Assembly: GCA_017468385.1 (NCBI GenBank)
Contig: JAFUIQ010000028.1
Location: forward strand, 1-62,108
Length of the DNA stretch: 62,108 nt
Direction: 5' to 3'
Source of the DNA: Clostridia bacterium
GTDB lineage: Bacteria; Bacillota; Clostridia; Oscillospirales; CAG-272
Numbering within the stretch: the first letter of the stretch is position 1; each line of letters opens with the position of its first letter. This document shows positions 1-62,108 of the stretch, in pieces. The translations under genes and the position numbers were made by a program. Below the pieces are notes generated by a model that was given only the letters and a program-made list of their open reading frames with translations, ran no database searches and was not told the DNA's origin.

Positions 1-405
1 GCACAGAACATCGTTCCTAACTCCACCGGCGCTGCAAAGGCAATCGGTCTCGTAATCCCCGAGCTCAACGGCAAGCTCATCGGTTCCGCTCAGCGTGTTC
101 CCACCTGCACCGGTTCCACCACCATTCTGGTAGCCGTTGTTAAGGGTAAGGATGTTACCAAGGACAGCATCAATGCCGCTATGAAGGCTGCTGCTACCGA
201 GTCCTTCGGTTACAACACCGATGAGATCGTATCCTCCGACGTTATCGGTATGCGTTACGGCTCTCTGTTCGATGCCACTCAGACCATGGTTGCTAAGATC
301 GACGACGATACCTACCAGGTACAGGTTGTTTCTTGGTACGACAACGAGAACTCCTACACCAGCCAGATGGTTCGCACCATCAAGTACTTCGCAGAACTGG
401 CATAA
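1..405 (+). CDS. gap: Glyceraldehyde-3-phosphate dehydrogenase, C-terminal part
   Basis: This is the last 134 residues of GAPDH, the NAD-dependent glycolytic enzyme that oxidises glyceraldehyde 3-phosphate to 1,3-bisphosphoglycerate in the cytoplasm. The frame is open from the first base, so the gene is cut by the window edge. Visible family landmarks are [27 protein letters not shown] (the S-loop and phosphate-binding part of the catalytic domain) and the C-terminal [16 protein letters not shown] motif. The catalytic cysteine lies upstream, outside the window. A strong terminator follows 18 bases after the stop. Identification is safe; nothing can be said of its promoter. Confidence 0.97.
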
Positions 406-423
406 GTTTTGTGACAAAACACA

Positions 424-451
424 GCGGACGGGTTATCCCGTCCGCTTTTTT
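424..451 (+). terminator. Intrinsic terminator of gap
   Basis: A perfect 9-bp GC-rich stem (424-432 with 437-445) with a TTAT loop is followed by six T. It lies just after the gap stop codon. Confidence 0.9.
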
Positions 452-460
452 ATACCAAGA

Positions 461-494
461 AAAACCGCAGACGTGACATATTACGTCTGCGGTT
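461..494 (-). terminator. Intrinsic terminator of the minus-strand small-gene cluster
   Basis: A perfect 12-bp stem (463-474 with 483-494) is followed on the minus strand by a short T run. It sits directly after the stop of the 503-1039 gene and back to back with the gap terminator. Confidence 0.7.
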
Positions 495-502
495 ATCTGT
501 AT

Positions 503-1039
503 TTACTTGTTCAACTTACTTTTGTATACTTGATACGTCTTAGTCTTGGTTAAATCCATATCAAGCAGTTCAAGAAGCGTATTGGCAAAATCCATCCAAT
601 CGGCATCGTCGGGGAGATTTTTAGATTCAATCCCCATATATGCGTGCCCTTTATTTCGGTTCATTGGAAGCTCTATCCAAACATACTTCCCCCGTCCCGG
701 CCCCCATCCTGGGCACCAACCCAAATTGACATATTTCGTGCCTAAAGTTGCTTTCTTAAAACCCTTTATCTGATAATAAAACTCCGCTAAAGAACTCTTC
801 CCAAGTGGTAGCACTTCGCCACTTTCCCAAGCATTCATGCCGCGCTCAAGTGCAACGGACAATTCTTCCGCCGTGTACGGTGCTCTCAATTCAATCGGAT
901 TTTGGGCGGGTAGCCAGATTGGAGACCAAACATCCCCCTCTATTTTATCCGGATTTTTAGACATGGAAAAGATCGCCAAATTATTATTCGCATCCACAAG
1001 AATATCAACAAATTTTCTTTCCAGTTTTATTTCGTTCAT
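503..1039 (-). CDS. Unrecognised protein, possible immunity-type protein
   Basis: A soluble, acidic 178-residue protein with no signal peptide or membrane segment. I do not recognise the family. It has a central aromatic and glycine-rich patch (NLGWCPGWGPGRGKY, about residues 104-118) and a C-terminal helix rich in Leu and Asp. The start is supported by an AAGGGGAT ribosome binding site 8 bases upstream. It is the last of four same-strand small genes (503-2525) of varied length and AT-richer composition. Clusters of short, soluble, dissimilar proteins without an obvious pathway are typical of orphan immunity genes of polymorphic toxin systems, but no toxin is present here. That role is an inference from context only. 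Confidence 0.6.
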   Translation of the reverse strand: MNEIKLERKFVDILVDANNNLAIFSMSKNPDKIEGDVWSPIWLPAQNPIELRAPYTAEELSVALERGMNAWESGEVLPLGKSSLAEFYYQIKGFKKATLGTKYVNLGWCPGWGPGRGKYVWIELPMNRNKGHAYMGIESKNLPDDADWMDFANTLLELLDMDLTKTKTYQVYKSKLNK

Positions 1040-1083
1040 AGTATATCCCCTTTTTTTTATTGCTAAATCTTGCTTCTTTGTTA

Positions 1084-1422
1084 TTAAAAATCGTGCGGAT
1101 CACAATACCCATAGTCGGCATCGTTCAGTTTCCTGCCCAGTTTTTCTTCGTGTGAAAGAATAAGATTCAGAAAATTGTATATATAATCATCTAATGCATC
1201 ATTTTCATTTTGCCCTATGCCGCAGATACTGTCATACGAGTTTTCAGCATCATGGATGAATATGTTGCCATATGCGTAATACATACCATCTGTCATATCT
1301 TGCCATATCTTGACTTTGCAATGAGTATACGGAAATACTTCCGTGGAGATGAGATTATACTCGTTGATCAACTTCCTGATGGCTATTTTGTCACTGTATT
1401 TCAGTTTGTCGTATTTTCTCAT
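1084..1422 (-). CDS. Unrecognised small acidic protein
   Basis: A 112-residue soluble protein of unknown family, rich in Tyr, Asp and Asn. The central segment (about residues 38-60, KIWQDMTDGMYYAYGNIFI) looks like two beta strands joined by a turn, and a helix with conserved-looking ENDALDDYIYNFL follows. A GGAGGGGG ribosome binding site lies about 13 bases before the ATG. It is second from the 3' end of the four-gene minus-strand cluster. An immunity-type role is possible from context; no catalytic motif is visible. Confidence 0.6.
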   Translation of the reverse strand: MRKYDKLKYSDKIAIRKLINEYNLISTEVFPYTHCKVKIWQDMTDGMYYAYGNIFIHDAENSYDSICGIGQNENDALDDYIYNFLNLILSHEEKLGRKLNDADYGYCDPHDF

Positions 1423-1486
1423 AAATCCAATTCCTATCCCCCTCCAATGATGCGTTTACCGTTTTTTCTCGTGATGGCGAACGGAA

Positions 1487-1885
1487 TCACCAATCCAGTG
1501 CCCATAGGATATGCGAAACAATTTGGGTAGGGGTGAATCGATTAAGCGTATTATCGCTTACATAATACCCCAACAAATCCTCATAAGCCGACGAGGCAAT
1601 GGAGTATATGCCTTCATAATCGTCCGCTTTGCCGCACACATCAAAAAACACATCTTTATCATCGCAATCGAAGTCATCGATTACCACATCATCTCCCGAC
1701 TCATTTTCTCGGATTGCCCGAATAAATAAAACCATACGGCAGCCATTGGGGGACGGATGGATTTCGTTGAGCTTTTGAAATATATCCATCACTTTTGTTT
1801 TGTGATCTTTTTCATAATGTTTTTTGTATTCAGCAAAAACACCATCAAAATCTGTTTTCAGTATAATATCCTTTACTGTCACCAT
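1487..1885 (-). CDS. Small protein of unknown function (DUF6557-like by memory)
   Basis: A 132-residue soluble acidic protein. The C-terminal half (EGIYSIASSAYEDLLGYYV, then a helix ending in SHILWALDW) resembles a small Clostridia family that I associate with DUF6557; I hold that name with low certainty. No membrane segment or catalytic motif is visible. The ATG has only a weak AAGGCGAG site upstream, so translation may depend partly on the preceding gene. It lies within the four-gene minus-strand cluster, 40 bases downstream of the 199-residue gene. Proteins of this type are often found among immunity-like gene sets, which is an inference here. Confidence 0.6.
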   Translation of the reverse strand: MVTVKDIILKTDFDGVFAEYKKHYEKDHKTKVMDIFQKLNEIHPSPNGCRMVLFIRAIRENESGDDVVIDDFDCDDKDVFFDVCGKADDYEGIYSIASSAYEDLLGYYVSDNTLNRFTPTQIVSHILWALDW

Positions 1886-1925
1886 TTGCCGTCATCGCTC
1901 GCCTTCAGTGAGTTTTTGAATACAA

Positions 1926-2525
1926 TTATGTCCGTTTCTCCCAAATTTCCCCGCAGGAATAGCCGTCATTGTGCTTTGTGTACCCCGGCATACTGTCGTC
2001 GATCCAATCCCTGTGCGCCGGATGCACTATCCATGCGCACACATTTTTCGCGCCGCTAACTATAGATCGCAGCGGCAGCTCCGTATCGAAAAACAGCTCC
2101 GTACCCATGGCAACTATCACATAATTCGCCAAAGCACCCTGTTCAATCCATTTCACTATGACCTGATACAACGATTCATATATGGCGCGGTTTTCCCCAT
2201 CTATCTCGTCTTGATCCAACGAAGGATGCAAGCAGGAGCACCACAGGGAGTACTGATATAGTCCGTTTTCCATGGAAACAAACATGCCGCAGTTGGTGTT
2301 GTCTCTGTTGGGAAAGTCAATCCGTAGTATGTTCCCCGCATCAATGAACGCTTGTGTATCGTTTCCGTTAGCGACAGGTGCGGATTCCGTAAAAAACCAG
2401 TCTTTTGCCGCGCTGAAAAGGGGAGACGTAATCCCGCGCACGCCCAATACCCGCAGTGCATCTTCCGCAAAGGAGGGGCATGCATATTTTTCGGTGAAAA
2501 TCATTATTTCAAAATTTGCACTCAT
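1926..2525 (-). CDS. Unrecognised protein, first gene of the small-gene cluster
   Basis: A 199-residue soluble protein of unknown family, with an N-terminal strand (FEIMIFTEKYACPSF) and scattered aromatic residues. The ribosome binding site (AGGGGGAAAG, 6 bases before the ATG) is strong. It is the first gene of the minus-strand cluster 503-2525 and is divergent from relQ; the shared upstream region is 2526-2703. I cannot assign a function. The cluster as a whole looks like accessory DNA next to conserved housekeeping genes. Confidence 0.6.
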   Translation of the reverse strand: MSANFEIMIFTEKYACPSFAEDALRVLGVRGITSPLFSAAKDWFFTESAPVANGNDTQAFIDAGNILRIDFPNRDNTNCGMFVSMENGLYQYSLWCSCLHPSLDQDEIDGENRAIYESLYQVIVKWIEQGALANYVIVAMGTELFFDTELPLRSIVSGAKNVCAWIVHPAHRDWIDDSMPGYTKHNDGYSCGEIWEKRT

Positions 2526-2651
2526 TTTTCTTTCCCCCTTTTCTCTATTCTACCATACATCCACCCCATTGTAAACAAAATCCCGCCAAAATTTCCCCAT
2601 CTCAAAATCCGTCCCAAAATGTTTTCCACTTTCTTTCCGTTTGTTTATGAT

Positions 2652-2680
2652 TTGTTCAAAATAATGGTGTATCATAATAA
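2652..2680 (+). promoter_or_regulatory. Candidate sigma-A promoter of relQ
   Basis: TTGTTC (2652-2657) and TAATAA (2675-2680) are separated by 17 bases, upstream of the relQ ribosome binding site. Both boxes are imperfect. Confidence 0.45.
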
Positions 2681-2703
2681 TACAGGGAGGTGGTTTGTGC
2701 AAA

Positions 2704-3405
2704 ATGAAGAAAATTGACGATGTTTTGCTGCTGAACGAGGAAAATCTGGCACTGGCGGCCAAGGCCGAAATCGACACCGTCAGTGACGTGATCAAGGAGT
2801 TCCGCGTGCTGATGCAGATGTACAGCGCGGGCATCAGCGTGGTGAAAACCAAATTGGAAACCCTGGACGAGGAATTCCGCGCCAAATACGACTACAATCC
2901 CATTCATCATATAGAATCCCGTCTGAAGGAGCCCCGCAGCATCTTTGAGAAAATGCGGCGGATGGGCATCCCCCCCACCTTGGGCGGCATGAAAGACGGC
3001 CTTACCGACATCGCCGGCGTCCGGGTGGTGTGCAACTACATACAGGACGCGGAGATGATCGCGGAATTGCTTTTGTCCCAGGATGACGTTTCCCTCATCA
3101 AGAAAACGGATTACATCCACAATCCCAAGGAAAGCGGCTACCGCAGTCTGCATATCGTCATCGAGGTGCCCATCTTTCTGTCCGACCGGACGGAGCGGGT
3201 TCCCGTGGAGATCCAGATCCGCACCATCGCCATGGACTGCTGGGCCACGCTGGAGCATCATCTGGGGTACAAGCGGGCGGGCATTCTGCCGAAGGAACTT
3301 CGCTACCGCCTGAAGATCTGCGCCATGGCCATCGCCGAGGTGGACGAGGAGATGCAGGAAATCAAACGGGAGATCGAGCGGCTCCGGCCGGATTCCATGC
3401 CATAA
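2704..3405 (+). CDS. relQ: Small alarmone synthetase, RelQ type
   Basis: A 233-residue single-domain (p)ppGpp synthetase. It transfers pyrophosphate from ATP to GTP or GDP and is stand-alone, without the hydrolase or TGS domains of Rel. Visible motifs are the synthetase metal/ATP site (DGLTDIAGVRVVCNY, about residues 98-112), NPKESGYRSLH (about 140-150) and VEIQIRT (about 167-173). The C-terminal helix matches RelQ-type tetramer-forming enzymes. An upstream in-frame TTG exists at 2695, but it lies only 3 bases from the GGAGGT site; the ATG at 2704 is preferred (12-base spacing). It has its own promoter and terminator, so it is monocistronic. Confidence 0.93.
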   Translation: MKKIDDVLLLNEENLALAAKAEIDTVSDVIKEFRVLMQMYSAGISVVKTKLETLDEEFRAKYDYNPIHHIESRLKEPRSIFEKMRRMGIPPTLGGMKDGLTDIAGVRVVCNYIQDAEMIAELLLSQDDVSLIKKTDYIHNPKESGYRSLHIVIEVPIFLSDRTERVPVEIQIRTIAMDCWATLEHHLGYKRAGILPKELRYRLKICAMAIAEVDEEMQEIKREIERLRPDSMP

Positions 3406-3417
3406 AAGAATACAGAC

Positions 3418-3446
3418 AAGTGCCCGCTTGCGGGCACTGTTTTTTA
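3418..3446 (+). terminator. Intrinsic terminator of relQ
   Basis: AGTGCCCGC pairs with GCGGGCACT and a T run follows, 13 bases after the relQ stop. Confidence 0.85.
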
Positions 3447-3465
3447 TCGTTTTTTCTCTCCGGGC

Positions 3466-3494
3466 TTGCAAAGTGCCCCGGAGTATGATATGCT
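3466..3494 (+). promoter_or_regulatory. Candidate sigma-A promoter
   Basis: TTGCAA (3466-3471) and TATGCT (3489-3494) are separated by 17 bases. The predicted start of transcription falls only a few bases before the GGAGGT site of the next gene, giving a very short leader. Confidence 0.55.
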
Positions 3495-3517
3495 GACAAA
3501 AAACGGAGGTGTTGTCT

Positions 3518-4303
3518 ATGAAACTGGGAATGATTCATCAGTGGCGCGGGGAGTGCTTTGATTACGTAAAAGGGAAGGACCTTTCCTTTATTGAGATCTG
3601 CCGCAATTACGATCCGGAAACGGAGGAGTTTATCGCCCACGCGGATGAGGTGAAAGCCAATGTGGAGCGCACCGGTGTGACGATCACCTCGGTGGGGCGC
3701 TGGAACGCTCACCCCAATGCCGGCGGCAAGTTGGATACCGACGTGTACGACCGCATGGTGCGGCTCATGGATGCCGCCCATCATGTGGGAGCGCCCGTGT
3801 TTGTCTGCGGATGCAATTACGATAAGGAAATCAGTCTGTTCCGCAACTATTCCTTTGCCGTGGAGTATTTCTCCCGCCTGCTGGAGGAAACGAATAAGCG
3901 GAATATGAAACTGGCCGTGTACAACTGCGATTGGGAGAACTTCGTCTATGCTCCGCCCGCATGGGAAGTCGTGCTGGGGGAGTTGCCCGATCTGATGCTG
4001 AAATACGACTGTTCTCACGCCTATTACCGGGGCGCGGATTACCTGAAGGAGCTGTATACCTGGCTGCCTCGGGTGGCCCATATGCATGTCAAGGGCGCGG
4101 TTGCCGTGGGCGGCAAGCGGGTGGATGATCCGCCGGCCGGGCTGGACAACATCGATTGGCAGCGGGTTTTCGCCATCCTGTATGCGGGAAAATACACGGG
4201 TGGTCTCAGCATCGAGCCCCATTCCGCCACCTGGTCGGGTGTCCTCAGTGAGCCGGGCTTGGACTTCACCCTGCGGTATATCCGCCGCTTCCTCCTGGGA
4301 TGA
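3518..4303 (+). CDS. Sugar phosphate isomerase/epimerase-like TIM barrel protein
   Basis: A 261-residue protein of the AP-endonuclease-2 / xylose-isomerase-like TIM barrel superfamily, which contains metal-dependent sugar isomerases and epimerases. Features that fit are the N-terminal strand KLGMIHQW, a metal-site-like KYDCSHAYY (about residues 164-172) followed by VAHMHVKGA (about 189-197), and a late ..SIEPHSATW. His and Glu/Asp residues at strand ends are as expected for a divalent metal site. The start is the ATG at 3518, 7 bases after GGAGGT; the longer GTG form at 3509 would overlap the ribosome binding site. The substrate cannot be deduced, since no sugar genes are adjacent. Confidence 0.8.
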   Translation: MKLGMIHQWRGECFDYVKGKDLSFIEICRNYDPETEEFIAHADEVKANVERTGVTITSVGRWNAHPNAGGKLDTDVYDRMVRLMDAAHHVGAPVFVCGCNYDKEISLFRNYSFAVEYFSRLLEETNKRNMKLAVYNCDWENFVYAPPAWEVVLGELPDLMLKYDCSHAYYRGADYLKELYTWLPRVAHMHVKGAVAVGGKRVDDPPAGLDNIDWQRVFAILYAGKYTGGLSIEPHSATWSGVLSEPGLDFTLRYIRRFLLG

Positions 4304-4351
4304 TTTCCGCCCGCTTTCGGAACAATCCTTGGCTTGGGGATGGAATTTATA

Positions 4352-4380
4352 TTGACATTGCCCAAAATCTGTGATATCAT
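4352..4380 (+). promoter_or_regulatory. Sigma-A promoter
   Basis: A consensus TTGACA (4352-4357) and TATCAT (4375-4380) with a 17-base spacer precede the 4446 gene. Confidence 0.8.
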
Positions 4381-4445
4381 ATTAGTATTGTAAGCGAGTA
4401 TTGCCAAAGTACTCACAAATTCTTTACTTAATGGAGCGTTGCACT

Positions 4446-5204
4446 ATGGAAACCAAACGGAATCTAAAGTACTTTACATCGAAAGGTATCTCACCGATGG
4501 GTATCATCTCTCTGGTAGTTGCCTTGATCGGTTTTATTTGCCTGTGTATCGGCCAGGGCCTCGGATTTATCGGATTTATCGGTGTTGTAGTAGGCCTCGG
4601 TGCTTATATGTTTATAAACGGCGGTAAGGCAAGCGGTGACGATATTGAGTATCAGGTCGGCGAGAAAGAAAAGGATATGCGTGAGCGCGGCATGATCCGA
4701 TTTGAACTGTTCGAAAAGAGCCTGAAGTATAAGGATCCCTTTACCGTTCACGGTTACGAGTTCAACGACGAAGTGTACTACAAGAAAGGCTCCGACGGAC
4801 GCAACCGTACCAGCGTATTCTCCTCGGCGATTCTGTTCTTCACCGGTGAGAAGATTCACATTCACAGAAGACGTTTCTCCTTCATTGAGGATCTGGACGA
4901 GGAGCTGGGCGGTTCTTTCCGCTACATCGATCTGGATCATGCGGAAGTGCGTGACTTCTACTTCCAGCGCGAGGTTGGCAAGCGTACCGTTAAGTTCCAC
5001 GACTATCATTTCGTAGTAGTGGGCAAGGACGGCAGCGATATTTTGGATATGTCCGTGGATTACGGCGCAGATATCGATAAGGCATGCGATGATATCAACC
5101 GCATCATCGAGATCCGCACCAAGGCATATTATGAGAAGCTTGCCCGCGTGGAAGCAGATCGTAAGGCAAGACTGGAAGCAGCTGCTGCGGAGAACAAACA
5201 GTAA
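4446..5204 (+). CDS. Unrecognised membrane-anchored protein
   Basis: A 252-residue protein with two hydrophobic helices near the N terminus (about residues 17-36 and 38-58, rich in Gly and Phe), then a soluble domain of about 190 residues with alternating beta-strand pattern and a charged C-terminal helix (about 215-250) rich in Ala, Glu, Arg and Lys. I do not recognise the family. The start at 4446 is preferred over 4401 because GGAG lies 10 bases upstream and the promoter leaves room for it. The gene is monocistronic, with a consensus promoter and a strong terminator, which suggests steady expression. Confidence 0.75.
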   Translation: METKRNLKYFTSKGISPMGIISLVVALIGFICLCIGQGLGFIGFIGVVVGLGAYMFINGGKASGDDIEYQVGEKEKDMRERGMIRFELFEKSLKYKDPFTVHGYEFNDEVYYKKGSDGRNRTSVFSSAILFFTGEKIHIHRRRFSFIEDLDEELGGSFRYIDLDHAEVRDFYFQREVGKRTVKFHDYHFVVVGKDGSDILDMSVDYGADIDKACDDINRIIEIRTKAYYEKLARVEADRKARLEAAAAENKQ

Positions 5205-5216
5205 GACAAAATATAA

Positions 5217-5247
5217 AAGGCTGTCGCTTTTGCGACAGCCTTTTTTG
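5217..5247 (+). terminator. Bidirectional terminator between convergent genes
   Basis: AAGGCTGTCGC and GCGACAGCCTT form an 11-bp stem with a TTTT loop, with a T run on the plus strand and a shorter one on the minus strand. It separates the 4446 and 5250 genes. Confidence 0.88.
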
Positions 5248-5249
5248 TT

Positions 5250-6254
5250 TTATCGGTTGCTGTTTTTGCGGATTCTGACAATACCGATGCTGATAAGGAC
5301 AGCACTCACAAACAAAAGGGAAACCAGGCACAGTAAGTAAATGTTGCCCTCCAAACACTGCCTCCAATCGCTGAAGTTCACTTGATAGGAGCTCTCACTT
5401 GTGCCAAACAAAATATCCACCGCATACTCCGTGAAATAATACACAACTGTACTGAGCGCGATGCAGATACCTGTTTTCAGAAAAGCATCCAGGGGGAAGG
5501 TACCAATAACAGCGCAAAGAATGACGGGGGCAAACGCGTAGCACGCGATCAGTATCGCGGGAAGGATTCGGAAAGAATTCCCGATGCGGATGTACAATAA
5601 CAGTACAACGGTTAAGATTAAGGTTATTGTAAAGGAAAAAACAAACTTATAACGGGAATACGGGCTGTTTGATAAAAGAATGGGGACAAACAGCATCACA
5701 TATCCCATCAGGGTGCCGATGCAGGCAGTTGGAAACCAGGATATCCCACCGGTGTATACTGCACAGGTGAACAACAGCAAACAGATGGACAGATAGGTGG
5801 AAACACAAAAGGCGAGCAGCTTTTTTGACTCAAAAAAGGATGTGACCGTGGGGATAAAAGTGTAAGCGCAAATCAGTGCGGTCAATACGATGAAAAACCA
5901 GGACAACGTGCGGTCTATGGCAAGATTGCAGATAAAACAAGTTAAGAGCGCGACCCCGTAAGATATCGTCGGAACCCAGAACCATGTGTCGCGGATCACA
6001 CGGAATTTCCGTGCCTCATGCTTCATTTTTCGTGTGTCTGTGTCCGTCGAGGCGGTAATCAATTCGTGTTCGCTTATGTCAAGAACACGGCAAATATCGG
6101 AGATCAGAGTAATGTCGGGATAAGACACACCCCGCTCCCATTTGCTTACCGCCCCCTCGGTGACAAACAGCATCTCCGCCAGATCTTTTTGGGAATAGTT
6201 TTTCTCGCCTCGTTTGAGTTTTATGAACGAGCCGAATGTTTTTTTGTCAGTCAT
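5250..6254 (-). CDS. HTH-XRE regulator fused to a multi-span membrane domain
   Basis: A 334-residue protein. The first 65 residues form a Cro/CI-type helix-turn-helix (FIKLKRGEKNYSQKDLAEML, then TEGAVSKWERG and DITLISDIC). After a short charged linker, the rest is membrane: about eight hydrophobic helices between residues 95 and 325. Membrane-tethered XRE regulators of this kind are common in Clostridia and are thought to link a membrane signal to DNA binding; the signal here is unknown. The start is the ATG at 6254, 8 bases after GGAGGT; the longer reading at 6587 would run through the upstream gene region. A promoter lies at 6276-6305. The target genes are not evident. Confidence 0.85.
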   Translation of the reverse strand: MTDKKTFGSFIKLKRGEKNYSQKDLAEMLFVTEGAVSKWERGVSYPDITLISDICRVLDISEHELITASTDTDTRKMKHEARKFRVIRDTWFWVPTISYGVALLTCFICNLAIDRTLSWFFIVLTALICAYTFIPTVTSFFESKKLLAFCVSTYLSICLLLFTCAVYTGGISWFPTACIGTLMGYVMLFVPILLSNSPYSRYKFVFSFTITLILTVVLLLYIRIGNSFRILPAILIACYAFAPVILCAVIGTFPLDAFLKTGICIALSTVVYYFTEYAVDILFGTSESSYQVNFSDWRQCLEGNIYLLCLVSLLFVSAVLISIGIVRIRKNSNR

Positions 6255-6275
6255 ATCGATGTACCTCCGGCCCTC

Positions 6276-6305
6276 ATTGTACGGCAGCAGACGCCCCGTC
6301 GTCAA
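6276..6305 (-). promoter_or_regulatory. Candidate sigma-A promoter of the HTH-membrane gene
   Basis: Reading the minus strand, TTGACG (6305-6300), an 18-base spacer and TACAAT (6281-6276) precede the ATG at 6254. Confidence 0.6.
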
Positions 6306-6349
6306 TGGATTGTTAAGCCACCCCCGGTTTGAGGCGGTGGAACGCCGTT

Positions 6350-6754
6350 CTATTTCAGAAACAGGCGCTGAAGGATGTAGGTGATGACCTCCGCAATCAA
6401 AAGCGCCGCGCCCACAACAAAGTAATAGATCACCAAAGAGTTGGTGGTGCCGTAGATTTCCAGTGCACCGTATACCAGGGACCCCAGCGTCAAGGTGGCC
6501 ATCGCACAGTGATGATAGCCGAGGATGATGGGGGCAGGGTAGACCTTGATACCGAAAGTTCCCATAAGGAAAAACGGAAATACGCATAAAATGAGGGGAA
6601 ACGCAAACGCGTAGATCATGGCGTAAGAGAAAACGCCGTGGCTGAAGTATTCGTACACCGCGCCGAGAAGCAGGCAGAAAAGAGTGATCAGAAAATACAC
6701 AAAGGCGGTTTTGCGCGCCCGTTTCCGGTTAGTTTCCATATCCGATGTATACAA
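6350..6754 (-). CDS. Unrecognised small membrane protein
   Basis: A protein of about 134 residues with four hydrophobic helices (roughly residues 16-36, 42-66, 74-94 and 102-122) and a basic N terminus, so probably inside-facing. The family is not recognised. The start is uncertain. The GGAGGT site (6768-6763) lies 8 bases before a TTG at 6754, which I prefer; GTG at 6760 is too close and ATG at 6739 too far. The gene overlaps the end of the upstream NAGPA-domain gene, implying translational coupling in one operon with it and perhaps with polA. Confidence 0.65.
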   Translation of the reverse strand: MYTSDMETNRKRARKTAFVYFLITLFCLLLGAVYEYFSHGVFSYAMIYAFAFPLILCVFPFFLMGTFGIKVYPAPIILGYHHCAMATLTLGSLVYGALEIYGTTNSLVIYYFVVGAALLIAEVITYILQRLFLK

Positions 6755-7634
6755 TGTCACTCACCTCCCTCTCATCACCCAGATCTCCGTTGGAGGTGGG
6801 CGTGTTTACCACCCGTCCGTTGAAATACATGGTGGCCGATCCGCCGCCGTCCAGATTGTAGGCGGTGGTGGCGCCAAGACCGTGCATGAATTCTGCCAGC
6901 TCGTACACCGTCATGCCGGTACTGTCGGCGGTGCGTCCGTCTACGGTCACGAATAGGTAGTGCAGTGTGTCGATGATGCCGATGGCGGTGCGGGGATTGT
7001 TTTGTTTCTCGTGGCCGTAAAGGCGTTTCGTGATGACGGACACCTCTCCGTTTTTCACCAGCGCGGGACCGAAGCAAAGAATCTGGCAGGCACCTGCTTC
7101 GATAAGAGGTTCGGCCTTGTCCCGCCATTCCGTGATGATGCCGAAGGATCCGTCCTTGTAGATCACCAGATCCTGCTGCTTGTCCCGGTATGTATCCCGG
7201 TACAGAACTCCGTTGCGCATGACATATCCTCTATCCCGTGCCCCGTAGAAATCCCCGTTGATGGCCAGAATGGCCCCGTGGCTCTCTGCGATGTCCGAGG
7301 TGGTTGCTGTTATGTTCTTGCCGTATGTATCCTGAGCAAGTGCGGTCCGCAAATACTCAGGGGAGGACAGACGAATGTCCGCCACGTGAATGTTGGCGTG
7401 CATCGCCCGATGCTCCGTTATGGTGATCGTGATGTTGTCGTCCTGATAGGAGGTTTCCGTGATGATGGGTTCTGCGGGCTCCGGTGCGGTGCTGCTTTCC
7501 GATTCCGCGGCGGGATTTTCTGTGACGGGCGCGTACTCCCGTGCAATGACGAATGTATCCAGAAGAACATACACGGTGAATAAACAAAGCAGGATACAGT
7601 AGAGGAAAATCCAGATTGACTGTTTGATTTTCAT
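6729..7634 (-). CDS. Phosphodiester glycosidase (NAGPA) domain membrane protein
   Basis: A 301-residue protein with an N-terminal membrane anchor (about residues 7-28), a Pro/Glu/Ser/Thr-rich linker, and a NAGPA domain (about residues 95-300). Family landmarks are AILAINGDFYGARDRGYVMRNG, FGPALVKNGEV, NNPRTAIGI, LFVTVDGR and the C-terminal AYNLDGGGSATMYFNG. Such domains remove or modify sugar-phosphodiester groups and are common in extracytoplasmic proteins of Bacillota, often labelled exopolysaccharide biosynthesis proteins. The exact substrate is unknown. The start is the ATG at 7634, 6 bases after GGAG. It lies directly downstream of polA, but the spacing gives no sign of functional linkage. 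Confidence 0.85.
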   Translation of the reverse strand: MKIKQSIWIFLYCILLCLFTVYVLLDTFVIAREYAPVTENPAAESESSTAPEPAEPIITETSYQDDNITITITEHRAMHANIHVADIRLSSPEYLRTALAQDTYGKNITATTSDIAESHGAILAINGDFYGARDRGYVMRNGVLYRDTYRDKQQDLVIYKDGSFGIITEWRDKAEPLIEAGACQILCFGPALVKNGEVSVITKRLYGHEKQNNPRTAIGIIDTLHYLFVTVDGRTADSTGMTVYELAEFMHGLGATTAYNLDGGGSATMYFNGRVVNTPTSNGDLGDEREVSDIVYIGYGN

Positions 7635-7680
7635 GCGGTACTCCCATGTTGATTGGTGTGTTGCAGGGGGATAGGAAACA

Positions 7681-10209
7681 TTATTGTTTGGCTTCGTACC
7701 AGTTTTTTCCCGTCGCCACATCGACGGTCAAAGGAACCCGAGTTTCGACGGCGTGCTCCATTTCGTTTTTCAGAATGACCGCGGCGGCATCCGCATCCTT
7801 TTTGGATACTTCCACAATCAGTTCGTCATGCACCTGCAGAATCAACTTCGCATCCAGCCCGCTGTCGCGCAAAGCCCGGCGGGTGCGGATCATGGCGATC
7901 TTGATGATGTCGGCGGCGCTTCCCTGAATGGGGCTGTTCATAGCCACCCGCTCCCCGAAGGCGCGGATGTTCCGGTTCTGGGAGGCAAGCTCCGGGATGA
8001 GCCGCTTGCGGCCGAACATGGTGGTGGTATATCCGTCCCGCTTGGCGTTTTCCACGGAGGATTTCAGATAGGCATCCACCCCCGGATAGGTGGCCAGATA
8101 ATTGTGGATGTATTCACCGGCCTGACGGCGGGTGATCCCCAGATCCTGGGAAAGGGAATAGTCGCCGATGCCGTATACGATGCCGAAATTCACCGCCTTG
8201 GCCTTGGAGCGCAGCTCCGGCGTCACCGCTTCCAGCGGCACGCGGAATACCTGGGCCGCGGTGGATGTGTGAATGTCACTGCCTGCCAGGAAGGCCGTCT
8301 GCATGTTCACATCTCCGGAAATCTCGGCCAGCAGCCGCAATTCGATCTGGGAATAGTCCGCGTCCAGCAGAATGTGATCGTCATCCGACGCGGTGAAATA
8401 CCGGCGCATCTCCCGACCCAACTGCCCCCGCACGGGGATGTTCTGCATATTCGGATCGGTGGAGGAAATACGGCCCGTGGCCGTGCCGGTCTGGTTGAAG
8501 CGGGAGTGGAGTTTTCCGCCCTCATCCGCCAGAGCGATCAGATTGTCTCCGTAGGTGCTGCACAGCTTGATCAGCTGGCGGTAGTCCAGAATGGCACCGA
8601 TGATGGGGTGCATAGGGCGCAGTTTGGACAGGGTTTCCGCGTCGGTGGCATAGCCTGTCCGCGTCTTCTTTTTGCTGGGCAGGCCCAGACGCTCAAAGAG
8701 AATCTCGCCCAACTGCTTGGGGGAGTTCAGATTGAACAGCGTGCCCGCCATGGTGTAGATCTGCGCCGCCAGTTCCGATGCGGCGTTCTGCAAGGTGCCG
8801 ATGTACTGGTGCAGACCGTCTGCGTCCAGACGGAATCCCTCCATCTCCATATCAGCCAGTACCTCGGACAGCGGAATCTCAATATCCCGCAATAGATCGC
8901 CCATGCCCGCCTCAGCCACTTTCTCCCGCAATACAGGTGCCAGATCGGCCACCATGGCGGCCTCGGCGGCTATGCCCGTGTCGGTCATGTTCATCATAAG
9001 GTACCGAAGCACCGTTTTGTCCATGGGATAATTTCCCTCACCGGGGGAGAGCAGATAGGCGGCCAGCATGGTGTCAAAGACACACGTTACCTGAACGCCG
9101 CGGGCGGCCAGTGCCTTGTACAGCCGCTTGTAATCGTGACAGATTACCGACCGTCCGCCGATCCGATCCCGCAGTACATCACTGGAAATGTCCGGGGGCA
9201 GAATCCGCCGCATCTCCCCGCAGAGCAGGGCGAGCGTACCGTCCTCGGCTGCCGCCAGAATCACATCGCCCTCGGCGGGCAGAGATTCCCCGGATGCATA
9301 CGGGGCGAACTCCGGTGTGGCCGGTGCCACCTCTACCGGACTGGCTCCGGCGGACGCATCGGGCAGAAAGCGGGATTTCAGCGCGGTGAATTCCAACTCA
9401 TCAAATAGTTCACTCAGCGCGGCCGCATCGAATTTTGCTTCAGCCTCTTCCTCGGGGATGGGCGCGGTGCGGCAGATGGTCGCCAGATCCTTGGACAGAA
9501 AGGCGCTGTCCCGTCCTGCATGCAGCTTGGACAGTACCGATTTGGTCACGCCCAAAGCCTCCGGATCCGCATACACCGCTTCCAGCGTGCCTGCCTGGGC
9601 GATCAGCTTCAGTGCAGTTTTCTCACCGATGCCGGGCACGCCGGGGATGTTGTCCGAGGTGTCGCCCATCAGCGCCTTCACATCGATCAGACGAATCGGA
9701 TCGATGCCGTATTCCTCCCGGAACACCTCCGGCGTGTACAGAATATCCTCTTTGGTCTTGGCCAGAATCACCGTGGTGGAGGCGGAGATCAGCTGCAGCG
9801 AGTCCCGGTCTCCCGTGAGAACAAAGGTGTGCGTGCCGCCCTCCCGCTCCGCCGCGGCGGATACGGTTCCCAGTACATCATCGGCTTCGTATCCCTCCAG
9901 GGCGATTACCCGGCAGCCCAGTGCCGCGGCGGCCCGCTTGGCGTAGGGCAGCTGGATGGCCAGCTCCTCCGGCATGCCCTTGCGGTTGGCCTTGTACTGG
10001 CTGTACATATTGTGCCGGAAGGTGGGGGCCTTCCGGTCGAATGCGCATACCATGCGGGTGGGGGAAAGTGCGTCGATGTGCTTTTTCAGAATGTTCAGAA
10101 AACCGTATACGGCATTGGTGGGGATCCCCTCCTTGGTGGAGAGGGGACGGATACCGTAAAACGCACGGTTCAGGATACTGTTGCCATCGATTATCAGCAA
10201 ATTTTCCAT
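7681..10209 (-). CDS. polA: DNA polymerase I
   Basis: An 842-residue PolA, which fills gaps and removes RNA primers during lagging-strand synthesis and repair. The N-terminal 5' nuclease domain (about residues 1-290) shows IDGNSILNRAFYG, YEADDVLGT, LTGDRDSLQLI and GDTSDNIPGVPGIGEKTA. The middle domain (about 300-470) has the exonuclease fold, but I cannot find the DEDD acidic residues, so proofreading is probably absent, as in many Bacillota. The polymerase domain has motif A DADYSQIELRLLA (near 613), motif B RSKAKAVNFGIVYG (near 665) and motif C QVHDELIVE (near 790). The start is the ATG at 10209, with a weak AAAGG site. A separate 5' nuclease homolog is at 40048. Confidence 0.97.
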   Translation of the reverse strand: MENLLIIDGNSILNRAFYGIRPLSTKEGIPTNAVYGFLNILKKHIDALSPTRMVCAFDRKAPTFRHNMYSQYKANRKGMPEELAIQLPYAKRAAAALGCRVIALEGYEADDVLGTVSAAAEREGGTHTFVLTGDRDSLQLISASTTVILAKTKEDILYTPEVFREEYGIDPIRLIDVKALMGDTSDNIPGVPGIGEKTALKLIAQAGTLEAVYADPEALGVTKSVLSKLHAGRDSAFLSKDLATICRTAPIPEEEAEAKFDAAALSELFDELEFTALKSRFLPDASAGASPVEVAPATPEFAPYASGESLPAEGDVILAAAEDGTLALLCGEMRRILPPDISSDVLRDRIGGRSVICHDYKRLYKALAARGVQVTCVFDTMLAAYLLSPGEGNYPMDKTVLRYLMMNMTDTGIAAEAAMVADLAPVLREKVAEAGMGDLLRDIEIPLSEVLADMEMEGFRLDADGLHQYIGTLQNAASELAAQIYTMAGTLFNLNSPKQLGEILFERLGLPSKKKTRTGYATDAETLSKLRPMHPIIGAILDYRQLIKLCSTYGDNLIALADEGGKLHSRFNQTGTATGRISSTDPNMQNIPVRGQLGREMRRYFTASDDDHILLDADYSQIELRLLAEISGDVNMQTAFLAGSDIHTSTAAQVFRVPLEAVTPELRSKAKAVNFGIVYGIGDYSLSQDLGITRRQAGEYIHNYLATYPGVDAYLKSSVENAKRDGYTTTMFGRKRLIPELASQNRNIRAFGERVAMNSPIQGSAADIIKIAMIRTRRALRDSGLDAKLILQVHDELIVEVSKKDADAAAVILKNEMEHAVETRVPLTVDVATGKNWYEAKQ

Positions 10210-10251
10210 GGGGATACGTCTGCCTTTCTGTTGTCGCGTATAGATAGGTAT

Positions 10252-10257
10252 ATTATA
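10252..10257 (-). promoter_or_regulatory. Candidate -10 box of polA
   Basis: TATAAT reads on the minus strand at 10257-10252, 43 bases before the polA ATG. The -35 is poor (a TGTCGA-like hexamer 17 bases upstream). Confidence 0.35.
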
Positions 10258-10339
10258 CCACATACTCGGTCGTTTCGACAGAGCGCAGCGCGAATTTTTG
10301 TAAATCTTTTTTATAAATTGCCCGGATGCATGGCTCCTA

Positions 10340-10368
10340 TTGCAAGCGGGGCGGAATTGTGTTACAAT
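10340..10368 (+). promoter_or_regulatory. Sigma-A promoter of the lipoprotein gene
   Basis: TTGCAA (10340-10345), a 17-base spacer and TACAAT (10363-10368) precede the 10400 gene. Confidence 0.65.
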
Positions 10369-10399
10369 GGAGACAAATCAAACAAACAGGATGGGATTT

Positions 10400-10846
10400 A
10401 TGAAGAAAATCGGCGTTATTGTAAGCGCGCTGGTGTGCGCGTGTCTGCTTCTCGGCGGATGCACCTCTCTGCGCACCCATAAATTGGATGATGCACTGCC
10501 CGATGTGCTGGATGAATACTCGCTTCTGCCGCAGATCGAGTCGGTGAAAATCACCCGCCGGGCGGACGGAAAACAGATCGTTCTGTCCGGGACCGAGGTG
10601 GACACGGTGATGCTGTGCTTTGAAAACATCGTATGCACGCGAAAGAAATCCCCGCCGCCGGCCGCCTCCTATGTGGTAGAGTTTGTCATGACCGATTCGG
10701 CGGTTGTCTGTGATCCTCTTGTGATCGGCGAGGCGAAGGCCTCACGGGCATCTGCCTTCGGCATCGGGGAGTATTACTACGAGAGTATCCATATGAAAAT
10801 GGATGTAACCTACCTGGAGCAGCTGTTTGCACGGAGCGATTCGTGA
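10400..10846 (+). CDS. Small predicted lipoprotein
   Basis: A 148-residue protein with a type II signal peptide: basic MKKIG, a hydrophobic core and the lipobox LLGGC (Cys at about residue 18). The mature part is a compact domain with alternating strands (EIESVKITRRADGKQIVLSG, then VVEFVMTDSAVVCDPLVI) and no known catalytic motif. It should be anchored on the outer face of the cytoplasmic membrane. The ATG at 10400 is chosen because the signal peptide begins there; in-frame ATGs at 10391 and 10367 add only polar residues. It precedes the FtsX-type permease, but a separate promoter lies between them, so a shared role is not shown. Confidence 0.75.
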   Translation: MKKIGVIVSALVCACLLLGGCTSLRTHKLDDALPDVLDEYSLLPQIESVKITRRADGKQIVLSGTEVDTVMLCFENIVCTRKKSPPPAASYVVEFVMTDSAVVCDPLVIGEAKASRASAFGIGEYYYESIHMKMDVTYLEQLFARSDS

Positions 10847-10869
10847 CAAATTCGGTCAATAAATGCAAA

Positions 10870-10934
10870 AACTATAGTGTCAACTGTAGTTGTTAACAAA
10901 ATATGCTATATTTTTCTGTTTTTTATGCTATAAT
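10870..10934 (+). promoter_or_regulatory. Promoter with dyad repeats upstream of the ABC transporter
   Basis: An extended -10 (TGCTATAAT, with TATAAT at 10929-10934) has no good -35. Upstream lie an imperfect inverted repeat (AACTATAGT at 10870-10878 and ACTGTAGTT at 10883-10891) and a perfect TTGTTAACAA palindrome (10890-10899). This layout suggests an activator or repressor site controlling the 11017-14051 operon. Confidence 0.5.
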
Positions 10935-11016
10935 GTAACGTATGTGTGAATAGTTCGTTTCACATTTCAACTACTGCAGAGGAGGGTGCGCTGCATCCGC
11001 AGCGATCAAAACGGAT

Positions 11017-13281
11017 TTGGAAAGATTATTTGAATATTTGAAGCGAAGTCTGACCATTGCCTGGAAGAGCGTGTTCTTCAATTTCAAGCAGTACATCTGC
11101 TTTTTCGCGGCACTGTTCATCATCCAGATGTTCTACGGTCTGATCTCGGTTTCCACAGCCAATAATAATCAGGTCGAGTATCAGCACGTTCAGGCGGAGT
11201 ATGACTATCATATGGTGCTCCGGGATCTGAATGAGGATCAGTATCTGTATCTGGTCAACAATTCCGCCGCCGTTTTCAAAAACGATACCATTTTTGAGAT
11301 CGAGCGGGTGGAGGAAAACCTGAACTACATGAGCGGACGGAACCGCTTCGACGTGTATCTGTTCTTTGTCCGTAATAAGGATGTGTCCTGCAGCCGGTTT
11401 TACTCCAAGTATCTGGATCCGCTGAAATCCCTGGGACGGGAGGGCGAGTCCTTTGTCATTACCGAAACGCCCCTTCTGCGTTTTGAACACAATGAGCAGA
11501 ACAATCTGGCCACCTTTATTTTTACCACGCTTCTGCTTCTGGCCGTGTCCATCTTCCTGCTGACCGCCTTGTACAACATCCGTGTCAACCAGTATAAATT
11601 CACCTACGGTGTGTATATGACCTTCGGCGCGGATTTCAAAAAACTGTTCGGTACGGCGTTCTGGGAATTGTTCGTGATCTCCATGGTGACGCTCATTCCC
11701 GCCGTGCTTCTCTCCACCCTGGTGGTGTACCTGATCTACCTCCCCTCCGGATTTGCCTTCCACTTCTCCTTTATGGCTTTTTTGCAGGTGGCGCTGTTCA
11801 ATCTGGTGGTAGTGCTGGTGTCCGTGTGGATGCCCATGCGGATTATGTCCATCCGTCAGCCTATGACGCTGATTGTGACCGAGGACAACTCCAACCTGGT
11901 TACCTCCCCCATGCGCTCCATCAATCTGATGAAGCACAAATTCCCCACCCATTACGAATTCTGTTCCACGTGGCGCTTCCGCAAATACAGCGTCCAGCTT
12001 CTGACCACGGCTATCGTGTTCTGTGCTTTGTTCATCTGCGGTCTGTACTATGCGGATATCGATGCCACCAAGCTGGCCTACCCCCGTCCCCAGTTTGTGG
12101 TGGATCTGTCCAGAACCGCCTTTGTGTACGATGACCAGATGAGTACAGAACTGTACGCCATCGAGGGCGTAACCGAGGTCAAAGCCACCAATAACAATAT
12201 CGAAGCCATGGAACTGGCTTCCCATATCCTGACCTCCAAAGAGAACGTGATGCCCTTCAGCAATCAGGTTATCTATAAAAACGAGGCCAATCCCCTCAAA
12301 AACCACCGCGTAACCAATGAAGTGCTGTACACCGGCATGACACAGGAACAATTGCCGCTTCTGGAAAAGTACAGCTATACCGGAGATCTGCAGTCCATCT
12401 TCACCAACCCCAATACGGTGATCATCGGCGACTCCATCTCCAATGTAAAAAAGTACGATTTTGAAGTGGGCGACACCATCATGGTGGCCATCAAAACCGG
12501 TTCGCTGAAAAAGGTGGATCCCAACCTGTCCGGCCGAAACCTGCTGCGGGAGCAGTTGGAATCCAATACATATGACTACGTCACATTCACCGTCGGCGCG
12601 GTTCTGCACGATATCCCCTCCGGCTCCATGCCTGTCTTCTTCAACGTGGACGACTACACGGAGGTTACCGGCAAAAAGGCGGACACCACCCTCCTCCACA
12701 TCTTCGTGGATCAGAATCTGACCCCCGAGGAAAGCGATGTCCTGGATGGAAAAATCCGCGATTGGGGCCGCCTGTACGGCGAAACTGCCGTAACCAATAC
12801 CCATCAGCTGAGCCTGGATACCATCGTGGCCGATAAGCACCAGACAGAGTTGTATATGTGCATCGCCATCCTGATTCTGTTTATCTCGCCGCTGGTGTGG
12901 TTCTTCTCCCAGACCTTGTACTATTTCAAGCGCGAGAAGGAATTCAATATTCTGCAGTCCATGGGTGCAACGGTCAAGGATATCCGTCACATCTATCTGC
13001 AGGGCGGTCTGGTCATGGCGGCACTGTCTCTGGTGGTGGCCATCGTCCTCAGTTACATCGGCAGCTACGCCCTGTTCTATATGTTTAACGTAATGGCACC
13101 GTATTTCACGCAGGAGAATGTGCGCTACGAGTTCTATATGCCCTGGTATGCGATCCTCACCAGTATCGTCATGTCCGTAGGATGCGGCTTCTTCTCCACC
13201 TATCTCCCCTTCCGCAGTTATATCAAATCGAGATTTACGCTGGAAAACGGCGGCGCCGGTGACGGCGATGAAGGACACTGA
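11017..13281 (+). CDS. FtsX-type ABC transporter permease
   Basis: A 754-residue integral membrane protein. A first helix lies at about residues 24-42, followed by an outside loop, four helices at about 165-290, a further helix near 325-345, a large extracellular domain of about 270 residues, and three helices near the C terminus (about 620-740). This two-module FtsX layout is typical of MacB/BceB-like transporters for lipoproteins, peptides or resistance to envelope-active agents. The ATPase partner follows after 44 bases. The start is uncertain: the only in-frame candidate near the conserved N terminus is TTG at 11017, which lacks a good ribosome binding site, while a strong GGAGGG lies 30 bases upstream and out of range. 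Confidence 0.88.
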   Translation: MERLFEYLKRSLTIAWKSVFFNFKQYICFFAALFIIQMFYGLISVSTANNNQVEYQHVQAEYDYHMVLRDLNEDQYLYLVNNSAAVFKNDTIFEIERVEENLNYMSGRNRFDVYLFFVRNKDVSCSRFYSKYLDPLKSLGREGESFVITETPLLRFEHNEQNNLATFIFTTLLLLAVSIFLLTALYNIRVNQYKFTYGVYMTFGADFKKLFGTAFWELFVISMVTLIPAVLLSTLVVYLIYLPSGFAFHFSFMAFLQVALFNLVVVLVSVWMPMRIMSIRQPMTLIVTEDNSNLVTSPMRSINLMKHKFPTHYEFCSTWRFRKYSVQLLTTAIVFCALFICGLYYADIDATKLAYPRPQFVVDLSRTAFVYDDQMSTELYAIEGVTEVKATNNNIEAMELASHILTSKENVMPFSNQVIYKNEANPLKNHRVTNEVLYTGMTQEQLPLLEKYSYTGDLQSIFTNPNTVIIGDSISNVKKYDFEVGDTIMVAIKTGSLKKVDPNLSGRNLLREQLESNTYDYVTFTVGAVLHDIPSGSMPVFFNVDDYTEVTGKKADTTLLHIFVDQNLTPEESDVLDGKIRDWGRLYGETAVTNTHQLSLDTIVADKHQTELYMCIAILILFISPLVWFFSQTLYYFKREKEFNILQSMGATVKDIRHIYLQGGLVMAALSLVVAIVLSYIGSYALFYMFNVMAPYFTQENVRYEFYMPWYAILTSIVMSVGCGFFSTYLPFRSYIKSRFTLENGGAGDGDEGH

Positions 13282-13325
13282 TGTTGTCCCACACTACTCA
13301 ACTGAACAGAAAAGGATAGAATACT

Positions 13326-14051
13326 ATGGCAGTAGAATACATGCTCCAAACCGAGAGCGTTATCAAACAGTATAAACAGTACGACACCGTCGTTACCGCC
13401 GTCAACCGCGTCAGCATCAAGGTGGAGCCGGGCGAATTTGTGGCCATCATCGGTACATCCGGTTCCGGTAAAAGTACCTTTCTGCACATCTGCGCCGGCC
13501 TGCTTCGCGCCGATTCCGGCCATGTGAAGATCCGCGGCAATGACATCACCAAAATGTCCGCCGATGAGCTGGGCCGCTTCCGCGGCATCAATATGGGATT
13601 CATTTTCCAGAGACATAACCTGATTCCCCAGTTCACCGCTTTGGAGAACATCCTGATCCCCACCGTCATGTGCAATAAGCCGGACATGAGTTATCAGGAG
13701 AATCTCCGCCGCCTGGTGGAAACCTTGCAGCTCACCGAGCGTCTGCACCATCTGCCCAGCGAGTTGTCCGGCGGTCAGCAGCAGCGCGTGGCCATTGCCC
13801 GTGCGCTGATCAATATGCCGGATATCGTCTTCGCCGACGAGCCTACGGGAAATCTGGACCGGGCCAACGCCGACGAAGTTCTGAAGCTCCTTCTGGAGAC
13901 CAAGCGCGTTATGGGCCAGACGCTGGTTATGGTTACCCATGACTTGTCCATCGCAGAGCATGCCGATCGTATCTTCCGTATGGATAACGGCGAATTGAAA
14001 CTGCACCGGGATTACGTCACCGGCAACAGAAAGACCATCACCACCTATTGA
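13326..14051 (+). CDS. ABC transporter ATPase of the FtsX-type system
   Basis: A 241-residue nucleotide-binding subunit of the LolD/MacB-like class. Walker A is GTSGSGKST (about residues 44-52), the Q-loop region is FIFQRHNLIPQFTALENI, the signature is LSGGQQQRVAIARAL, Walker B is VFADEPTGNLD and the switch histidine is in VTHD. It energises the permease encoded just upstream, with which it forms an operon ending in a strong terminator. The ribosome binding site AAAGGA lies 9 bases before the ATG. The substrate is unknown; the large extracellular permease domain points to envelope lipids, lipoproteins or antimicrobial peptides. Confidence 0.93.
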   Translation: MAVEYMLQTESVIKQYKQYDTVVTAVNRVSIKVEPGEFVAIIGTSGSGKSTFLHICAGLLRADSGHVKIRGNDITKMSADELGRFRGINMGFIFQRHNLIPQFTALENILIPTVMCNKPDMSYQENLRRLVETLQLTERLHHLPSELSGGQQQRVAIARALINMPDIVFADEPTGNLDRANADEVLKLLLETKRVMGQTLVMVTHDLSIAEHADRIFRMDNGELKLHRDYVTGNRKTITTY

Positions 14052-14061
14052 TTGTGTCCGA

Positions 14062-14095
14062 CGGGACTGCCGCAAAGTGCGGCAGTCCCGTTTTT
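14062..14095 (+). terminator. Intrinsic terminator of the FtsX-type ABC operon
   Basis: A perfect 13-bp stem (14062-14074 with 14078-14090) with an AAG loop is followed by five T. Confidence 0.92.
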
Positions 14096-14140
14096 ATCCT
14101 TTTATGGGAAAGGGAAAATCACTCTTTTTCTGAAAAAGGG

Positions 14141-14168
14141 TTGACAAAACGAAAAAATATGGTATCAT
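14141..14168 (+). promoter_or_regulatory. Sigma-A promoter of the leader RNA
   Basis: TTGACA (14141-14146), a 16-base spacer and TATCAT (14163-14168). It starts the leader that ends in the terminator at 14293-14332. Confidence 0.8.
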
Positions 14169-14223
14169 ATTACGTAGTGATCGCAGGAGATCAATCAGGG
14201 GAGTTCCCCGAAAACTAAGGAGA

Positions 14224-14289
14224 ATGTCACAAGTGGACGCAGGCGACGGTAACAGTCGAAGTACATTTTGTTTATATATGGTTGATTAA
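14224..14289 (+). CDS. Possible leader peptide within the RNA leader
   Basis: A 21-codon frame from ATG 14224, or 18 codons from the in-frame GTG at 14233. An AAGGAG site (14217-14222) sits one base before the ATG, which is too close, but 10 bases before the GTG, which is usable. The peptide (VDAGDGNSRSTFCLYMVD from the GTG) has no clear run of one amino acid. It ends 3 bases before the terminator stem, a position that would allow translation-coupled attenuation. It may be coincidental. Confidence 0.3.
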   Translation: MSQVDAGDGNSRSTFCLYMVD

Positions 14290-14292
14290 GCA

Positions 14293-14332
14293 CATAACCT
14301 GTACCCGGTATCGGAGCAGGCTATGTTTTTTT
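14293..14332 (+). terminator. Intrinsic terminator inside the leader
   Basis: CATAACCTG (14293-14301) pairs with CAGGCTATG (14317-14325) with one G-U pair; an inner CCG/CGG pairing is also possible. Eight T follow. It lies upstream of the coding region, so it should act as an attenuator. Confidence 0.8.
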
Positions 14333-14417
14333 GCGTTTCGGACCATTCTCCCGCGTGAATATCCCGCCATCACATTACCAATCGTACAATAGGATTATTT
14401 CTTATAAGGAGTCAATC

Positions 14418-15752
14418 ATGCCTGACGGTAGTATAACGAAGATCATTATTATGCTGGTCTGCCTTGCTTTTTCTGCATTCTTTTCGGCCAGCGAGACCGC
14501 GTTTACCTCTGCCAACCATACGAAATTGAAAAACCTGTCCGCGGATGGAAACAAGCGGGCATCGCTGGTTCTCAAAATGCTGGAGAACTACGATAAATTG
14601 CTGTCCACTATTCTGGTCGGAAATAATATCGTAAATATTACGCTGTCATCCGTTGCTACCTTGTGGTTTATCGATTTGCTTACCGATACCAACCTGCTCA
14701 GTGCCGCATCCGCTATTTCCACAGCGGTGATTACCGTAGTGGTGCTGATCTTCGGCGAGATTTCCCCCAAGAGCCTGGCCAAAGAAAAACCGGAAAAGTT
14801 TGCAATGGCGGTAGCTCCGTTTTTGCAGCTGATTTCCCTGATTCTGACCCCCATCAATTTCATCTTCATGCTGTGGAAGAAGCTGCTGACGCTGATCTTC
14901 AAGCCCGCGGAGGTGGAAGCGGTGACGGAGGGCGAGGTGCTGACGCTGGTGGACGAAGCCCACGAGGACGGCAGCATCGATGAGTACAATAAGGAACTGA
15001 TCGAGAATATCTTCGATTTTGACGATCTCTCCGCCGGGGAAATCGCCACCCACCGTACCGAGTTGACTACACTTGCCCAGGATGAAACCATGGAAGAGTG
15101 GGCACAGATCATCCAGGACAGTAGGTATTCCCGCTATCCCGTCTGCGGCGAGGATGTGGACGATATCATCGGCGTGCTGGATACCAGAGAATACTTCCGT
15201 ATGGAAGACAAGAGCCGCGAGTCTGTGATGCAAAACGCTGTCAAGCCCGCGTACTTCGTGCCCGAAACGGTAAAAGCGGACGTGCTGTTCCGCAACATGA
15301 AGAAAAACAAAGAATCCATGGCCATCGTGCTGGATGAGTACGGCGGCGTGCAGGGCGTCATCACCTTCACCGATCTGGTGCAGTGCCTGGTGGGCGACTT
15401 CACCGAAACCGATGAGGACGGCGAGGAAGTGGTTCCGATTCTGCAGCTGGAGGACGGCCGCTGGCAGATCAGCGGTGCCGTAACCATTTCTGAGTTGGAG
15501 GAAGCGCTGGATATGGAAATCGCCGATTGCGATTCCGATACGTTCAGCGGATTCGTGCTGGGCCTGTACGGCTCCATTCCCGAGGATTGCTCTACCTTTG
15601 AGATCTCCACCGAGCAGATGGAGATCCAGGTAACGGAAATCCGCGAGCATCGCGTGGAACAGGCCATCCTCACACTGGTTACCCCTGACGAGGAAGAGAC
15701 GGAAAAGGACGTCAAAGCCGCCAAGAGCGAGGCCGTCCCCTCCGGATCCTGA
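14418..15752 (+). CDS. CNNM/CorC-type CBS domain membrane protein (HlyC/CorC family)
   Basis: A 444-residue protein with an N-terminal DUF21/CNNM membrane domain (about residues 1-180; SASETAFTSANHTKLKNL and GEISPKSLAKEKPEKFA are hallmarks), a CBS pair (about 200-325; RYPVCGEDVDDIIGVL and IVLDEYGGVQGVITFTDLV), and the C-terminal CorC/HlyC domain ending in a charged tail. Members of this family take part in magnesium and cobalt efflux or in divalent cation homeostasis, though many are uncharacterised. The ATG at 14418 has AAGGAG 6 bases upstream; the longer frame from 14331 would start inside the terminator. The leader RNA and attenuator suggest ion- or metabolite-dependent control. Confidence 0.92.
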   Translation: MPDGSITKIIIMLVCLAFSAFFSASETAFTSANHTKLKNLSADGNKRASLVLKMLENYDKLLSTILVGNNIVNITLSSVATLWFIDLLTDTNLLSAASAISTAVITVVVLIFGEISPKSLAKEKPEKFAMAVAPFLQLISLILTPINFIFMLWKKLLTLIFKPAEVEAVTEGEVLTLVDEAHEDGSIDEYNKELIENIFDFDDLSAGEIATHRTELTTLAQDETMEEWAQIIQDSRYSRYPVCGEDVDDIIGVLDTREYFRMEDKSRESVMQNAVKPAYFVPETVKADVLFRNMKKNKESMAIVLDEYGGVQGVITFTDLVQCLVGDFTETDEDGEEVVPILQLEDGRWQISGAVTISELEEALDMEIADCDSDTFSGFVLGLYGSIPEDCSTFEISTEQMEIQVTEIREHRVEQAILTLVTPDEEETEKDVKAAKSEAVPSGS

Positions 15753-15759
15753 CAAACAT

Positions 15760-15791
15760 AAAAAACACTCCCCGGCCGGGGAGCGTTTTTT
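15760..15791 (+). terminator. Bidirectional terminator between convergent genes
   Basis: A near-perfect palindrome (ACACTCCCCGG with CCGGGGAGCGT) is flanked by an A run and a T run, so it can stop both the CBS gene and the sigma-F operon. Confidence 0.88.
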
Positions 15792-16524
15792 ATTTCAGCA
15801 ATGCCTCTTTCAGATGGGCGAAAATTTTCTTTTCCTCCCGGGATATCTTTACCTGCGTCAGCCCCAGTGCCTCCGCCGTGGCCTGCTGGGAACACTCACG
15901 GAAATACCGGAGAAACAGGATTTTCTTCCACTGCTCCGGCAGGGAATCGATCACTTCTTTCAGTGCGATCTGGTCGGTGCGCCGCTCGATCATGTCCTCC
16001 GCCGGCAGCAGATTCTCCAGAGAAAAGTCGCTGTCCTCGTCCCCCAGGGATTCGCTGAGCGAACGGACCGGGGAGAGCGCTTCCAGGGCCACAGCGGCCT
16101 CCGTATCGCTGATGGAAAACATCTCTGCCAACTCGTGCAGCTGGGGCTCCCGCCCCTCCTCCCCCAGGAATTTCTCCCGTGCCGCCAGAAGGGATGCCCC
16201 CAACTTCTTTTGCCGCCGGCCCACCTTTACCAACCCGTCATCCCGCAGATACCGGCGGATTTCACCGATGATCAGCGGTACCGCATAGGTGGAAAACTGG
16301 GTCCCCCGGTCTGTGTCAAAACTGCGGATCGCCTTCAGCATGCCGATGGATCCGATCTGGATCAGATCCTCATATTCCACACCGCGTCCGCGGAATCGGT
16401 TGGCAATGCCTCGTACCAACCCCGCGTTTTTGTCCATGAGTTCCGCCATGGCGTCCCGATCGCCATCCTGCGCCTGCTTCAGCAGGGATAGATTGTCCGA
16501 GAAACGGTTTTTTATCTCATCCAT
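15790..16524 (-). CDS. sigF: Sporulation sigma factor F
   Basis: A 244-residue sigma-70 family factor, the first compartment-specific sigma of sporulation, active in the forespore. Region 2 shows NAGLVRGIANRFRGRGVEYEDLIQIGSIGMLKAI and FSTYAVPLIIGEIRRYLRDDG; region 3 follows; region 4 ends with ECSQQATAEALGLTQVKISREEKKI. Identification is firm because spoIIAB and spoIIAA lie directly upstream in the conserved order. Its ATG lies one base after the spoIIAB stop, so translation is coupled. In known systems the protein is held inactive by SpoIIAB until SpoIIAA is dephosphorylated. Confidence 0.96.
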   Translation of the reverse strand: MDEIKNRFSDNLSLLKQAQDGDRDAMAELMDKNAGLVRGIANRFRGRGVEYEDLIQIGSIGMLKAIRSFDTDRGTQFSTYAVPLIIGEIRRYLRDDGLVKVGRRQKKLGASLLAAREKFLGEEGREPQLHELAEMFSISDTEAAVALEALSPVRSLSESLGDEDSDFSLENLLPAEDMIERRTDQIALKEVIDSLPEQWKKILFLRYFRECSQQATAEALGLTQVKISREEKKIFAHLKEALLK

Positions 16525-16525
16525 G

Positions 16526-16981
16526 TCATTTGATCCGGGGCAGGGGAGAGAAGTGCTTGCTCATGATGACTTTTGTGCCTTTTCCGGCGGCGGAGGTCAC
16601 CTTCAGAGAATCCATGAAGTTTTCCATGATGGTGAATCCCATGCCGCTGCGCTCGTTCTCCTTGTCCGTGGTGTACAGCGGCTGCATGGCCTCGTCCAGA
16701 TTGGGGATGCCGCGCCCCTTGTCCTTGATTTCGATGCGGAATTCCCGGTTGTCGTACAGCTTCATCGTTATGTAAATCATGCCGATGGAGTCGGCGTAGG
16801 CGTGAACGATGCAGTTGGTCACCGCCTCCGACACCGCACATTTGATGTCGGAGAGTTCCGTGATGGTGGGATTGACCTGGGCCACAAAAGCGGCGCTGAC
16901 GGAGCGGGCAAAACTTTCATTGATGGAATGGGACGGCAGTACCAGCCGTGCCTCATTGATGGGTTTTCTTCTTTCTCTCAT
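16526..16981 (-). CDS. spoIIAB: Anti-sigma F factor SpoIIAB
   Basis: A 151-residue GHKL-type serine kinase that binds and inhibits sigma F and phosphorylates SpoIIAA. The N box is SDIKCAVSEAVTNCIVHAY (about residues 44-62), the G1 box is IKDKGRGIPNLDEAMQP (about 82-98), and G2 is ERSGMGFTIMENFMDSLKV (about 108-126), all as in the family. The gene starts 3 bases after the spoIIAA stop and ends one base before sigF, giving a tightly coupled operon. The length matches the family (about 145 residues). Confidence 0.96.
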   Translation of the reverse strand: MRERRKPINEARLVLPSHSINESFARSVSAAFVAQVNPTITELSDIKCAVSEAVTNCIVHAYADSIGMIYITMKLYDNREFRIEIKDKGRGIPNLDEAMQPLYTTDKENERSGMGFTIMENFMDSLKVTSAAGKGTKVIMSKHFSPLPRIK

Positions 16982-16984
16982 GGT

Positions 16985-17314
16985 TTAACGCTTCCTTTCG
17001 ATTTTGATCATGCGGCCGATGCCGGCCACGTCCAGAATTTTGCATACGTTTTCCGCCGGGTTCAGCAGGGTGAATTCCGTGCCGATCTCCGATGCCTTGT
17101 TGAACCGGCCGAGAATCAGCCCCAGGCCTGAGCTGTCCATAAATTCCACCCGGGATAAGTCCAGCGTCAGTTTTCGCGGGCGTGTCTTGTAGAGTTCGTC
17201 ATCGATCTGTGCGCGGATGGTGCGCGCATTGTGATGATCTATATCTCCGTGAATTGTGCATAACATACAGTTTCCTCCCATAGTGACGGATATCCGTGCC
17301 GTTTGTGTTTGCAT
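16985..17314 (-). CDS. spoIIAA: Anti-sigma F factor antagonist SpoIIAA
   Basis: A 109-residue STAS-domain protein that releases sigma F from SpoIIAB when unphosphorylated. The phosphorylatable serine lies in MDSSGLGLILGRF (about residues 53-65), the exact family motif. It is the first gene of the sigma-F operon. ATG 17314 is preferred over 17320 because GAGGT ends only just before 17320. A TATAAT-like box reads on the minus strand at 17350-17345 about 30 bases upstream; sigma-H control would be expected from known spore formers, but I could not place a convincing sigma-H promoter. Confidence 0.95.
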   Translation of the reverse strand: MQTQTARISVTMGGNCMLCTIHGDIDHHNARTIRAQIDDELYKTRPRKLTLDLSRVEFMDSSGLGLILGRFNKASEIGTEFTLLNPAENVCKILDVAGIGRMIKIERKR

Positions 17315-17425
17315 AGCCATACCTCATATGATTACTTTTTATTCATTATACCTGTCCTCCGCCGCAAAGATTGTCATAATGGGGCGGCCAATTCCCAATA
17401 TTTGCGGCGAATTTCCCGCTTTGCC

Positions 17426-17454
17426 TTGACTTACATCCCAAATCCATTTATAAT
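17426..17454 (+). promoter_or_regulatory. Sigma-A promoter of pfp
   Basis: TTGACT (17426-17431), a 17-base spacer and a perfect TATAAT (17449-17454). Confidence 0.85.
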
Positions 17455-17500
17455 TACATATATACTTTAGTGAGGAATGGCTATTGCCAGGTGAATGACT

Positions 17501-18760
17501 ATGAATAAACTGATCGGTGCCGCAGTTGTCGGCCAGTCCGGCGGTCCTACCGCCGCCATCAATGCAACCCTTGCGGGTGTAATCCGCAGCGCATTCTCCC
17601 GGGAGTCCGGCGAGTGCATCACCAAACTGTACGGTATGCGTAACGGTATCGAGGGATTCCTCGACGGACGCATTGTGGATCTCGGTGAGATCTTTAAAAA
17701 TGAGGACGGCACTGCCAATGAGGAGAAACTGCAGATTCTCTCCCAGACGCCTGCGGCTGCTCTCGGCTCCTGCCGTAAGAAACTGCCCGATCCCGCACAG
17801 GATGAGGCGTTCTTCGATCGCCTGATCGAGAAGTTCCGCGAGCACGATGTCCGCTACTTCTTCTATATCGGCGGCAACGATTCCATGGATACCGTGGAAA
17901 AACTGAGCCGCTATATTGCCGCCCACGACTATCCCATGCGCGTCGTCGGCCTGCCCAAGACCATCGATAACGACCTGCCCGGCACGGATCACGCGCCCGG
18001 CTTCGGATGCGCCGCCAAGTTCATCGCATCCCAGATGCAGGAAATCGTCCGCGACTGCGCGGTATATACCGTTCCCGCTGTTACCATCGTGGAGATCATG
18101 GGACGTGACGCCGGCTGGCTGACCGCCTCTGCCGCTCTGCCCCGTATCCTGGGCGGTGCCGCTCCCGATTTCGTTTATCTGCCGGAGTCCGTATTCTCCA
18201 TGCAGGCCTTCTTCAACGATATCCGTGCCGCTTTTGAGAAGAAACCCAATCTGGTTATCGCTGTGTCCGAGGGTATCCGTTTTGCCAACGGCACCTACGT
18301 GGGCGAAGGCGACCAGAGCGGCGTGAAGGACGTGTTCGGCCATCGCTATCTGGCCGGTACCGCCAAGACCCTGGAAGACGCTGTCAAGCGTGAATTCGGC
18401 TGCAAGGTCCGCTCCGTGGAGTTGAGCCTGACCCAGCGCTGCGCCGCGCATTGCGCATCCCTGACCGACCTTGCCGAGTCCGCCGCCGCCGGCAGCGCCG
18501 GTGTGCAGGCCGCTATCCTGGGTGCTACCGGATGCATGATCGCTATCGTCCGTGCCGATGAGGCCAACGGCTATTCCGTATCCTACGAAACCTCCGAGAT
18601 CACCCACATCGCCAATAAGGAGCGCAAGGTGCCGGATGAGTTTATCACGGAGCGCTGCAACAACGTTACCGACGCATGCCTGGAGTATCTGCTTCCCCTG
18701 ATTCAGGGTGAACCCCAGATCATCTACAACCAGGGCCTGCCGGTGCACATGAGTATCTGA
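17501..18760 (+). CDS. pfp: Pyrophosphate-dependent 6-phosphofructokinase
   Basis: A 419-residue cytoplasmic phosphofructokinase catalysing reversible phosphorylation of fructose 6-phosphate. The N-terminal VVGQSGGPTAAINATLAG, FYIGGNDSMDT (about residues 124-134), VGLPKTIDNDLPGTDHAPGFG and VEIMGRDAGWL are diagnostic. The Asp in GGND, in place of GGDGS, together with PKTIDND is the known signature of the PPi-using form. ATG 17501 is chosen since AGGTG lies 7 bases upstream; ATG 17495 is too close to it. It has its own strong promoter and terminator. PPi-type enzymes are common in anaerobic Clostridia. Confidence 0.95.
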   Translation: MNKLIGAAVVGQSGGPTAAINATLAGVIRSAFSRESGECITKLYGMRNGIEGFLDGRIVDLGEIFKNEDGTANEEKLQILSQTPAAALGSCRKKLPDPAQDEAFFDRLIEKFREHDVRYFFYIGGNDSMDTVEKLSRYIAAHDYPMRVVGLPKTIDNDLPGTDHAPGFGCAAKFIASQMQEIVRDCAVYTVPAVTIVEIMGRDAGWLTASAALPRILGGAAPDFVYLPESVFSMQAFFNDIRAAFEKKPNLVIAVSEGIRFANGTYVGEGDQSGVKDVFGHRYLAGTAKTLEDAVKREFGCKVRSVELSLTQRCAAHCASLTDLAESAAAGSAGVQAAILGATGCMIAIVRADEANGYSVSYETSEITHIANKERKVPDEFITERCNNVTDACLEYLLPLIQGEPQIIYNQGLPVHMSI

Positions 18761-18765
18761 TACAA

Positions 18766-18800
18766 AAAATCCCGTATACAAAACGTATACGGGATTTTCT
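18766..18800 (+). terminator. Intrinsic terminator of pfp
   Basis: A perfect 14-bp stem (18766-18779 with 18785-18798) with an AAAAC loop ends in TTTT. Confidence 0.88.
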
Positions 18801-18876
18801 ATTTTCACATGTTTTGAGTGGATTTCCGCCCCCGGATCGGCACGAAAAAAAGAAAAAATAAATTTCGTCAATTTTA

Positions 18877-18905
18877 TTGACAAATCCGCTCGGGTGTGGT
18901 ACATT
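18877..18905 (+). promoter_or_regulatory. Sigma-A promoter of a free-standing RNA
   Basis: A perfect TTGACA (18877-18882), a 17-base spacer and TACATT (18900-18905), with no open reading frame downstream on this strand. Confidence 0.75.
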
Positions 18906-18910
18906 GAACA

Positions 18911-19105
18911 CACACAAAGGCACTTGATGTTTTCTGCAGTTACCGGTGATGCACCGATGAACACGGAGGTTCCCCAAGTCGAATTGTTTCTGGCTACAAT
19001 CAGAATACGATGCAGATACGGTTTTCCGACGTTCTCTTGATCGCCGTCTAACAAGGGAAGGAAGCGTTACAGGCAAGGTAGGCGGCAGCCCACCTTGCCT
19101 TTTTC
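18911..19105 (+). ncRNA. Candidate free-standing structured RNA, about 190 bases
   Basis: The gene-free stretch 18761-19103 holds the pfp terminator, then a strong promoter, about 155 bases without a plausible reading frame, and a strong terminator. The next gene is on the opposite strand, so this is not a leader of it. Visible local pairings include CGGTG with CACCG (18944-18956), TTCTG with CAGAA (about 18989-19005), GTCG with CGAC (18976-19030) and TTCCC with GGGAA (about 18970-19059). A size of about 190 bases with a long imperfect duplex fits 6S RNA, but I could not match the sequence to known 6S RNAs, so the class is open. Confidence 0.6.
19070..19105 (+). terminator. Terminator of the free-standing RNA
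   Basis: AGGCAAGGT pairs with ACCTTGCCT, with further GG/CC pairing inside, and TTTTT follows. Confidence 0.85.
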
Positions 19106-19451
19106 AGTTCTCCACGTTCCGCCAGTATTTGTAGTAGGCAATCAGCTGACGCACCTGACCGCCGTGCTCCAGATCGGGCGCGGTGATGACCACTCCCTCC
19201 AGGGACAAAAGCTCCCATGCCGACAGATCCACGATCTTCGTGCGCAGAAGAACATCCTGGCTGGCATATACCAGGATCTCGTCCCCCTTGACAATGATCG
19301 CACCGCTGTGACCGATCACTTCCTCAATGCCGTCCTCTTTCTTTTCCAGAACGCATTTGAGCGAGCGGCCGTCCAGATGCTTCGCCATATCCCGGCGATA
19401 CCGCTTGCTGTTTGGATTTTTGCTTTTGAATAGATTCTTGAAAAGCCCCAT
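19104..19451 (-). CDS. Unrecognised small protein
   Basis: A 115-residue soluble protein with a very basic N terminus (GLFKNLFKSKNPNSKRYRR) followed by a compact beta-rich domain (KCVLEKKEDGIEEVIGHSGAIIVKGDEILVY, then LEGVVITAPDL). I do not recognise the family. The AGG site lies 7 bases before the ATG. It is convergent with the free RNA and divergent from the ABC exporter operon at 19559. The basic N terminus could contact membrane or nucleic acid, which is speculation. Confidence 0.6.
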   Translation of the reverse strand: MGLFKNLFKSKNPNSKRYRRDMAKHLDGRSLKCVLEKKEDGIEEVIGHSGAIIVKGDEILVYASQDVLLRTKIVDLSAWELLSLEGVVITAPDLEHGGQVRQLIAYYKYWRNVEN

Positions 19452-19558
19452 ATGTATACCTGCTTTAACCCTTTGATCTGTTTTTTACAGTATAACACAT
19501 TTTTTATCCCATGCCAATGCATTCGGGACAATTCCATAACAAAGGTGGTGTTTTTTCC

Positions 19559-21976
19559 ATGCTGCCGCTGGACCGATTGAGCCCCGCCGCCGAAAAGGCG
19601 GTACAGGATGCCGGAATTGCTTTGGAGAATATCTCCGTCGTGCTCCGACTGGATCTGGATTTGGAAGGCCGTTTTGGAGAGAGCTGGCTGCTCTATGATA
19701 GCCACTCTCACGCCCTCGTCCGCCTGCTTGGTGATGCCGATACCATTTGCAGCGATCTGGACGAAAAGGAAATGAAGAAACGTAAGCGTAAGCCCACGGT
19801 GACGGATATTCTCAATCCCACAGCCCACCTTCACGCCGCCGCCGTGCGGTACGTGGATTCGCTGGATCTTACGTATTATACCGATGCCGCCGTGGACAAT
19901 TTTGCTTCGTCCAACCGCATCGTTCTGCAGAAGCATGATGCGCCTCGCCCCGATACGGAGGGGATGGAGGAAGAAGAAAAGAAAGCGACGCTGCAGGAGT
20001 GGAATCGGGGGCGCACCGCGTTTATCGCGGGGTACTGCACCAACTCCCGCAAACAGCGGCTGTTCGCCTTTCTTGACATCGTAGAGCGGCTTCTGCGCGG
20101 GGATGAGGTGGGGGAGAATGATCCCATCTTCGATCAGTTCAACATGCGCTGCCCCAAATGCGGCCGCGTCTATGAGGATCAGAGCCGCCGCGTCTGCACC
20201 TACTGCGTGGATCGGGGCGCTTTGATGAAACGACTGCTGGCCTACTTCAAGCCCTTCAAATGGCAGCTCAGCATCGGTCTGATCTGTATGCTGGCCACCT
20301 CGGGCATCTCCCTTCTGTCCCCCATCATCAACGGACAGATCCTGTATGACCGGGTTATCGCCTCAAACGGTATATGGCATACCTGGGAGAAGTTGATCCT
20401 GGTGTTGTGCGTGGTGTTTGGTCTGGCCCTTGTTTCTTTGGGAATCAATATCATCCAGAACCGGAATATGGCGTCCATGTCCACCCGGGTCACCCGCCAG
20501 ATGAAGCTGGATATCTTCACCGCCATGCAGCGGCTGTCTCTGGCCTACTTCAACCAGAATTCCACCGGCCGTCTGATCAACCGCGTCAATTACGACGCCA
20601 ACCGCATCAATTCCTTCTATATCGACGGCGTGCCGAATCTGATCATCAACGGCCTCAACTTCATCGGCCTTACCATCTTTTTGTTCATCATGAACTGGAA
20701 GCTGACGCTGATCGTGTTCCTCCCTGTGCCGCTGATCATCTGCATCTTCAAATTCATGCTCCCCAAGCTGTGGCGCATGTACACAAAGCAGTGGCGTAGC
20801 TCCTCCTCCCTCAATTCCATGCTGGGCGATTCTCTGAACGGTATCCGCGTGGTCAAAGCATTCGCCAAGGAAGCAGAGGAAACGAATCGGTTCTATTCCT
20901 ACTCTCAAAGACTGTACGAGGCCAATCTGAAGGTGAACATGGTGTCCCTCACCATCTTCCCACTGGTAGGCCTTCTGATCGGTATCTCCTCCCAGGCCAT
21001 CTGGGGCGTGGGCGGTATTTCCGTCATGGGCGGAGATATGACTTACGGTGAGTTTACCACCTATCTGGGATATATCGGCATGATCTTCGGCCCGCTTCAG
21101 TTTTTCACCAACTTCACCAATATGCTGACGGATACCATCAACTCCGCCGAGCGTATGTTTGAGGTGCTGGATGCCAATCCGGACATCATGGATGCGCCGG
21201 ATGCGGTGGAACTGGAGACTTTGAAGGGAGATATCACCTTCCAAAACGTGTGCTTCCACTACAATCCCAACCGCCCGATTCTGAAGGATGTGAACATCGA
21301 AATCCATGCCGGCGATAACATCGGCCTGGTGGGACATACGGGAAGCGGAAAGAGCACCATCGCCAATCTGATTACCCGCATGTACGATACCATCTCCGGT
21401 ACCATCTATCTGGACGGCATCGACATCCGCAAGATCAAAACCGAATCTCTTAGGAAGAATATCGCCATCGTGTCCCAGGAGATCTTTCTGTTCCGAGGAT
21501 CCATCGCCGATAATATCCGCTACGCCCGGCCGGATGCCACCATGGAAGAAGTGATCGAGGCGGCCCGCGCCGCCAACGCCCACGATTTCATCGAGCGTCT
21601 GCCCCAGGGCTACGAAACCGAAGTGGGAACGGGCAGCCGATCCCTTTCCGGCGGCGAAAAACAGCGCATCTCCATTGCCCGCGCTTTGCTGCTTTCCCCC
21701 TCGCTTCTGATCCTGGATGAGGCTACCGCCGCCATGGATACGGAAACGGAGCGGCTCATCAGCGATGCCTTGGCCAAACTGGTCCAGGGTCGTACCACCA
21801 TCTCCATCGCCCACCGCCTGTCTACTTTGAAGGATTGCAACTATCTGTTTGCCATCGAAAACGGAGAGATCGCCGAGGAAGGCACCCGTGAGGAACTGAT
21901 GGAAAAGCGAGGCGTGTACTACAAGCTGTATACACTGCAGAGTCAGGCAATGAAAAAGGTTCTTTCCGGTATGTGA
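19559..21976 (+). CDS. ABC exporter with N-terminal zinc-ribbon domain
   Basis: An 805-residue half-transporter. Residues 1-200 form an unusual soluble N-terminal domain. A four-cysteine zinc ribbon (CPKCGRVYEDQSRRVCTYC, about 198-216) follows, then the six-helix exporter membrane domain (about 230-535) and the nucleotide-binding domain (Walker A GHTGSGKST, signature LSGGEKQRISIARAL, Walker B LLILDEATAAMD, switch His in IAHRLST). All catalytic residues are intact. It forms an operon with the DUF1854 gene and a second zinc-ribbon exporter, so it is probably half of a heterodimer. Related ABC/DUF1854 pairs are annotated as cyanophycin-associated in Betaproteobacteria; no cyanophycin genes are seen here. 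The ATG at 19559 follows AAAGGTGG. Confidence 0.9.
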   Translation: MLPLDRLSPAAEKAVQDAGIALENISVVLRLDLDLEGRFGESWLLYDSHSHALVRLLGDADTICSDLDEKEMKKRKRKPTVTDILNPTAHLHAAAVRYVDSLDLTYYTDAAVDNFASSNRIVLQKHDAPRPDTEGMEEEEKKATLQEWNRGRTAFIAGYCTNSRKQRLFAFLDIVERLLRGDEVGENDPIFDQFNMRCPKCGRVYEDQSRRVCTYCVDRGALMKRLLAYFKPFKWQLSIGLICMLATSGISLLSPIINGQILYDRVIASNGIWHTWEKLILVLCVVFGLALVSLGINIIQNRNMASMSTRVTRQMKLDIFTAMQRLSLAYFNQNSTGRLINRVNYDANRINSFYIDGVPNLIINGLNFIGLTIFLFIMNWKLTLIVFLPVPLIICIFKFMLPKLWRMYTKQWRSSSSLNSMLGDSLNGIRVVKAFAKEAEETNRFYSYSQRLYEANLKVNMVSLTIFPLVGLLIGISSQAIWGVGGISVMGGDMTYGEFTTYLGYIGMIFGPLQFFTNFTNMLTDTINSAERMFEVLDANPDIMDAPDAVELETLKGDITFQNVCFHYNPNRPILKDVNIEIHAGDNIGLVGHTGSGKSTIANLITRMYDTISGTIYLDGIDIRKIKTESLRKNIAIVSQEIFLFRGSIADNIRYARPDATMEEVIEAARAANAHDFIERLPQGYETEVGTGSRSLSGGEKQRISIARALLLSPSLLILDEATAAMDTETERLISDALAKLVQGRTTISIAHRLSTLKDCNYLFAIENGEIAEEGTREELMEKRGVYYKLYTLQSQAMKKVLSGM

Positions 21977-21998
21977 CACCGGGGAAAGGATAACGATT

Positions 21999-22682
21999 AT
22001 GGCTGAAGAAAAAACCAAAGTTTCCCCGACGGAAAAACCGTCTGAGGAAAAAGAGAAAAAAGATACACCTGCGCCCAAACCGTCCGATGAGGCAAAAGAA
22101 CTGTCCAAACCGGGAACGGTGGACGAAGAGGACGAGGAAATCGACGCGGACAAGCTGTTCCAGCGCCGCCCGTCGGTGGCCCTGACCCCGGAAAACGCCC
22201 GCTTCCGCCGCTCTGCCGGCGGGATGATCTCCCTGGATCTGATCGGCGGGGAGGAGACGGAAACCTTTGAGCGGGTGGTGGTGCTTCGCTCCTTCCCCAT
22301 CACGGCACCGGAGGAATTCCTGTCCGTGCGGGAACCGGATACCCGCAAGAAAGGCCGCGGTGCCGAGATCGGCATGATCCGCTACCTGAACGATTTTGAT
22401 GCGGATACCGTGGCGCTGATCCATGAGGAGTTGAGCGTGCGCTATTTCACGCCCCAGATCCTGAAAATCCACTCTGTGAAGGAGAAGTTCGGCTATTCCT
22501 ATTGGGAAGCGGAGACCACGGCAGGAAAAGTGTCCTTTGTCCTCAACAATCCCTTCGCCAATATCCGCGTGCTGGAGGATCAGCGCATTTACATATCCGA
22601 TATGGACGGCAACAGTTTTGTGATCCCCGATCCCACCGCCTTGGATCGGGCCAGCTACCGCCGCATTGAGGTGTATATCTGA
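21999..22682 (+). CDS. DUF1854 family protein
   Basis: A 227-residue protein between two ABC exporter genes. The first 75 residues are a highly charged, low-complexity Lys/Glu/Pro stretch likely to be disordered. The DUF1854 domain follows (about residues 85-227), with GAEIGMIRYLNDFDADTVALIHEELSVRYFTPQI, VKEKFGYSYWEAETTAGKVSF and VLEDQRIYISDMDGN. DUF1854 proteins are known to neighbour ABC exporters, but their biochemical role is not established. A ribosome binding site (AAAGGA) precedes the ATG. Gene order suggests a cytoplasmic accessory subunit or substrate adaptor for the exporter. Confidence 0.88.
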   Translation: MAEEKTKVSPTEKPSEEKEKKDTPAPKPSDEAKELSKPGTVDEEDEEIDADKLFQRRPSVALTPENARFRRSAGGMISLDLIGGEETETFERVVVLRSFPITAPEEFLSVREPDTRKKGRGAEIGMIRYLNDFDADTVALIHEELSVRYFTPQILKIHSVKEKFGYSYWEAETTAGKVSFVLNNPFANIRVLEDQRIYISDMDGNSFVIPDPTALDRASYRRIEVYI

Positions 22683-22721
22683 TCCGTTGGATCAAATTCA
22701 TGAGAGGAATTAGGTTCCGAT

Positions 22722-24980
22722 ATGAAACTGATGTATGAATTGGGCCGTGAGGATCGGGAGGCATTGGAGAATGCCTTGCAGGAGGGCGAATCCCTTATGT
22801 ACTGCGTCCCGTTCAATATGTACGGGGAATCCTTCGTGAACGGATTCACCGCCGTCACGGACCGGAATATATTCTGCCTTCTGGACGGACGGGTGGTGGG
22901 GCGGTTTGCCCTGGCCCGCTGCCGGGATTTCTCCACTGAGGTCCTGTACGGCAACTGTACCTTCCTCACGGTGTACGACGGATCGCCTACCGTGATCTGC
23001 CGCTTTATCTCCGGACGCAATCTGCCCCGGTATTCTGTCCTCGTCAAAGCCTGCGATCTGTTGGCACAGCGTGCCGCCGCCGGTGAGAAGCCGGGGGATC
23101 CTTTGACCAACGGGGAGCCGGAGCGCTTCTGCCCCAAATGCGGACGTCCCTTTGTCCGCGGCACCATGATGTGCCCCTTCTGCCGCAGTAAAAAGGAAGT
23201 ATACAAAAAACTGTGGGGCCTGACCAAAGGTCTCAGACTCATGCTTTTGTTCCCTCTGATCGTGGCGGCTTTTTCCGTGGCGTTTCAGTTTATTGTTCCC
23301 GCCATTCAGCGAGCCGCCGTCAACGATTTCATTACCAATGAGGCGATCCGCCCCGTGTTGCCGGGCAGTCCCGCCATGCGCGGCTTTATCGGCATCATCG
23401 CCGCCATCGTGTCCATCGATCTGTTCCAGCGCCTCTTGAACGTGATCCAGGGCAGATTGAACGTGATCTCCGGCAACCGCTTCACCCTTATGATGCGGGC
23501 GCTCTTGTACGAGAAGATCCAGAATCTGTCCCTGTCCTCCATCTCCAACAAATCCACCGGCGATCTGATGGGCCGCATCACAGGCGACGTCAGTACCGTC
23601 CAGGGATTTATGACGGGCCAATTGCCCAGTTTGTTTGTGCAGGTGGTGTCCTTCATTCTGGCGGTGTTCCTTCTGTTCTATATGAACCCGCTGATGAGCC
23701 TGTTCGTCTTTGTGCCGATCCCTCTGGTGGTCTTTCTCATCTACAAATTCTGGGAAACGGTGCAGCTCCGCAACCGAAAAGCGTGGATGCTGAACCGCCG
23801 GGTGAATCAGCTTCTGCAGGATACCTTGAACGGCATCCGCGTAGTGAAGACCTTTGGCAGCGAGGAGCGTGAGATCCGGCGCTTTGCCGACGCAACCCAG
23901 CGATCCTCCCGCCAGAGCGAATCCAACGCCAAACTGTTCGATACCATCTTCCCCCTCTTGGGATTTGCCGTCCGCTTCGGCAGTTATCTGATTTTGTTCT
24001 ACGGCAATATCATGCTGTTCAAAGGCAGTATGACCGTGGGCGAACTCCATCAGTTCAATTCCTACGCCAATATCATCTACGGCCCGCTGATGTACATCAC
24101 CTTCATCCCCCGCAATATCTCCAACTTCCTCACTTCTCTCGGAAAGGTATTGGAGATCCTGGAGGAACAGCCGGAGATCTCCGATATCAGCATGCCCATC
24201 GATATCCGTATTGAGGGCGACATCTCCTTCAAGGATGTTACCTTCGGCTACGAAACCTACAATCCTGTTCTGGAGCATATCGATCTGGATGTGAAGCAGG
24301 GCGAGATGATCGGCATCGTGGGCCAATCCGGCTCGGGTAAAACCACCCTCATCAATCTGCTCATGCGCCTGTACGACGTGACGGAGGGCGCCATCACCAT
24401 CGATCAGGTCAATATCAAGGATATCTCCCAGAGTACGCTCCGCTCCCAGATCGGCGTGGTGCTCCAGGAAACCCATCTGTTCTCCGGCTCGATCCGGGAC
24501 AATATCCGCTATTCCAAACCGCTGGCAACGGATGAAGAAGTGGTGGCCGCCGCCAAACTGGCCAACGCCCACGATTTCATCGTCGGCCTGCCGGAGGGAT
24601 ATAACACCATGGTGGGCGAGAAGGGATATTCGCTGTCCGGCGGTGAGAGACAGCGCGTGGCCATCGCCCGTGCGCTGATTCACGATCCCCAGATCCTCAT
24701 CCTGGATGAGGCCACCGCGGCCCTGGATACGGAAACGGAGAAACTGATCCAGGATGCCATCAATAAACTGACGGAAAACCGTACCACCTTTGCCATCGCC
24801 CACCGCCTGTCCACTTTGCGCAACGCGGATCGGCTGATCGTTCTGGATCGGGGTAAGCTGGTGGAGTGCGGCACCCATCAGGAATTGCTGGAGCAAAAGG
24901 GATTCTACTGGCGCCTGGTTATGGCCCAGCGACAGGATTCCGGCATGATGAAAAAGCCCGCCGCCAAGAGCGCGGGATAA
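22722..24980 (+). CDS. Second ABC exporter with zinc-ribbon domain
   Basis: A 752-residue half-transporter partner of the 19559 product. The N-terminal 135 residues form a soluble domain (AVTDRNIFCLLDGRVVGRFAL resembles a PH-like or GRAM-like strand pattern), then a zinc ribbon (CPKCGRPFVRGTMMCPFC, about residues 138-155), six membrane helices (about 170-470) and the nucleotide-binding domain (Walker A GQSGSGKTT, LSGGERQRVAIARAL, LILDEATAALD, AHRLST). Both halves keep the catalytic glutamate, so both ATP sites could work. The normal terminator of this operon seems to have been split by the 25001-27699 insertion. Confidence 0.9.
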   Translation: MKLMYELGREDREALENALQEGESLMYCVPFNMYGESFVNGFTAVTDRNIFCLLDGRVVGRFALARCRDFSTEVLYGNCTFLTVYDGSPTVICRFISGRNLPRYSVLVKACDLLAQRAAAGEKPGDPLTNGEPERFCPKCGRPFVRGTMMCPFCRSKKEVYKKLWGLTKGLRLMLLFPLIVAAFSVAFQFIVPAIQRAAVNDFITNEAIRPVLPGSPAMRGFIGIIAAIVSIDLFQRLLNVIQGRLNVISGNRFTLMMRALLYEKIQNLSLSSISNKSTGDLMGRITGDVSTVQGFMTGQLPSLFVQVVSFILAVFLLFYMNPLMSLFVFVPIPLVVFLIYKFWETVQLRNRKAWMLNRRVNQLLQDTLNGIRVVKTFGSEEREIRRFADATQRSSRQSESNAKLFDTIFPLLGFAVRFGSYLILFYGNIMLFKGSMTVGELHQFNSYANIIYGPLMYITFIPRNISNFLTSLGKVLEILEEQPEISDISMPIDIRIEGDISFKDVTFGYETYNPVLEHIDLDVKQGEMIGIVGQSGSGKTTLINLLMRLYDVTEGAITIDQVNIKDISQSTLRSQIGVVLQETHLFSGSIRDNIRYSKPLATDEEVVAAAKLANAHDFIVGLPEGYNTMVGEKGYSLSGGERQRVAIARALIHDPQILILDEATAALDTETEKLIQDAINKLTENRTTFAIAHRLSTLRNADRLIVLDRGKLVECGTHQELLEQKGFYWRLVMAQRQDSGMMKKPAAKSAG

Positions 24981-24981
24981 C

Positions 24982-25000
24982 AAAAAAGGATCGCCTGCGG
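24982..25000 (+). repeat. Left half of a split terminator and left direct repeat
   Basis: An A run followed by GGATCGCCTGCGG forms the left arm and loop of a terminator but has no right arm here. The last 14 bases (24987-25000) are identical to 27700-27713, where the complementary right arm and T run are found. Confidence 0.7.
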
Positions 25001-25054
25001 CGGCTTCCCATGCGACAGTATGAAAGCATTACTGACATAGGAGCCGTGCAGGCG
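24992..25054 (+). other. Structured 3' region after the ABC exporter operon
   Basis: CGCCTGC (24992-24998) pairs with GCAGGCG (25048-25054), and the inner GGCTTCC can pair with GGAGCC, giving a long imperfect hairpin with no T run. A normal terminator follows at 25071. It could be a structured transcript end or an end of the inserted cassette. Confidence 0.4.
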
Positions 25055-25070
25055 TGCGAGAAAAATAATT

Positions 25071-25108
25071 GGCGATACTTGGCGGATAGCCGGGTGTCGC
25101 CTTTTCTC
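25071..25108 (+). terminator. Intrinsic terminator
   Basis: A long stem (GGCGATAC with GTGTCGCC, extended by inner GGC/GCC pairs) is followed by a T-rich tract. It would stop transcripts from the ABC exporter operon. Confidence 0.75.
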
Positions 25109-25173
25109 TCTTGAACCGTTAAGACACGGAAAACGACCGAACAGACAACAATGAACATTTCGCGTTGTGTATT

Positions 25174-25182
25174 TGCTATAAT
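25174..25182 (+). promoter_or_regulatory. Extended -10 promoter of the ABC/LytTR operon
   Basis: TGCTATAAT (25174-25182) has no good -35 and lies 37 bases before the ATG at 25220. Such promoters often need an activator or are controlled by a LytTR protein. Confidence 0.55.
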
Positions 25183-25219
25183 AATATATGCAAATAAAAC
25201 CGAAATGAGGATACCGCAA

Positions 25220-25948
25220 ATGCAGGCAATACAAACGACCCAGCTTGTCAAACAGTACAAAAACCGGACTGCCGTAGATAAGCTCGATTTGGAAATACGG
25301 CAGGGTGAATTATTCGCTTTGCTTGGTATAAACGGCGCGGGCAAAACCACCACTATCAAAATGCTTTCCTGCTTGACCAAACCTCCGGCCGGGGATGCTA
25401 TCGTGGGCGGCCACAGCATTACAAAGGAGTCGAAGCAGGTAAAGCGGCTGATTAGTGTATCTCCCCAGGAGAGTGCGGTTGCTCCCAATCTTTCCGTAAA
25501 GGAAAATCTGGAGCTGATCTGCGGGATTCACGGATTCTCCCGGGAACAAACGAAAGAAAAGATTCAGGAGCTATCCAAGCAATTTTCCTTGGACAGTGTT
25601 CTTCAGAGGAAAGCCGGCAAGCTGTCCGGCGGTTGGCAGCGCCGTGTCAGCATTGCCATGGCATGGATCAGCGAACCAAAAATACTATTCCTGGACGAAC
25701 CTACGCTTGGTTTGGATGTCATTGCAAGGCACGAGTTGTGGGAAGCGATTCGCTCTTTGAAAGGAAAAGTGACGATTATCCTGACGACGCACTATATGGA
25801 GGAAGCCGAGGCACTTTCAGACCGCATAGGCATTATGAAAAACGGCCGTCTTCTTGCGCAAGGAACGGTGGAAGAACTGAATAAGCGTGCCGGAACAAGC
25901 GATTTTGAAACAGCGTTCGTTTCCATTGTGAAGGAGGATGCGGTATGA
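25220..25948 (+). CDS. ABC-2 type transporter ATPase
   Basis: A 242-residue nucleotide-binding protein of the drug/antibiotic exporter class (CcmA/DrrA-like). Walker A is GINGAGKTT (about residues 38-46), the signature is LSGGWQRRVSIAMAW, Walker B is ILFLDEPTLGLD and the switch His is in TTHYMEEAE. The start is the ATG at 25220, 8 bases after GAGGA; the earlier ATG at 25205 would overlap that site. It overlaps the permease gene by 4 bases (ATGA). The operon continues with a LytTR regulator and a DUF3021 protein, a recurrent set in Bacillota for self-regulated export. Confidence 0.93.
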   Translation: MQAIQTTQLVKQYKNRTAVDKLDLEIRQGELFALLGINGAGKTTTIKMLSCLTKPPAGDAIVGGHSITKESKQVKRLISVSPQESAVAPNLSVKENLELICGIHGFSREQTKEKIQELSKQFSLDSVLQRKAGKLSGGWQRRVSIAMAWISEPKILFLDEPTLGLDVIARHELWEAIRSLKGKVTIILTTHYMEEAEALSDRIGIMKNGRLLAQGTVEELNKRAGTSDFETAFVSIVKEDAV

Positions 25949-26676
25949 GAAGGATGAGTTTTGCCAAAAGATGTACGAAAGAAATTCTGCGCGATCCGAT
26001 CAATCTTGCCTTCGGCTTGGGATTTCCTTTGGTCTTATTATTGCTCCTTAGTGCTATTCAGGCCAACATTCCGGTGAGCCTGTTTGAAATCGACACTCTG
26101 ACCCCCGGCATTACCGTATTCGGACTGTCGTTTATGACACTTTTTTCCGCCACCCTGATTGCCAAAGACCGGGAAAGTGCCTTCCTGCAACGATTGTACA
26201 CAACACCGCTGACGGGATTTGACTTTATCATAGGCTATATGCTGCCCATCCTGCCCATTGCCCTCGGGCAGACGGTGATCTGCTATTTGTTTGCGATTCC
26301 CTTGGGACTGACTGTCAGCATAAACATGGTTTATGCCGTTGTGGGTATCATCCCTATGGCGATTTTCAATATTGCATTGGGACTCTTGTGCGGCAGCCTT
26401 TTGGGCGTAAAGCAGGTCGGCGGTATTTGCGGAGCACTGCTTACCAATCTTTCCGCATGGTTTTCCGGCGTTTGGTTTGATTTGAATCTTGTGGGCGGTA
26501 CTTTTAAGAGAATTGCCCATGCGCTTCCGTTCGTTCACGCAGCAGAACTGGAAAAAGCATTGTTCAACGGAAACTTGGAGGGCGCAGTTTCGCACATTCT
26601 GCCGATTCTTCTGTACAGTGCGCTGATAACAGTGGCGGCTGTGTTCTGCTTTCTTTGGCAAATGAAAAAACAGTAA
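25945..26676 (+). CDS. ABC-2 type transporter permease
   Basis: A 243-residue membrane protein with six predicted helices (about residues 18-38, 48-68, 92-115, 122-146, 155-172 and 215-238), the ABC-2 family layout. The conserved-looking FGLSFMTLFSATLIAKDRESAFLQRLYTTPL region matches the family's cytoplasmic loop. It overlaps the ATPase gene by 4 bases, so the two are translationally coupled partners. The substrate is unknown; peptide or drug export is most likely for this class. Confidence 0.92.
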   Translation: MRRMSFAKRCTKEILRDPINLAFGLGFPLVLLLLLSAIQANIPVSLFEIDTLTPGITVFGLSFMTLFSATLIAKDRESAFLQRLYTTPLTGFDFIIGYMLPILPIALGQTVICYLFAIPLGLTVSINMVYAVVGIIPMAIFNIALGLLCGSLLGVKQVGGICGALLTNLSAWFSGVWFDLNLVGGTFKRIAHALPFVHAAELEKALFNGNLEGAVSHILPILLYSALITVAAVFCFLWQMKKQ

Positions 26677-26688
26677 GGAGCCCGGGAG

Positions 26689-27132
26689 ATGAAATATAAA
26701 CTTATTATCGACAAAAACGCAGACGAGGAAATCATAGCAATCGTTCACGCCCCCTCCTCGCTGACACAGCAGATTGAAAATTTTGTCTGCAGTTATTCCG
26801 GTGCGGACTACATGATGGGGTACAGAGATGACGAGATGCGGAAGTTGGCGTTTGAGGAAATAGAATGTATTACCGTTCTTGACAGAAAAGTGATTGCCAT
26901 TGACGCGAAAGGCAACCGCTATTCGCTCAAGGACAGGCTTCGCGATTTAGAGGATGTTTTGCCCTCTTATTTCATCCGCATTAACAAATCTACTCTTGCC
27001 AATGAACATCGGATTCTGCGCTTTGATGCGGTATTCAGCGGTGGCGTGGATGCCGTGTTTGCGTGCGGATATAGGGAGTATGTTTCCAGACGATGCTTTG
27101 CGGAAATCAGACGGAGGTATGAGAGAGTATGA
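26689..27132 (+). CDS. LytTR-type DNA-binding regulator
   Basis: A 147-residue protein whose C-terminal 95 residues form a LytTR DNA-binding domain: IECITVLDRKVIAIDAKGNRYSLKDRLRDLEDVLPSYFIRINKSTLAN (about residues 58-105), then the final strand and helix. There is no receiver domain, so it is the short LytTR form typically co-encoded with DUF3021 membrane proteins, which are thought to inhibit it. It probably regulates this operon. The ribosome binding site AAGGAG lies near the ATG, 12 bases after the permease stop. The LytTR and DUF3021 genes overlap by 4 bases. Confidence 0.92.
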   Translation: MKYKLIIDKNADEEIIAIVHAPSSLTQQIENFVCSYSGADYMMGYRDDEMRKLAFEEIECITVLDRKVIAIDAKGNRYSLKDRLRDLEDVLPSYFIRINKSTLANEHRILRFDAVFSGGVDAVFACGYREYVSRRCFAEIRRRYERV

Positions 27133-27572
27133 AGAAGTTTGTTTCAGAATTTTTGCGCCGCGGCTTGATCGCCTGCGGTTTGGGCCCTATCGTATTGGCG
27201 ACAGTATATTGGATCCTGCAGCAGACTGCTGCTGTGGAGACGTTAACGGTCAACCAAGTCTGCATCGGGATTTTTTCTTTATCCGCACTTGCCTTTATTG
27301 CGGGCGGCATGAATGTCATCTACCAGATCGAACGATTGCCCTTGATGGTGGCCATCCTGATTCACGGCGGCGTGTTATATATCAGTTATCTGGCCACTTA
27401 TTTGCTCAACGGTTGGCTGGAATGGGGCGTGACTCCCATTTTGGTTTTCTCAGGCATATTCGTTGTTGGCTATTTTGCGATCTGGGCGATCATTTATTCT
27501 ATCATCAAGAGGAATACAGAAAAACTCAACGAAGTGCTGAAGCAAAGACAGCAGACTGCAGAATATAAATAA
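27129..27572 (+). CDS. DUF3021 membrane protein
   Basis: A 147-residue protein with four hydrophobic helices (about residues 10-30, 43-63, 73-95 and 101-124) and a charged C-terminal tail. The length and topology match DUF3021, the usual membrane partner of short LytTR regulators. By analogy it holds the regulator inactive until a membrane signal arrives; the signal is unknown. The start overlaps the LytTR stop by 4 bases. A strong hairpin (27644-27679) and a terminator follow. Confidence 0.88.
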   Translation: MKKFVSEFLRRGLIACGLGPIVLATVYWILQQTAAVETLTVNQVCIGIFSLSALAFIAGGMNVIYQIERLPLMVAILIHGGVLYISYLATYLLNGWLEWGVTPILVFSGIFVVGYFAIWAIIYSIIKRNTEKLNEVLKQRQQTAEYK

Positions 27573-27643
27573 CAGGCGGAGATTGTGGGAGAGCAAGATT
27601 CCGCCGCGGGAGGACCATCCCCAAACCTTGCGTCTGTGACAAT

Positions 27644-27679
27644 CCGAAAGCGGCATGATTTGCATCATGCCGCTTTCGG
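27644..27679. repeat. Perfect 15-bp inverted repeat
   Basis: 27644-27658 pairs perfectly with 27665-27679 around a 6-base loop. No T run follows, so it is not a typical terminator by itself. It lies 21 bases before the right direct repeat of the putative insertion. Confidence 0.8.
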
Positions 27680-27699
27680 GAATAGTATCAGAGCGTTTT

Positions 27700-27726
27700 A
27701 GGATCGCCTGCGGGCGATCCTTTTTT
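27700..27726 (+). terminator. Complete intrinsic terminator and right direct repeat
   Basis: AGGATCGCC pairs with GGCGATCCT around TGCG, followed by TTTTTT. Its first 14 bases match the orphan left arm at 24987-25000. The T run complements the A run at 24982-24987 rather than the sequence just upstream here, as expected if the original terminator had been split. Confidence 0.88.
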
Positions 27727-27843
27727 GTTCCATCAATCACATTTTTTGTCTCTTCACTTACTCCATCCGTTTTATCGGTAGGGGACGGCGCCCTCGACGT
27801 CCCTCGACAAGAAAAACTTGTGAATACTCGGTTTTCAATCAAA

Positions 27844-27902
27844 CGGCAGTTGATTTCATCAATGCCGCCTCCATTGAAATCAACTACGCGTTGTGATATG
27901 AT
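27844..27902 (+). promoter_or_regulatory. Sigma-A promoter with overlapping inverted repeats
   Basis: TTGAAA (27874-27879), 17 bases, TATGAT (27897-27902). The -35 is inside the right arm of an 11-bp inverted repeat (27848-27858 with 27875-27885). The left arm can instead pair locally as CGGCA..TTGAT with ATCAA..TGCCG (27844-27867). This may be the operator of the HTH gene at 27958. Confidence 0.55.
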
Positions 27903-27957
27903 AAAGACAACGAAAGCAGCTTTCCGTTATTTTAGAAAATACATAAGGAGATACTTT

Positions 27958-28803
27958 ATGAGTATTGAGATAATTGGCAAACAGATCGCCACCTTGCGCA
28001 AAGAAAAAGGAATAAAACAAGAAGAACTCGCGACATATGTAGGTGTAAGCACACAGGCAGTTTCGAAATGGGAAAACGGAGGTGTTCCGGATACGGATCT
28101 TTTGCCCAAAATCGCGGACTTCTTTGCGGTTTCCGTGGATTTCTTATTTGGGCGCAATATCACGGATTACAGCGATTTGCAGTCTGCGCTTATTGAAAAA
28201 GTGAATAACACTCCCTATGACCTGCGATTCAAGCAAGTGTTCAATTATTGTTGGGATATGGAACGGGCCCTTATGGATGATATCCATCTGATTGAACGAA
28301 ACAGCATTGAAGACTACGAAAAAGAAATCGATGAAACCGCCCAGCACTACTCGTCCATGGAGACAGATCATGGTTTTACACGAATGGGTGTGGCAAATCG
28401 GCTGCAATACTTTTTGATTGTGCCCGAAACCAAGGATACAGACGCGGCATATTTCCATGGTATCGACTATCCTGCTTTTTTCAAAGATTTCTCCGATGCA
28501 GATGTTTTTAATGCATGCGTTCTGCTGCACCAACGGGAGCACAAAAAAGCGTTTACGCCGCTTTTGCTTGTGAAAACCATGGGAATGACACCTGAAAAAT
28601 CAAATAAGGTATTGGAGATTTTGAAGAAATACAGCTTGGTGTACACCACGCAGATAGAAATGGACGATGAAGTGCAGACGGTTTATCATTTCAGCTCCAC
28701 CCCGTCATTTATTGCCTTGCTGATTTTCGCCAGAGAAGTGATAGACAAGCCAAGGATTTTCTGCTACTCTTGTCAAAACAGAGGCAAACCTTATCTGAAA
28801 TAA
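27958..28803 (+). CDS. HTH-XRE regulator with C-terminal sensor-like domain
   Basis: A 281-residue protein. The first 65 residues form a Cro/CI-type helix-turn-helix (LRKEKGIKQEELATYVGV, TQAVSKWENG, then FFAVSVDFLFGR). The remainder is soluble and unrecognised, with helical segments and a winged-helix-like part around residues 190-250 (TMGMTPEKSNKVLEILKKYSLVY). The sequence near the end (RIFCYSCQNRGKPYLK) has a CysSerCys pair that could bind a metal. An AAGGAG site lies 7 bases before the ATG; the longer frame from 27655 runs through terminators. Targets are unknown. The start of the repeat-rich leader suggests self-control. Confidence 0.85.
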   Translation: MSIEIIGKQIATLRKEKGIKQEELATYVGVSTQAVSKWENGGVPDTDLLPKIADFFAVSVDFLFGRNITDYSDLQSALIEKVNNTPYDLRFKQVFNYCWDMERALMDDIHLIERNSIEDYEKEIDETAQHYSSMETDHGFTRMGVANRLQYFLIVPETKDTDAAYFHGIDYPAFFKDFSDADVFNACVLLHQREHKKAFTPLLLVKTMGMTPEKSNKVLEILKKYSLVYTTQIEMDDEVQTVYHFSSTPSFIALLIFAREVIDKPRIFCYSCQNRGKPYLK

Positions 28804-28843
28804 ACTTCTTCGTTATGATATTGGCTTGAAGGGATATATAAGA

Positions 28844-28880
28844 AAACAGCCTATACAAATTGTGTATAGGCTATTTTCTA
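28844..28880. terminator. Bidirectional terminator
   Basis: AGCCTATACA (28848-28857) pairs with TGTATAGGCT (28863-28872), with an A run before and a T run after. It separates the HTH gene and the zinc uptake operon, which converge here. Confidence 0.85.
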
Positions 28881-28916
28881 TTCTTTCGTGTTTGTCGCAT
28901 GGGAAAGCGATGTATT

Positions 28917-29747
28917 TTATTCCTTCCTCTTTCCTCTCCTCATCATACTCATAAGAGAGAACACGAGCATGGCCGCCAGATTGAGCAGCACCACGCTGGC
29001 CCCGCCGGGCAGATCGAACAGATAGGATACGGTGATGCCCAAAAAGAAGCATACCACCGCCACCGCCGCCGAGGAGATCACCACCTGCCGGAAGGTTTTG
29101 AAGAGCCGCATGGAGGTAAGGGCAGGGAAGATGATGAGGGCCGAGATCAGCATAGCGCCCATCATGCGCATGCCCAAAACGATAGTCACCGCAGTCAATG
29201 CCGCGATTATCATGTTGTACATGCCCGCACGCAGTCCCGCCGCCCGGGCGAACGCCTCATCAAAGGTCACTGCAAAGATTCTGTGGTACAGCAGCACGAA
29301 CAGCACCAGCACGATCAGGCTCAACACGATGCTCAACACCACATCCTCGCCGCTCATGGCGTAAATACTGCCGAACATATAATTGTAGATATCCGTGTTC
29401 ACCCCGTCTCCCAGGGGCAGTACCAGCACACCCATGGCCAGAGCCGAGGTGGAGATTACCGCAATGGCCGCATCTCCCTTGATCTTGCTGTTTTCGCTGA
29501 GCCGCAACAGGAAGAAGGCGGACAGCACCACCACGGGAATAGCCACCGCCAGCGGCGCGGCATGGCACACCGCCGCTACGGCCAGAGCACCGAACCCCAC
29601 ATGGGAAAGCCCGTCGCCGATCATGGAATACCGCTTTAGTACCAGGCTGACGCCGAGAAGGGAAGCGCACAACGAAACCAGCGTGCCCACCACCAGCGCA
29701 CGGATCATGAAGGGATAGGTAAACATGGACAGAAAATTCTCAATCAT
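28917..29747 (-). CDS. znuB: Zinc-type ABC transporter permease
   Basis: A 276-residue integral membrane protein of the ABC-3 family (ZnuB/AdcB/MntB), with about eight helices from residue 15 to 262. GDGLSHVGFGALAV (about residues 45-58) and FDEAFARAAGLRAGMYNMIIAALTAVTIV are conserved family regions. It is the last gene of an operon regulator-binding protein-ATPase-permease. The start is the ATG at 29747, 8 bases after GGAGG; it overlaps the ATPase gene end by 8 bases. Zinc is favoured over manganese because of the His-rich loop in the binding protein and the Zur-like regulator. Confidence 0.92.
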   Translation of the reverse strand: MIENFLSMFTYPFMIRALVVGTLVSLCASLLGVSLVLKRYSMIGDGLSHVGFGALAVAAVCHAAPLAVAIPVVVLSAFFLLRLSENSKIKGDAAIAVISTSALAMGVLVLPLGDGVNTDIYNYMFGSIYAMSGEDVVLSIVLSLIVLVLFVLLYHRIFAVTFDEAFARAAGLRAGMYNMIIAALTAVTIVLGMRMMGAMLISALIIFPALTSMRLFKTFRQVVISSAAVAVVCFFLGITVSYLFDLPGGASVVLLNLAAMLVFSLMSMMRRGKRKE

Positions 29748-30450
29748 GACCGTACCCTCCCATAAAAGTCCTGCCGGCCTCGGAGGCCAGATAATCCTCC
29801 CGCTCTCCAAAGAACAGAGGCCGATGCTTGATATGCAGTACATGAGTCGCGCTTCGCAGAGAGGGCCCCATGTCATGGGATACCATGATCACGGTAATGC
29901 CGTTCTGACGGTTCAATTCCTCAATCAATCCGTAGAAATCCCCGCTCACCACCGGATCCAGTCCCGTGGTCGGCTCGTCCAGCAGAAGAAGCTGTCCCGC
30001 CGCGCATAGCGCCCGTGCCAGACGCACCCGCTGCTGCTGACCGCCGGATAATTCCCTAAAACAGCATTTCTCCAGATCCCGGATGCCCAGCCGTTCCATG
30101 GCGCGGGCGGCGGTCTTTTTTTGCTCCGGTGTGTAGAACAGGGTGTGGCCGCCCCGACCGATGGTGCCGCTGAGCACCACCTCCCGCACGCTGGCGGGAA
30201 AATCCCTCTGCACATTGGTCTGCTGAGGGACGTATCCGATATCCTGCCGGGTCAGACCGTCTCCGTATTCGATGGTGCCGGAGACAGGATTCATCAATCC
30301 GAGCAGCCCCTTGACCAGAGTGCTTTTGCCGGAGCCGTTCTCGCCCACGATGCAGAGATATTCTCCGCGGCGAACGGAAAAATCGATCTGTTCCGCCACC
30401 ACGGTGCCGTCGTAGGCCAGGGATACATTTTTACATTGAATCAAAGCCAT
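29740..30450 (-). CDS. znuC: Zinc-type ABC transporter ATPase
   Basis: A 236-residue nucleotide-binding subunit. Walker A is GENGSGKST (about residues 37-45), the signature is LSGGQQQRVRLARAL, Walker B is LLLLDEPTTGLD and the switch His is in VSHDM. Family traits include IGYVPQQTNVQRDFPASVREVVLSG. Its ATG overlaps the TGA stop of the binding-protein gene by one base (TGATG) and its end overlaps the permease gene, so all three subunits are translationally coupled. It powers metal uptake in the operon 28917-31801. Confidence 0.94.
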   Translation of the reverse strand: MALIQCKNVSLAYDGTVVAEQIDFSVRRGEYLCIVGENGSGKSTLVKGLLGLMNPVSGTIEYGDGLTRQDIGYVPQQTNVQRDFPASVREVVLSGTIGRGGHTLFYTPEQKKTAARAMERLGIRDLEKCCFRELSGGQQQRVRLARALCAAGQLLLLDEPTTGLDPVVSGDFYGLIEELNRQNGITVIMVSHDMGPSLRSATHVLHIKHRPLFFGEREDYLASEAGRTFMGGYGHD

Positions 30451-31385
30451 CAATACAAAGCCTTTCGAAGATTTGTCAGGTTTTTGCGCATCAGGGAAAC
30501 GTAGGTTTCCCCCGCCGCGAAATCCTCCCCGGATACGTTGTGGCAGGAGTGAAACAGCAGCTTGATTGCGTCGGTGTTTTCGCAGATCGCATCCGCCAGC
30601 CGCTGATCGGAGAACTCCGTATAGAACACGGCAGGAATCCCCTCCGCGGTTACCATATCGATCAGATAGGCCACGGTTTTCGGCCCCGGCTCGGTTTTCT
30701 CCGCGCATCCGGGATAGGCGGCGTAATAGGACAGCCCGTACCGCTCCACAAAATAGAGAAAGGGGAACCGATCCGCAAAGAGAACGGTCTTTCGCTGCGC
30801 CCCTTGTACCAGCACGGAAAATTCCGCATCCAGCGCGGTGATCGCATGGATATACGCCCCCGCCTGGCGGTTGTATACATCGGCGTTGGCCGGATCGATC
30901 CTCCGAACCGCATCCCGTACCGCGCCCACAATGGCGGCGGCGTTTGCGGGGGAGGTCCATACATGCTCATCGTATGCCCCCTCGGTGTGATCGGATTCCT
31001 CCTCGTCCGGGTTGTGGATGTGCTCTTCCTGCAGAAGATTGGCCGCATCCGTCATGGCCAGAACCGTGATGCCGGCGGTGTCGATGGAGGAAAGGATCGC
31101 ATCCATCCACGCGTCCGACTCCCCGCCGCCGTAGATGAACAGATCGCACATCTGTATCTTGCGGATGTCCTGGGGGGACGGATCATAAGAGTGGGTTTCC
31201 GTTCCAGGCGTGATCAGCATCGTTACCGTGCCCGCATCCCCCACCACTGCCCGGGCGAAATCGTAGGCAGGGAAGGTGGTGGTCACCACCTGCAGCCGGC
31301 CGTCATCCAGGGCGGGATCTGCGGTGCATCCGACGAGAGGCAGCAGCAGAAGGACCGCTGTCAGAAAGCAAAGTATCCGTTTCAT
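30450..31385 (-). CDS. znuA: Zinc-type ABC transporter substrate-binding lipoprotein
   Basis: A 311-residue lipoprotein of the cluster A-I metal-binding family. The signal peptide has a lipobox LVGC (Cys about residue 20). The fold shows VTTTFPAYDFARAVVGD, ITPGTETHSYDPSPQDI (first metal His), a short acidic and His-bearing loop (HIHNPDEEESDHTEGAYDEHVW, about residues 121-142, containing the second metal His), RYGLSYYAAYPG and FYTEFSDQRLADAI. The loop is typical of zinc binders. It sits on the outer membrane face and passes zinc to the permease. It overlaps the regulator gene by 4 bases. Confidence 0.93.
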   Translation of the reverse strand: MKRILCFLTAVLLLLPLVGCTADPALDDGRLQVVTTTFPAYDFARAVVGDAGTVTMLITPGTETHSYDPSPQDIRKIQMCDLFIYGGGESDAWMDAILSSIDTAGITVLAMTDAANLLQEEHIHNPDEEESDHTEGAYDEHVWTSPANAAAIVGAVRDAVRRIDPANADVYNRQAGAYIHAITALDAEFSVLVQGAQRKTVLFADRFPFLYFVERYGLSYYAAYPGCAEKTEPGPKTVAYLIDMVTAEGIPAVFYTEFSDQRLADAICENTDAIKLLFHSCHNVSGEDFAAGETYVSLMRKNLTNLRKALY

Positions 31386-31801
31386 GCTTTGGCGCCTCCC
31401 GTACCGGATTTAGACCGACAGGCCGCGCAGACGCCGTAAATGACCGCGTTGCCGCCGATGAGGAATCCGTGATCCTCCAGAATGTGCTCACGTACCTCCC
31501 GCAGCTGATCGCATTCCATGTGCAGAAGATTGCCGCAGTGGGAACACTTCAGATGAAAATGATGCTCGCATCCCACGCCGACGGCGTACTGATAGACAAA
31601 GCTGTCCGCCCCCGCCGCCTCAAAACGGCGGATTACGCCATCCTCCAACAGGGCGGAAATCTGCCGGTACACCGTGCTTTTGCCCGGCTTTTTGTCTCCG
31701 ACAGACAGCGCGTGAATGATCTCATCAATGGTATAGTGATGATCCTTGTGTTCGATCAGAAAATCCAGGATCCGTTTTTTATGACTTGTCATGTATGCCA
31801 T
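31382..31801 (-). CDS. zur: Fur-family regulator, probably Zur
   Basis: A 139-residue Fur-family repressor. The N-terminal winged helix includes TIDEIIHALSVGDKKPGKSTVYRQISALLEDGVIRRFE (about residues 24-61). The dimer domain has His-rich HHFHLKCSHCGNLLHMEC and a second CAAC pair near the end, giving the structural zinc site. It heads the zinc uptake operon, so Zur is the most likely type; PerR or Mur are less likely given the partners. GGAG lies 7 bases before the ATG. The promoter and dyad operator directly upstream imply autoregulation. Confidence 0.88.
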   Translation of the reverse strand: MAYMTSHKKRILDFLIEHKDHHYTIDEIIHALSVGDKKPGKSTVYRQISALLEDGVIRRFEAAGADSFVYQYAVGVGCEHHFHLKCSHCGNLLHMECDQLREVREHILEDHGFLIGGNAVIYGVCAACRSKSGTGGAKA

Positions 31802-31812
31802 GATCTATCTCC

Positions 31813-31867
31813 AATTTGGGAATCGTTCTCAAATTGAAAGTATACCACGCAGGCAGGGAATTGTCAA
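31813..31867 (-). promoter_or_regulatory. Promoter and Fur/Zur-type operator of the zinc operon
   Basis: On the minus strand: a perfect TTGACA (31867-31862), a 17-base spacer, then TATACT (31844-31839). Just downstream is a 23-base dyad (31813-31835) with arms AATTTG.GA and TC.CAAATT around a 5-base centre at 31824. It covers the expected transcription start and reaches the ribosome binding site. This is the expected place for a metal-loaded Fur-family repressor. Confidence 0.75.
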
Positions 31868-31940
31868 GACGCGCCGGGGCGGAAAAGAAATATTTACAAA
31901 ATGTTTTCACGCGTGTGACAAAAAAACTGGCGGAATCCAT

Positions 31941-31946
31941 TATAAT
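31941..31946 (+). promoter_or_regulatory. Candidate -10 box of the thioesterase gene
   Basis: A perfect TATAAT lies 34 bases before the ATG. A GTGACA hexamer lies upstream but with a 20-base spacing, so the -35 is uncertain. Confidence 0.4.
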
Positions 31947-31979
31947 ATTCCGATAGTTATGCGTAAAAGGAGAGCCCCT

Positions 31980-32699
31980 ATGAAGTGGACGGAAGAATAT
32001 AAAATCAACGTGCACGATACCGATCTGAACGGCATCGTCAGCGCCAGCGGTATTTTGCGGTATATGCAGGATACATCCAATCTGCACATGGCGGGAGAGG
32101 GCCCCTCTTACGAATCCCTGTTTGCGGAGGGCAATTCCTTCATTCTCAGCCGCATCAGTCTCAGCATCTACGCGCCGCTTCATGCCCATGATGTGATCAA
32201 GAGCCAGACCTGGGCGGTGGCCAGCCGGGGCTTTACATACAACCGCTGCTTCCGCATCATCCGCGGTGAAGATATCATCGCCGAGGCCACATCGGTGTGG
32301 GCGTTGGTGGATATTCATTCCCATCGGATCCGCCGGGTGGGCGAGATACCGGTGCATTATTCCGAGGATGACCCGCTGGAGTTGGATCTGCCGGCCCGCT
32401 TCCGTATCCCCTCCGAGGCGAAATTGAGCCTGATGGGGGAGCGCACCGTTTTGTACGCCGATGTGGATCGGAACGGCCACATGAACAACACCCATTATCC
32501 CGACATCTTCTGCTCCTATCTGCCGGAGATGAAGCACAGCCGTGTGATCTCCTGCATGTTCAGCTTCGTCAAGGAAGCCCCCTTGGGAGAGACGGTGAAG
32601 ATGTACTGCGGTGAGTATGACGGTGCCTATTATGTGCGCTCCGTTCTGCCCGACGGATCGGTCAACGCCGAGGCGGAGATTCTGCTGGAGCGGGTATGA
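31980..32699 (+). CDS. Acyl-ACP thioesterase family protein
   Basis: A 239-residue double hot-dog protein of the acyl-ACP thioesterase family, which releases fatty acids from acyl carrier protein. The first hot dog has INVHDTDLNGIVSASGILRYMQD (about residues 8-30) and SRISLSIYAPL, followed by WALVDIHSHRIRRV. The second has VLYADVDRNGHMNNTHYPDIF (about 159-179), the catalytic Asn/His-bearing segment. The start is ATG 31980 with AAAAGGAG upstream; longer frames cross the zur promoter. It is divergent from zur and probably separate from it. In anaerobic Clostridia such enzymes often set free fatty acid chain length. Confidence 0.88.
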   Translation: MKWTEEYKINVHDTDLNGIVSASGILRYMQDTSNLHMAGEGPSYESLFAEGNSFILSRISLSIYAPLHAHDVIKSQTWAVASRGFTYNRCFRIIRGEDIIAEATSVWALVDIHSHRIRRVGEIPVHYSEDDPLELDLPARFRIPSEAKLSLMGERTVLYADVDRNGHMNNTHYPDIFCSYLPEMKHSRVISCMFSFVKEAPLGETVKMYCGEYDGAYYVRSVLPDGSVNAEAEILLERV

Positions 32700-32710
32700 T
32701 GAACCTATTC

Positions 32711-32775
32711 AGCGGGAGGGAATCACTCCCGCTTTGACTTTGTTTACCTCTCTGCCTGCGTATACATGCGGGCAG
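32711..32775 (+). promoter_or_regulatory. Two hairpins between the thioesterase and MATE genes
   Basis: AGCGGGAG (32711-32718) pairs with CTCCCGCT (32726-32733), followed by only three T, so it is a weak terminator at best. A second hairpin, CTGCCTGC (32752-32759) with GCGGGCAG (32768-32775), lies just before the MATE ribosome binding site and may modulate translation. Confidence 0.45.
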
Positions 32776-32798
32776 GGAAGAGGCACAGGGAGAACTTT

Positions 32799-34136
32799 AT
32801 GAGAATCCAGCTTTCCGACCATTTCACCTATAGAAAATTATTGACGTTCACCTTGCCGTCCATTCTTATGATGATCTTTACATCCATCTACGGCGTGGTG
32901 GACGGGCTGTTCGTTTCCAATTTCGCGGGGGATATTCCCTTCAAAGCCGTCAATCTGATCATGCCCTTTCTCATGATCGTTGCCACCGTGGGATTCATGT
33001 TCGGCTCCGGCGGTACCGCCATCGTGGCCAATACCTTCGGTGCCGGCCATAAAGAAAAAGCGAACCGGTATTTTTCGCTTTTTGTGTATGTGACGTTTGC
33101 TTTGGGCATGGTGTTTGCCGCCGCGGCCTTTATCTTTCTCCGTCCCATTTCCGCCTTGTTGGGCGCGGAGGGGGAGATACTGGAAAACTGCGTCTTGTAC
33201 GGACGGATCGTTTTGTGCGCCCTGCCGTTTCTGGTGCTGCAGTTTTTGTTCCAGAGTTTCTTTGTGGCGGCAGAGAAGCCCCGTATCGGCCTGTTTGTGA
33301 TCATCGCCGCCGGTATCACCAATATGGTGCTGGATGCGGTGTTGGTCACCCTTTTGCCGCAGGAATATAAATTGGCCGGCGCGGCCATCGCTACCGCCGC
33401 CAGCCAGTTCGTGGGCGGATTTGTACCGCTGATCTATTTTTTTCGGCCAAACAGTAGTATTCTGCGGCTGGGAAAGACCCGATTCGACGGCAGAGCCATC
33501 CTGAAAGCCAGCATCAACGGTTCCTCCGAATTCATGAGCAATGTGTCCATGAGCCTGGTGGGCATGCTGTACAACATCCAGCTTCTGCACTTCGCGGGGG
33601 ATGACGGCGTGGCCGCCTACGGTGTGATGATGTACGTCAGCATGATCTTCTCCGCCGTGTTTTTCGGCTATTCCGTGGGTACCGCCCCGGTGATCGGTTA
33701 CCACAACGGTGCCGGAAATCATGCCGAGCTGCGGGGAATTTTGAAAAAAAGTATGGTTATCCTGGCCATCAGCGGCCTGGTCATGCTGGCAACGGCGGAA
33801 TTACTCGCCGTTCCGCTGGCCCGCGTTTTCGTAGGATACAGTCCCAGCCTGACCGCCATGACGGCACACGGATTTGTGATTTTCGCCGTGTCGTTCCCCT
33901 TTATGGGATATGCCATCTTCGCCTCCGGCTTCTTTACCGCGCTGAACGATGGCGTCACCTCGGCGATTATCTCCTTCCTTCGCACCCTCGTGTTCCAGTT
34001 GGGGGCGGTGATCCTGCTTCCCATGATTTGGGAATTGGACGGCATCTGGTGGTCCGTGGTGGTGGCAGAGGTCATGGCGGTGGTGTTCTCCGTCATCTTC
34101 CTGATCGCGAAGCGGAAGCGATATCGGTATCTGTAA
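32799..34136 (+). CDS. MATE family efflux transporter
   Basis: A 445-residue multidrug and toxin extrusion transporter with twelve predicted membrane helices in two homologous halves. Landmarks are LPSILMMIFTSIYGVVDGLFVSNFAG (helix 1, about residues 18-43), SGGTAIVANTFGAG, FFVAAEKPRIGLFVIIAAGITNMVLDAVLV and ISFLRTLVFQLGAVILLP. It should exchange cations for drugs or metabolites across the cytoplasmic membrane. The ATG at 32799 follows a GGGAGA site; the frame from 32766 lacks one. It is followed by a strong terminator. Confidence 0.93.
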   Translation: MRIQLSDHFTYRKLLTFTLPSILMMIFTSIYGVVDGLFVSNFAGDIPFKAVNLIMPFLMIVATVGFMFGSGGTAIVANTFGAGHKEKANRYFSLFVYVTFALGMVFAAAAFIFLRPISALLGAEGEILENCVLYGRIVLCALPFLVLQFLFQSFFVAAEKPRIGLFVIIAAGITNMVLDAVLVTLLPQEYKLAGAAIATAASQFVGGFVPLIYFFRPNSSILRLGKTRFDGRAILKASINGSSEFMSNVSMSLVGMLYNIQLLHFAGDDGVAAYGVMMYVSMIFSAVFFGYSVGTAPVIGYHNGAGNHAELRGILKKSMVILAISGLVMLATAELLAVPLARVFVGYSPSLTAMTAHGFVIFAVSFPFMGYAIFASGFFTALNDGVTSAIISFLRTLVFQLGAVILLPMIWELDGIWWSVVVAEVMAVVFSVIFLIAKRKRYRYL

Positions 34137-34142
34137 ATATAA

Positions 34143-34179
34143 AACCGGCAGCCGATTTCGGCTGCCGGTTGCATTTTTG
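34143..34179 (+). terminator. Terminator of the MATE gene, left copy of a duplicated hairpin
   Basis: A perfect 13-bp stem (34143-34155 with 34158-34170) is followed by GCATTTTT. The whole 28-base hairpin recurs identically at 34680-34707. Confidence 0.88.
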
Positions 34180-34194
34180 TATATTGTTTCGCGA

Positions 34195-34455
34195 TTACGG
34201 CGCTTCTTCCTTCCAGCGGCACAAGTCCTTCCGATCGCAGTGAACACATTTCAGCGGGGCTTTTCTTATGGCAAGAAGGGGCAAGAGTTTGAAAAACAGC
34301 CGCTGCCAGCTGACGCGAAAGGTGTTGCCGCAGTTGGGACATACAAATGGCTTTTGGGCGAATTCCTTGCTCCTTTTTAACGCAAAACTAATGCCCAGAG
34401 CAATCCAAATGAAGTTTGGAATATTAAGCAGAAATGTTACAAACCGAGCAGTCAT
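34195..34455 (-). CDS. Small membrane protein with zinc ribbon
   Basis: An 86-residue protein with an N-terminal hydrophobic helix (about residues 7-26) and a four-cysteine zinc ribbon (CPNCG at about 39-43 and CVHCDRKDLC at about 70-79) separated by a hydrophobic basic stretch. The family is not recognised. A strong AAAGGAG site precedes the ATG. The gene is bracketed by two identical terminator hairpins (34143-34170 and 34680-34707), so it and its promoter may form a small self-contained unit. Confidence 0.75.
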   Translation of the reverse strand: MTARFVTFLLNIPNFIWIALGISFALKRSKEFAQKPFVCPNCGNTFRVSWQRLFFKLLPLLAIRKAPLKCVHCDRKDLCRWKEEAP

Positions 34456-34679
34456 GGTTTTCTCCTTTCGTCATGGCAGGTCGGGCCTGCCTTACAAAAA
34501 TGTCATATCTTATAGGGGAAATCGATGATTGTCGAAAACACCTGCGCGTGCACGGACGCAGGTATCTTCCACTGATTACAGTATAACATCCCTGCACCGT
34601 GTTGTCAACTGATTTGAAAATATTTTCTTGGAACTCACAAACGGAATCATATGAACGCAACACAGAAGGATCAAACGAG

Positions 34680-34711
34680 AACCGGCAGCCGATTTCGGCT
34701 GCCGGTTCTTT
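34680..34711. terminator. Right copy of the duplicated hairpin
   Basis: The 28-base palindrome is identical to 34143-34170, here extended by AG/CT to a 15-bp stem. The T run is poor on both strands. It lies 6 bases after the tdk stop codon (minus strand), so it probably terminates tdk. Confidence 0.7.
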
Positions 34712-34717
34712 AGTGTT

Positions 34718-35299
34718 TCACTCTTTCTTTTGTTTTGCGATGGCGGCCTTCCAACAGCTGTGGCACATGGCTATGTAGGAATCGTTGCCGCCCAGCAGGA
34801 TCTGCCCGCCCTCGGTGACGATTCTGCCATCCCCGTCGATGCGGGCGTTGACAATGGCTTTTTTACCGCAGGAGCAGATGGTTTTGATCTCGGATATGGA
34901 ATCTGCCACTTCAAACAGCCGGCGGCTTCCCTCAAACAGATGGGTAAGAAAATCCGTGCGCAAGCCGAAGCAGAGCACAGGCACATCAAATTCGTCCACG
35001 ATCCGGCGCAGCTGATCGATCTGCGGCGCGGTGAAAAACTGGCACTCATCCGTTATGATGACATGGTAGTCCTTCTGTCCCCGGAAGGTTTCATACAGAT
35101 CCGCCTCGCGGGGCACAGCATATGCTTCCGCGGACAGCCCGATGCGCGAGCAGACAGTACCGATCCCGTCCCGGGTGTCCATAGCCGGCTTGATCAGCCA
35201 TACCCGCATTCCACGCTCCTCGTAGTTGAATTTGGTGATCAGCGCGTTGGCGGTTTTGGAGGAGCCCATGGCTCCGTATTTGAAATATAGTTTGGCCAT
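34718..35299 (-). CDS. tdk: Thymidine kinase
   Basis: A 193-residue type II thymidine kinase that phosphorylates thymidine to TMP using ATP, in nucleoside salvage. The P-loop is FKYGAMGSSKTANAL (about residues 6-20), the catalytic segment is VIITDECQFF (Glu), and the lasso domain zinc site has CSCG (about 143-146) and CHSC (about 177-180). Length and motifs match the family. The ATG at 35299 has AAAGGA 7 bases upstream. It is monocistronic or the first gene before the duplicated hairpin. Confidence 0.95.
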   Translation of the reverse strand: MAKLYFKYGAMGSSKTANALITKFNYEERGMRVWLIKPAMDTRDGIGTVCSRIGLSAEAYAVPREADLYETFRGQKDYHVIITDECQFFTAPQIDQLRRIVDEFDVPVLCFGLRTDFLTHLFEGSRRLFEVADSISEIKTICSCGKKAIVNARIDGDGRIVTEGGQILLGGNDSYIAMCHSCWKAAIAKQKKE

Positions 35300-35405
35300 T
35301 GTGCTTTCCTTTCCGGTGATGTGTATCTGCATTGTAATCGATTTTTGTCCCGTTGTCAATACGTTTCGGTGTGAATTGTCGGATATATTGCGCGGCAAGC
35401 GGTGC

Positions 35406-35930
35406 TCAGATTCCGTATCCGCCCGTCAGCGGATCCCGGAATATCCCCATCTCCGGCGGGCGGAAGGTGAATACCGCAAACAGTACCGCGATCACGCAAA
35501 GGAGAAACAGCGCCCCTTTTGCCCATCGGCATCGCACCGCCCCGCCGTTGAACAGTCGCGTCTCGTATATATACGAAGCCGCTGCCGCCAGGAAGAAAAT
35601 CCCGATGTTGAACCAGTCGGGGGACGGGCCGATCACGCCGTTGTACGTGTAAAAGAGTACGGGGATCAGGACAAGCCCGAGAAGGATCCCCCGCAGCTTA
35701 ATGCACCAAAAATCTCTCCGCTCACGGAAGAATATGCTCTGCACCAGAGCGTAGAGAAACATTGGCCAGAAGAGCAGCTTCATGTGCTCCCATGTGGATT
35801 CATTCACTCCGGAAAAGGGGGCGATCCAGGGGGCGCCGCCCAGCCAATCGTATAAATAATGCAGTATCGTACCTCCCAGCGAGGTTACGGCAAATCCCAT
35901 CCATTGCCAGGGAGATAGGGAACGATTCAT
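35406..35930 (-). CDS. Unrecognised membrane protein (DUF6512-like)
   Basis: A 174-residue protein with five or six hydrophobic helices. The N-terminal part has GFAVTSLGGTILHYLYDW (about residues 11-28) and then a distinctive SGVNESTWEHMKLLFWP (about 38-54), a motif I associate with the DUF6512 family in Clostridia. The function is unknown. The start is the ATG at 35930, with AGGTG 5 bases upstream. It lies about 100 bases before the tdk start on the same strand, but both seem independently initiated. Confidence 0.75.
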   Translation of the reverse strand: MNRSLSPWQWMGFAVTSLGGTILHYLYDWLGGAPWIAPFSGVNESTWEHMKLLFWPMFLYALVQSIFFRERRDFWCIKLRGILLGLVLIPVLFYTYNGVIGPSPDWFNIGIFFLAAAASYIYETRLFNGGAVRCRWAKGALFLLCVIAVLFAVFTFRPPEMGIFRDPLTGGYGI

Positions 35931-36082
35931 GATATCACCTGCCAAAATGCGCTTTGCAACAGTGTATGCAGTCCGCCGGCACTTCATGCGGGATGGGGGA
36001 GGATTGTCAACGGCAGGGATAGATACTGGTTTAGTGAATTGTCCGCGAATCGCTCCATGACGGCAATATTTCGAAAAATGTG

Positions 36083-36111
36083 TTGCCGTTCAATGAAATG
36101 TATGGTACAAT
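36083..36111 (+). promoter_or_regulatory. Candidate sigma-A promoter
   Basis: TTGCCG (36083-36088), a 17-base spacer and TACAAT (36106-36111) precede the 36188 gene. The rest of the intergenic stretch 35931-36187 shows nothing else clear. Confidence 0.6.
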
Positions 36112-36187
36112 AAACATGAAATTATTGCGTTGATGTCAAACTGTGTGAATGCGTACTGTGAGAAATTCATAGAAAGGGAAATGCAAT

Positions 36188-36547
36188 ATGGATATTGAAT
36201 ACGCGAAGGAGATTTTGGTGGCGTTGGCTGACGGTGTAAATCCGGCCACAGGAGAATTGCTTCCGGCAGAGGATGTATGCAATCAACCTGAGGTGATCCG
36301 CGCACTGCATACGGTCCTGAATACCTTGAGAAATACTCCTTCCGCACCGAAAAAGACTCGACTGGAAAATGCGGGTAAGACTTGGAGTCCAGAAGAAGAC
36401 GATGCGTTGCGTGAGGAATACCGCCAAGGAATGAAAGTGTCCCAAATCGCAAAACTACATATACGTTCCCGTGGTGCTATAACAGCACGTCTTGTTCGTA
36501 TCGGCGAGGTGAGCAATCCATACGAAGTGTATTGGCGGAATAGATAG
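36188..36547 (+). CDS. Small protein with Myb/SANT-like helical DNA-binding region
   Basis: A 119-residue protein. The N-terminal half (DIEYAKEILVALADGVNPATGELLPAEDVCNQPEVIRAL) resembles a short domain often found before such regions. The C-terminal half (about residues 65-108, TWSPEEDDALREEYRQGMKVSQIAKLHIRSRGAITARLVRIG) is the tryptophan-led, three-helix pattern seen at the ends of many bacterial helicases and regulators, where it probably binds DNA. The role here is unknown. It starts an AT-richer island (36188-37168) that looks recently acquired. Confidence 0.75.
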   Translation: MDIEYAKEILVALADGVNPATGELLPAEDVCNQPEVIRALHTVLNTLRNTPSAPKKTRLENAGKTWSPEEDDALREEYRQGMKVSQIAKLHIRSRGAITARLVRIGEVSNPYEVYWRNR

Positions 36548-36658
36548 TGTATACGTACTTTACTTGTTGAAACAACTTCAGATTCCTTAAGAAAATTAAG
36601 CTTTTGGGTGAGTAGTCTCAAGAAACATCTCAAATGAATAGGAAAGGGAGAAATAGCA

Positions 36659-37168
36659 ATGATGCGACAAAGAAAATTTGTGATTGGAATAACTGTAATC
36701 CTGATGATTCTGATGTCGTTTACAGCGTGCTTAGGTAAATACGACGGATATAAGTTGGTGGAGCTGCCTGAAATTGGTTCATTCTATGTTCCGCAAGAGT
36801 GGGAGTGTATTCAAGAAGGTGATTTCGTGTATTTTACAAGCGGTCCCTCTGACAAAGCAACCATATCGCTGTCGGACTGTTATATGCTTGGCACACTACA
36901 CAATGAGAGGGTAAGCAGCTATGAGGCAGTATCATCTGTCATAAACATTGAGGAAATAGAGCAGATTACCAGCGAAGTGTACTCAAACAGTGTATTTCTT
37001 TCTGAATCCAGGGTGGAAATGAACGGCAGAGTTGTCACCATGTATTCTTTGGAGTGCCTTGTTACATATGACGAACGGTTTTCATTCATTGTGTTAGACG
37101 GGTCTATCGATCCAGCTGTTCTCAAACTCATTGGAAAGTCATTTGACAGGGTGAATTTTGAGAAATAA
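36659..37168 (+). CDS. Predicted lipoprotein of unknown function
   Basis: A 169-residue protein with an N-terminal signal (RQRKFVIGITVILMILMSFTAC) and a lipobox SFTAC (Cys at about residue 24). The mature domain begins with YKLVELPEIGSFYVPQEWE, a pattern like PsbP/photosystem-type or stress lipoprotein domains that detect a polypeptide of about 140 residues, and ends DPAVLKLIGKSFDRVNF. The family is uncertain. Codon use is AT-richer than neighbours. Two ATGs in tandem (36659 and 36662) are possible starts, after GGGAG. Confidence 0.65.
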   Translation: MMRQRKFVIGITVILMILMSFTACLGKYDGYKLVELPEIGSFYVPQEWECIQEGDFVYFTSGPSDKATISLSDCYMLGTLHNERVSSYEAVSSVINIEEIEQITSEVYSNSVFLSESRVEMNGRVVTMYSLECLVTYDERFSFIVLDGSIDPAVLKLIGKSFDRVNFEK

Positions 37169-37185
37169 ATATATTATACAACAAA

Positions 37186-37215
37186 AGGAGTTGCCCGTCG
37201 GGCAACTCCTTTTTC
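37186..37215. terminator. Bidirectional terminator
   Basis: AGGAGTTGCCC pairs with GGGCAACTCCT around GTC, with a T run on the plus strand and TTTTG on the minus strand. It separates the lipoprotein gene and surE. Confidence 0.88.
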
Positions 37216-37938
37216 TCATGTATTCAATTTCCGCAAATCCTCAAACATACCAAGATCCGTGCGGCAGATCGTCAGCGGCGAGATGGAAATATACCCATGC
37301 AGAGCCGCATTGGTGTCGATCTCGTAATCGTGCCCCTCGGTGTACACGCTCTTTCCCCGGGCAAGATACATATCGTCCCCCTGGGGATCAAAATCGTCGG
37401 AGTAGTAGGGGCCGCCCTGCCGGGTGATCCGTATGCCGACGGGATTTTTGGGGATGTTCACGTTGTACAGGCTGTGCTTGCCCATGAGATCATGCTTCGT
37501 GAAGAAATCGTATACCGTGTCCAGATGCCTGTCGTCGCAGGGATAGGATGCGGGATCGGTGGAGAGGGCAATAGCGGGAATCTTCATACTGCCCGCCTCA
37601 AATACCGCACCGGCCGTGCCGGAATACATAATATCCCGACCGATATTCAGCCCCCGGTTTACCCCGGAGATCAGAAGATCAAAGTCCATCTTCAATCCCA
37701 AAACAGCGAATCGCACACAGTCCGCCGGGGTGGAGTCCACCGCCCATGCGGTGATGTCCGGTGCCAGCTGTGCCTTTTTTACCTCAAAGGGCTCGTGGAT
37801 TTCGATGCTGTGGCTTTTGCCGCTCTGTTCCACCTTCGGCACCACGGGGATCACCTCCCCCAGCTTGCTGCACCAGCGGATCAGAGGGATTAGCCCCTCC
37901 GCATGGAGTCCGTCGTCGTTTGTCAGAAGAATTCTCAT
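37216..37938 (-). CDS. surE: 5'/3'-nucleotidase SurE
   Basis: A 240-residue metal-dependent nucleotidase that removes phosphate from nucleoside monophosphates and, in some species, cleaves short polyphosphate. The N-terminal metal site is LLTNDDGLHAEG (about residues 4-15), SGKSHSI is the family Ser/phosphate region (about 39-45), and ISGVNRGLNIGRDIMYSGTAGA (about 90-111) gives the conserved Asn. It is the last gene of a three-gene minus-strand operon with two DHH phosphoesterases (4-base overlap), suggesting a shared role in nucleotide or oligonucleotide turnover. Confidence 0.95.
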   Translation of the reverse strand: MRILLTNDDGLHAEGLIPLIRWCSKLGEVIPVVPKVEQSGKSHSIEIHEPFEVKKAQLAPDITAWAVDSTPADCVRFAVLGLKMDFDLLISGVNRGLNIGRDIMYSGTAGAVFEAGSMKIPAIALSTDPASYPCDDRHLDTVYDFFTKHDLMGKHSLYNVNIPKNPVGIRITRQGGPYYSDDFDPQGDDMYLARGKSVYTEGHDYEIDTNAALHGYISISPLTICRTDLGMFEDLRKLNT

Positions 37939-38921
37939 AACCAGCCCTCGTGGGTTTCTTTGTATTCTTTCACCAGAGCGTCCGCATCGGCCAGAAGCGC
38001 GTCCACTTCCTCCCGATTGTATACGGTGGCGCCGCTGGCGCAGGCGTGTCCGCCGCCCCGGTATTTTTCTGCAATGGAGTTGATGTGCACAAAGCGGGAG
38101 CGCAGTCTCACGCGGATGGTTCCCGCCTCATCCCCGCTTTCGATAAACGCGATCCAGCTGATGCATCCGCGGATGGAGTCCAGATTGCCGATGCAGGCGC
38201 TGGCCTGCTCCAGGGACAGACCGAATTCCTCCTGCATAGCCCGGTCGATGTAGATGTAGGCCACGCCGTTTTCGGTGATCTGCATCCGCTCGTAGATGTG
38301 GGCCTTGAACTTCAGATATTCGTAGGCCTCCAGATACAGCCGGGCATACAGCAGATCCGTGTCCACGCCCACATCCAGAAGGATGGCCGCATTACGGAGG
38401 GTGTCCCCCGTCACACCGCTGTACTTGAAGCGGCCGGAATCCGTCACCATGCCGGTGTACAGATGGGTGGCCGCCTCGGAATTGATCTTCAAAACATCCC
38501 GGAACGTGTTGTAGAAATCCACCACCATCTCACAGCAGGAGGATCTCTCCTCCTCCACCCATTCGATGGATCCGTAATGCTCCAGCGGGATGTGGTGATC
38601 GATCTTGATGACCTCGCGGCAGAGGGTGTATTTCTTGTTGGAGATCCGCGACTCGGATGCGGTGTCCAGCACGATGCCCAGAGCCTCGGCGTACATTTCA
38701 TCGGGGAGCTCCTCGTCCTCCGGGCCCATGAATTCCAGATATTTTGCCGTCTCTGCGTCAATTACGTAGACCTCCTTCTCCGGCCAGGTCAGGCGTATGA
38801 TCTCCTTCAGGCCCTTAGTCGCACCTACGCAGTCACCGTCATTGCGTACATGGCGGAACAGGATAATGCGGCTGTACTCCTGTATCTTGTCCAGAATCTG
38901 TTTTTTGATCTCGTAATTCAT
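37935..38921 (-). CDS. DHH/DHHA1 phosphoesterase, NrnA-like (second copy)
   Basis: A 328-residue RecJ-superfamily phosphoesterase, like NrnA/GdpP-related enzymes that degrade short RNA (nanoRNA) or pAp. The N-terminal DHH domain shows FRHVRNDGDCVGATKGL (about residues 21-37), VLDTASES and KIDHHIPLEHYG (DHH at about 110-112). The C-terminal DHHA1 domain ends with KYRGGGHACASGATV (about 286-300). It is a diverged paralog of the upstream gene; the first motif reads NDGDC rather than PDGDA. Both keep the DHH and GGGH motifs. It overlaps both neighbours by 4 bases (ATGA). Confidence 0.9.
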   Translation of the reverse strand: MNYEIKKQILDKIQEYSRIILFRHVRNDGDCVGATKGLKEIIRLTWPEKEVYVIDAETAKYLEFMGPEDEELPDEMYAEALGIVLDTASESRISNKKYTLCREVIKIDHHIPLEHYGSIEWVEEERSSCCEMVVDFYNTFRDVLKINSEAATHLYTGMVTDSGRFKYSGVTGDTLRNAAILLDVGVDTDLLYARLYLEAYEYLKFKAHIYERMQITENGVAYIYIDRAMQEEFGLSLEQASACIGNLDSIRGCISWIAFIESGDEAGTIRVRLRSRFVHINSIAEKYRGGGHACASGATVYNREEVDALLADADALVKEYKETHEGWL

Positions 38922-39862
38922 TTCGCCTCTCCTTTCGCCATGTCGTCCAGATCTTTCAGCATGGCCATGGCTGTTTCGTAATCGGGCACCGTGGCACCGC
39001 TGGCCTTGGCGTGACCGCCGCCGCCGTATTTCACCGCAATGGGATTGATGTTGGGCCCACCGGAGCGGATCTCGCACAGAATCCCGTCCACATCCTCGGT
39101 GAAGTTGACCCAGATATCCGTGCCGCGGATGTCGGCCATGGTGTTCACCATCCCTCGGGATGCGGAGAACACGCTGATGCCCAATTCCGCCACTTCCTCT
39201 TTGGTGGTGTAGATATAGGCCACCCGGTTTTCCGTGAACTGCACCTTCAAAAGGAACTGTGCTTTCCTCTTTTTATTTTCGTAATCATCCGCATACAGAT
39301 CCCGATAGATCTCGCTGGGATCAAAATCTTCCTCCCGCAGGCGGGATGCCAGCCGATGGGTGCGGGCGGATGTGCCGTCGTAGCGGAACCGGCCCGAGTC
39401 GGTGACCATGCCCGTGTACAATGCCTTGGCGGCGGCTGCGTTCAGCACCAGACCGCTCTCTATGGCCATCTCGGTAATCAGCCCGCAGCAGCTCTCAAAC
39501 GTGCTGTCTACCACTTCCACGTCGGCAATTTTGCCGGAGAAAATATGGTGATCAATCCGCGCGGTGCGAGCGGCAAGGCGGTACCGATCATCGCTGATCA
39601 GGACAGGGGATCCCGTATCCAGAATGATGGCCAGCGCGCCCTCGTAGGCGCTGTCAGGGATCTCGTCCATGACACCCCCGCCGATGAAACGGTAGTTGCC
39701 CGGATCATCTCCCACGGCGTATATGGCCTTGTGGGGATAACTGGCCTGCAGAATATATTTCAGTCCGAACTGGCTGCCCAGAGCGTCTCCGTCCGGGCGG
39801 CTGTGGCGGTGCAGGATGATCGTGTCGTGACTTTGTATCTCGCGGAGTATGGCTTCAAACAT
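38918..39862 (-). CDS. nrnA: DHH/DHHA1 phosphoesterase, NrnA-like (first copy)
   Basis: A 314-residue oligoribonuclease/pAp-phosphatase-like enzyme. It has RHSRPDGDALGSQFGL (about residues 19-34), ILDTGSP, ARIDHHIFSG (DHH at about 103-105), YTGMVTDSGRFRYD and the DHHA1 KYGGGGHAKASGATV near the C terminus. It is closer to canonical NrnA than its downstream paralog. AAGGAG lies 7 bases before the ATG at 39862. It is first in the operon nrnA-like/nrnA-like/surE and divergent from a 5' nuclease gene at 40048. Substrates remain to be tested: nanoRNA, pAp, or linear cyclic-dinucleotide products. Confidence 0.92.
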   Translation of the reverse strand: MFEAILREIQSHDTIILHRHSRPDGDALGSQFGLKYILQASYPHKAIYAVGDDPGNYRFIGGGVMDEIPDSAYEGALAIILDTGSPVLISDDRYRLAARTARIDHHIFSGKIADVEVVDSTFESCCGLITEMAIESGLVLNAAAAKALYTGMVTDSGRFRYDGTSARTHRLASRLREEDFDPSEIYRDLYADDYENKKRKAQFLLKVQFTENRVAYIYTTKEEVAELGISVFSASRGMVNTMADIRGTDIWVNFTEDVDGILCEIRSGGPNINPIAVKYGGGGHAKASGATVPDYETAMAMLKDLDDMAKGEAK

Positions 39863-39895
39863 GGCGTATCTCCTTATGTATGGCCGATTCGGCGC

Positions 39896-39924
39896 TTGCA
39901 TTTCGTATCGCTGCAGGGTATAAT
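39896..39924 (+). promoter_or_regulatory. Sigma-A promoter of the 5' nuclease gene
   Basis: TTGCAT (39896-39901), a 17-base spacer and a perfect TATAAT (39919-39924). The leader of about 117 bases contains a (TC)6 run at 39944-39956. Confidence 0.75.
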
Positions 39925-39943
39925 AAATAGAGAAGGGGATGGT

Positions 39944-39956
39944 TCTCTCTCTCTCT
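39944..39956. repeat. TC dinucleotide tract in a 5' leader
   Basis: Six TC units (plus T) between the promoter and the start of the 5' nuclease gene. The length may vary between strains. Confidence 0.8.
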
Positions 39957-40047
39957 ATCCTGAACAGTATAGTATACACGAAATTGTCCAAAAAAGCAAA
40001 CGGTTTTTGAAAATAATCGTAAAAAATATACATAGGAGGTGCAAAGG

Positions 40048-40887
40048 GTGAAGCTGCTCATCGTGGACGGAAGCAATCTGCTCTTTCAGATGTTCTACGG
40101 AATGCCGGCACGGATTACCAATTCCCGGGGCAAGGCCATCCAGGGTACCCTGGGATTTGTGGGTGCGCTGCTCAAGATGATCCGCGCCGTGTCCCCTACC
40201 CATGTGTTTGTGGCCTTTGACGGGGAGTGCGAAAACGCCCGCACCGACATCGACGGAGATTACAAGGCCAACCGCCCGGATTTCAGTGAGATGCCCGAGG
40301 AGGAAACGCCCTTTTTCCAGTTGCCTGATATTTTTCGCGCCCTGGATTTTTTGGGCATCCGATACCGCGAAACGGAAATGTGCGAGGCAGACGATTGGAT
40401 CGCCGGTTACGCCCACCGCTACGGCGGGCACGCAGATGTGGTGATCGCGTCCCAGGACAGCGATTTCTTCCAACTGATCACCGACCGCGTCCACGTGCTC
40501 CGGTACCGGGGGGATCATTCCATCTTGTGCGACCCCGCCTATATCCGGGCGAAATTGGGCATTGAGCCCCAGCGGTATGCATCCTATAAATCCCTGACGG
40601 GGGATACCTCGGACAACATCCGCGGGGTGGATAAGATCGGCCCGAAAACCGCCGCCGCTCTGATGAATCAGTTCCGGGACGTGGAGGATTTGATCGCCCG
40701 CGCGCCCGAGATCGAAAAGCCCTCCGTCCGTGCCTCCGTTATAAGCAGCACGGATCGCATCCGCCGCAATTACGCCCTCATCGCCCTCTCGGGGGAGGCG
40801 GATCTTCCGTTTGCGGCGGAGGATTTGGCCTATACATACACCGGCATTACCACCACCCAGGTGCTGGCGGGGATCGGTCTGCGGTGA
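40048..40887 (+). CDS. Free-standing 5'-3' exonuclease / flap endonuclease
   Basis: A 279-residue homolog of the N-terminal 5' nuclease domain of DNA polymerase I, like ExoIX or phage T5-type flap nucleases. Acidic metal-binding segments are visible: LLIVDGSNLLFQMFYG (about residues 3-18), VAFDGECENART, MCEADDWIAGYA (about 111-122), ASQDSDFFQLI (about 136-146) and LTGDTSDNIRGVDKIGPKTAAAL (about 180-202) with the helix-hairpin-helix. The GTG at 40048 lies 7 bases after AGGAGGT. The genome also has full PolA (7681), so this is a second 5' nuclease, probably for flap or repair work. Confidence 0.92.
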   Translation: MKLLIVDGSNLLFQMFYGMPARITNSRGKAIQGTLGFVGALLKMIRAVSPTHVFVAFDGECENARTDIDGDYKANRPDFSEMPEEETPFFQLPDIFRALDFLGIRYRETEMCEADDWIAGYAHRYGGHADVVIASQDSDFFQLITDRVHVLRYRGDHSILCDPAYIRAKLGIEPQRYASYKSLTGDTSDNIRGVDKIGPKTAAALMNQFRDVEDLIARAPEIEKPSVRASVISSTDRIRRNYALIALSGEADLPFAAEDLAYTYTGITTTQVLAGIGLR

Positions 40888-40980
40888 GAGGTATCTCTAT
40901 AAAAGAATCATGAGCACGTGGAACTTTTCCATTGTCCGCCCGTCCAATTCGGTGAAAACACACAAAGGAGGTAAAGTTGT

Positions 40981-42318
40981 ATGAAAAAAATTATTGTATC
41001 GTTTTTTGTTTTGTCGCTCGTTTTATTACTTGTAGGATGTATTAGTATCAAGCCGAGCTCCGACACTATCCCTCCCAATACGGATGTAAATCCACCAAAT
41101 ACGGATACAGATATGGAGGGAACAACTCCACAGGAAACAGTCGAGGACCAAGAAATATCCACGCAGTCTTTTGAAGATATCTATCACAAGGCAGAATGGG
41201 TATATTCGCTATTTACAAGGTATGGGAAATTAACTTACACCGAAAACGAAATTTTCTATAACAACGAGCGGTATCAAGAAGTAATGATGGATGAGTTTGA
41301 TACGCTTGATGAGTTACGCTCTCTTTGTCTTTTGTATTTCAATCAAAATGTGACAAAAGTATTGATGGGTACCTGGGCCAAAACAGATTGTCCGCTTTAC
41401 ATCGAGCAAGACGGCAAAGTTTATCGATTTAGCGGATATACTGCACCCTACACATACGATGCACCGTATAATTACACCTTTGACCTTCAAACCGATAACA
41501 AGGGACGAAACTATGCCAATATATATGCAACGATGGATTCAAACGGACAACAACTTCCTTGTCAGACATACTGTGGATATGAAATCGGCGAAAACGGTGA
41601 AATCATATTTATCAGATTTGACTTGATGGCAGAATCCTTCTTTCGACAGTATCGTGTGACGGAAATATCACCTGAACTGGAACCGCTGACAAACGGCGGT
41701 GTGTGGACCTGTGTTGCAATATATGGAGAAAACGGAAACACGGGCAGCGGTTGGAGTGGAAAAATTCAGGCCTATGAAGATGGAATCGTATATTTCGTGT
41801 TCGGCAGCACCAGGGGGAAATACGATAATTCTATAGAACAGTATGTTACTTTTAAGGTTACGATAACAAACGGAAGTATCGTTTCCTGTGAAGAATCAGA
41901 AAATATTATCACTGATTTTTTAAGTGGGTCAGCATCGGTGTATAAAGGTGATGCTTTTTCCGAAGAGAATGTCAAAATTATGACGAAAGCACGATATACC
42001 ACCGATCGATCCAATGCATATATGATGGTGTATACAGTGCAGATGGAAGGTAATGAAATTAGTCTTTCCGCGTATGCAGATGGTACAGATATGGGGGGCC
42101 GGTATACCGGCACGTTTGAATATGACAATGAAACCGGTGAAATCATTCTGCATCTGACATATCATTATTTCAGAGATGATAACGGACCAAACGAAAAAGA
42201 TATCGGCGAAGTTCGCGGAAAACTCTATGAAAGCAATGGATTGGTTGCTTTTGTTTGCACGGAGGCAGGAGAAGCAATCATTGACGAAGGAATGCCGCTT
42301 ATATTCGTGAAAGAGTAA
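40981..42318 (+). CDS. Large lipoprotein, N-terminal part IseA-like
   Basis: A 445-residue lipoprotein. The signal has MKKIIVSFFVLSLVLLLVGC with a lipobox LVGC, then a repeat-bearing linker (PPNTD twice, about residues 31-42) and acidic residues. Residues 65-200 (FEDIYHKAEWVYSLFTRYG, YTENEIFYNNERYQEV, DTLDELRSLCLLYFNQNVTKVLM) look like the IseA/DL-endopeptidase inhibitor fold; this is a tentative match. The C-terminal 200 residues are beta-rich and unrecognised. Codon use is AT-rich compared with neighbours. AAAGGAGG lies close before the ATG. The GH25 lysozyme at 46021 could be a functional partner, which is speculation. Confidence 0.75.
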   Translation: MKKIIVSFFVLSLVLLLVGCISIKPSSDTIPPNTDVNPPNTDTDMEGTTPQETVEDQEISTQSFEDIYHKAEWVYSLFTRYGKLTYTENEIFYNNERYQEVMMDEFDTLDELRSLCLLYFNQNVTKVLMGTWAKTDCPLYIEQDGKVYRFSGYTAPYTYDAPYNYTFDLQTDNKGRNYANIYATMDSNGQQLPCQTYCGYEIGENGEIIFIRFDLMAESFFRQYRVTEISPELEPLTNGGVWTCVAIYGENGNTGSGWSGKIQAYEDGIVYFVFGSTRGKYDNSIEQYVTFKVTITNGSIVSCEESENIITDFLSGSASVYKGDAFSEENVKIMTKARYTTDRSNAYMMVYTVQMEGNEISLSAYADGTDMGGRYTGTFEYDNETGEIILHLTYHYFRDDNGPNEKDIGEVRGKLYESNGLVAFVCTEAGEAIIDEGMPLIFVKE

Positions 42319-42361
42319 ATGATCCGTCCAATTCAGTGGAAATGGAATTCGGAGGATGTGT

Positions 42362-42703
42362 ATGAAGATTGTTAAGAAGATGGCGATCCTTGCTTCGCCA
42401 CTGGTGCTATTTATCGTTTTATTCCTCCCTTATGCCTGGCTGAATCAGGCGTATATTGTGAAATGGCTGGGCTGCGGCTGTCCGGTGATTGATGATTTTG
42501 GCAACATAGTCGAAAACAATTTCAATGCCAACGACTTTACGGCGCTGTTCTGGCTGTTTGTTTCCCTGTGCACAACGGCAGCATCCGCCTTTTTATCCGG
42601 GAGGATACCGAAAAAGTGGGTCCGGGTTCTGTATGTGGCGGGCATGCTCCTTGTATCGCTTTTGATCGCCGATCAGTTCCGGCTGATCCTGGCGTGGAGC
42701 TGA
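42362..42703 (+). CDS. Small membrane protein of unknown function
   Basis: A 113-residue protein with three hydrophobic helices (about residues 7-25, 62-80 and 88-106) and a soluble loop containing a CGCP motif. The family is not recognised. GGAGG lies 6 bases before the ATG. It follows the large lipoprotein after 43 bases; a short repeated CCGTCCAATTC appears upstream of both genes (40940-40950 and 42324-42334). It is probably in one transcript with the 42751 gene. Confidence 0.65.
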   Translation: MKIVKKMAILASPLVLFIVLFLPYAWLNQAYIVKWLGCGCPVIDDFGNIVENNFNANDFTALFWLFVSLCTTAASAFLSGRIPKKWVRVLYVAGMLLVSLLIADQFRLILAWS

Positions 42704-42750
42704 TCGGATGCGGAACGATTGTAAAACATATGATGGAGGACGGTGTTCAA

Positions 42751-43176
42751 ATGCAGAAATTAACAAAAGAAACAGAAGCCATTCTGTCGGAGCGTTTTGG
42801 CCGCGACAGCATTATCGCCCTGGCAACATCCGTTGACAATATTCCTTATGTCCGAGAGCTAGATGCCTTTTACGAGGACGGTGCTTTTTATGTTCTGACC
42901 CACGGATTGTCCGGGAAAATGAAACAGATCGAGCGAAATCCCACCGTGGCGCTGGCCGGAGATTGGTTTACGGCCCAGGGAACCGGTGTGGATTTAGGCT
43001 ATTTTGGGAAAGAGGGAAATGCACGCATCGCCGGTAAAATGCGGCAGGTGTTTTCCGAGTGGATCGATAACGGACACAACGATTTCGAGGATCCCAACAC
43101 CTGTATCCTTTGCATTCGGTTGATCCATGGAATTTTGTTCTCAAACGGCACGCGCTATGAAATAGATTTTACGTAA
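42751..43176 (+). CDS. Pyridoxamine 5'-phosphate oxidase family protein
   Basis: A 141-residue split-barrel flavin-binding-like protein. IIALATSVDNIPYVRELDAFYEDGAFYVLTHGLSGKMKQIERNPTVALAGDWFTAQGTG (about residues 20-78) is the classical pattern of the PNPOx-like fold used by FMN-dependent reductases and general stress proteins. The cofactor and substrate are unknown. The ATG at 42751 is preferred: GGAGGA lies 10 bases upstream, whereas the earlier frames lack a site. A terminator follows at 43197. Confidence 0.85.
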   Translation: MQKLTKETEAILSERFGRDSIIALATSVDNIPYVRELDAFYEDGAFYVLTHGLSGKMKQIERNPTVALAGDWFTAQGTGVDLGYFGKEGNARIAGKMRQVFSEWIDNGHNDFEDPNTCILCIRLIHGILFSNGTRYEIDFT

Positions 43177-43196
43177 CAAATTAACCTTACAATAAC

Positions 43197-43224
43197 AAAA
43201 GCGGAGGGAAGCCCTCCGCTTTTT
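43197..43224. terminator. Bidirectional terminator
   Basis: AGCGGAGGG pairs with CCCTCCGCT around AAG, with an A run before and TTTT after. It lies between convergent genes. Confidence 0.88.
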
Positions 43225-43230
43225 GACTGT

Positions 43231-43701
43231 TCAGTGGCCGCGCAGATCCATATCCAGCAACTCCCAGATAAAACCGCTGTCGATGTAGTGGCTCATGTTG
43301 GCTTTCATGCAGTCAATGGCATAATAGTTTCCATCGGCGTCAAAATGCTGAAACGTATGGACGCCAAGCCAGTCCGGGTTGTCCTGCTTGCGGACGGAGA
43401 TGTATTCACCCACAGACTTTCCGTGGGTTGTGTAGTACTCTTCCAACTTCTCGGGAGGCATATCGCTTTCCACCAGAATTACCCCGATGTACTGCATCCC
43501 GTTTCCGTTGCCGAATATTTTACCGGCTATGGAAACCGATTCCACCAGGCGGGTGTTTTCCGGCAATTCGATGGCGCGCAGATCCTTTTCTATGCTGTCA
43601 GCGATGCAGTTGTTGGCGATCACGATGCCCGTATAGAGCAGGATCGGCAAGAGGATCAGCACGGTAAGCAGCACCCGGAAGACGGTTTTGATGATTTTCA
43701 T
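43231..43701 (-). CDS. Unrecognised membrane-anchored protein
   Basis: A 156-residue protein with one N-terminal hydrophobic helix (about residues 7-29) and an extracellular domain of about 125 residues containing acidic loops (LPENTRLVESVSIAGKIFGNGNGMQYIGVILVES). I do not recognise it. It starts 14 bases after the stop of rlmD with an AAAGGA site, so it is the second gene of a two-gene operon. The position after an rRNA methylase gene carries no clear functional meaning. Confidence 0.65.
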   Translation of the reverse strand: MKIIKTVFRVLLTVLILLPILLYTGIVIANNCIADSIEKDLRAIELPENTRLVESVSIAGKIFGNGNGMQYIGVILVESDMPPEKLEEYYTTHGKSVGEYISVRKQDNPDWLGVHTFQHFDADGNYYAIDCMKANMSHYIDSGFIWELLDMDLRGH

Positions 43702-43714
43702 ACGCTGTCCTTTG

Positions 43715-45019
43715 TCATCCTCTCTCCATCTTCACCACGCACTCGCAATGGCCCGTGCGGGGGAACATGTCAAAGGGCTGTGCCCGGGTGATACTCCATC
43801 CCGCCTCTGCCAGCGATGCCGCATCCCGGGCCAGCGTAGCCGGATTGCAGGATACGTACACGATCCGCCGGGGATTCAGCCGTTTCAGTGCCCCGATCAT
43901 TGCGGGCGAGCATCCTTTCCGGGGCGGGTCGATGACGACGCAGTCAAAATGCATTCCCTCCGCCTCCGCTGTGGCGCTGTCGCCGCATCGGAAACGGATG
44001 TTGCTCAGATGATTCCTCTCTGCGTTGGCAACGGCATCCTTCACGGCACTTTCTACGATCTCAATGCCCATCACCGTTGCGTGGGGCGACAGGGATGCCA
44101 GAGTCAAACCAATGGTTCCCGTGCCGCAGTACAGATCGGCGGCCACCTCGCCCGGCTGCAGATCCGCAAATCGAGCCACGGTGCGGCATAATTCTTCCGC
44201 CACGGTGTGATTCACCTGATAAAAGGCTGCCGGGGAGATCTGCAATTCCAGATCGAGAAAACGGTCGCAGAGGTAGTTTTCCCCCATAAGCAGCTCATAC
44301 CGTACGTCCCGCTCCTCCGGCATGCCGATAGAGAGAAACAGTCCCACCGCCCCGGGAAACTCGCGCCGGATCGCTTCTGCCCAGATGCCGGCGGCACGGC
44401 GGATGTCATCACTGTCGCATTCCGCATGCAGAACGGCGGTGAAGGTGTCCTCTGCCCCCCGGCGGATGGCCAGCGCCCGAAAGGGAAGTCCAGGCGATTG
44501 CTCACGCAGGATTTCCGTGGTTACCCGGGCAATCGCCGCAAACAGCGGCGGCAGAAGACGGCATCCGCCCTGTGGAGGATAGCAGAATCGGTTGGTGGCG
44601 GCGGCGTAATAGCCCGCATCATAGGATGCATCCAGATGGAACACGGTCTTGTTGCGGTACTGATCCGCCGTGCCCGTGAAGATGGGATCCCAGTGAATAT
44701 CGCCCCATCGGCGCAATGCGCCGCGGACGGATTTCTCCTTCAATTTCGCTTCCGCTTCGTAGGTGATGTGGCGGAATGTGCATCCGCCGCATCCATCTGA
44801 AACCGGGCAGTCGGACAGTACGCGATCGGCTGACGGGGTGATGAGCCGAATCAGGATTGCCTCGGCGTACCGTTTTTTTACCGCAGTGATCCCAATCTCC
44901 GCCGTGTCGCCGGCCACCGCGCCGGGGCAGAATACGGCCATCTCCTCTACCCGGGCAACGCCTGCCCCCAGAATGGATGTGTCCGTAAACGCCGCTGTTA
45001 TTCTGTCGCCGATCTGCAT
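43715..45019 (-). CDS. rlmD: 23S rRNA (uracil-5-)-methyltransferase, RlmD/RumA type
   Basis: A 434-residue SAM-dependent methyltransferase that makes 5-methyluridine in RNA. The N-terminal TRAM domain (about residues 1-55) is followed by the iron-sulfur cluster region (CPVSDGCGGCTF, about 71-82, and a further Cys at CYPPQGGC), the SAM site DLYCGTGTIGLTLA, the catalytic FAM-like VVIDPPRKGCSPAM (about 361-374) and the C-terminal VYVSCNPATLARD with the conserved Cys. It could be RlmD, RlmCD or TrmA-like; the exact site is not decidable by eye. It has a consensus promoter. Confidence 0.93.
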   Translation of the reverse strand: MQIGDRITAAFTDTSILGAGVARVEEMAVFCPGAVAGDTAEIGITAVKKRYAEAILIRLITPSADRVLSDCPVSDGCGGCTFRHITYEAEAKLKEKSVRGALRRWGDIHWDPIFTGTADQYRNKTVFHLDASYDAGYYAAATNRFCYPPQGGCRLLPPLFAAIARVTTEILREQSPGLPFRALAIRRGAEDTFTAVLHAECDSDDIRRAAGIWAEAIRREFPGAVGLFLSIGMPEERDVRYELLMGENYLCDRFLDLELQISPAAFYQVNHTVAEELCRTVARFADLQPGEVAADLYCGTGTIGLTLASLSPHATVMGIEIVESAVKDAVANAERNHLSNIRFRCGDSATAEAEGMHFDCVVIDPPRKGCSPAMIGALKRLNPRRIVYVSCNPATLARDAASLAEAGWSITRAQPFDMFPRTGHCECVVKMERG

Positions 45020-45048
45020 GGAAATCTCTCCTTATGATTGATGATACG

Positions 45049-45077
45049 ATTATACCGCATTTTTTTGCGTATGTCAA
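45049..45077 (-). promoter_or_regulatory. Sigma-A promoter of rlmD
   Basis: On the minus strand: TTGACA (45077-45072), a 17-base spacer, and TATAAT (45054-45049). Both boxes are consensus. Confidence 0.88.
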
Positions 45078-45092
45078 ATTGTGCACCGGGTA

Positions 45093-45121
45093 TTGCAAAG
45101 GGAGGAAATGCGTGATACACT
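45093..45121 (+). promoter_or_regulatory. Candidate sigma-A promoter of the deacetylase gene
   Basis: TTGCAA (45093-45098), a 17-base spacer and TACACT (45116-45121), divergent from the rlmD promoter. Confidence 0.6.
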
Positions 45122-45151
45122 GAAACAAACACTAAAGAATCGAGGCTGACT

Positions 45152-45955
45152 ATGAATACCATTCGTTGTAATCTGTTTCCCGGCGGATGCCATCACTGCA
45201 TCACCATGAGTTATGACGACGGAAATCTGGCCGATGTACGACTTGCGCAGATTTTTCGGGAGAACGGTATTGCGGGAACATTTCATCTGAATGCCGGCGA
45301 GCTGGATCAGCCCGGCAGAGTGGCCGCGGCCGATGTTCCCCAAATCTACGCGGGACATGAGGTTTCCTGTCATATGGTCACCCATCCGTTCCCGACGGAA
45401 TTGCCGGATGCGGGCGTGCTGGCGGAAATCACGGAGGATCGACGCATATTGGAGCGTGCAGCAGGCACAATCGTTCGGGGCATGTCCTATCCTTTCGGGA
45501 ATTACGATGACCGGGTGATCCGTCTGTGCCGTGCCGCCGGCATGGAATATGCCCGTACAACGGTGGCCACCCACCGATTCACCTTACCCCAGGATTTCAT
45601 GCAGTGGCATCCCACCTGCCATCATAAAGGGGATATTCTGGATAAGTTAGACGCGTTTTACGCACCGGATAAGTACAGCACCATGCGGCTGTTTTACATC
45701 TGGGGACACAGCTTCGAGTTTAACAACGACTCCAATTGGGACCGGATCGAGGAGTTTTCAAAGAAAGCCGCACACCGCCCCGACACGTGGTATGCCACCA
45801 ATATCCAGATCGTGGATTACGTGCAGGCCATGCGCTCGCTGCGGGTGGATGCGGACTGTACCCGTGTGTACAATCCCTCCGCTTTGGAGGTTTGGTTCAC
45901 TGTCAACGGCGATACCGTCAGCGTAAAGCCGGGGGATGTGTTCCGCCTGCAGTAA
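45152..45955 (+). CDS. Polysaccharide deacetylase family protein
   Basis: A 267-residue NodB-type deacetylase. The metal triad is likely in TMSYDDGNL (Asp, about residues 18-26) and SCHMVTHPF (two His, about 72-80); later IVRGMSYPFGNYDD and WGHSFEFNND complete the barrel. It lacks a signal peptide, so it may act on intracellular sugars or lipid-linked substrates, or be released by another route. It is preceded by a promoter and followed by a bidirectional terminator. Substrates may be chitin-like, peptidoglycan or small N-acetyl sugars; the sequence does not decide. Confidence 0.88.
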   Translation: MNTIRCNLFPGGCHHCITMSYDDGNLADVRLAQIFRENGIAGTFHLNAGELDQPGRVAAADVPQIYAGHEVSCHMVTHPFPTELPDAGVLAEITEDRRILERAAGTIVRGMSYPFGNYDDRVIRLCRAAGMEYARTTVATHRFTLPQDFMQWHPTCHHKGDILDKLDAFYAPDKYSTMRLFYIWGHSFEFNNDSNWDRIEEFSKKAAHRPDTWYATNIQIVDYVQAMRSLRVDADCTRVYNPSALEVWFTVNGDTVSVKPGDVFRLQ

Positions 45956-45974
45956 TCCTGTTTAGCAAAAATAG

Positions 45975-46016
45975 AAACCACCCGCTGCAGCGTTTTTTCG
46001 CTGTCGGGTGGTTTTG
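45975..46016. terminator. Bidirectional terminator
   Basis: AAACCACCCG with CGGGTGGTTT, plus inner CAGCG/CGCTG pairing around TTTTTT. It separates the deacetylase and the SLH-GH25 gene, which converge. Confidence 0.85.
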
Positions 46017-46020
46017 CTTA

Positions 46021-47601
46021 TTATGGCTTTCTTTGGGAATAATCCACGAAACTGATATTCACATCGATGAAAGCGTCGGGTACGCCGTCCAGCTTGGCGG
46101 AACTGCCGTACTGCCAGATATCGAAATCGTAGTAGAATGTGGGCTGATCCTTGTACTCTGCGTACCAAAAATCAAAGGCCTGGATCCGGCTCAGCTCGTA
46201 GTAGAGCAGGGACACGTTCTGGTTGCAGTAGACCATGGGGGTGTATCCCGCCTCGGCGATGGTGTTGCAGAATACGTTGGCCGCCTCGCACAGCTTTTCC
46301 GTCTTGATATTGTTGGTGCGGGCCGTTTCGCTGCCGATGGTTTCCCAGTCAAAGACCACAGGGAAGGTGATGTCGTATCCCCGGATCTTGTCCAGAACGA
46401 AACGGGCTTCCTCGTAGGCCTCATCCGCGTCCAGCGCCTGGGAGAAAAAGTACACACCTACCTTGATGCCCGCATCCAGCGCGCCGCGGATGTATTCCTC
46501 GAATTTGGTGTCCGGATTGATCACACCGCTTTCGTAACCGCGGTAACCCACGCGGATGAATGCAAAGTATACGCCCTGGGCTTTCAGCTTGTGCCAGTCG
46601 ATGTTCCCCTGCCAGGAGGATACGTCCACCCCGAAATAGGTGGTGACCGACTCGTCCGCGTAGGTCATGATGCCCTTGTCGTTCTTCACAAACAGGGACG
46701 GATCCCAGGAGCAGACGGGCAGATGCTCGTTCACGGGGACTACATAGGACGCCACCTTCAGATGGCGGGTGAATCCCGTGGGGGTATACTGCCGGATCTC
46801 CCCGTAATGCTGTACGGTTTTCAGCCGGATCGTCTCCGCGTTGACTCCTTCTGTCAAAAGGATGTTGCCGCCGATGTCGAAATTCAGTATGGTCACGTCG
46901 TCCGCGGCGATGATGACAAAATCGGCCAGCCCCTCAAAGGGACGGTAGTCGTATTCGCCGCTTTCGTAAAAGCAGGCAGTGATCATGTTGTTGAAGATGG
47001 TGACCGCTTCCGCCCGAGTCAGCGGAACGCGGGGTAAGAAGCAGTTGTTGTCACTGCCGCGCAGATAGCCTGCCTCGGTCATGGCTGTCACATATCCCTT
47101 GGCCCACGGGGCGATATCCCCCGCATCGGTGAAGGACAATTCGCCGTCGGCGGCGGAAATGTCAAAGGCCCGCGCGATCAGCGTGATTGCCTCTTCCCGG
47201 GTGATCGTGGCATTGGGGGAGGCGCAGTTGCGCTCATCGCCCCGCATTACACCTGCCGCCCGCAGCTTCTGGATGGCGTCGATGTACCAATCCTCCCGCA
47301 GATCCATGAAGTAATCCGGCGAGGCGGTCTTATAGCGCATGATGCGCTGAAGGATCACCGCGATTTCCGCACGGGTCAGGGGATCGTCGGGACGGAACAG
47401 CCCGTTTTCCCCTACAACCACGCCCAGAGATGCCCATCGGTCGATGGCATCCTTGGCCCAGTGCCCGGCCGTATCGGTAAAGGAAACGGGGGTGATTTTG
47501 TCGGGGGTAGAGGATGGCGTGTCGGCGGACACGGGACAGACCGCCGACGAGATCAGGAGTGCAGTGGCAATCGCTGTACTGATAAATCGTTTGAGAACCA
47601 T
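46021..47601 (-). CDS. SLH-domain protein with C-terminal GH25 lysozyme domain
   Basis: A 526-residue secreted protein. The signal peptide (about residues 1-26, ending PVSADT) is followed by three SLH repeats (about 40-95, 105-155, 160-215: GHWAKDAIDRWASLGVVVG.., LTRAEIAVILQRIMR, and similar), which attach to pyruvylated cell-wall polymers. A beta-rich region follows, then a GH25 muramidase domain (about 320-522: YFGVDVSSWQGNIDWHKLKAQGVYFAFIRVGYRG, IKVGVYFFSQALDADEAYEEA, FPVVFDWE). The catalytic acidic residues DVSSWQG and DWE are present. It should cleave peptidoglycan at the cell surface. The ATG at 47601 follows GGAGG. Confidence 0.94.
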   Translation of the reverse strand: MVLKRFISTAIATALLISSAVCPVSADTPSSTPDKITPVSFTDTAGHWAKDAIDRWASLGVVVGENGLFRPDDPLTRAEIAVILQRIMRYKTASPDYFMDLREDWYIDAIQKLRAAGVMRGDERNCASPNATITREEAITLIARAFDISAADGELSFTDAGDIAPWAKGYVTAMTEAGYLRGSDNNCFLPRVPLTRAEAVTIFNNMITACFYESGEYDYRPFEGLADFVIIAADDVTILNFDIGGNILLTEGVNAETIRLKTVQHYGEIRQYTPTGFTRHLKVASYVVPVNEHLPVCSWDPSLFVKNDKGIMTYADESVTTYFGVDVSSWQGNIDWHKLKAQGVYFAFIRVGYRGYESGVINPDTKFEEYIRGALDAGIKVGVYFFSQALDADEAYEEARFVLDKIRGYDITFPVVFDWETIGSETARTNNIKTEKLCEAANVFCNTIAEAGYTPMVYCNQNVSLLYYELSRIQAFDFWYAEYKDQPTFYYDFDIWQYGSSAKLDGVPDAFIDVNISFVDYSQRKP

Positions 47602-47760
47602 GTTGGCCTCCGGCAAACCGCAGATTATGCGGAAAAATGTCATAATCCTATTATACAGGATTTCCCCGGGGGAAACATGAACTGCCTATGAATAATTTTA
47701 AAAAGATAGGGCGGAATTGTTTACGATATTGCATAAATATTCCTGTGCAGGAACAAACAA

Positions 47761-47794
47761 CAAAAAGCACCTGTGCCCGGCACAGGTGCTTTCG
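47761..47794 (-). terminator. Terminator of the TSCPD gene
   Basis: AAGCACCTGTG pairs with CACAGGTGCTT; on the minus strand TTTTTG follows. It lies just after the TSCPD stop. Confidence 0.85.
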
Positions 47795-47810
47795 TCAAAT
47801 GGATTCCAAT

Positions 47811-48071
47811 TCAGGAAGCGGACTCCGCCGCCAGTGCTTCCTTCAAAGCGCAGGCCAGCTGATCGCCGCAGGACGTGGATTTGAAGCCGCAGGTGTTGCC
47901 CGACAGCAGATCAATCACGCGCTGTGCTTCCATGCCCTCCACCAGTTTGGCAATGGCTTTCAGATTGCCGTTGCATCCGCCGGTGAACTGTACATTTTTT
48001 ACGATTCCGTTCTCCAGATCCAAGGTGATCTGAGAGGAGCAGGTTCCTTTTGTTTTGTAGGTATGATTCAT
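47811..48071 (-). CDS. TSCPD domain protein (TIGR03905 family)
   Basis: An 86-residue protein with a TSCPD domain: GTCSSQITLDLENGIVKNVQFTGGCNGNLKAIAKLVEG and a later CGFKSTSCGDQLACAL. Three cysteine-bearing motifs could bind a metal or flavin-like group; TSCPD domains also occur at the C terminus of class II (B12-dependent) ribonucleotide reductases, and free-standing forms are found in many Clostridia. The function is unknown. A proper ribosome binding site (AAAGGA) precedes it. It follows the 48095 gene after 23 bases in the same direction. Confidence 0.88.
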   Translation of the reverse strand: MNHTYKTKGTCSSQITLDLENGIVKNVQFTGGCNGNLKAIAKLVEGMEAQRVIDLLSGNTCGFKSTSCGDQLACALKEALAAESAS

Positions 48072-48094
48072 TTTATATTCCTTTCGTGGATCGT

Positions 48095-48997
48095 TTATTC
48101 CGTGATAGTCAGCGAGATATTGGCATTTCCCGCGGATATGGCAATCTTGCCCGGATGGGCACCGGTGGTGGATTCCGCCGTGTAGGGAAGGGACAGTTTT
48201 TCCCCGTTCAGTGTGCAGCTTCCGCCGGATCCCCGGATGTCCATGCTGTAATTCTCCGTCGCGGAGGGGACATGGATGTCCAGAGCACCGGTGGTGATCT
48301 CTGCGTCCAGTTGGGTGAAGTAGAACCGGTCCAGGTCGGCATCACAGCGATTTCCCTTGAGGGAGAGTTCGTTCAGACTGCAGTCTTCCATGTCCAGGGA
48401 AATGGAAGGGGAGTCGATGGTCAGCGCACTGGCCGTGCGGATGTCACTTCCTGCCAGGGTGACGGAGCGATCTGCCGTGATCTGCAGATCCAACTGAACG
48501 CCTACCTTCTCCGCGTAGACCGTGCCGTTTTCGGCAGACAGGGAGATCACCTTCAGCGCCGAGTCGGCGCCGATGTATATGTTGACCTTTTTGGGACCCA
48601 GCTGGGTATTGCCGAAGCGGAGGAAATAGCGCATGCCCGAGAAGCTGAATCCGCCCTTGAACGAAAGCAGGGATTTCAGGTTCGGGATTTCATCCAGGGA
48701 GATGGTGTTGCCGGATGTGGCCAGCGTGTACAGACCGTCCCGGAAATTGAAAAATTCGATATAGGATTCCTCCGCACCGCCGTAGATGTGGATCTCGGCG
48801 TCGGTGACCACCAATTCGATCTTGTTCACATCCGATGACTTGAAATCATGGCGGACATAGGTGCCGCCGCCTTCCGCATCGTGGAACAGAGTGTAACCGT
48901 CTGTGACCGCAATATCCTTGGCTACGGTACAGGCGATGACGCCGCCGATGATCAGCAAAACGGAGACGACAAGAAAAATAATAGATGTAGGTTTCAC
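48095..48997 (-). CDS. Membrane-anchored beta-helix protein (DUF4097-like)
   Basis: A protein of about 300 residues with an N-terminal helix (about residues 6-27) and an extracellular repeat of short beta strands (KIELVVTDAEIHIYGG, LKVISLSAENGTVYAEKVGVQLDLQITADRSVTLAGSDI, ISLDMEDCSLNELSLKGN), as in DUF4097-type adhesin/beta-helix proteins. In Bacillota these often follow PadR and HAAS-type genes in envelope-stress operons. The start is uncertain: GTG 49009 is too close to GGAGG and GTG 48997 is a better fit, starting VKPTS. It overlaps the upstream gene end by 4 bases. Confidence 0.75.
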   Translation of the reverse strand: MKPTSIIFLVVSVLLIIGGVIACTVAKDIAVTDGYTLFHDAEGGGTYVRHDFKSSDVNKIELVVTDAEIHIYGGAEESYIEFFNFRDGLYTLATSGNTISLDEIPNLKSLLSFKGGFSFSGMRYFLRFGNTQLGPKKVNIYIGADSALKVISLSAENGTVYAEKVGVQLDLQITADRSVTLAGSDIRTASALTIDSPSISLDMEDCSLNELSLKGNRCDADLDRFYFTQLDAEITTGALDIHVPSATENYSMDIRGSGGSCTLNGEKLSLPYTAESTTGAHPGKIAISAGNANISLTITE

Positions 48998-49824
48998 AGT
49001 GTGTAGCACGCCTCCTTTGCCCGTCGGAAGAGATCCTTCAGCTTTCCGGTGCAGAAATGGAAGAGAGAGCCGAGGAGCCGCATAAGCAGCGGAACCAGTC
49101 GGATCGCCATATTGTATACAAGGATGCCGCCCAGCATGACAATGCCCGCCACCATAATGCCCAGGCCGATCTCATACAGACCGGGAGCGGCAGATGCCAC
49201 GGTGATCAGCTGTGCGATGCCGTAGGCAATACAAACGAAGGAAATGGCGGCACCTATGGCCACCCCGCCGATCAGCCCTGCCACCAGCAGGATAATCAGC
49301 GAACACAATGCCGTGAACATGGCGGCAAACAAGCTGAAGTACAGTACCAGGAAAATCAGTATCAAGGGAAGGGAGCAGGTGAAAATGATCCAGAAGGTCT
49401 GCTTGCCGCGCGGTGTGACGGCATTGACAAAGCCGTCTTCCTCATCGTCGCGGATCATCTCTTCATAGAACGCATCCTCGTCCGCCACAGCGGATGCCTG
49501 ACGGGGAGAGGGCGTCACGACCGGTTCCCCGGTGTACACCTTCATATCGCTGTCGTCGTCCTCCTGCGAGTCCGATGGCACCTCCGGGGATGTTTCGGGG
49601 GAAGCCGGTTTCTCCTTTTCTGCCGCCGGCTTGGTTTTGATCATAACGATGGCCTGTGCCAGGCGGGAAACCTCCTCCGGGTTCTCTATATGTTCGACTC
49701 GCGCAATATCCTCCGGGGTGAATGTCTGCGCAATCACGCGCACATGGTGGTCGGCCACTTCCGCCGTGGCCCCGTGACGGATCAGTTCATCATGCAATAA
49801 CTGAAGAAAATCATCTTTTTTCAC
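48994..49824 (-). CDS. HAAS/DUF1700-like membrane protein
   Basis: A protein of about 276 residues. The N-terminal 65 residues (KKDDFLQLLHDELIRHGATAEVADHHVRVIAQTF, then HIENPEEVSRLAQAI) resemble the HAAS signalling domain of DUF1700-type proteins. A long Pro/Glu/Asp-rich linker (about 70-130) leads to a membrane part with four hydrophobic segments (about 140-165, 168-195, 200-225 and 230-255). The start is uncertain: GTG 49836 overlaps the GAGGTG site, while GTG 49824 lies 10 bases after GAGGT and is preferred. It is cotranscribed with the DUF4097-like gene. No PadR gene is present beside it. Confidence 0.7.
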   Translation of the reverse strand: MKKDDFLQLLHDELIRHGATAEVADHHVRVIAQTFTPEDIARVEHIENPEEVSRLAQAIVMIKTKPAAEKEKPASPETSPEVPSDSQEDDDSDMKVYTGEPVVTPSPRQASAVADEDAFYEEMIRDDEEDGFVNAVTPRGKQTFWIIFTCSLPLILIFLVLYFSLFAAMFTALCSLIILLVAGLIGGVAIGAAISFVCIAYGIAQLITVASAAPGLYEIGLGIMVAGIVMLGGILVYNMAIRLVPLLMRLLGSLFHFCTGKLKDLFRRAKEACYTL

Positions 49825-49870
49825 GCTGCGAATCACCTCATTTCATCAAGAAGGTATGGATTTTTCTCAA

Positions 49871-49885
49871 ATTGTATGATACAAT
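49871..49885. promoter_or_regulatory. Perfect 15-base palindrome, candidate operator
   Basis: ATTGTAT-G-ATACAAT, 47 bases upstream of the HAAS-like start. A palindrome of this form next to an envelope-stress-type operon could be a PadR or other repressor site; the cognate regulator is not in the window. Confidence 0.45.
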
Positions 49886-49937
49886 TCTATGTGCCGATAC
49901 GGCGAATACCTGTCCTTTGGACGGACCGATCCGGTGT

Positions 49938-49965
49938 TTGTTCCGACGCATGGACACAGTATGAT
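49938..49965 (+). promoter_or_regulatory. Candidate sigma-A promoter of trmB
   Basis: TTGTTC (49938-49943), a 16-base spacer and TATGAT (49960-49965) precede the trmB start. Confidence 0.5.
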
Positions 49966-50000
49966 ATATTATTTTACCAAATAAGGACGAAAATATCAAT

Positions 50001-50738
50001 ATGAGAATGCGAAAAAAAAAGCACGGCAGTGAAAGACTTGCCTCACTTTCTGCCCTGATTTGTTCAAATCCCGCCATTCTTCGGGAAAATCCCCGTTCTG
50101 TTTTCGAGAAAGATGCTCCCCTTTGCCTGGAGATCGGCTGCGGAAAGGGCGACTTTGTCAAGCAGTTGTCCGTGGCTGCTCCAGATTACAACTACTTCGC
50201 CATGGAGAAAGTGGACGACGTGCTGGTGGTGGCGGTGGAGAAGTATGCCGCCAGCCGGGAGTTGGGCGGTCTCGGCCCCCACGGCGGATGGCTGGCTCCC
50301 GACGGTACGCTGTACGCCGACGGGGAAACCTGGGATATCCCCCTGGCTCAGCGGGGCAATGTCCGGTTTCTGTCCGGGGATGCCAAAATGCTGCCCGAGA
50401 TGTTCGGCGAGAATACCTTTGACGTGATCTATGCCAATTTCAGCGACCCGTGGCCCAAAAGCGGCTACGAGGATCGCCGCCTGACGGCTCCCGCCTTTCT
50501 AGCCATCTATGAGAAACTTCTGCGGGATGGCGGCCGCTTCTGCTTCAAAACGGATAACGTGGGCCTGTTTGAGTATTCCGTGGAGACCGTGAGCGCGTCC
50601 CCCTTTGAGATCACGTTCCTCACCCGGGATCTCCACGCGTCAGAGCGTGCAGAGACCAACATCATGACGGAATACGAGCGGAACTTCACCGCCAAAGGCG
50701 TGAAGATCAACTGCCTGGAAGCCGTCATCCGGAAGTAA
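50001..50738 (+). CDS. trmB: tRNA (guanine-N7-)-methyltransferase
   Basis: A 245-residue SAM-dependent enzyme making m7G46 in tRNA. The SAM site is LCLEIGCGKGDFVKQL (about residues 41-56), YFAMEKVDDVLVVAVEK follows, then FDVIYANFSDPWPKSGYEDRRLTAP (about 135-159) and the C-terminal TEYERNFTAKG. A stretch of about 30 residues (GGLGPHGGWLAPDGTLYADGETWDI) between the ME.. strand and the NVRFLSGDA strand is longer than in typical TrmB. The ribosome binding site AAGGA is some distance upstream, so initiation may be weak. Confidence 0.95.
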   Translation: MRMRKKKHGSERLASLSALICSNPAILRENPRSVFEKDAPLCLEIGCGKGDFVKQLSVAAPDYNYFAMEKVDDVLVVAVEKYAASRELGGLGPHGGWLAPDGTLYADGETWDIPLAQRGNVRFLSGDAKMLPEMFGENTFDVIYANFSDPWPKSGYEDRRLTAPAFLAIYEKLLRDGGRFCFKTDNVGLFEYSVETVSASPFEITFLTRDLHASERAETNIMTEYERNFTAKGVKINCLEAVIRK

Positions 50739-50744
50739 GAATCA

Positions 50745-51653
50745 ATGGAAGTACTGGATTCCCGGGAATTGTGCGCGCTGATCGGCGCGCTGATCGCCCG
50801 GAGTGCTCCCCGTGTAGAGTATTACGCCGCCGATATCAAGCGCTTCAAGCGATCCTTCAGCCGGCAGGATGTGGCTGTTTTCCGGCAGGCGGGATATCCC
50901 GTGGGGGATATGGAGTTGTTCTATGTGATTCAGCGCTTCTGCGACGATATCGCCCTGACCGATATGGTGTCGGATGCGTATATGCGGGATCTGTACGCCG
51001 CCGCACGGAAACTGTCCGCGGCGAAGTTCCGGGAGAATCCCTACATACAGTCTGTCCGTGTGCCGACGGCCGCGGTGGGCAACTTCTGCCTGCGCACCTC
51101 TTTTTATCGGCGCGGGGAGATTTTGCTCTGGGATATGCCGGATCTGGCGGCGGAGCCTGTGGTGCCCAAACTGGGATTTTTCACGGAGGACGTGGTTTTT
51201 CCCAGCATCTATGAGGGCGACACCCCATGGATGAGCGTGTGCCCGTCGGAGATCTTCTCCATGGAGGCATCTGTTGCGCAGGCTCACGGCCGTGTGCTGG
51301 TGCTGGGCTTGGGACTGGGTTACTATCCGTTTATGATCGCGGAGAAGGAGACGGTCACATCCATCACCATCGTGGAGCGTCAGCCGGAGGTGGTCCGGCT
51401 GTTCCGGGATCATCTGCTGGGGCAGTTCCCTCATGGGGATAAAATCCGCATCGTGACGGCGGATGCCCTGGAATATATGGATACCGTATCCCCGGATATG
51501 TATGATTTCTGCTTTGCGGATATCTGGGAGAATCATGTGGACGGCGCCGAAGCGTATGTGCGCCTCAAGCCTCACGAGAGACGCCTGCCCCATACGGAAT
51601 TTGCCTATTGGATCGAGGATCCGATCCGCTGGTATCTGGAGGAGAATATGTAA
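50745..51653 (+). CDS. SAM-dependent methyltransferase-like protein
   Basis: A 302-residue protein. The C-terminal half carries a Rossmann-type SAM-binding pattern (GRVLVLGLGLGYYPFMIAEKETVTSITIVERQPEVVRLF, about residues 186-224, then DALEYMDTVSPDMYDFCFADIWEN), similar to spermidine synthase-like methyltransferases. The N-terminal half is all-alpha and unrecognised. The gene starts 6 bases after trmB stops, so the two are cotranscribed and translation is coupled. It may act on RNA, protein or polyamines; the sequence does not decide. Confidence 0.75.
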   Translation: MEVLDSRELCALIGALIARSAPRVEYYAADIKRFKRSFSRQDVAVFRQAGYPVGDMELFYVIQRFCDDIALTDMVSDAYMRDLYAAARKLSAAKFRENPYIQSVRVPTAAVGNFCLRTSFYRRGEILLWDMPDLAAEPVVPKLGFFTEDVVFPSIYEGDTPWMSVCPSEIFSMEASVAQAHGRVLVLGLGLGYYPFMIAEKETVTSITIVERQPEVVRLFRDHLLGQFPHGDKIRIVTADALEYMDTVSPDMYDFCFADIWENHVDGAEAYVRLKPHERRLPHTEFAYWIEDPIRWYLEENM

Positions 51654-51784
51654 CTAAAAAATGTCGTACATGTGTGCGGCATTTTTCTTTTTCCCCTCGG
51701 CGGAAACAAACAAAATGCGCCCCTCGGATGCGACAGCATTTTTGCGCCGCGGGGGATATAATGTTACCAGCGAGGAGGGGATGT

Positions 51785-52603
51785 ATGGAGACGGTACTGT
51801 ATGCCGATGTGTTGTTCCTGATCAATTTCAGTATGGATTATCTGTCCCTCTTTGCCGCCGCCCGCCTGTTGGCTCTGCCGACGAAGACGAAGAGGATGCT
51901 GGCGGGGGCGGCTCTGGGCGGTATCTACGGCGTGCTGGCCACGGCGATGGCGTGGCAGGGAATCCTCGGTGCCCTCACCGCCTTTCTTGCGTCCTGTGCC
52001 ATGGGGTGGATCGCCTTTGGCCGGTGCGGCGGCAGGGGAGGCTTTTTTCGCGCCGTGTTCTCCGTATGGGGGATCGGCGCCCTCCTCGGCGGATTTATGA
52101 CGGTGTTCAGCGGGCTTTTCCAGGGATCGGTGCCCTATTCCGCCGGAGCGGATTTTCCTGTGGCCATCGCTGCCGCAATATTGTTTGTCCGGCTTCTTTG
52201 CCGCCGCGGCGGACGGGGGTATGCAGAGGTATCCTTTTCCTATGGGGAGAACGGATATACGGGACGGGCGCTGATCGACAGCGGCAATCTGCTCAGGGAT
52301 CCCATCAGCGCCCTGCCGGTGGTGCTGATCCGCGCCTCCGATGCCCGCGCCTTTGCCGGCGGCGAGGTGGACGGAAAGTTCGCGGGGATCATGCCTGACG
52401 GCATCGGACTGTCCCCCGGCGTGCGGGCAGTTCCCATGCGCGGCGCGGACGGCACACGGATTCTGTACGGATTTTTGTGCCGGGAAGTACATATACGGCG
52501 GGGCAAAACATCGGTGTGCCGCAGTGCGGTCATCTGCGTGGATCGGGCGGCCGGGGACGGCTACGGCGGATGCGGGGTTCTTTTGCCCGCATCCTTATTA
52601 TAA
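51785..52603 (+). CDS. spoIIGA: Sigma-E processing peptidase SpoIIGA
   Basis: A 272-residue membrane protease that removes the pro-sequence of sigma E in the mother cell. The N-terminal half has about five hydrophobic helices (residues 1-150; YADVLFLINFSMDYLSLFAAARLLA at the start is a family hallmark). The C-terminal domain is aspartic-protease-like, with ALIDSGNLLRDPIS (catalytic Asp, about residues 162-175) and GFLCREVHI. Position directly before sigE confirms the identity. The ATG at 51785 follows GGAGGGG by 4-6 bases. Confidence 0.92.
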   Translation: METVLYADVLFLINFSMDYLSLFAAARLLALPTKTKRMLAGAALGGIYGVLATAMAWQGILGALTAFLASCAMGWIAFGRCGGRGGFFRAVFSVWGIGALLGGFMTVFSGLFQGSVPYSAGADFPVAIAAAILFVRLLCRRGGRGYAEVSFSYGENGYTGRALIDSGNLLRDPISALPVVLIRASDARAFAGGEVDGKFAGIMPDGIGLSPGVRAVPMRGADGTRILYGFLCREVHIRRGKTSVCRSAVICVDRAAGDGYGGCGVLLPASLL

Positions 52604-52630
52604 TTATGAGCGAATCGGAGGAGCAGGAAT

Positions 52631-53368
52631 ATGATCATTTCGGGAAAACTACTCAGCTTGTGGGATGCCGTGCGTGCATGGATCGGACGGATGATGATAG
52701 CGTATTACGCCCATGGGGACAACGGGAATTTCTATATCAACGGGGCGGATGTGCTGCCGGCCCCCTTGTCCGCCGAGGAGGAAGCGGCGGCCATTGCCCG
52801 CCTGAGCACGGATGAGGCGGCGGTGTCCGTGCTGATTGAGCATAATCTCCGTCTGGTGGTGTACATCGCCCGCAAGTTTGACAATACGGGAATCGGTCTG
52901 GAGGATCTGATCTCCATCGGCACCATCGGCCTGATCAAAGCCATCCGCACCTATCGGGCCGAGAAGAATATCAAACTGGCCACCTACGCCTCCCGCTGCA
53001 TCGAGAACGAGATATTGATGTTCATCCGGAAAACGTCGGTCTTGCGGGGAGAGGTGTCCATCGATGAGCCGTTGAACACGGACTGGGACGGAAACGAACT
53101 GCTGCTTTCCGATGTGATCGGAACGGACGAGGACTCCGTCAGCCGGGACATCGAGCGCAGCGAGGACGAGAAGACCATCCGGTGCGCCATCGCGGAGCTG
53201 GAGCCGCGGGAGCGGATGATCATCGAATTGCGGTACGGCTTCGGCGGCGGGCCGGAGCGCACCCAGAAGGACGTGGCGGATATGCTGGGCATCTCCCAGT
53301 CCTACATTTCCCGGCTGGAAAAGAAGATCATCCGCCGTCTGAAAGAAAAAATCGAAACAAAAATTTGA
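52631..53368 (+). CDS. sigE: Sporulation sigma factor E
   Basis: A 245-residue sigma factor of the mother cell, made as an inactive precursor and cleaved by SpoIIGA. Its N-terminal 30 residues are the pro-region and are hydrophobic or basic ([51 protein letters not shown]). Region 2 is [37 protein letters not shown], then [19 protein letters not shown], then [24 protein letters not shown], all characteristic of SigE. Region 4 ends [26 protein letters not shown]. The ribosome binding site GGAGGAG is close to the ATG. Confidence 0.95.
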
Positions 53369-53386
53369 AAAAAATCAAAAAAGGTC

Positions 53387-53415
53387 TTGATTTGTCCGGG
53401 AAGATGTGATATAAT
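53387..53415 (+). promoter_or_regulatory. Sigma-A promoter of rpmE
   Basis: TTGATT (53387-53392), a 17-base spacer and a perfect TATAAT (53410-53415). Confidence 0.8.
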
Positions 53416-53452
53416 CCATGACATATGAATATCTGTAGAGAGAGGTGTAACA

Positions 53453-53671
53453 ATGAAAAGTGGAATTCATCCGGAATATAAAGAAGTAACGGTTCGCTGC
53501 GCTTGCGGTGAGACTGTTGTAACCCGCTCGACAAAAGGCGATGCGAACGGCGAGCTGCGTGTGGACATTTGCTCCAAATGCCATCCGTTTTTCACCGGCA
53601 AGCAGAAATTTGTGGATGTGGGCGGACGCGTAGACAAGTTCAAGAAGCGTCTGGCTATGTCCGGCAAATAA
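53453..53671 (+). CDS. rpmE: 50S ribosomal protein L31, zinc-binding type
   Basis: A 72-residue L31. The N-terminal [27 protein letters not shown] is diagnostic, and the zinc site cysteines lie in CACG (about residues 16-19) and CSKCHPF (about 40-46), so this is the zinc-requiring (C+) paralog. It is monocistronic with its own promoter and a long terminator. A zinc-independent paralog, if present elsewhere, would be expected to be Zur-regulated; none is seen here. Confidence 0.97.
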
Positions 53672-53691
53672 TTGACTGTTTCGTTCGAAAT

Positions 53692-53735
53692 CGGATAAGA
53701 AGTGCGGGGATCCCTCGGCTTCTTATCCGTTTTTT
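53692..53735 (+). terminator. Intrinsic terminator of rpmE
   Basis: CGGATAAGAAG (53692-53702) pairs with CTTCTTATCCG (53719-53729), with inner GGG/CCC pairing, and six T follow. Confidence 0.88.
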
Positions 53736-53750
53736 CGTTTGGGAGGTATT

Positions 53751-55088
53751 ATGAACAAGAATCTGTTTTCGGACACGCCGGAGGCAATGCCCCGCGCTAT
53801 TGCGTGCGCTATCTATCCCCAGGGGGGCGAGCACGAATGTATGGTTTCTCTCGCTGAAGTTGGCCGGCTTCTGGACACGGCCGGTGCTGAAATGGTGGCC
53901 ACTGTCACCCAGATGCGGGATAAGCCCGATGGCGTGACCTGCATCGGCAGCGGTAAACTGAAAGAGTTGTCCGATCTTTGCCTGGCGGAGGATGTGTCCA
54001 TCGTGGTGTTTGACTGCGAGTTGTCCCCCTCCCAGATCCGCTCCATTGAGGAACGGATGGAGGCGGAGGTGGACGTGCTGGACCGCAGTATGCTGATCCT
54101 GGATATTTTCGCCCGTCATGCCGTTACCTCCGAAGGACGTCTGCAGGTGGAGCTGGCACAGCTTCGCTATACAGCCCCCCGTCTGGCAGGTAAGGGCGCG
54201 GATATGTCCCGCCTCGGCGGCGGTATCGGTACCCGCGGCCCCGGCGAGACGAAACTGGAAATCGACCGACGCCGGATCAAATCCCGCATCCGCATGCTGG
54301 AGGAAGAATTGGAGAAGGTGGAATCCTCCCGTGCCACCATGCGTGCCGCCCGGGATCGCTCCGGGCTGGTCCGCTGCGCCATTGTGGGCTATACCAACGC
54401 GGGCAAATCCACCTTGCTGAACGCCCTGACCGGGGCGGGGATTCTGGCGGAGGACAAGCTGTTCGCCACACTGGATCCCACCACCCGCCAGTATGTGCTT
54501 CCGTCGGGGATGAAACTCCTTTTGACGGATACGGTCGGCTTTATCCGCAACCTGCCCCATCATCTGATCAAAGCGTTCCGCTCCACCTTGGAGGAGGCGG
54601 CGCTGGCCGATGTGATCCTCCATGTGTGCGATGCCTCCGGGGCGGAGTTCGCCGATGAGCTCAAGATCACGGACAATCTGCTTACGGAATTGGGCGCGTC
54701 GGGCAAGCCGGTGCTTTTGGTGTTCAATAAATGCGATCTCATCGCCGATGGGGAGCAGAAGATGCTTCTGAAGCGGATCGCCGATCAGGGCGGATGCGAG
54801 TCCGTGTTCATCTCCGCGAAAACCGGGGAGGGCATGGAGGAGTTCACTGAAAAGCTGGAGAGAATCGCCTCGGAGGGCCGCTCCCGGGCGGAGTTTCTGA
54901 TTCCGTATTCCGATGGCGGCGCGGTGAATCTGCTCCACGCATTGGCCCATGACGTGCAGATGGAGTACGTGGATGAGGGCATCCGCGTGACGGCCACCGT
55001 GGATGCCAAGACCCGTGGCAAACTGAAAGAATATCTGATCGTGCCGGAAAACACAGCCTGCACAGAGGACGACGAGGAGGATTGGTGA
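53751..55088 (+). CDS. hflX: GTPase HflX
   Basis: A 445-residue ribosome-associated GTPase that splits stalled ribosomes under stress. The N-terminal domain has GSGKLKELSDLCLAEDVSIVVFDCELSPSQIRSIEERM (about residues 66-103), then GRLQVELAQLRYTAPRLAGKGADMSRLGGGIGTRGPGETKLEIDRRRI. The G domain has G1 VGYTNAGKST (about 212-221), G3 DTVGFI and G4 FNKCD (about 323-327). The ATG at 53751 follows GGAGGT. The downstream YigZ-family gene overlaps its stop by one base, so they form an operon. Confidence 0.96.
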   Translation: MNKNLFSDTPEAMPRAIACAIYPQGGEHECMVSLAEVGRLLDTAGAEMVATVTQMRDKPDGVTCIGSGKLKELSDLCLAEDVSIVVFDCELSPSQIRSIEERMEAEVDVLDRSMLILDIFARHAVTSEGRLQVELAQLRYTAPRLAGKGADMSRLGGGIGTRGPGETKLEIDRRRIKSRIRMLEEELEKVESSRATMRAARDRSGLVRCAIVGYTNAGKSTLLNALTGAGILAEDKLFATLDPTTRQYVLPSGMKLLLTDTVGFIRNLPHHLIKAFRSTLEEAALADVILHVCDASGAEFADELKITDNLLTELGASGKPVLLVFNKCDLIADGEQKMLLKRIADQGGCESVFISAKTGEGMEEFTEKLERIASEGRSRAEFLIPYSDGGAVNLLHALAHDVQMEYVDEGIRVTATVDAKTRGKLKEYLIVPENTACTEDDEEDW

Positions 55089-55732
55089 TGGCGGAAGCAT
55101 CCGTGGCCCGATTGGCGCTGGCAAAGCGTGCATCGGCGGAAATGATCGAGCGGAAATCCGTATTTATCGGCACCGCCGCTCCCGTGGCCTCCGAGGCGGA
55201 GGCACGGGAGTTGATTGAGGAAATGCGGCACAAATATCACGATGCCACCCATAATGTGTATGCCTATCAGTTGTCCGGCGGAGCCATTGCTCGCTATTCC
55301 GATGACGGCGAGCCCCAGGGCACGGCGGGCATTCCCGTTCTGAATATCGTGAAAATGTCCGGCGTCAGCGATCTGTGCGTGGTGGTCACCCGCTATTTCG
55401 GCGGGATCCTTTTGGGTGCCGGCGGTCTGGTGCGCGCCTATGCCGCATCGGCCAAGCTGGCCATCGAAACCGCCGGTATCGTTACCATGACGGATTTCGC
55501 CATTGTGCGCATTCGCTGCAGTTATTCCGAATATCAGAAGATCACCGCCGCCCTGCCCAAGCTGGGCGTCACCGAGGACGATACCCAGTACGATGACGCC
55601 GTAACCATGACGGTAGGCGTGGACAGCACCCGTGTGGACGATCTGATGCGTGCCCTGTCCGAGATGACAAACGGCCGTGCCACGGCGGAAATCGTCGGCC
55701 ACGAGGAGCGTCCCCGTCCCCAGAATGTGTAA
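55088..55732 (+). CDS. YigZ / IMPACT family protein
   Basis: A 214-residue protein of the UPF0029/YigZ family. The N-terminal domain (about residues 12-125) has KSVFIGTAAPV, EEMRHKYHDATHNVYAYQLSGGAIARYSDDGEPQGTAGIPVLNIVKMSGVSDLCVVVTRYFGGILLGAGGLVRAY, the family signature. The C-terminal DUF1949 domain follows. In eukaryotes IMPACT regulates translation through GCN1 binding; the bacterial role is uncertain. It starts at the ATG that overlaps the hflX TGA, with GGAGG 7 bases upstream. Confidence 0.93.
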   Translation: MAEASVARLALAKRASAEMIERKSVFIGTAAPVASEAEARELIEEMRHKYHDATHNVYAYQLSGGAIARYSDDGEPQGTAGIPVLNIVKMSGVSDLCVVVTRYFGGILLGAGGLVRAYAASAKLAIETAGIVTMTDFAIVRIRCSYSEYQKITAALPKLGVTEDDTQYDDAVTMTVGVDSTRVDDLMRALSEMTNGRATAEIVGHEERPRPQNV

Positions 55733-55823
55733 GGCGGACGGTCGAAAAAAGTAAAAAAGAAATTTTTTGCGTATATTATATATACAATACCTGTAATCCA
55801 TCAATATGTATGACGGAGTATCT

Positions 55824-56837
55824 ATGGAAAAAACAGTAAGCCGTATTTTTTGTGAGCGTGAGCGTGAGACGCTGTCGCCCTATGCTTTTCTTACGGAAAA
55901 TACCCGGGGCAGAGACCATCCCTGCACCCCATGTCCCAACCGCACGGATTTTCAGCGGGATCGGGACCGTATTCTTCATTCCAAGGCCTTTCGGCGTCTG
56001 GTTCATAAAACGCAGGTGTTCCTTTTTCCCGTGGATGAGCATTACCGCACACGCATGACCCATACCCTGGAGGTGACGCAGATCGCCCGCATCATCGCCC
56101 GTGCTCTCATGCTCAATGAGGATCTGTGCGAGGCGGCGGCGCTGGGCCACGATCTGGGCCATACCCCCTTCGGTCATGCCGGGGAAACGGTGATGCAGCA
56201 GTGCTATTCCCCGGAATTCACCCATTACAAGCAAAGTCTGCGCGTGGTGGAAAAGCTGGAGAACGACGGCGCCGGACTGAACCTCACCTGGGAGGTACGG
56301 GACGGCATTGTCAACCACACGGGGGATCACCTGGCATCCACCCTGGAGGGTGTGATCGTCAAGTTCGCCGATCGGATTGCCTATATCAATCACGATATCG
56401 ATGACGCCTGCCGTGCCGGCATCATGTCCATTGAGGATATTCCGGTGGATATCCGGGAAGTGCTGGGCGAACAGCACGGCGTCCGCATCAACCGCATGGT
56501 ATCCTCCGTGATCGAGGGCAGCACGGATTCTCCGGTGATCCGCATGACGCCCGAGTTGGGGGAGGCTACCAATAAGCTGCGCAAATTCCTGTTTGATAAT
56601 GTATATTACAGCCCCATTGCCAAGGCCGAGGAAGTGAAGGCCATGGAACTGCTGGCCCGCCTGTATGAATACTTTATCCGGTATCCTCAGAAGATGCCGC
56701 AGGTGTATTACCGGAATCTGGAAACGGATCCTGTGGAGCGGTGTGTCTGTGACTATATATCCAGCATGACGGACCGCTACGCCATCGATCTGTATAAAGA
56801 TCTGTTTGTGCCCAACGTCTGGCGCACACCCAACTAA
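55824..56837 (+). CDS. dgt: dGTPase-like HD-domain triphosphohydrolase
   Basis: A 337-residue deoxynucleotide triphosphohydrolase, cleaving dNTPs (typically dGTP) to nucleoside and triphosphate. NRTDFQRDRDRILHSKAFRRLVHKTQVF (about residues 40-67) and the HD site in TRMTHTLEVTQIARIIA (about 78-94), AALGHDLGHTPFGHAGE (about 108-124) and KFADRIAYINHDIDDA are the family hallmarks. The ATG at 55824 is preferred (GGAG 5 bases upstream) over 55806. It is followed by dnaG and sigA, the usual order in Clostridia. Confidence 0.94.
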   Translation: MEKTVSRIFCERERETLSPYAFLTENTRGRDHPCTPCPNRTDFQRDRDRILHSKAFRRLVHKTQVFLFPVDEHYRTRMTHTLEVTQIARIIARALMLNEDLCEAAALGHDLGHTPFGHAGETVMQQCYSPEFTHYKQSLRVVEKLENDGAGLNLTWEVRDGIVNHTGDHLASTLEGVIVKFADRIAYINHDIDDACRAGIMSIEDIPVDIREVLGEQHGVRINRMVSSVIEGSTDSPVIRMTPELGEATNKLRKFLFDNVYYSPIAKAEEVKAMELLARLYEYFIRYPQKMPQVYYRNLETDPVERCVCDYISSMTDRYAIDLYKDLFVPNVWRTPN

Positions 56838-56861
56838 ATAATTATAGAAGGAGGAAAAAAC

Positions 56862-58667
56862 GTGATCCCGCACAGCATTATTGAAGATCTGAAATACCGC
56901 TCGGAGATCTGCGACGTGATTTCCTCCTATGTTGCTTTGAAGCGGGCCGGGAACAATATGAACGGCCTGTGCCCGTTCCACAGCGAGCGGACCCCGTCCT
57001 TTACGGTCTTTCCTGCTACCCAGTCCTTTTACTGCTTCGGCTGCGGTGCCGGCGGCGATGTGATCAGTTTTATCATGCGCACGGAAAATCTGGATTATCG
57101 GGCCGCCCTGGAATTGCTGGCCAAGCGGGCCGGCATCACCTTGCCGGATGACGATGTCCGCGAGGAAGGCGGTGTCAGCCGCAAACGGATTCTGGAAATG
57201 AACGTGTGCGCCGCCCGGTTTTTCCGGAACAGGCTGTACGACGAACGCACCGGCGCCGTGGCCCGTGCCTATATCGAGCAGCGTCAGCTGCCCCCCGCCA
57301 TCGTGCGGCGGTTCGGCCTGGGCTATGCCCCGGATTCCTTCCACGATCTGTGCGATCATCTCCGCCGAAGCGGCTATACGGATGAGGAAATGACCACGGG
57401 CTTCTTGTGCGGCACCGGTAAAAACGGCCGGCTGTACGATATCTTCCGCGGACGACTGATCATCCCCATCATCGACGTGACGGGGAATATCGTGGCCTTC
57501 GGCGGACGGCTCATCGGGGAGGGGAAGGAAAGCCCCGACGGACGGAAGCCCCCCAAATACCTGAACTCGTCGGATACACCGGCGTTCAAAAAAATGCGCA
57601 ATCTGTTCGCCCTCAACTTTGCCAAGGCCAAGTGTGAGGAGCGGCTGATCCTGTGCGAGGGATATATGGACGTGATCCAGCTCCACGCAGCAGGATTTGA
57701 AAACGCCGTGGCCACTTTGGGCACGGCCATCACCCCCGAGCACGCGCGGATCATCAAAAAATACGCCTCCGATGTGGTCCTGGCCTACGACAGCGATTCC
57801 GCGGGACAGAACGCCACCAGCAAAGCCCTTCGTATCCTCAGCGACGCGGGGGTGGATGCCAAAGTCATCCGCATGGACGGCGCCAAGGACCCGGACGAAT
57901 ACATCAAGAAATTCGGCGCGAAGAAATTCGCCTCCCTTCTGGGGGAAAGCCGGTCCCGGTTTGAATACGATCTGGAAAACGTGTGTAAGCAGTACAATCT
58001 GGATAATCCGGAAGAAAAAATCAAGGCGGCGGAGGTGCTGTGCGGCAAAATCGCGTCGGTATACTCCAGCGTGGAACGGGATGTCTATATTTCCCGTGCG
58101 GCCAAAGCCTTTTCTTTGGATCCCGCAAGTATAAAAAACGATGTGGATCGCATCATAAAGAGAAGACAGAAAGCCGCCAAAGCCGCTCGCCCCGGGGAGT
58201 TGTACCGGGCGGGGATGGGTATATCCGATCGGGTCAACCCGGATTTCTCCCGTGTGCCGAAGGCATCCCGCTTTGAGGAAACCATCCTCGGGCTGATCAT
58301 GCTCCGTCGGGAATACATCCGCCGGGCGGTGGACGGAAAACCCGTCTGCGGAGAGGACATGCCTACCGGTCTGGGACAACGGCTGCTGGCCGCAATCCTT
58401 GCCGGCGAGGAAAACGGCGGCTTCGGATTTGAGTCACTGAACGAAACCTTTACGCAGGATGAGGTGTCCCGGGCGGAGAAAATGCGGGTGGACCGCATGA
58501 AGCTCTCAGACAACGGTCCCGAGGTGTTTGACGAAACCCTGCGGGCACTGCGGGAGGAAAACGAGAAAAACCGCAATAAGGATGACGGGGACTTTCTGTA
58601 CTTTATCCGTAAAAAACGTGGCGATCTGTCGCCCGATGCAATAAATCATTCCGAAAACAATACATAA
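56862..58667 (+). CDS. dnaG: DNA primase
   Basis: A 601-residue primase that makes RNA primers for replication. The N-terminal zinc finger is [40 protein letters not shown] (Cys/His ligands at about residues 37, 40, 58 and 61). The TOPRIM domain has [31 protein letters not shown] (about 247-276) and [22 protein letters not shown] (about 305-326). The C-terminal third binds the helicase. The start is GTG at 56862 with AAGGAGG 7 bases upstream. It is cotranscribed with dgt and sigA. Confidence 0.97.
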
Positions 58668-58683
58668 CCAAAGGGGAAGAAAC

Positions 58684-59778
58684 ATGGAAAGCGAAAAGAA
58701 AGTGGACATGCGGGATCTGATTGAGAAGGGTAAATCCAAAGGATCTCTTTCCAACAACGATATTATGGAGGCGATCGATTTTTCCGATTACGATATCGAT
58801 CAGCTGGAGAAACTGTACGAGACGCTGGAAAGCAACGGCATTGAAGTCACCAGCTACATCAATCCCGCCGAGTTCGAGGACATCGATACCGAGGTGGAGC
58901 AGATGGAAAATACCGAGGAGATGGAGAAGGTGCTCTCCCAGGAGGGCCTTGCCATTGACGATCCGGTGCGTATGTACCTGAAGGAAATCGGTAAAGTGCC
59001 GCTGCTGGATGCGGATCGCGAGTTGCTTCTGGCGCAGAAGATGTCCGAGGGCGACGCGCGCGCCAAGCAGGAATTGGTGGAAGCCAATCTCCGTCTGGTG
59101 GTCAGCATCGCCAAACGCTACGTGGGCAAGGGCATGTTCTTCCTGGATCTGATCCAGGAGGGCAATCTGGGTCTGATGAAGGCTGTGGAGAAGTTTGACT
59201 ATACCAAGGGATATAAGTTCTCCACCTACGCCACCTGGTGGATCCGCCAGGCCATCACCCGTGCCATCGCCGATCAGGCCAGGACCATCCGTATCCCCGT
59301 CCACATGGTGGAAACTATCCATAAGGTGTCCCGTGTGTCCCGTCAGCTTCTGCAGGAACGGGGCCATGAGGCAAGCGCTGAGGAGATCGCCGAGGTCATC
59401 GGCATGAGCCCCGAGAAGGTCCGCGAGATCATGAAGATCGCCCAGGATCCCGTTTCCCTGGAAACGCCCATCGGTGAGGAAGAGGACAGCCATCTGGGAG
59501 ATTTCATCGAGGACAGCGATTCCCCCGCTCCGGCGGATGCGGCATCCTATGCGCTGCTCCGCGAGCAGCTCAGCGAGGTGCTCCACACCCTCACTCCCCG
59601 TGAGGAGCATGTGCTGAAGCTCCGCTTCGGCCTGGACGACGGCAGAACCAGAACCCTGGAGGAAGTGGGAAAAGAATTCAATATCACCCGTGAGCGTATC
59701 CGCCAGATCGAAGCCAAGGCGCTCCGCAAGCTCCGCCACCCCAGCCGCTCCAAGAGACTGAGAGATTATCTGGATTAA
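58684..59778 (+). CDS. sigA: Primary sigma factor sigma A (RpoD)
   Basis: A 364-residue housekeeping sigma factor. Region 1.2-2: [28 protein letters not shown]; region 2.3-2.4: [38 protein letters not shown]; region 4: [54 protein letters not shown]. The long acidic non-conserved region between regions 1.2 and 2 is short, as in Gram-positive forms. AAAGGGG precedes the ATG. The strong sigma-A promoters throughout the window are its targets. Confidence 0.98.
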
Positions 59779-60065
59779 GGGAATGTACCAACGCGGATTC
59801 TTTTGGTAAATGTGCATGGTTTGTGCGCACGCCCATTGTGTTAAGTGCCCAAAACGAAGGTTGCATTGCCCAAAAATACCATTGGATTTTCGTTGATTTG
59901 CTACAAAAAATGTGCACGATGTGTGAATGGCTTCGTGCGAAAGAGTGTGGTTTTGCCCCGTCGGGAGCGAAATATTGCTTGACATATGAGGCAAAATCGT
60001 GTAAAATATTTTAAGATTGAGTGGCAGTTTTTTGTCTGCGCAATGATATTGAGGAGGATCCCTAA
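59779..60065. other. 287-base intergenic region after sigA
   Basis: No gene and no clear T-run terminator for sigA were found here. A short TACCAA/TTGGTA inverted repeat lies soon after the stop, followed by AT-rich sequence and then the promoter of the lipoprotein gene at 59979-60007. Confidence 0.5.
59979..60007 (+). promoter_or_regulatory. Sigma-A promoter of the solute-binding lipoprotein
   Basis: TTGACA (59979-59984), a 17-base spacer and TAAAAT (60002-60007). Confidence 0.85.
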
Positions 60066-61766
60066 ATGAAAAGAAAACTTGCATGTCTCCTGCTGGCGTT
60101 TGTGACAGTGTTTTCCTGTTTCGCTTTTGCCGGCTGCTCGGATCAATCCGGCGACAAGACGGTAGAAAGCACCGAAACGGACGGCTCATCTTTGTCCACG
60201 GTTACCCTGACCCTGTGGGTGCCCACCGATGAGGATACCACCGAAGAAGCAATCCTTGCCGTAGAGGAGGCAATCAATAAAATCACCAAGGCGAAGTTTG
60301 AGACGGCCATCGAACTGCACGCGATTCCCCGCGATAAGTACGACGCTGCCATCGAGGCTCGCATTACCGAGATCGAAGAGCATATCGCTTTCGAGGAGGA
60401 AGAGGCTGCCCGTAAGAGAAAAGAAGCCGCTTCTCTCGCTGCGCAGGGTATCACTACCGCTCCTGAAACTACCGCTCCCGAGACCACCGCTCCCGAAGGT
60501 GAGGATACATACGTCAACGATATCGGCATGCAGATCCTCAAGTATCCCAAGGTGGGCGAATATCAGATGGATATTTTCCTGGTTCGCGGATATGACAATT
60601 ACGTTTCCTATATCGACAGAGAAGCTCTGTCCGAGCTGGATTCCGAGTTGACCGGTAATTCCAAGATTCTGAATCAGTATATCTATCCCACATTCCTCAG
60701 CAGCGTCAAGTTTGACGGCACTACCTTTGCCATCCCCAACAACCATGTGGTGGGCGAATATAAGTATCTGCTGGTCAATAAGCGCCTGGTGGATGAACTG
60801 TACTGGAATCCCGATGATCTGAACACTCTGGTTAAGTGCAAGGATTTCATCCTGGACGTAAAGGCACGTACCGACGTAGTTCCCATGCTGGCACCCGTGG
60901 AGGCCTCCGGTATGAAGTACTGGTCGATGGAGCAGGATAACGCGTTCTCCCTGATTTCTTCTCAGATCCCCACATCTTCCACTCTGCTTACCTTCTGTAT
61001 GCCCAGAAGCACCCTGGGTATCAAGGGCTATTCCGATACCATTCATATGATGAAGGCTCTGAAAGAGGCGGACTGCTTTGCAGCTGATCCCACAAAGGTG
61101 GAAGAGTTCGGTGTCGGTGTTATCTCCGGCGACGCGTCCGTTCTTGCCGAGTATGAGGAAGATTATTATGTAAAGGTATATCAGGCTCCCCTGTTTACCG
61201 TTGAAGAAGTGTACAATTCCATGTTCGCTGTCAGCACCTACACCAAGGATGTGGGCCGTTCCATGGAAATCATCACCGCTTTGAATACCGATCCCGAGCT
61301 GCGGACCATCCTGCAGTACGGCGTGGAGGATATTCACTGGCGCGTTAATCCGGAGAACACGGAAGTAATCGATGTAATCAGCGATGATTATAAGATGAAC
61401 CTGGTGGAGACCGGTAACGTTTATATGACCTATCCCGCTCCCGGCGTTTCCCGTGAGTACTGGGAGTACGGTAAGGTGCAGAACCTGGCCGCACAGGTGG
61501 ATCCTTTCCTCGGATTTGATGCAGCTACCTACCTCACGGAAGCCAATAAGGCCGACTACGAGGAGTTGGCTCGCCTTTCCCAGTCTGTATATGATCGCGT
61601 TGAGGCTATGACCGCGGATGAGTTCGCCGCAGCCCTGACCGATCTGAGAAAGGAAATTGCTACCAACGAAACCGTGGCAAAGCTGATCAATAAAGACGAG
61701 CCCGAAAGCATCTCTTCTTACTACAGAGAGTTCTATCTGGGCAACGGCGGTCAGATCGACGAATAA
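60066..61766 (+). CDS. Extracellular solute-binding lipoprotein
   Basis: A 566-residue lipoprotein: basic MKRK, a hydrophobic core, and a lipobox FAGC (Cys about residue 24). The mature protein begins with a Ser/Thr/Glu-rich linker, then VTLTLWVPTDEDTTEEAILAVEEAIN, the start of the bacterial solute-binding fold used for sugars or oligosaccharides. An inserted charged helix follows (EARITEIEEHIAFEEEEAARKRKEAASLAAQ, about residues 98-128) and a TTAPE repeat (about 133-147). The second lobe holds the binding site. No permease or ATPase genes follow, as rpsB comes next, so it is an orphan receptor. GAGGAGG precedes the ATG. Confidence 0.88.
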   Translation: MKRKLACLLLAFVTVFSCFAFAGCSDQSGDKTVESTETDGSSLSTVTLTLWVPTDEDTTEEAILAVEEAINKITKAKFETAIELHAIPRDKYDAAIEARITEIEEHIAFEEEEAARKRKEAASLAAQGITTAPETTAPETTAPEGEDTYVNDIGMQILKYPKVGEYQMDIFLVRGYDNYVSYIDREALSELDSELTGNSKILNQYIYPTFLSSVKFDGTTFAIPNNHVVGEYKYLLVNKRLVDELYWNPDDLNTLVKCKDFILDVKARTDVVPMLAPVEASGMKYWSMEQDNAFSLISSQIPTSSTLLTFCMPRSTLGIKGYSDTIHMMKALKEADCFAADPTKVEEFGVGVISGDASVLAEYEEDYYVKVYQAPLFTVEEVYNSMFAVSTYTKDVGRSMEIITALNTDPELRTILQYGVEDIHWRVNPENTEVIDVISDDYKMNLVETGNVYMTYPAPGVSREYWEYGKVQNLAAQVDPFLGFDAATYLTEANKADYEELARLSQSVYDRVEAMTADEFAAALTDLRKEIATNETVAKLINKDEPESISSYYREFYLGNGGQIDE

Positions 61767-61775
61767 GGTTTTTAC

Positions 61776-61806
61776 AGGAACCCGCGTAAGGCGGGTTCCT
61801 TTTTTC
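61776..61806 (+). terminator. Intrinsic terminator of the solute-binding gene
   Basis: GGAACCCGC (61777-61785) pairs with GCGGGTTCC (61791-61799) around GTAAG, followed by TTTTTT. Confidence 0.9.
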
Positions 61807-61846
61807 ATCTATAATTGTAAACATTTTGTGAATAGCGGAAAATACG

Positions 61847-61875
61847 TTGCATTATATCCTATAATGTGGTAAAAT
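61847..61875 (+). promoter_or_regulatory. Sigma-A promoter of rpsB
   Basis: TTGCAT (61847-61852), a 17-base spacer and TAAAAT (61870-61875). Confidence 0.75.
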
Positions 61876-61881
61876 ACTGTA

Positions 61882-62025
61882 GCATGCGCAAATATGTGCA
61901 TAGCACACACACGCTTGTGACGGCGCCTGACGGTGCTGCGCGGTAAAGATAAAGTTTACCGGGCCTACGGCTTGCAGTTCAGACGCTTTCGCGTGGCGGA
62001 AAATAACCGTAAGGAGAATAAAATC
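61882..62025 (+). ncRNA. Leader RNA of rpsB
   Basis: About 140 bases between the predicted start of transcription and the rpsB ATG. GGTAAA (61942-61947) pairs with TTTACC (61955-61960), and GC-rich pairing is possible around 61930-62000. In many bacteria S2 controls its own operon by binding a leader, and this long structured leader fits such a role, though I could not match it to a specific known motif. Confidence 0.5.
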
Positions 62026-62108
62026 ATGGCAATTGTAAGCATTAAGCAGCTTCTGGAAGCCGGTGTACATTTCGGTCACCACACCAGACGCTGGAACCCC
62101 AAGATGGC
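62026..62108 (+). CDS. rpsB: 30S ribosomal protein S2, start only
   Basis: The first 27 residues read [20 protein letters not shown], followed by RRWNPKM, which is the diagnostic N terminus of S2. The frame is open to the window end. AAGGAG lies 9 bases before the ATG. rpsB normally heads an operon with tsf and pyrH, so the next genes outside the window are probably those. Confidence 0.97.

Follow-up and report, generated by a model that had tools for sequence, protein, structure and literature searches.

The window, by which we mean the whole 62,108-nucleotide stretch of DNA analysed, carries a set of four cargo genes downstream of its second ABC exporter (22722..24980, defined as an ORF); all features located here and below lie on the + strand. 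Pfam searches identified them as an ABC transporter ATPase (25220..25948; PF00005, E=1.6e-32), an ABC-2 type permease (25945..26676; PF01061, E=7.3e-18), a LytTR DNA-binding regulator (26689..27132; PF04397, E=8.5e-14) and a DUF3021 membrane protein (27129..27572; PF11457, E=4.4e-21), in agreement with the initial annotation, which had described a transporter set between two 14-bp direct repeats. Ahead of these genes (25115..25147), the sequence shows the motif ACCG-NNN-AGACA twice in direct orientation at a distance of 21 bp, probably as a LytTR operator. A similar repeat pair was recognized by eye in 15 of 19 homologous cassettes, the other four being cut or not covered that far. Neither a large serine recombinase (LSR) nor relaxase or mobilization proteins were found among the ORFs of the cassette (25001-27713) or its four proteins tested with Pfam.

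The split terminator of the second ABC exporter

Both copies of the 14-mer AGGATCGCCTGCGG were confirmed, at 24987-25000 and 27700-27713, and they are the only exact ones in the 2.23-Mb assembly (93.64% complete), where three more sites differ by one mismatch. The sequences AACAAAAAAGGATCGCC (24979-24995) and GGCGATCCTTTTTTGTT (27713-27729) form a perfect inverted repeat (17/17). The A-run, 5' arm and loop of the exporter terminator lie before the cassette (24979..24998), where they would also be the left half of attB, and the 3' arm and T-run lie after it (27713..27729). When the flanks are joined without the cassette, the predicted fold has a 17-bp stem and a 4-nt loop (-26.8 kcal/mol), so that joining does restore a terminator as had been proposed, but with a stem longer than the 13 bp then given. 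The unjoined left flank (24979-25013) has a predicted fold of -8.1 kcal/mol and lacks a T-run.

The best matches to the exporter were found in genomes G001, G003 and G002 (86%, 85% and 67% identity, respectively). Comparison with cassette-free relatives, the check suggested in the initial annotation, revealed an intact terminator at the corresponding place in three same-genus genomes, which bears out the idea of an insertion. The exact empty site of the window terminator was not found in any relative; its predicted sequence is AACAAAAAAGGATCGCCTGCGGGCGATCCTTTTTTGTT. These data support the location of the cassette inside the terminator of the preceding gene.

Conserved ends shared with tnpV-type mobile elements

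The left end of the cassette is a conserved tnpV-type leader (24999..25107), as judged by HMM, covariation and fold. With an HMM built without the window, positions 25003-25105 matched the leader of tnpV mobile elements at E=3.5e-20. The leader includes a terminator stem at approximately 25071-25101 followed by a T-run (25102-25105), supported by covariation and by the fold of 25060-25113 (-24.8 kcal/mol). Alignment of 59 leaders, including that of the window, placed the left end arm, a putative attP half-site, at 25001..25021 (CGGCTTCCCATGCGACAGTAT, a divergent copy of TAGCTTCCAATAARACAGTAT). An A-run precedes the leaders in 71 of 80 flanks, compared to 60 of 542 control stretches, and leaders elsewhere likewise follow half-terminators. 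Rfam returned no RNA family for the window at the gathering threshold and no convincing overlap with a leader at lax thresholds, and distant blastn searches with the leader against plasmid and phage collections gave no match. The initial annotation had overlooked both this leader of ~105 nt with its own terminator and the conserved right end.

The right end spans approximately 27600-27712, and positions 27608-27706 matched the right end of tnpV elements (E=2.2e-6, model positions 70-167; HMM built without the window). Three parts can be distinguished in it: a probable remnant of the oriT side, as indicated by the same HMM (27600..27640; GGGAGGACCATCCCCAAACCTTGC), a 16-bp perfect hairpin (27644..27679) whose counterpart in relatives lies at the 3' end of the recombinase gene, and, from family comparison, the right end arm or attP half-site (27681..27711), a divergent copy of ATACTGTTTTATTGGACCGCC. 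The last 12 nt of this arm (27700-27711) are identical to the left arm of the target (24987-24998). A T-run follows 20 of 22 right ends, compared to 118 of 660 controls, and the hairpins re-formed at true right junctions surpass those of mismatched combinations (0/20000; 21/20000 leaving out the window).

In relatives, the right end adjoins an LSR gene with Resolvase, Recombinase, Zn-ribbon and DUF4368 domains. The same-genus genome G001 has one such gene beside a right end, cut by the contig start, and a Yanshouia relative encodes relaxase/mobilization proteins, with a serine recombinase located at the right end. Within this Yanshouia element, positions 3-114 of the right-end model align directly upstream of mobC, and the cassette-type right end has two matching sites, one immediately before mobC and one behind the LSR gene, so the right end of the cassette is the fusion product of an internal deletion. 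The HMM match in the window spans the fusion point. Eight loci were considered as right-arm candidates; five (L163, L156, L205, L207 and L166) were dropped, as the right end is absent there, and L166 was later paired with L271, which lies on another contig of the same genome. The three loci kept (L167, L196 and L179) have the fused right end with no recombinase between the ends. The fusion is also present in L138 and L259, where the element body is out of view.

The flanks were halves of one terminator in 7 of 10 end pairs (13/100000 permutations), the pairs having been assigned by contig, locus or genome under a rule framed after several matches had already been noticed. Matching elements contained in a single contig occur in the records of two strains, Yanshouia hominis BX1 (13.6 kb) and Holdemania sp. 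Marseille-P2844 (43 kb), and in genome G370 a 17-nt flank match was found across contigs. Flanks did not match in the other three pairs (L172, L213 and G402), and in genome G038 another left end (L113) shows, by eye, no match to the right end in L258. The window's own assembly, which is incomplete, gave four DUF4368 matches but none to the right-end pattern, and a recombinase adjoining this right end was not found there.

A model for integration and its alternatives

The insert would belong, as a member lacking a recombinase, to a family of integrative mobilizable elements (tnpV, relaxase and LSR, of the Tn4451/TnpX type) whose integration sites would be bidirectional intrinsic terminators. 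A recombinase acting in trans would join the cassette, as a circle or as incoming DNA, to the exporter terminator, with the crossover at GG, where the loop meets the 3' arm; the hairpin would thus be divided, its left half lying upstream of the cassette and its right half downstream. At the left, the element would supply a terminator of its own and, at the right, the element arm (GGAxCGCC) would pair with the 3' arm of the target, re-forming a terminator, so that both sides would stay insulated. We are confident in this explanation as a whole. The sequences compared show that the terminator is split, that both ends are conserved, that other genomes have the same arrangement and that in relatives a recombinase gene adjoins the right end, and integration in trans, already envisaged in the initial annotation, fits an insert with the two ends typical of a family in which complete members encode an LSR. 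The enzyme was probably made by a relative. Insulation may be the benefit of the arrangement. The cassette may still be mobile at present, or it may be fixed, because its end arms are degenerate with respect to the inverted pseudo-palindromic attP arms found in the family (CCAATAARACAGTAT / ATACTGTTTTATTGG).

The putative crossover dinucleotides, 24999..25000 at the left junction and 27712..27713 at the right, were placed by lining up the junctions by eye; at the left, of 80 leaders, 93% have G at position 1 and likewise 93% at position 2. By the same inspection, GG fits most paired elements, and L179 and L196 fit better with GA or TG. The 14-bp repeat would then consist of the GG crossover plus a 12-bp likeness of the element's right arm to the target's left arm.

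An exact direct repeat flanking an insert is also what classical transposition, with a transposase in trans and a 14-bp target-site duplication, would leave. We regard this as very improbable, as the ~12 nt leading up to the right junction belong, in the family, to the element itself (mostly GGACCGCC), the complete Yanshouia relative has a serine recombinase at its right end, and flank duplication is absent in 11 other elements with matched split terminators. In a direct-repeat test on 12 elements, 3249 of 20000 permutations reached the similarity observed for those 11, and the target duplication first suggested, such as expected of a DDE transposon or MITE, was rejected for the family. Group II introns, integron attC sites and IS110 bridge-RNA systems were set aside solely on finding the serine recombinase. 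The initial annotation had also raised recombination at short repeats and a recurring terminator sequence. Homologous or illegitimate recombination between such sequences could account for several homologous cassettes in other genomes that lie downstream of intact-looking terminators, and for 3 of 19 homologous cassettes in which the terminator half of the leader is present and the end arm absent. However, the 14-mer is not repeated exactly elsewhere in the genome, and because both junctions carry the specific ends of a mobile-element family, we give this origin hardly any weight, slightly less than transposition.

A different history is conceivable within integration by an LSR, as a part of its probability and not in addition to it: a full element may have inserted long ago and decayed, the ABC set being captured later and the short form never having moved. 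The degenerate end arms are compatible with such a history, as are the homologues of the cargo that exist in other genomes without element ends. We nevertheless consider it rather unlikely, since the same deletion-fusion right end is found in other recombinase-less cassettes, with other cargo and in other terminators, a pattern suggestive of movement by the short form itself.

Relation to known elements and significance

Complete relatives resemble Tn4451/Tn4453 and Tn6104/Tn6106 in having tnpV, mobilization genes and an LSR, a comparison based on gene content. Tn6104 is reported to carry an ABC transporter too (PMC3158075), and Tn4451 to have a 2-bp crossover and low site specificity (PMC5704250). 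In contrast to these types, the element in the window has neither recombinase nor mobilization genes, and its target is an intrinsic terminator. In keeping both attachment ends without integration and transfer genes it resembles a CIME (cis-mobilizable element), described as an element that has lost the latter and kept the former (PMC5704250), and like a CIME it may be mobilizable in cis or in trans. That the fused right end recurs with several cargos suggests, however, a lineage that is mobile and not a one-off decay. For repeats exceeding the crossover there is a precedent in CTn7 of C. difficile, an LSR element with 15-bp imperfect direct flanking repeats (PMC3158075), although CTn7 itself is a conjugative transposon.

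The LSRs found here share their domain and clade description with the multi-targeting DUF4368 LSRs (Cp36 and relatives). The Cp36 motif, given as A-rich / AA / T-rich (PMC10083194), has the geometry of a bidirectional terminator; the word "terminator" is absent from the main text of that source. The core dinucleotide differs, being putatively GG here rather than AA or TT. Our literature search found neither terminators as targets of this LSR class nor the recombinase-less lineage.

Overall, it seems fairly likely that a clade of LSRs from gut Clostridia uses the intrinsic terminator as attB and splits it at the loop, with elements that re-insulate both sides, and that it also moves between terminators a lineage of recombinase-less cassettes with a fused oriT/right end, loaded with restriction systems, transporters and other cargo, as a satellite system without its own enzyme. 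Multi-targeting serine recombinases would thereby gain a biological target rule, intrinsic terminators being abundant, extragenic and tolerant of insertion, and the known A-rich/T-rich motif of one clade member fits such sites. Split terminators together with end arms would offer a test for annotation, and terminator-targeting enzymes might perhaps serve as genome tools for Clostridia. Such a system would also account for the spread of short gene sets that carry no mobility gene.

The locus in relatives and its cargo

Five genomes of the genus were compared, the window's own included. Three relatives (G001, G002 and G003) carry the exporter gene (22722–24980, plus strand, in the window) at 86%, 67% and 85% identity, followed, as judged by eye, by an intact terminator soon after the stop codon and no cassette, in keeping with the insertion into a terminator proposed by the initial annotation. 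These terminators differ in sequence from the window's. In the fourth relative, G004, the best exporter match is distant (43%), with no clear terminator after it by eye. A tblastn search of the stretches fetched from the four relatives found neither the DUF3021 protein nor the HTH protein (27961–28803). The window lineage therefore gained this DNA. The distance from znuB to the exporter is about 0.1 kb in G002 and about 4.4 kb in G001, and the window's order is cassette, HTH gene, then znuB. The HTH_3 regulator gene at 27961–28803, in a low-GC stretch (42%) between cassette and znuB, may be a separate acquisition. Between it and the cassette, a weak match to the left-end HMM (27805–27845, 13.4 bits, E=0.0028) is possibly a decayed leader.

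Homologous ABC/LytTR/DUF3021 sets occur in other family genomes at no more than 79% identity over full length. With both end models, no complete left or right end was found at 19 such loci; in three of them (L057, L061 and L069), the cassette is preceded by the terminator half of the leader, with the end arm missing. Upstream of the cargo set lies a pair of ACCG-NNN-AGACA repeats, which would fit self-regulation by the LytTR protein.

Conserved ends and half-terminators

In a DNA search, window positions 25003–25118 recurred apart from the cassette genes. There they form the leader of tnpV genes, intact ones (Pfam PF14198) in G083 and in the genome of the window itself (contig C25) and a truncated one in G072. 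A covariance model built from four leaders, the window's among them, matched 35 of 395 family genomes and 24 of 71 genera, the weakest matches including antisense ones. Pattern scanning of genome contigs yielded 79 stretches with the leader, 76 titled as MAGs, mostly of gut Clostridia; of the other three, one was a metagenomic scaffold and two were strain records (Yanshouia hominis BX1, Holdemania sp. Marseille-P2844). The leader's 3′ terminator stem is kept by compensatory changes, with both sides altered in 8 of 12 pairs, and over the whole structure 54 cells showed such two-sided changes, whereas shuffling gave 16.3 on average; the alignment comprised 59 sequences, six of the 64 listed leaders having been excluded. 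The leader (24999–25107) has a covarying structure and no Rfam match at the gathering threshold.

Upstream of the leaders lie A-runs and GC-rich half-hairpins of differing sequence. In 71/80 leader flanks, four or more consecutive A residues occur between −25 and −6, as against 60/542 control stretches taken 100–400 nt further upstream. Upstream sequence of 700 nt or more was available for 75 leaders; in 48 of these, a forward frame of at least 80 codons ends within 120 nt of the leader, compared with 322 of 1500 random positions. A second leader class, starting GGCGGGTGCTCGTAAAACAGTT (L121–L124, L126–L128, L130, L131 and L134), has an A-run half-terminator upstream in 9/10 cases; it precedes tnpV in L123 and L127 and another gene in L128. 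The window's genome has another left end accompanied by tnpV (L070, contig C25, 538–653), which by eye follows a half-terminator behind an upp-like gene; this 4,064-base contig stops inside the element. At L137 (1671–1853), two head-to-head left ends about 55 bp apart resemble a minimal palindromic element of two end arms.

The right end came to light in a search for the complementary half-terminator 3′ of leaders. The matching arm lay at 2.63 kb (L167), 1.38 kb (L196) and 2.82 kb (L179). These three loci share a common right end, with which window 27554–27714 aligns in a model that included the window. HMMs built without the window matched it at 25003–25105 for the left end (E=3.5e-20; next best in the window, E=0.0028) and at 27608–27706 for the right end (E=2.2e-6; next best, E=2.7). 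The two ends carry the inverted arms CCAATAARACAGTAT and ATACTGTTTTATTGG. A T-run follows the right end in 20/22 cases versus 118/660 control stretches.

Ten end pairs were chosen by place and not by their flanks (same contig or locus, or the genome's only known left end with its only known recombinase end), under a rule set after several matches had already been seen. Their flanks are complementary in seven, a total reached by 13 of 100000 permutations, and not in L172, L213 and G402. Five further pairs, including the window, were left uncounted because their arms had led to their discovery or selection; in G038, the source of one of these, another left end (L113) fails by eye to match the right end of L258.

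The 14-bp repeat and the proposed crossover

Both 14-mers reported initially are present, at 24987–25000 and 27700–27713. Had they belonged to a recurring terminator, further copies would be expected, and a genome search found these two exact copies alone, with one-mismatch versions at three other places. The inverted repeat of the terminator stem is real, its length being 17 bp per side rather than the 13 first given, and the joined flanks fold into a single A-run/hairpin/T-run of −26.8 kcal/mol. The repeat had also been taken for a target duplication, in which case other elements would be expected to show one too. In 11 other matched pairs, left flank and right-end arm resemble each other barely more than in mismatched pairs (a likeness as great arose in 3249 of 20000 permutations). 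The arm at the right end is a sequence common to the family, mostly GGACCGCC. Target duplication was rejected for the family.

The right-end arm nevertheless shows a tendency to pair with the 3′ arm of the target. Thus 22 right junctions out-fold mismatched combinations (0/20000), and without the window 21/20000 reach the observed folding. For serine integrases, the accessible part of PMC3783163 describes attP as resembling attB in the recombinase-domain region, at positions 1–12 from the crossover, most clearly for phiC31 and Bxb1 and more weakly for A118. Given this likeness and the arm pairing, we read the 14 bp as 12 bp of arm similarity next to a putative GG crossover. Later correction templated by the hairpin may have made the 12-bp match exact, which is a guess.

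TnpX/TndX-like recombinases, tnpV elements and CIMEs are already known (PMC10083194, PMC3158075 and PMC5704250, as far as available). The accessible portions of this literature do not state that terminators are targets of such recombinases or of tnpV elements. The main texts of PMC10083194, PMC13137831 and PMC5704250 do not contain the word 'terminator', nor does the search listing of PMC3158075 give it; a word count of the available text of PMC3783163 found it once. In a literature search thin in subscription journals, no title or abstract opening gave terminators as targets.

Complete and recombinase-less elements

One class of large serine recombinases has DUF4368 as its C-terminal domain. 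At L118, a remnant frame with this domain (E=9.6e-23) overlaps the right end. Searching the L118 fragment in 246 family genomes revealed recombinase frames directly followed by the right end in L219, L220, L221 (from the window's genus) and L222, and at a greater distance in L223 and L225; several of these frames are cut by contig ends. A complete 13.6-kb element stands on one contig of Yanshouia hominis, in the order left end, tnpV, HTH, type I restriction system, MobC/NikA, relaxase, recombinase (547 aa; Resolvase, Recombinase, zinc-ribbon and DUF4368 domains) and right end. In Holdemania, about 43 kb of a single contig separate the two ends, and a DUF4368 gene adjoins the right end. Each element is flanked by the two halves of a single terminator (AAAGGGCGGCC/GGCCGCCCTTT and ACAAAAAACCC/GGGTTTTTGT). 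Restriction-modification genes behind tnpV were seen as the type I system of the Yanshouia element (L276) and, by reading, as methylase-like frames in L104.

The Yanshouia element matches the cassette-type right-end model at two places: 9866–9978, just upstream of mobC (model 3–114), and the true right end (model 97–175). The former stretch is probably the oriT; L104 has it too, upstream of a frame that on reading resembles this MobC. The short elements thus carry an internal-deletion fusion at their right end. The fused end is seen in L167, L196 and L179, with no recombinase between the ends, and in the right-end part of L138 and L259; the window's match covers model 70–167. Between such ends, L179 carries an EcoRI-type methylase and a GmrSD/HNH protein, L167 an N6/N4 methylase beside another frame, L196 a SHOCT protein, and the window the ABC/LytTR/DUF3021 set. 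No recombinase with the family's right end was found in the window's own assembly, which is incomplete. In the genome of L179, a recombinase gene that does carry this right end is present at L269, so that an enzyme in trans is at hand there.
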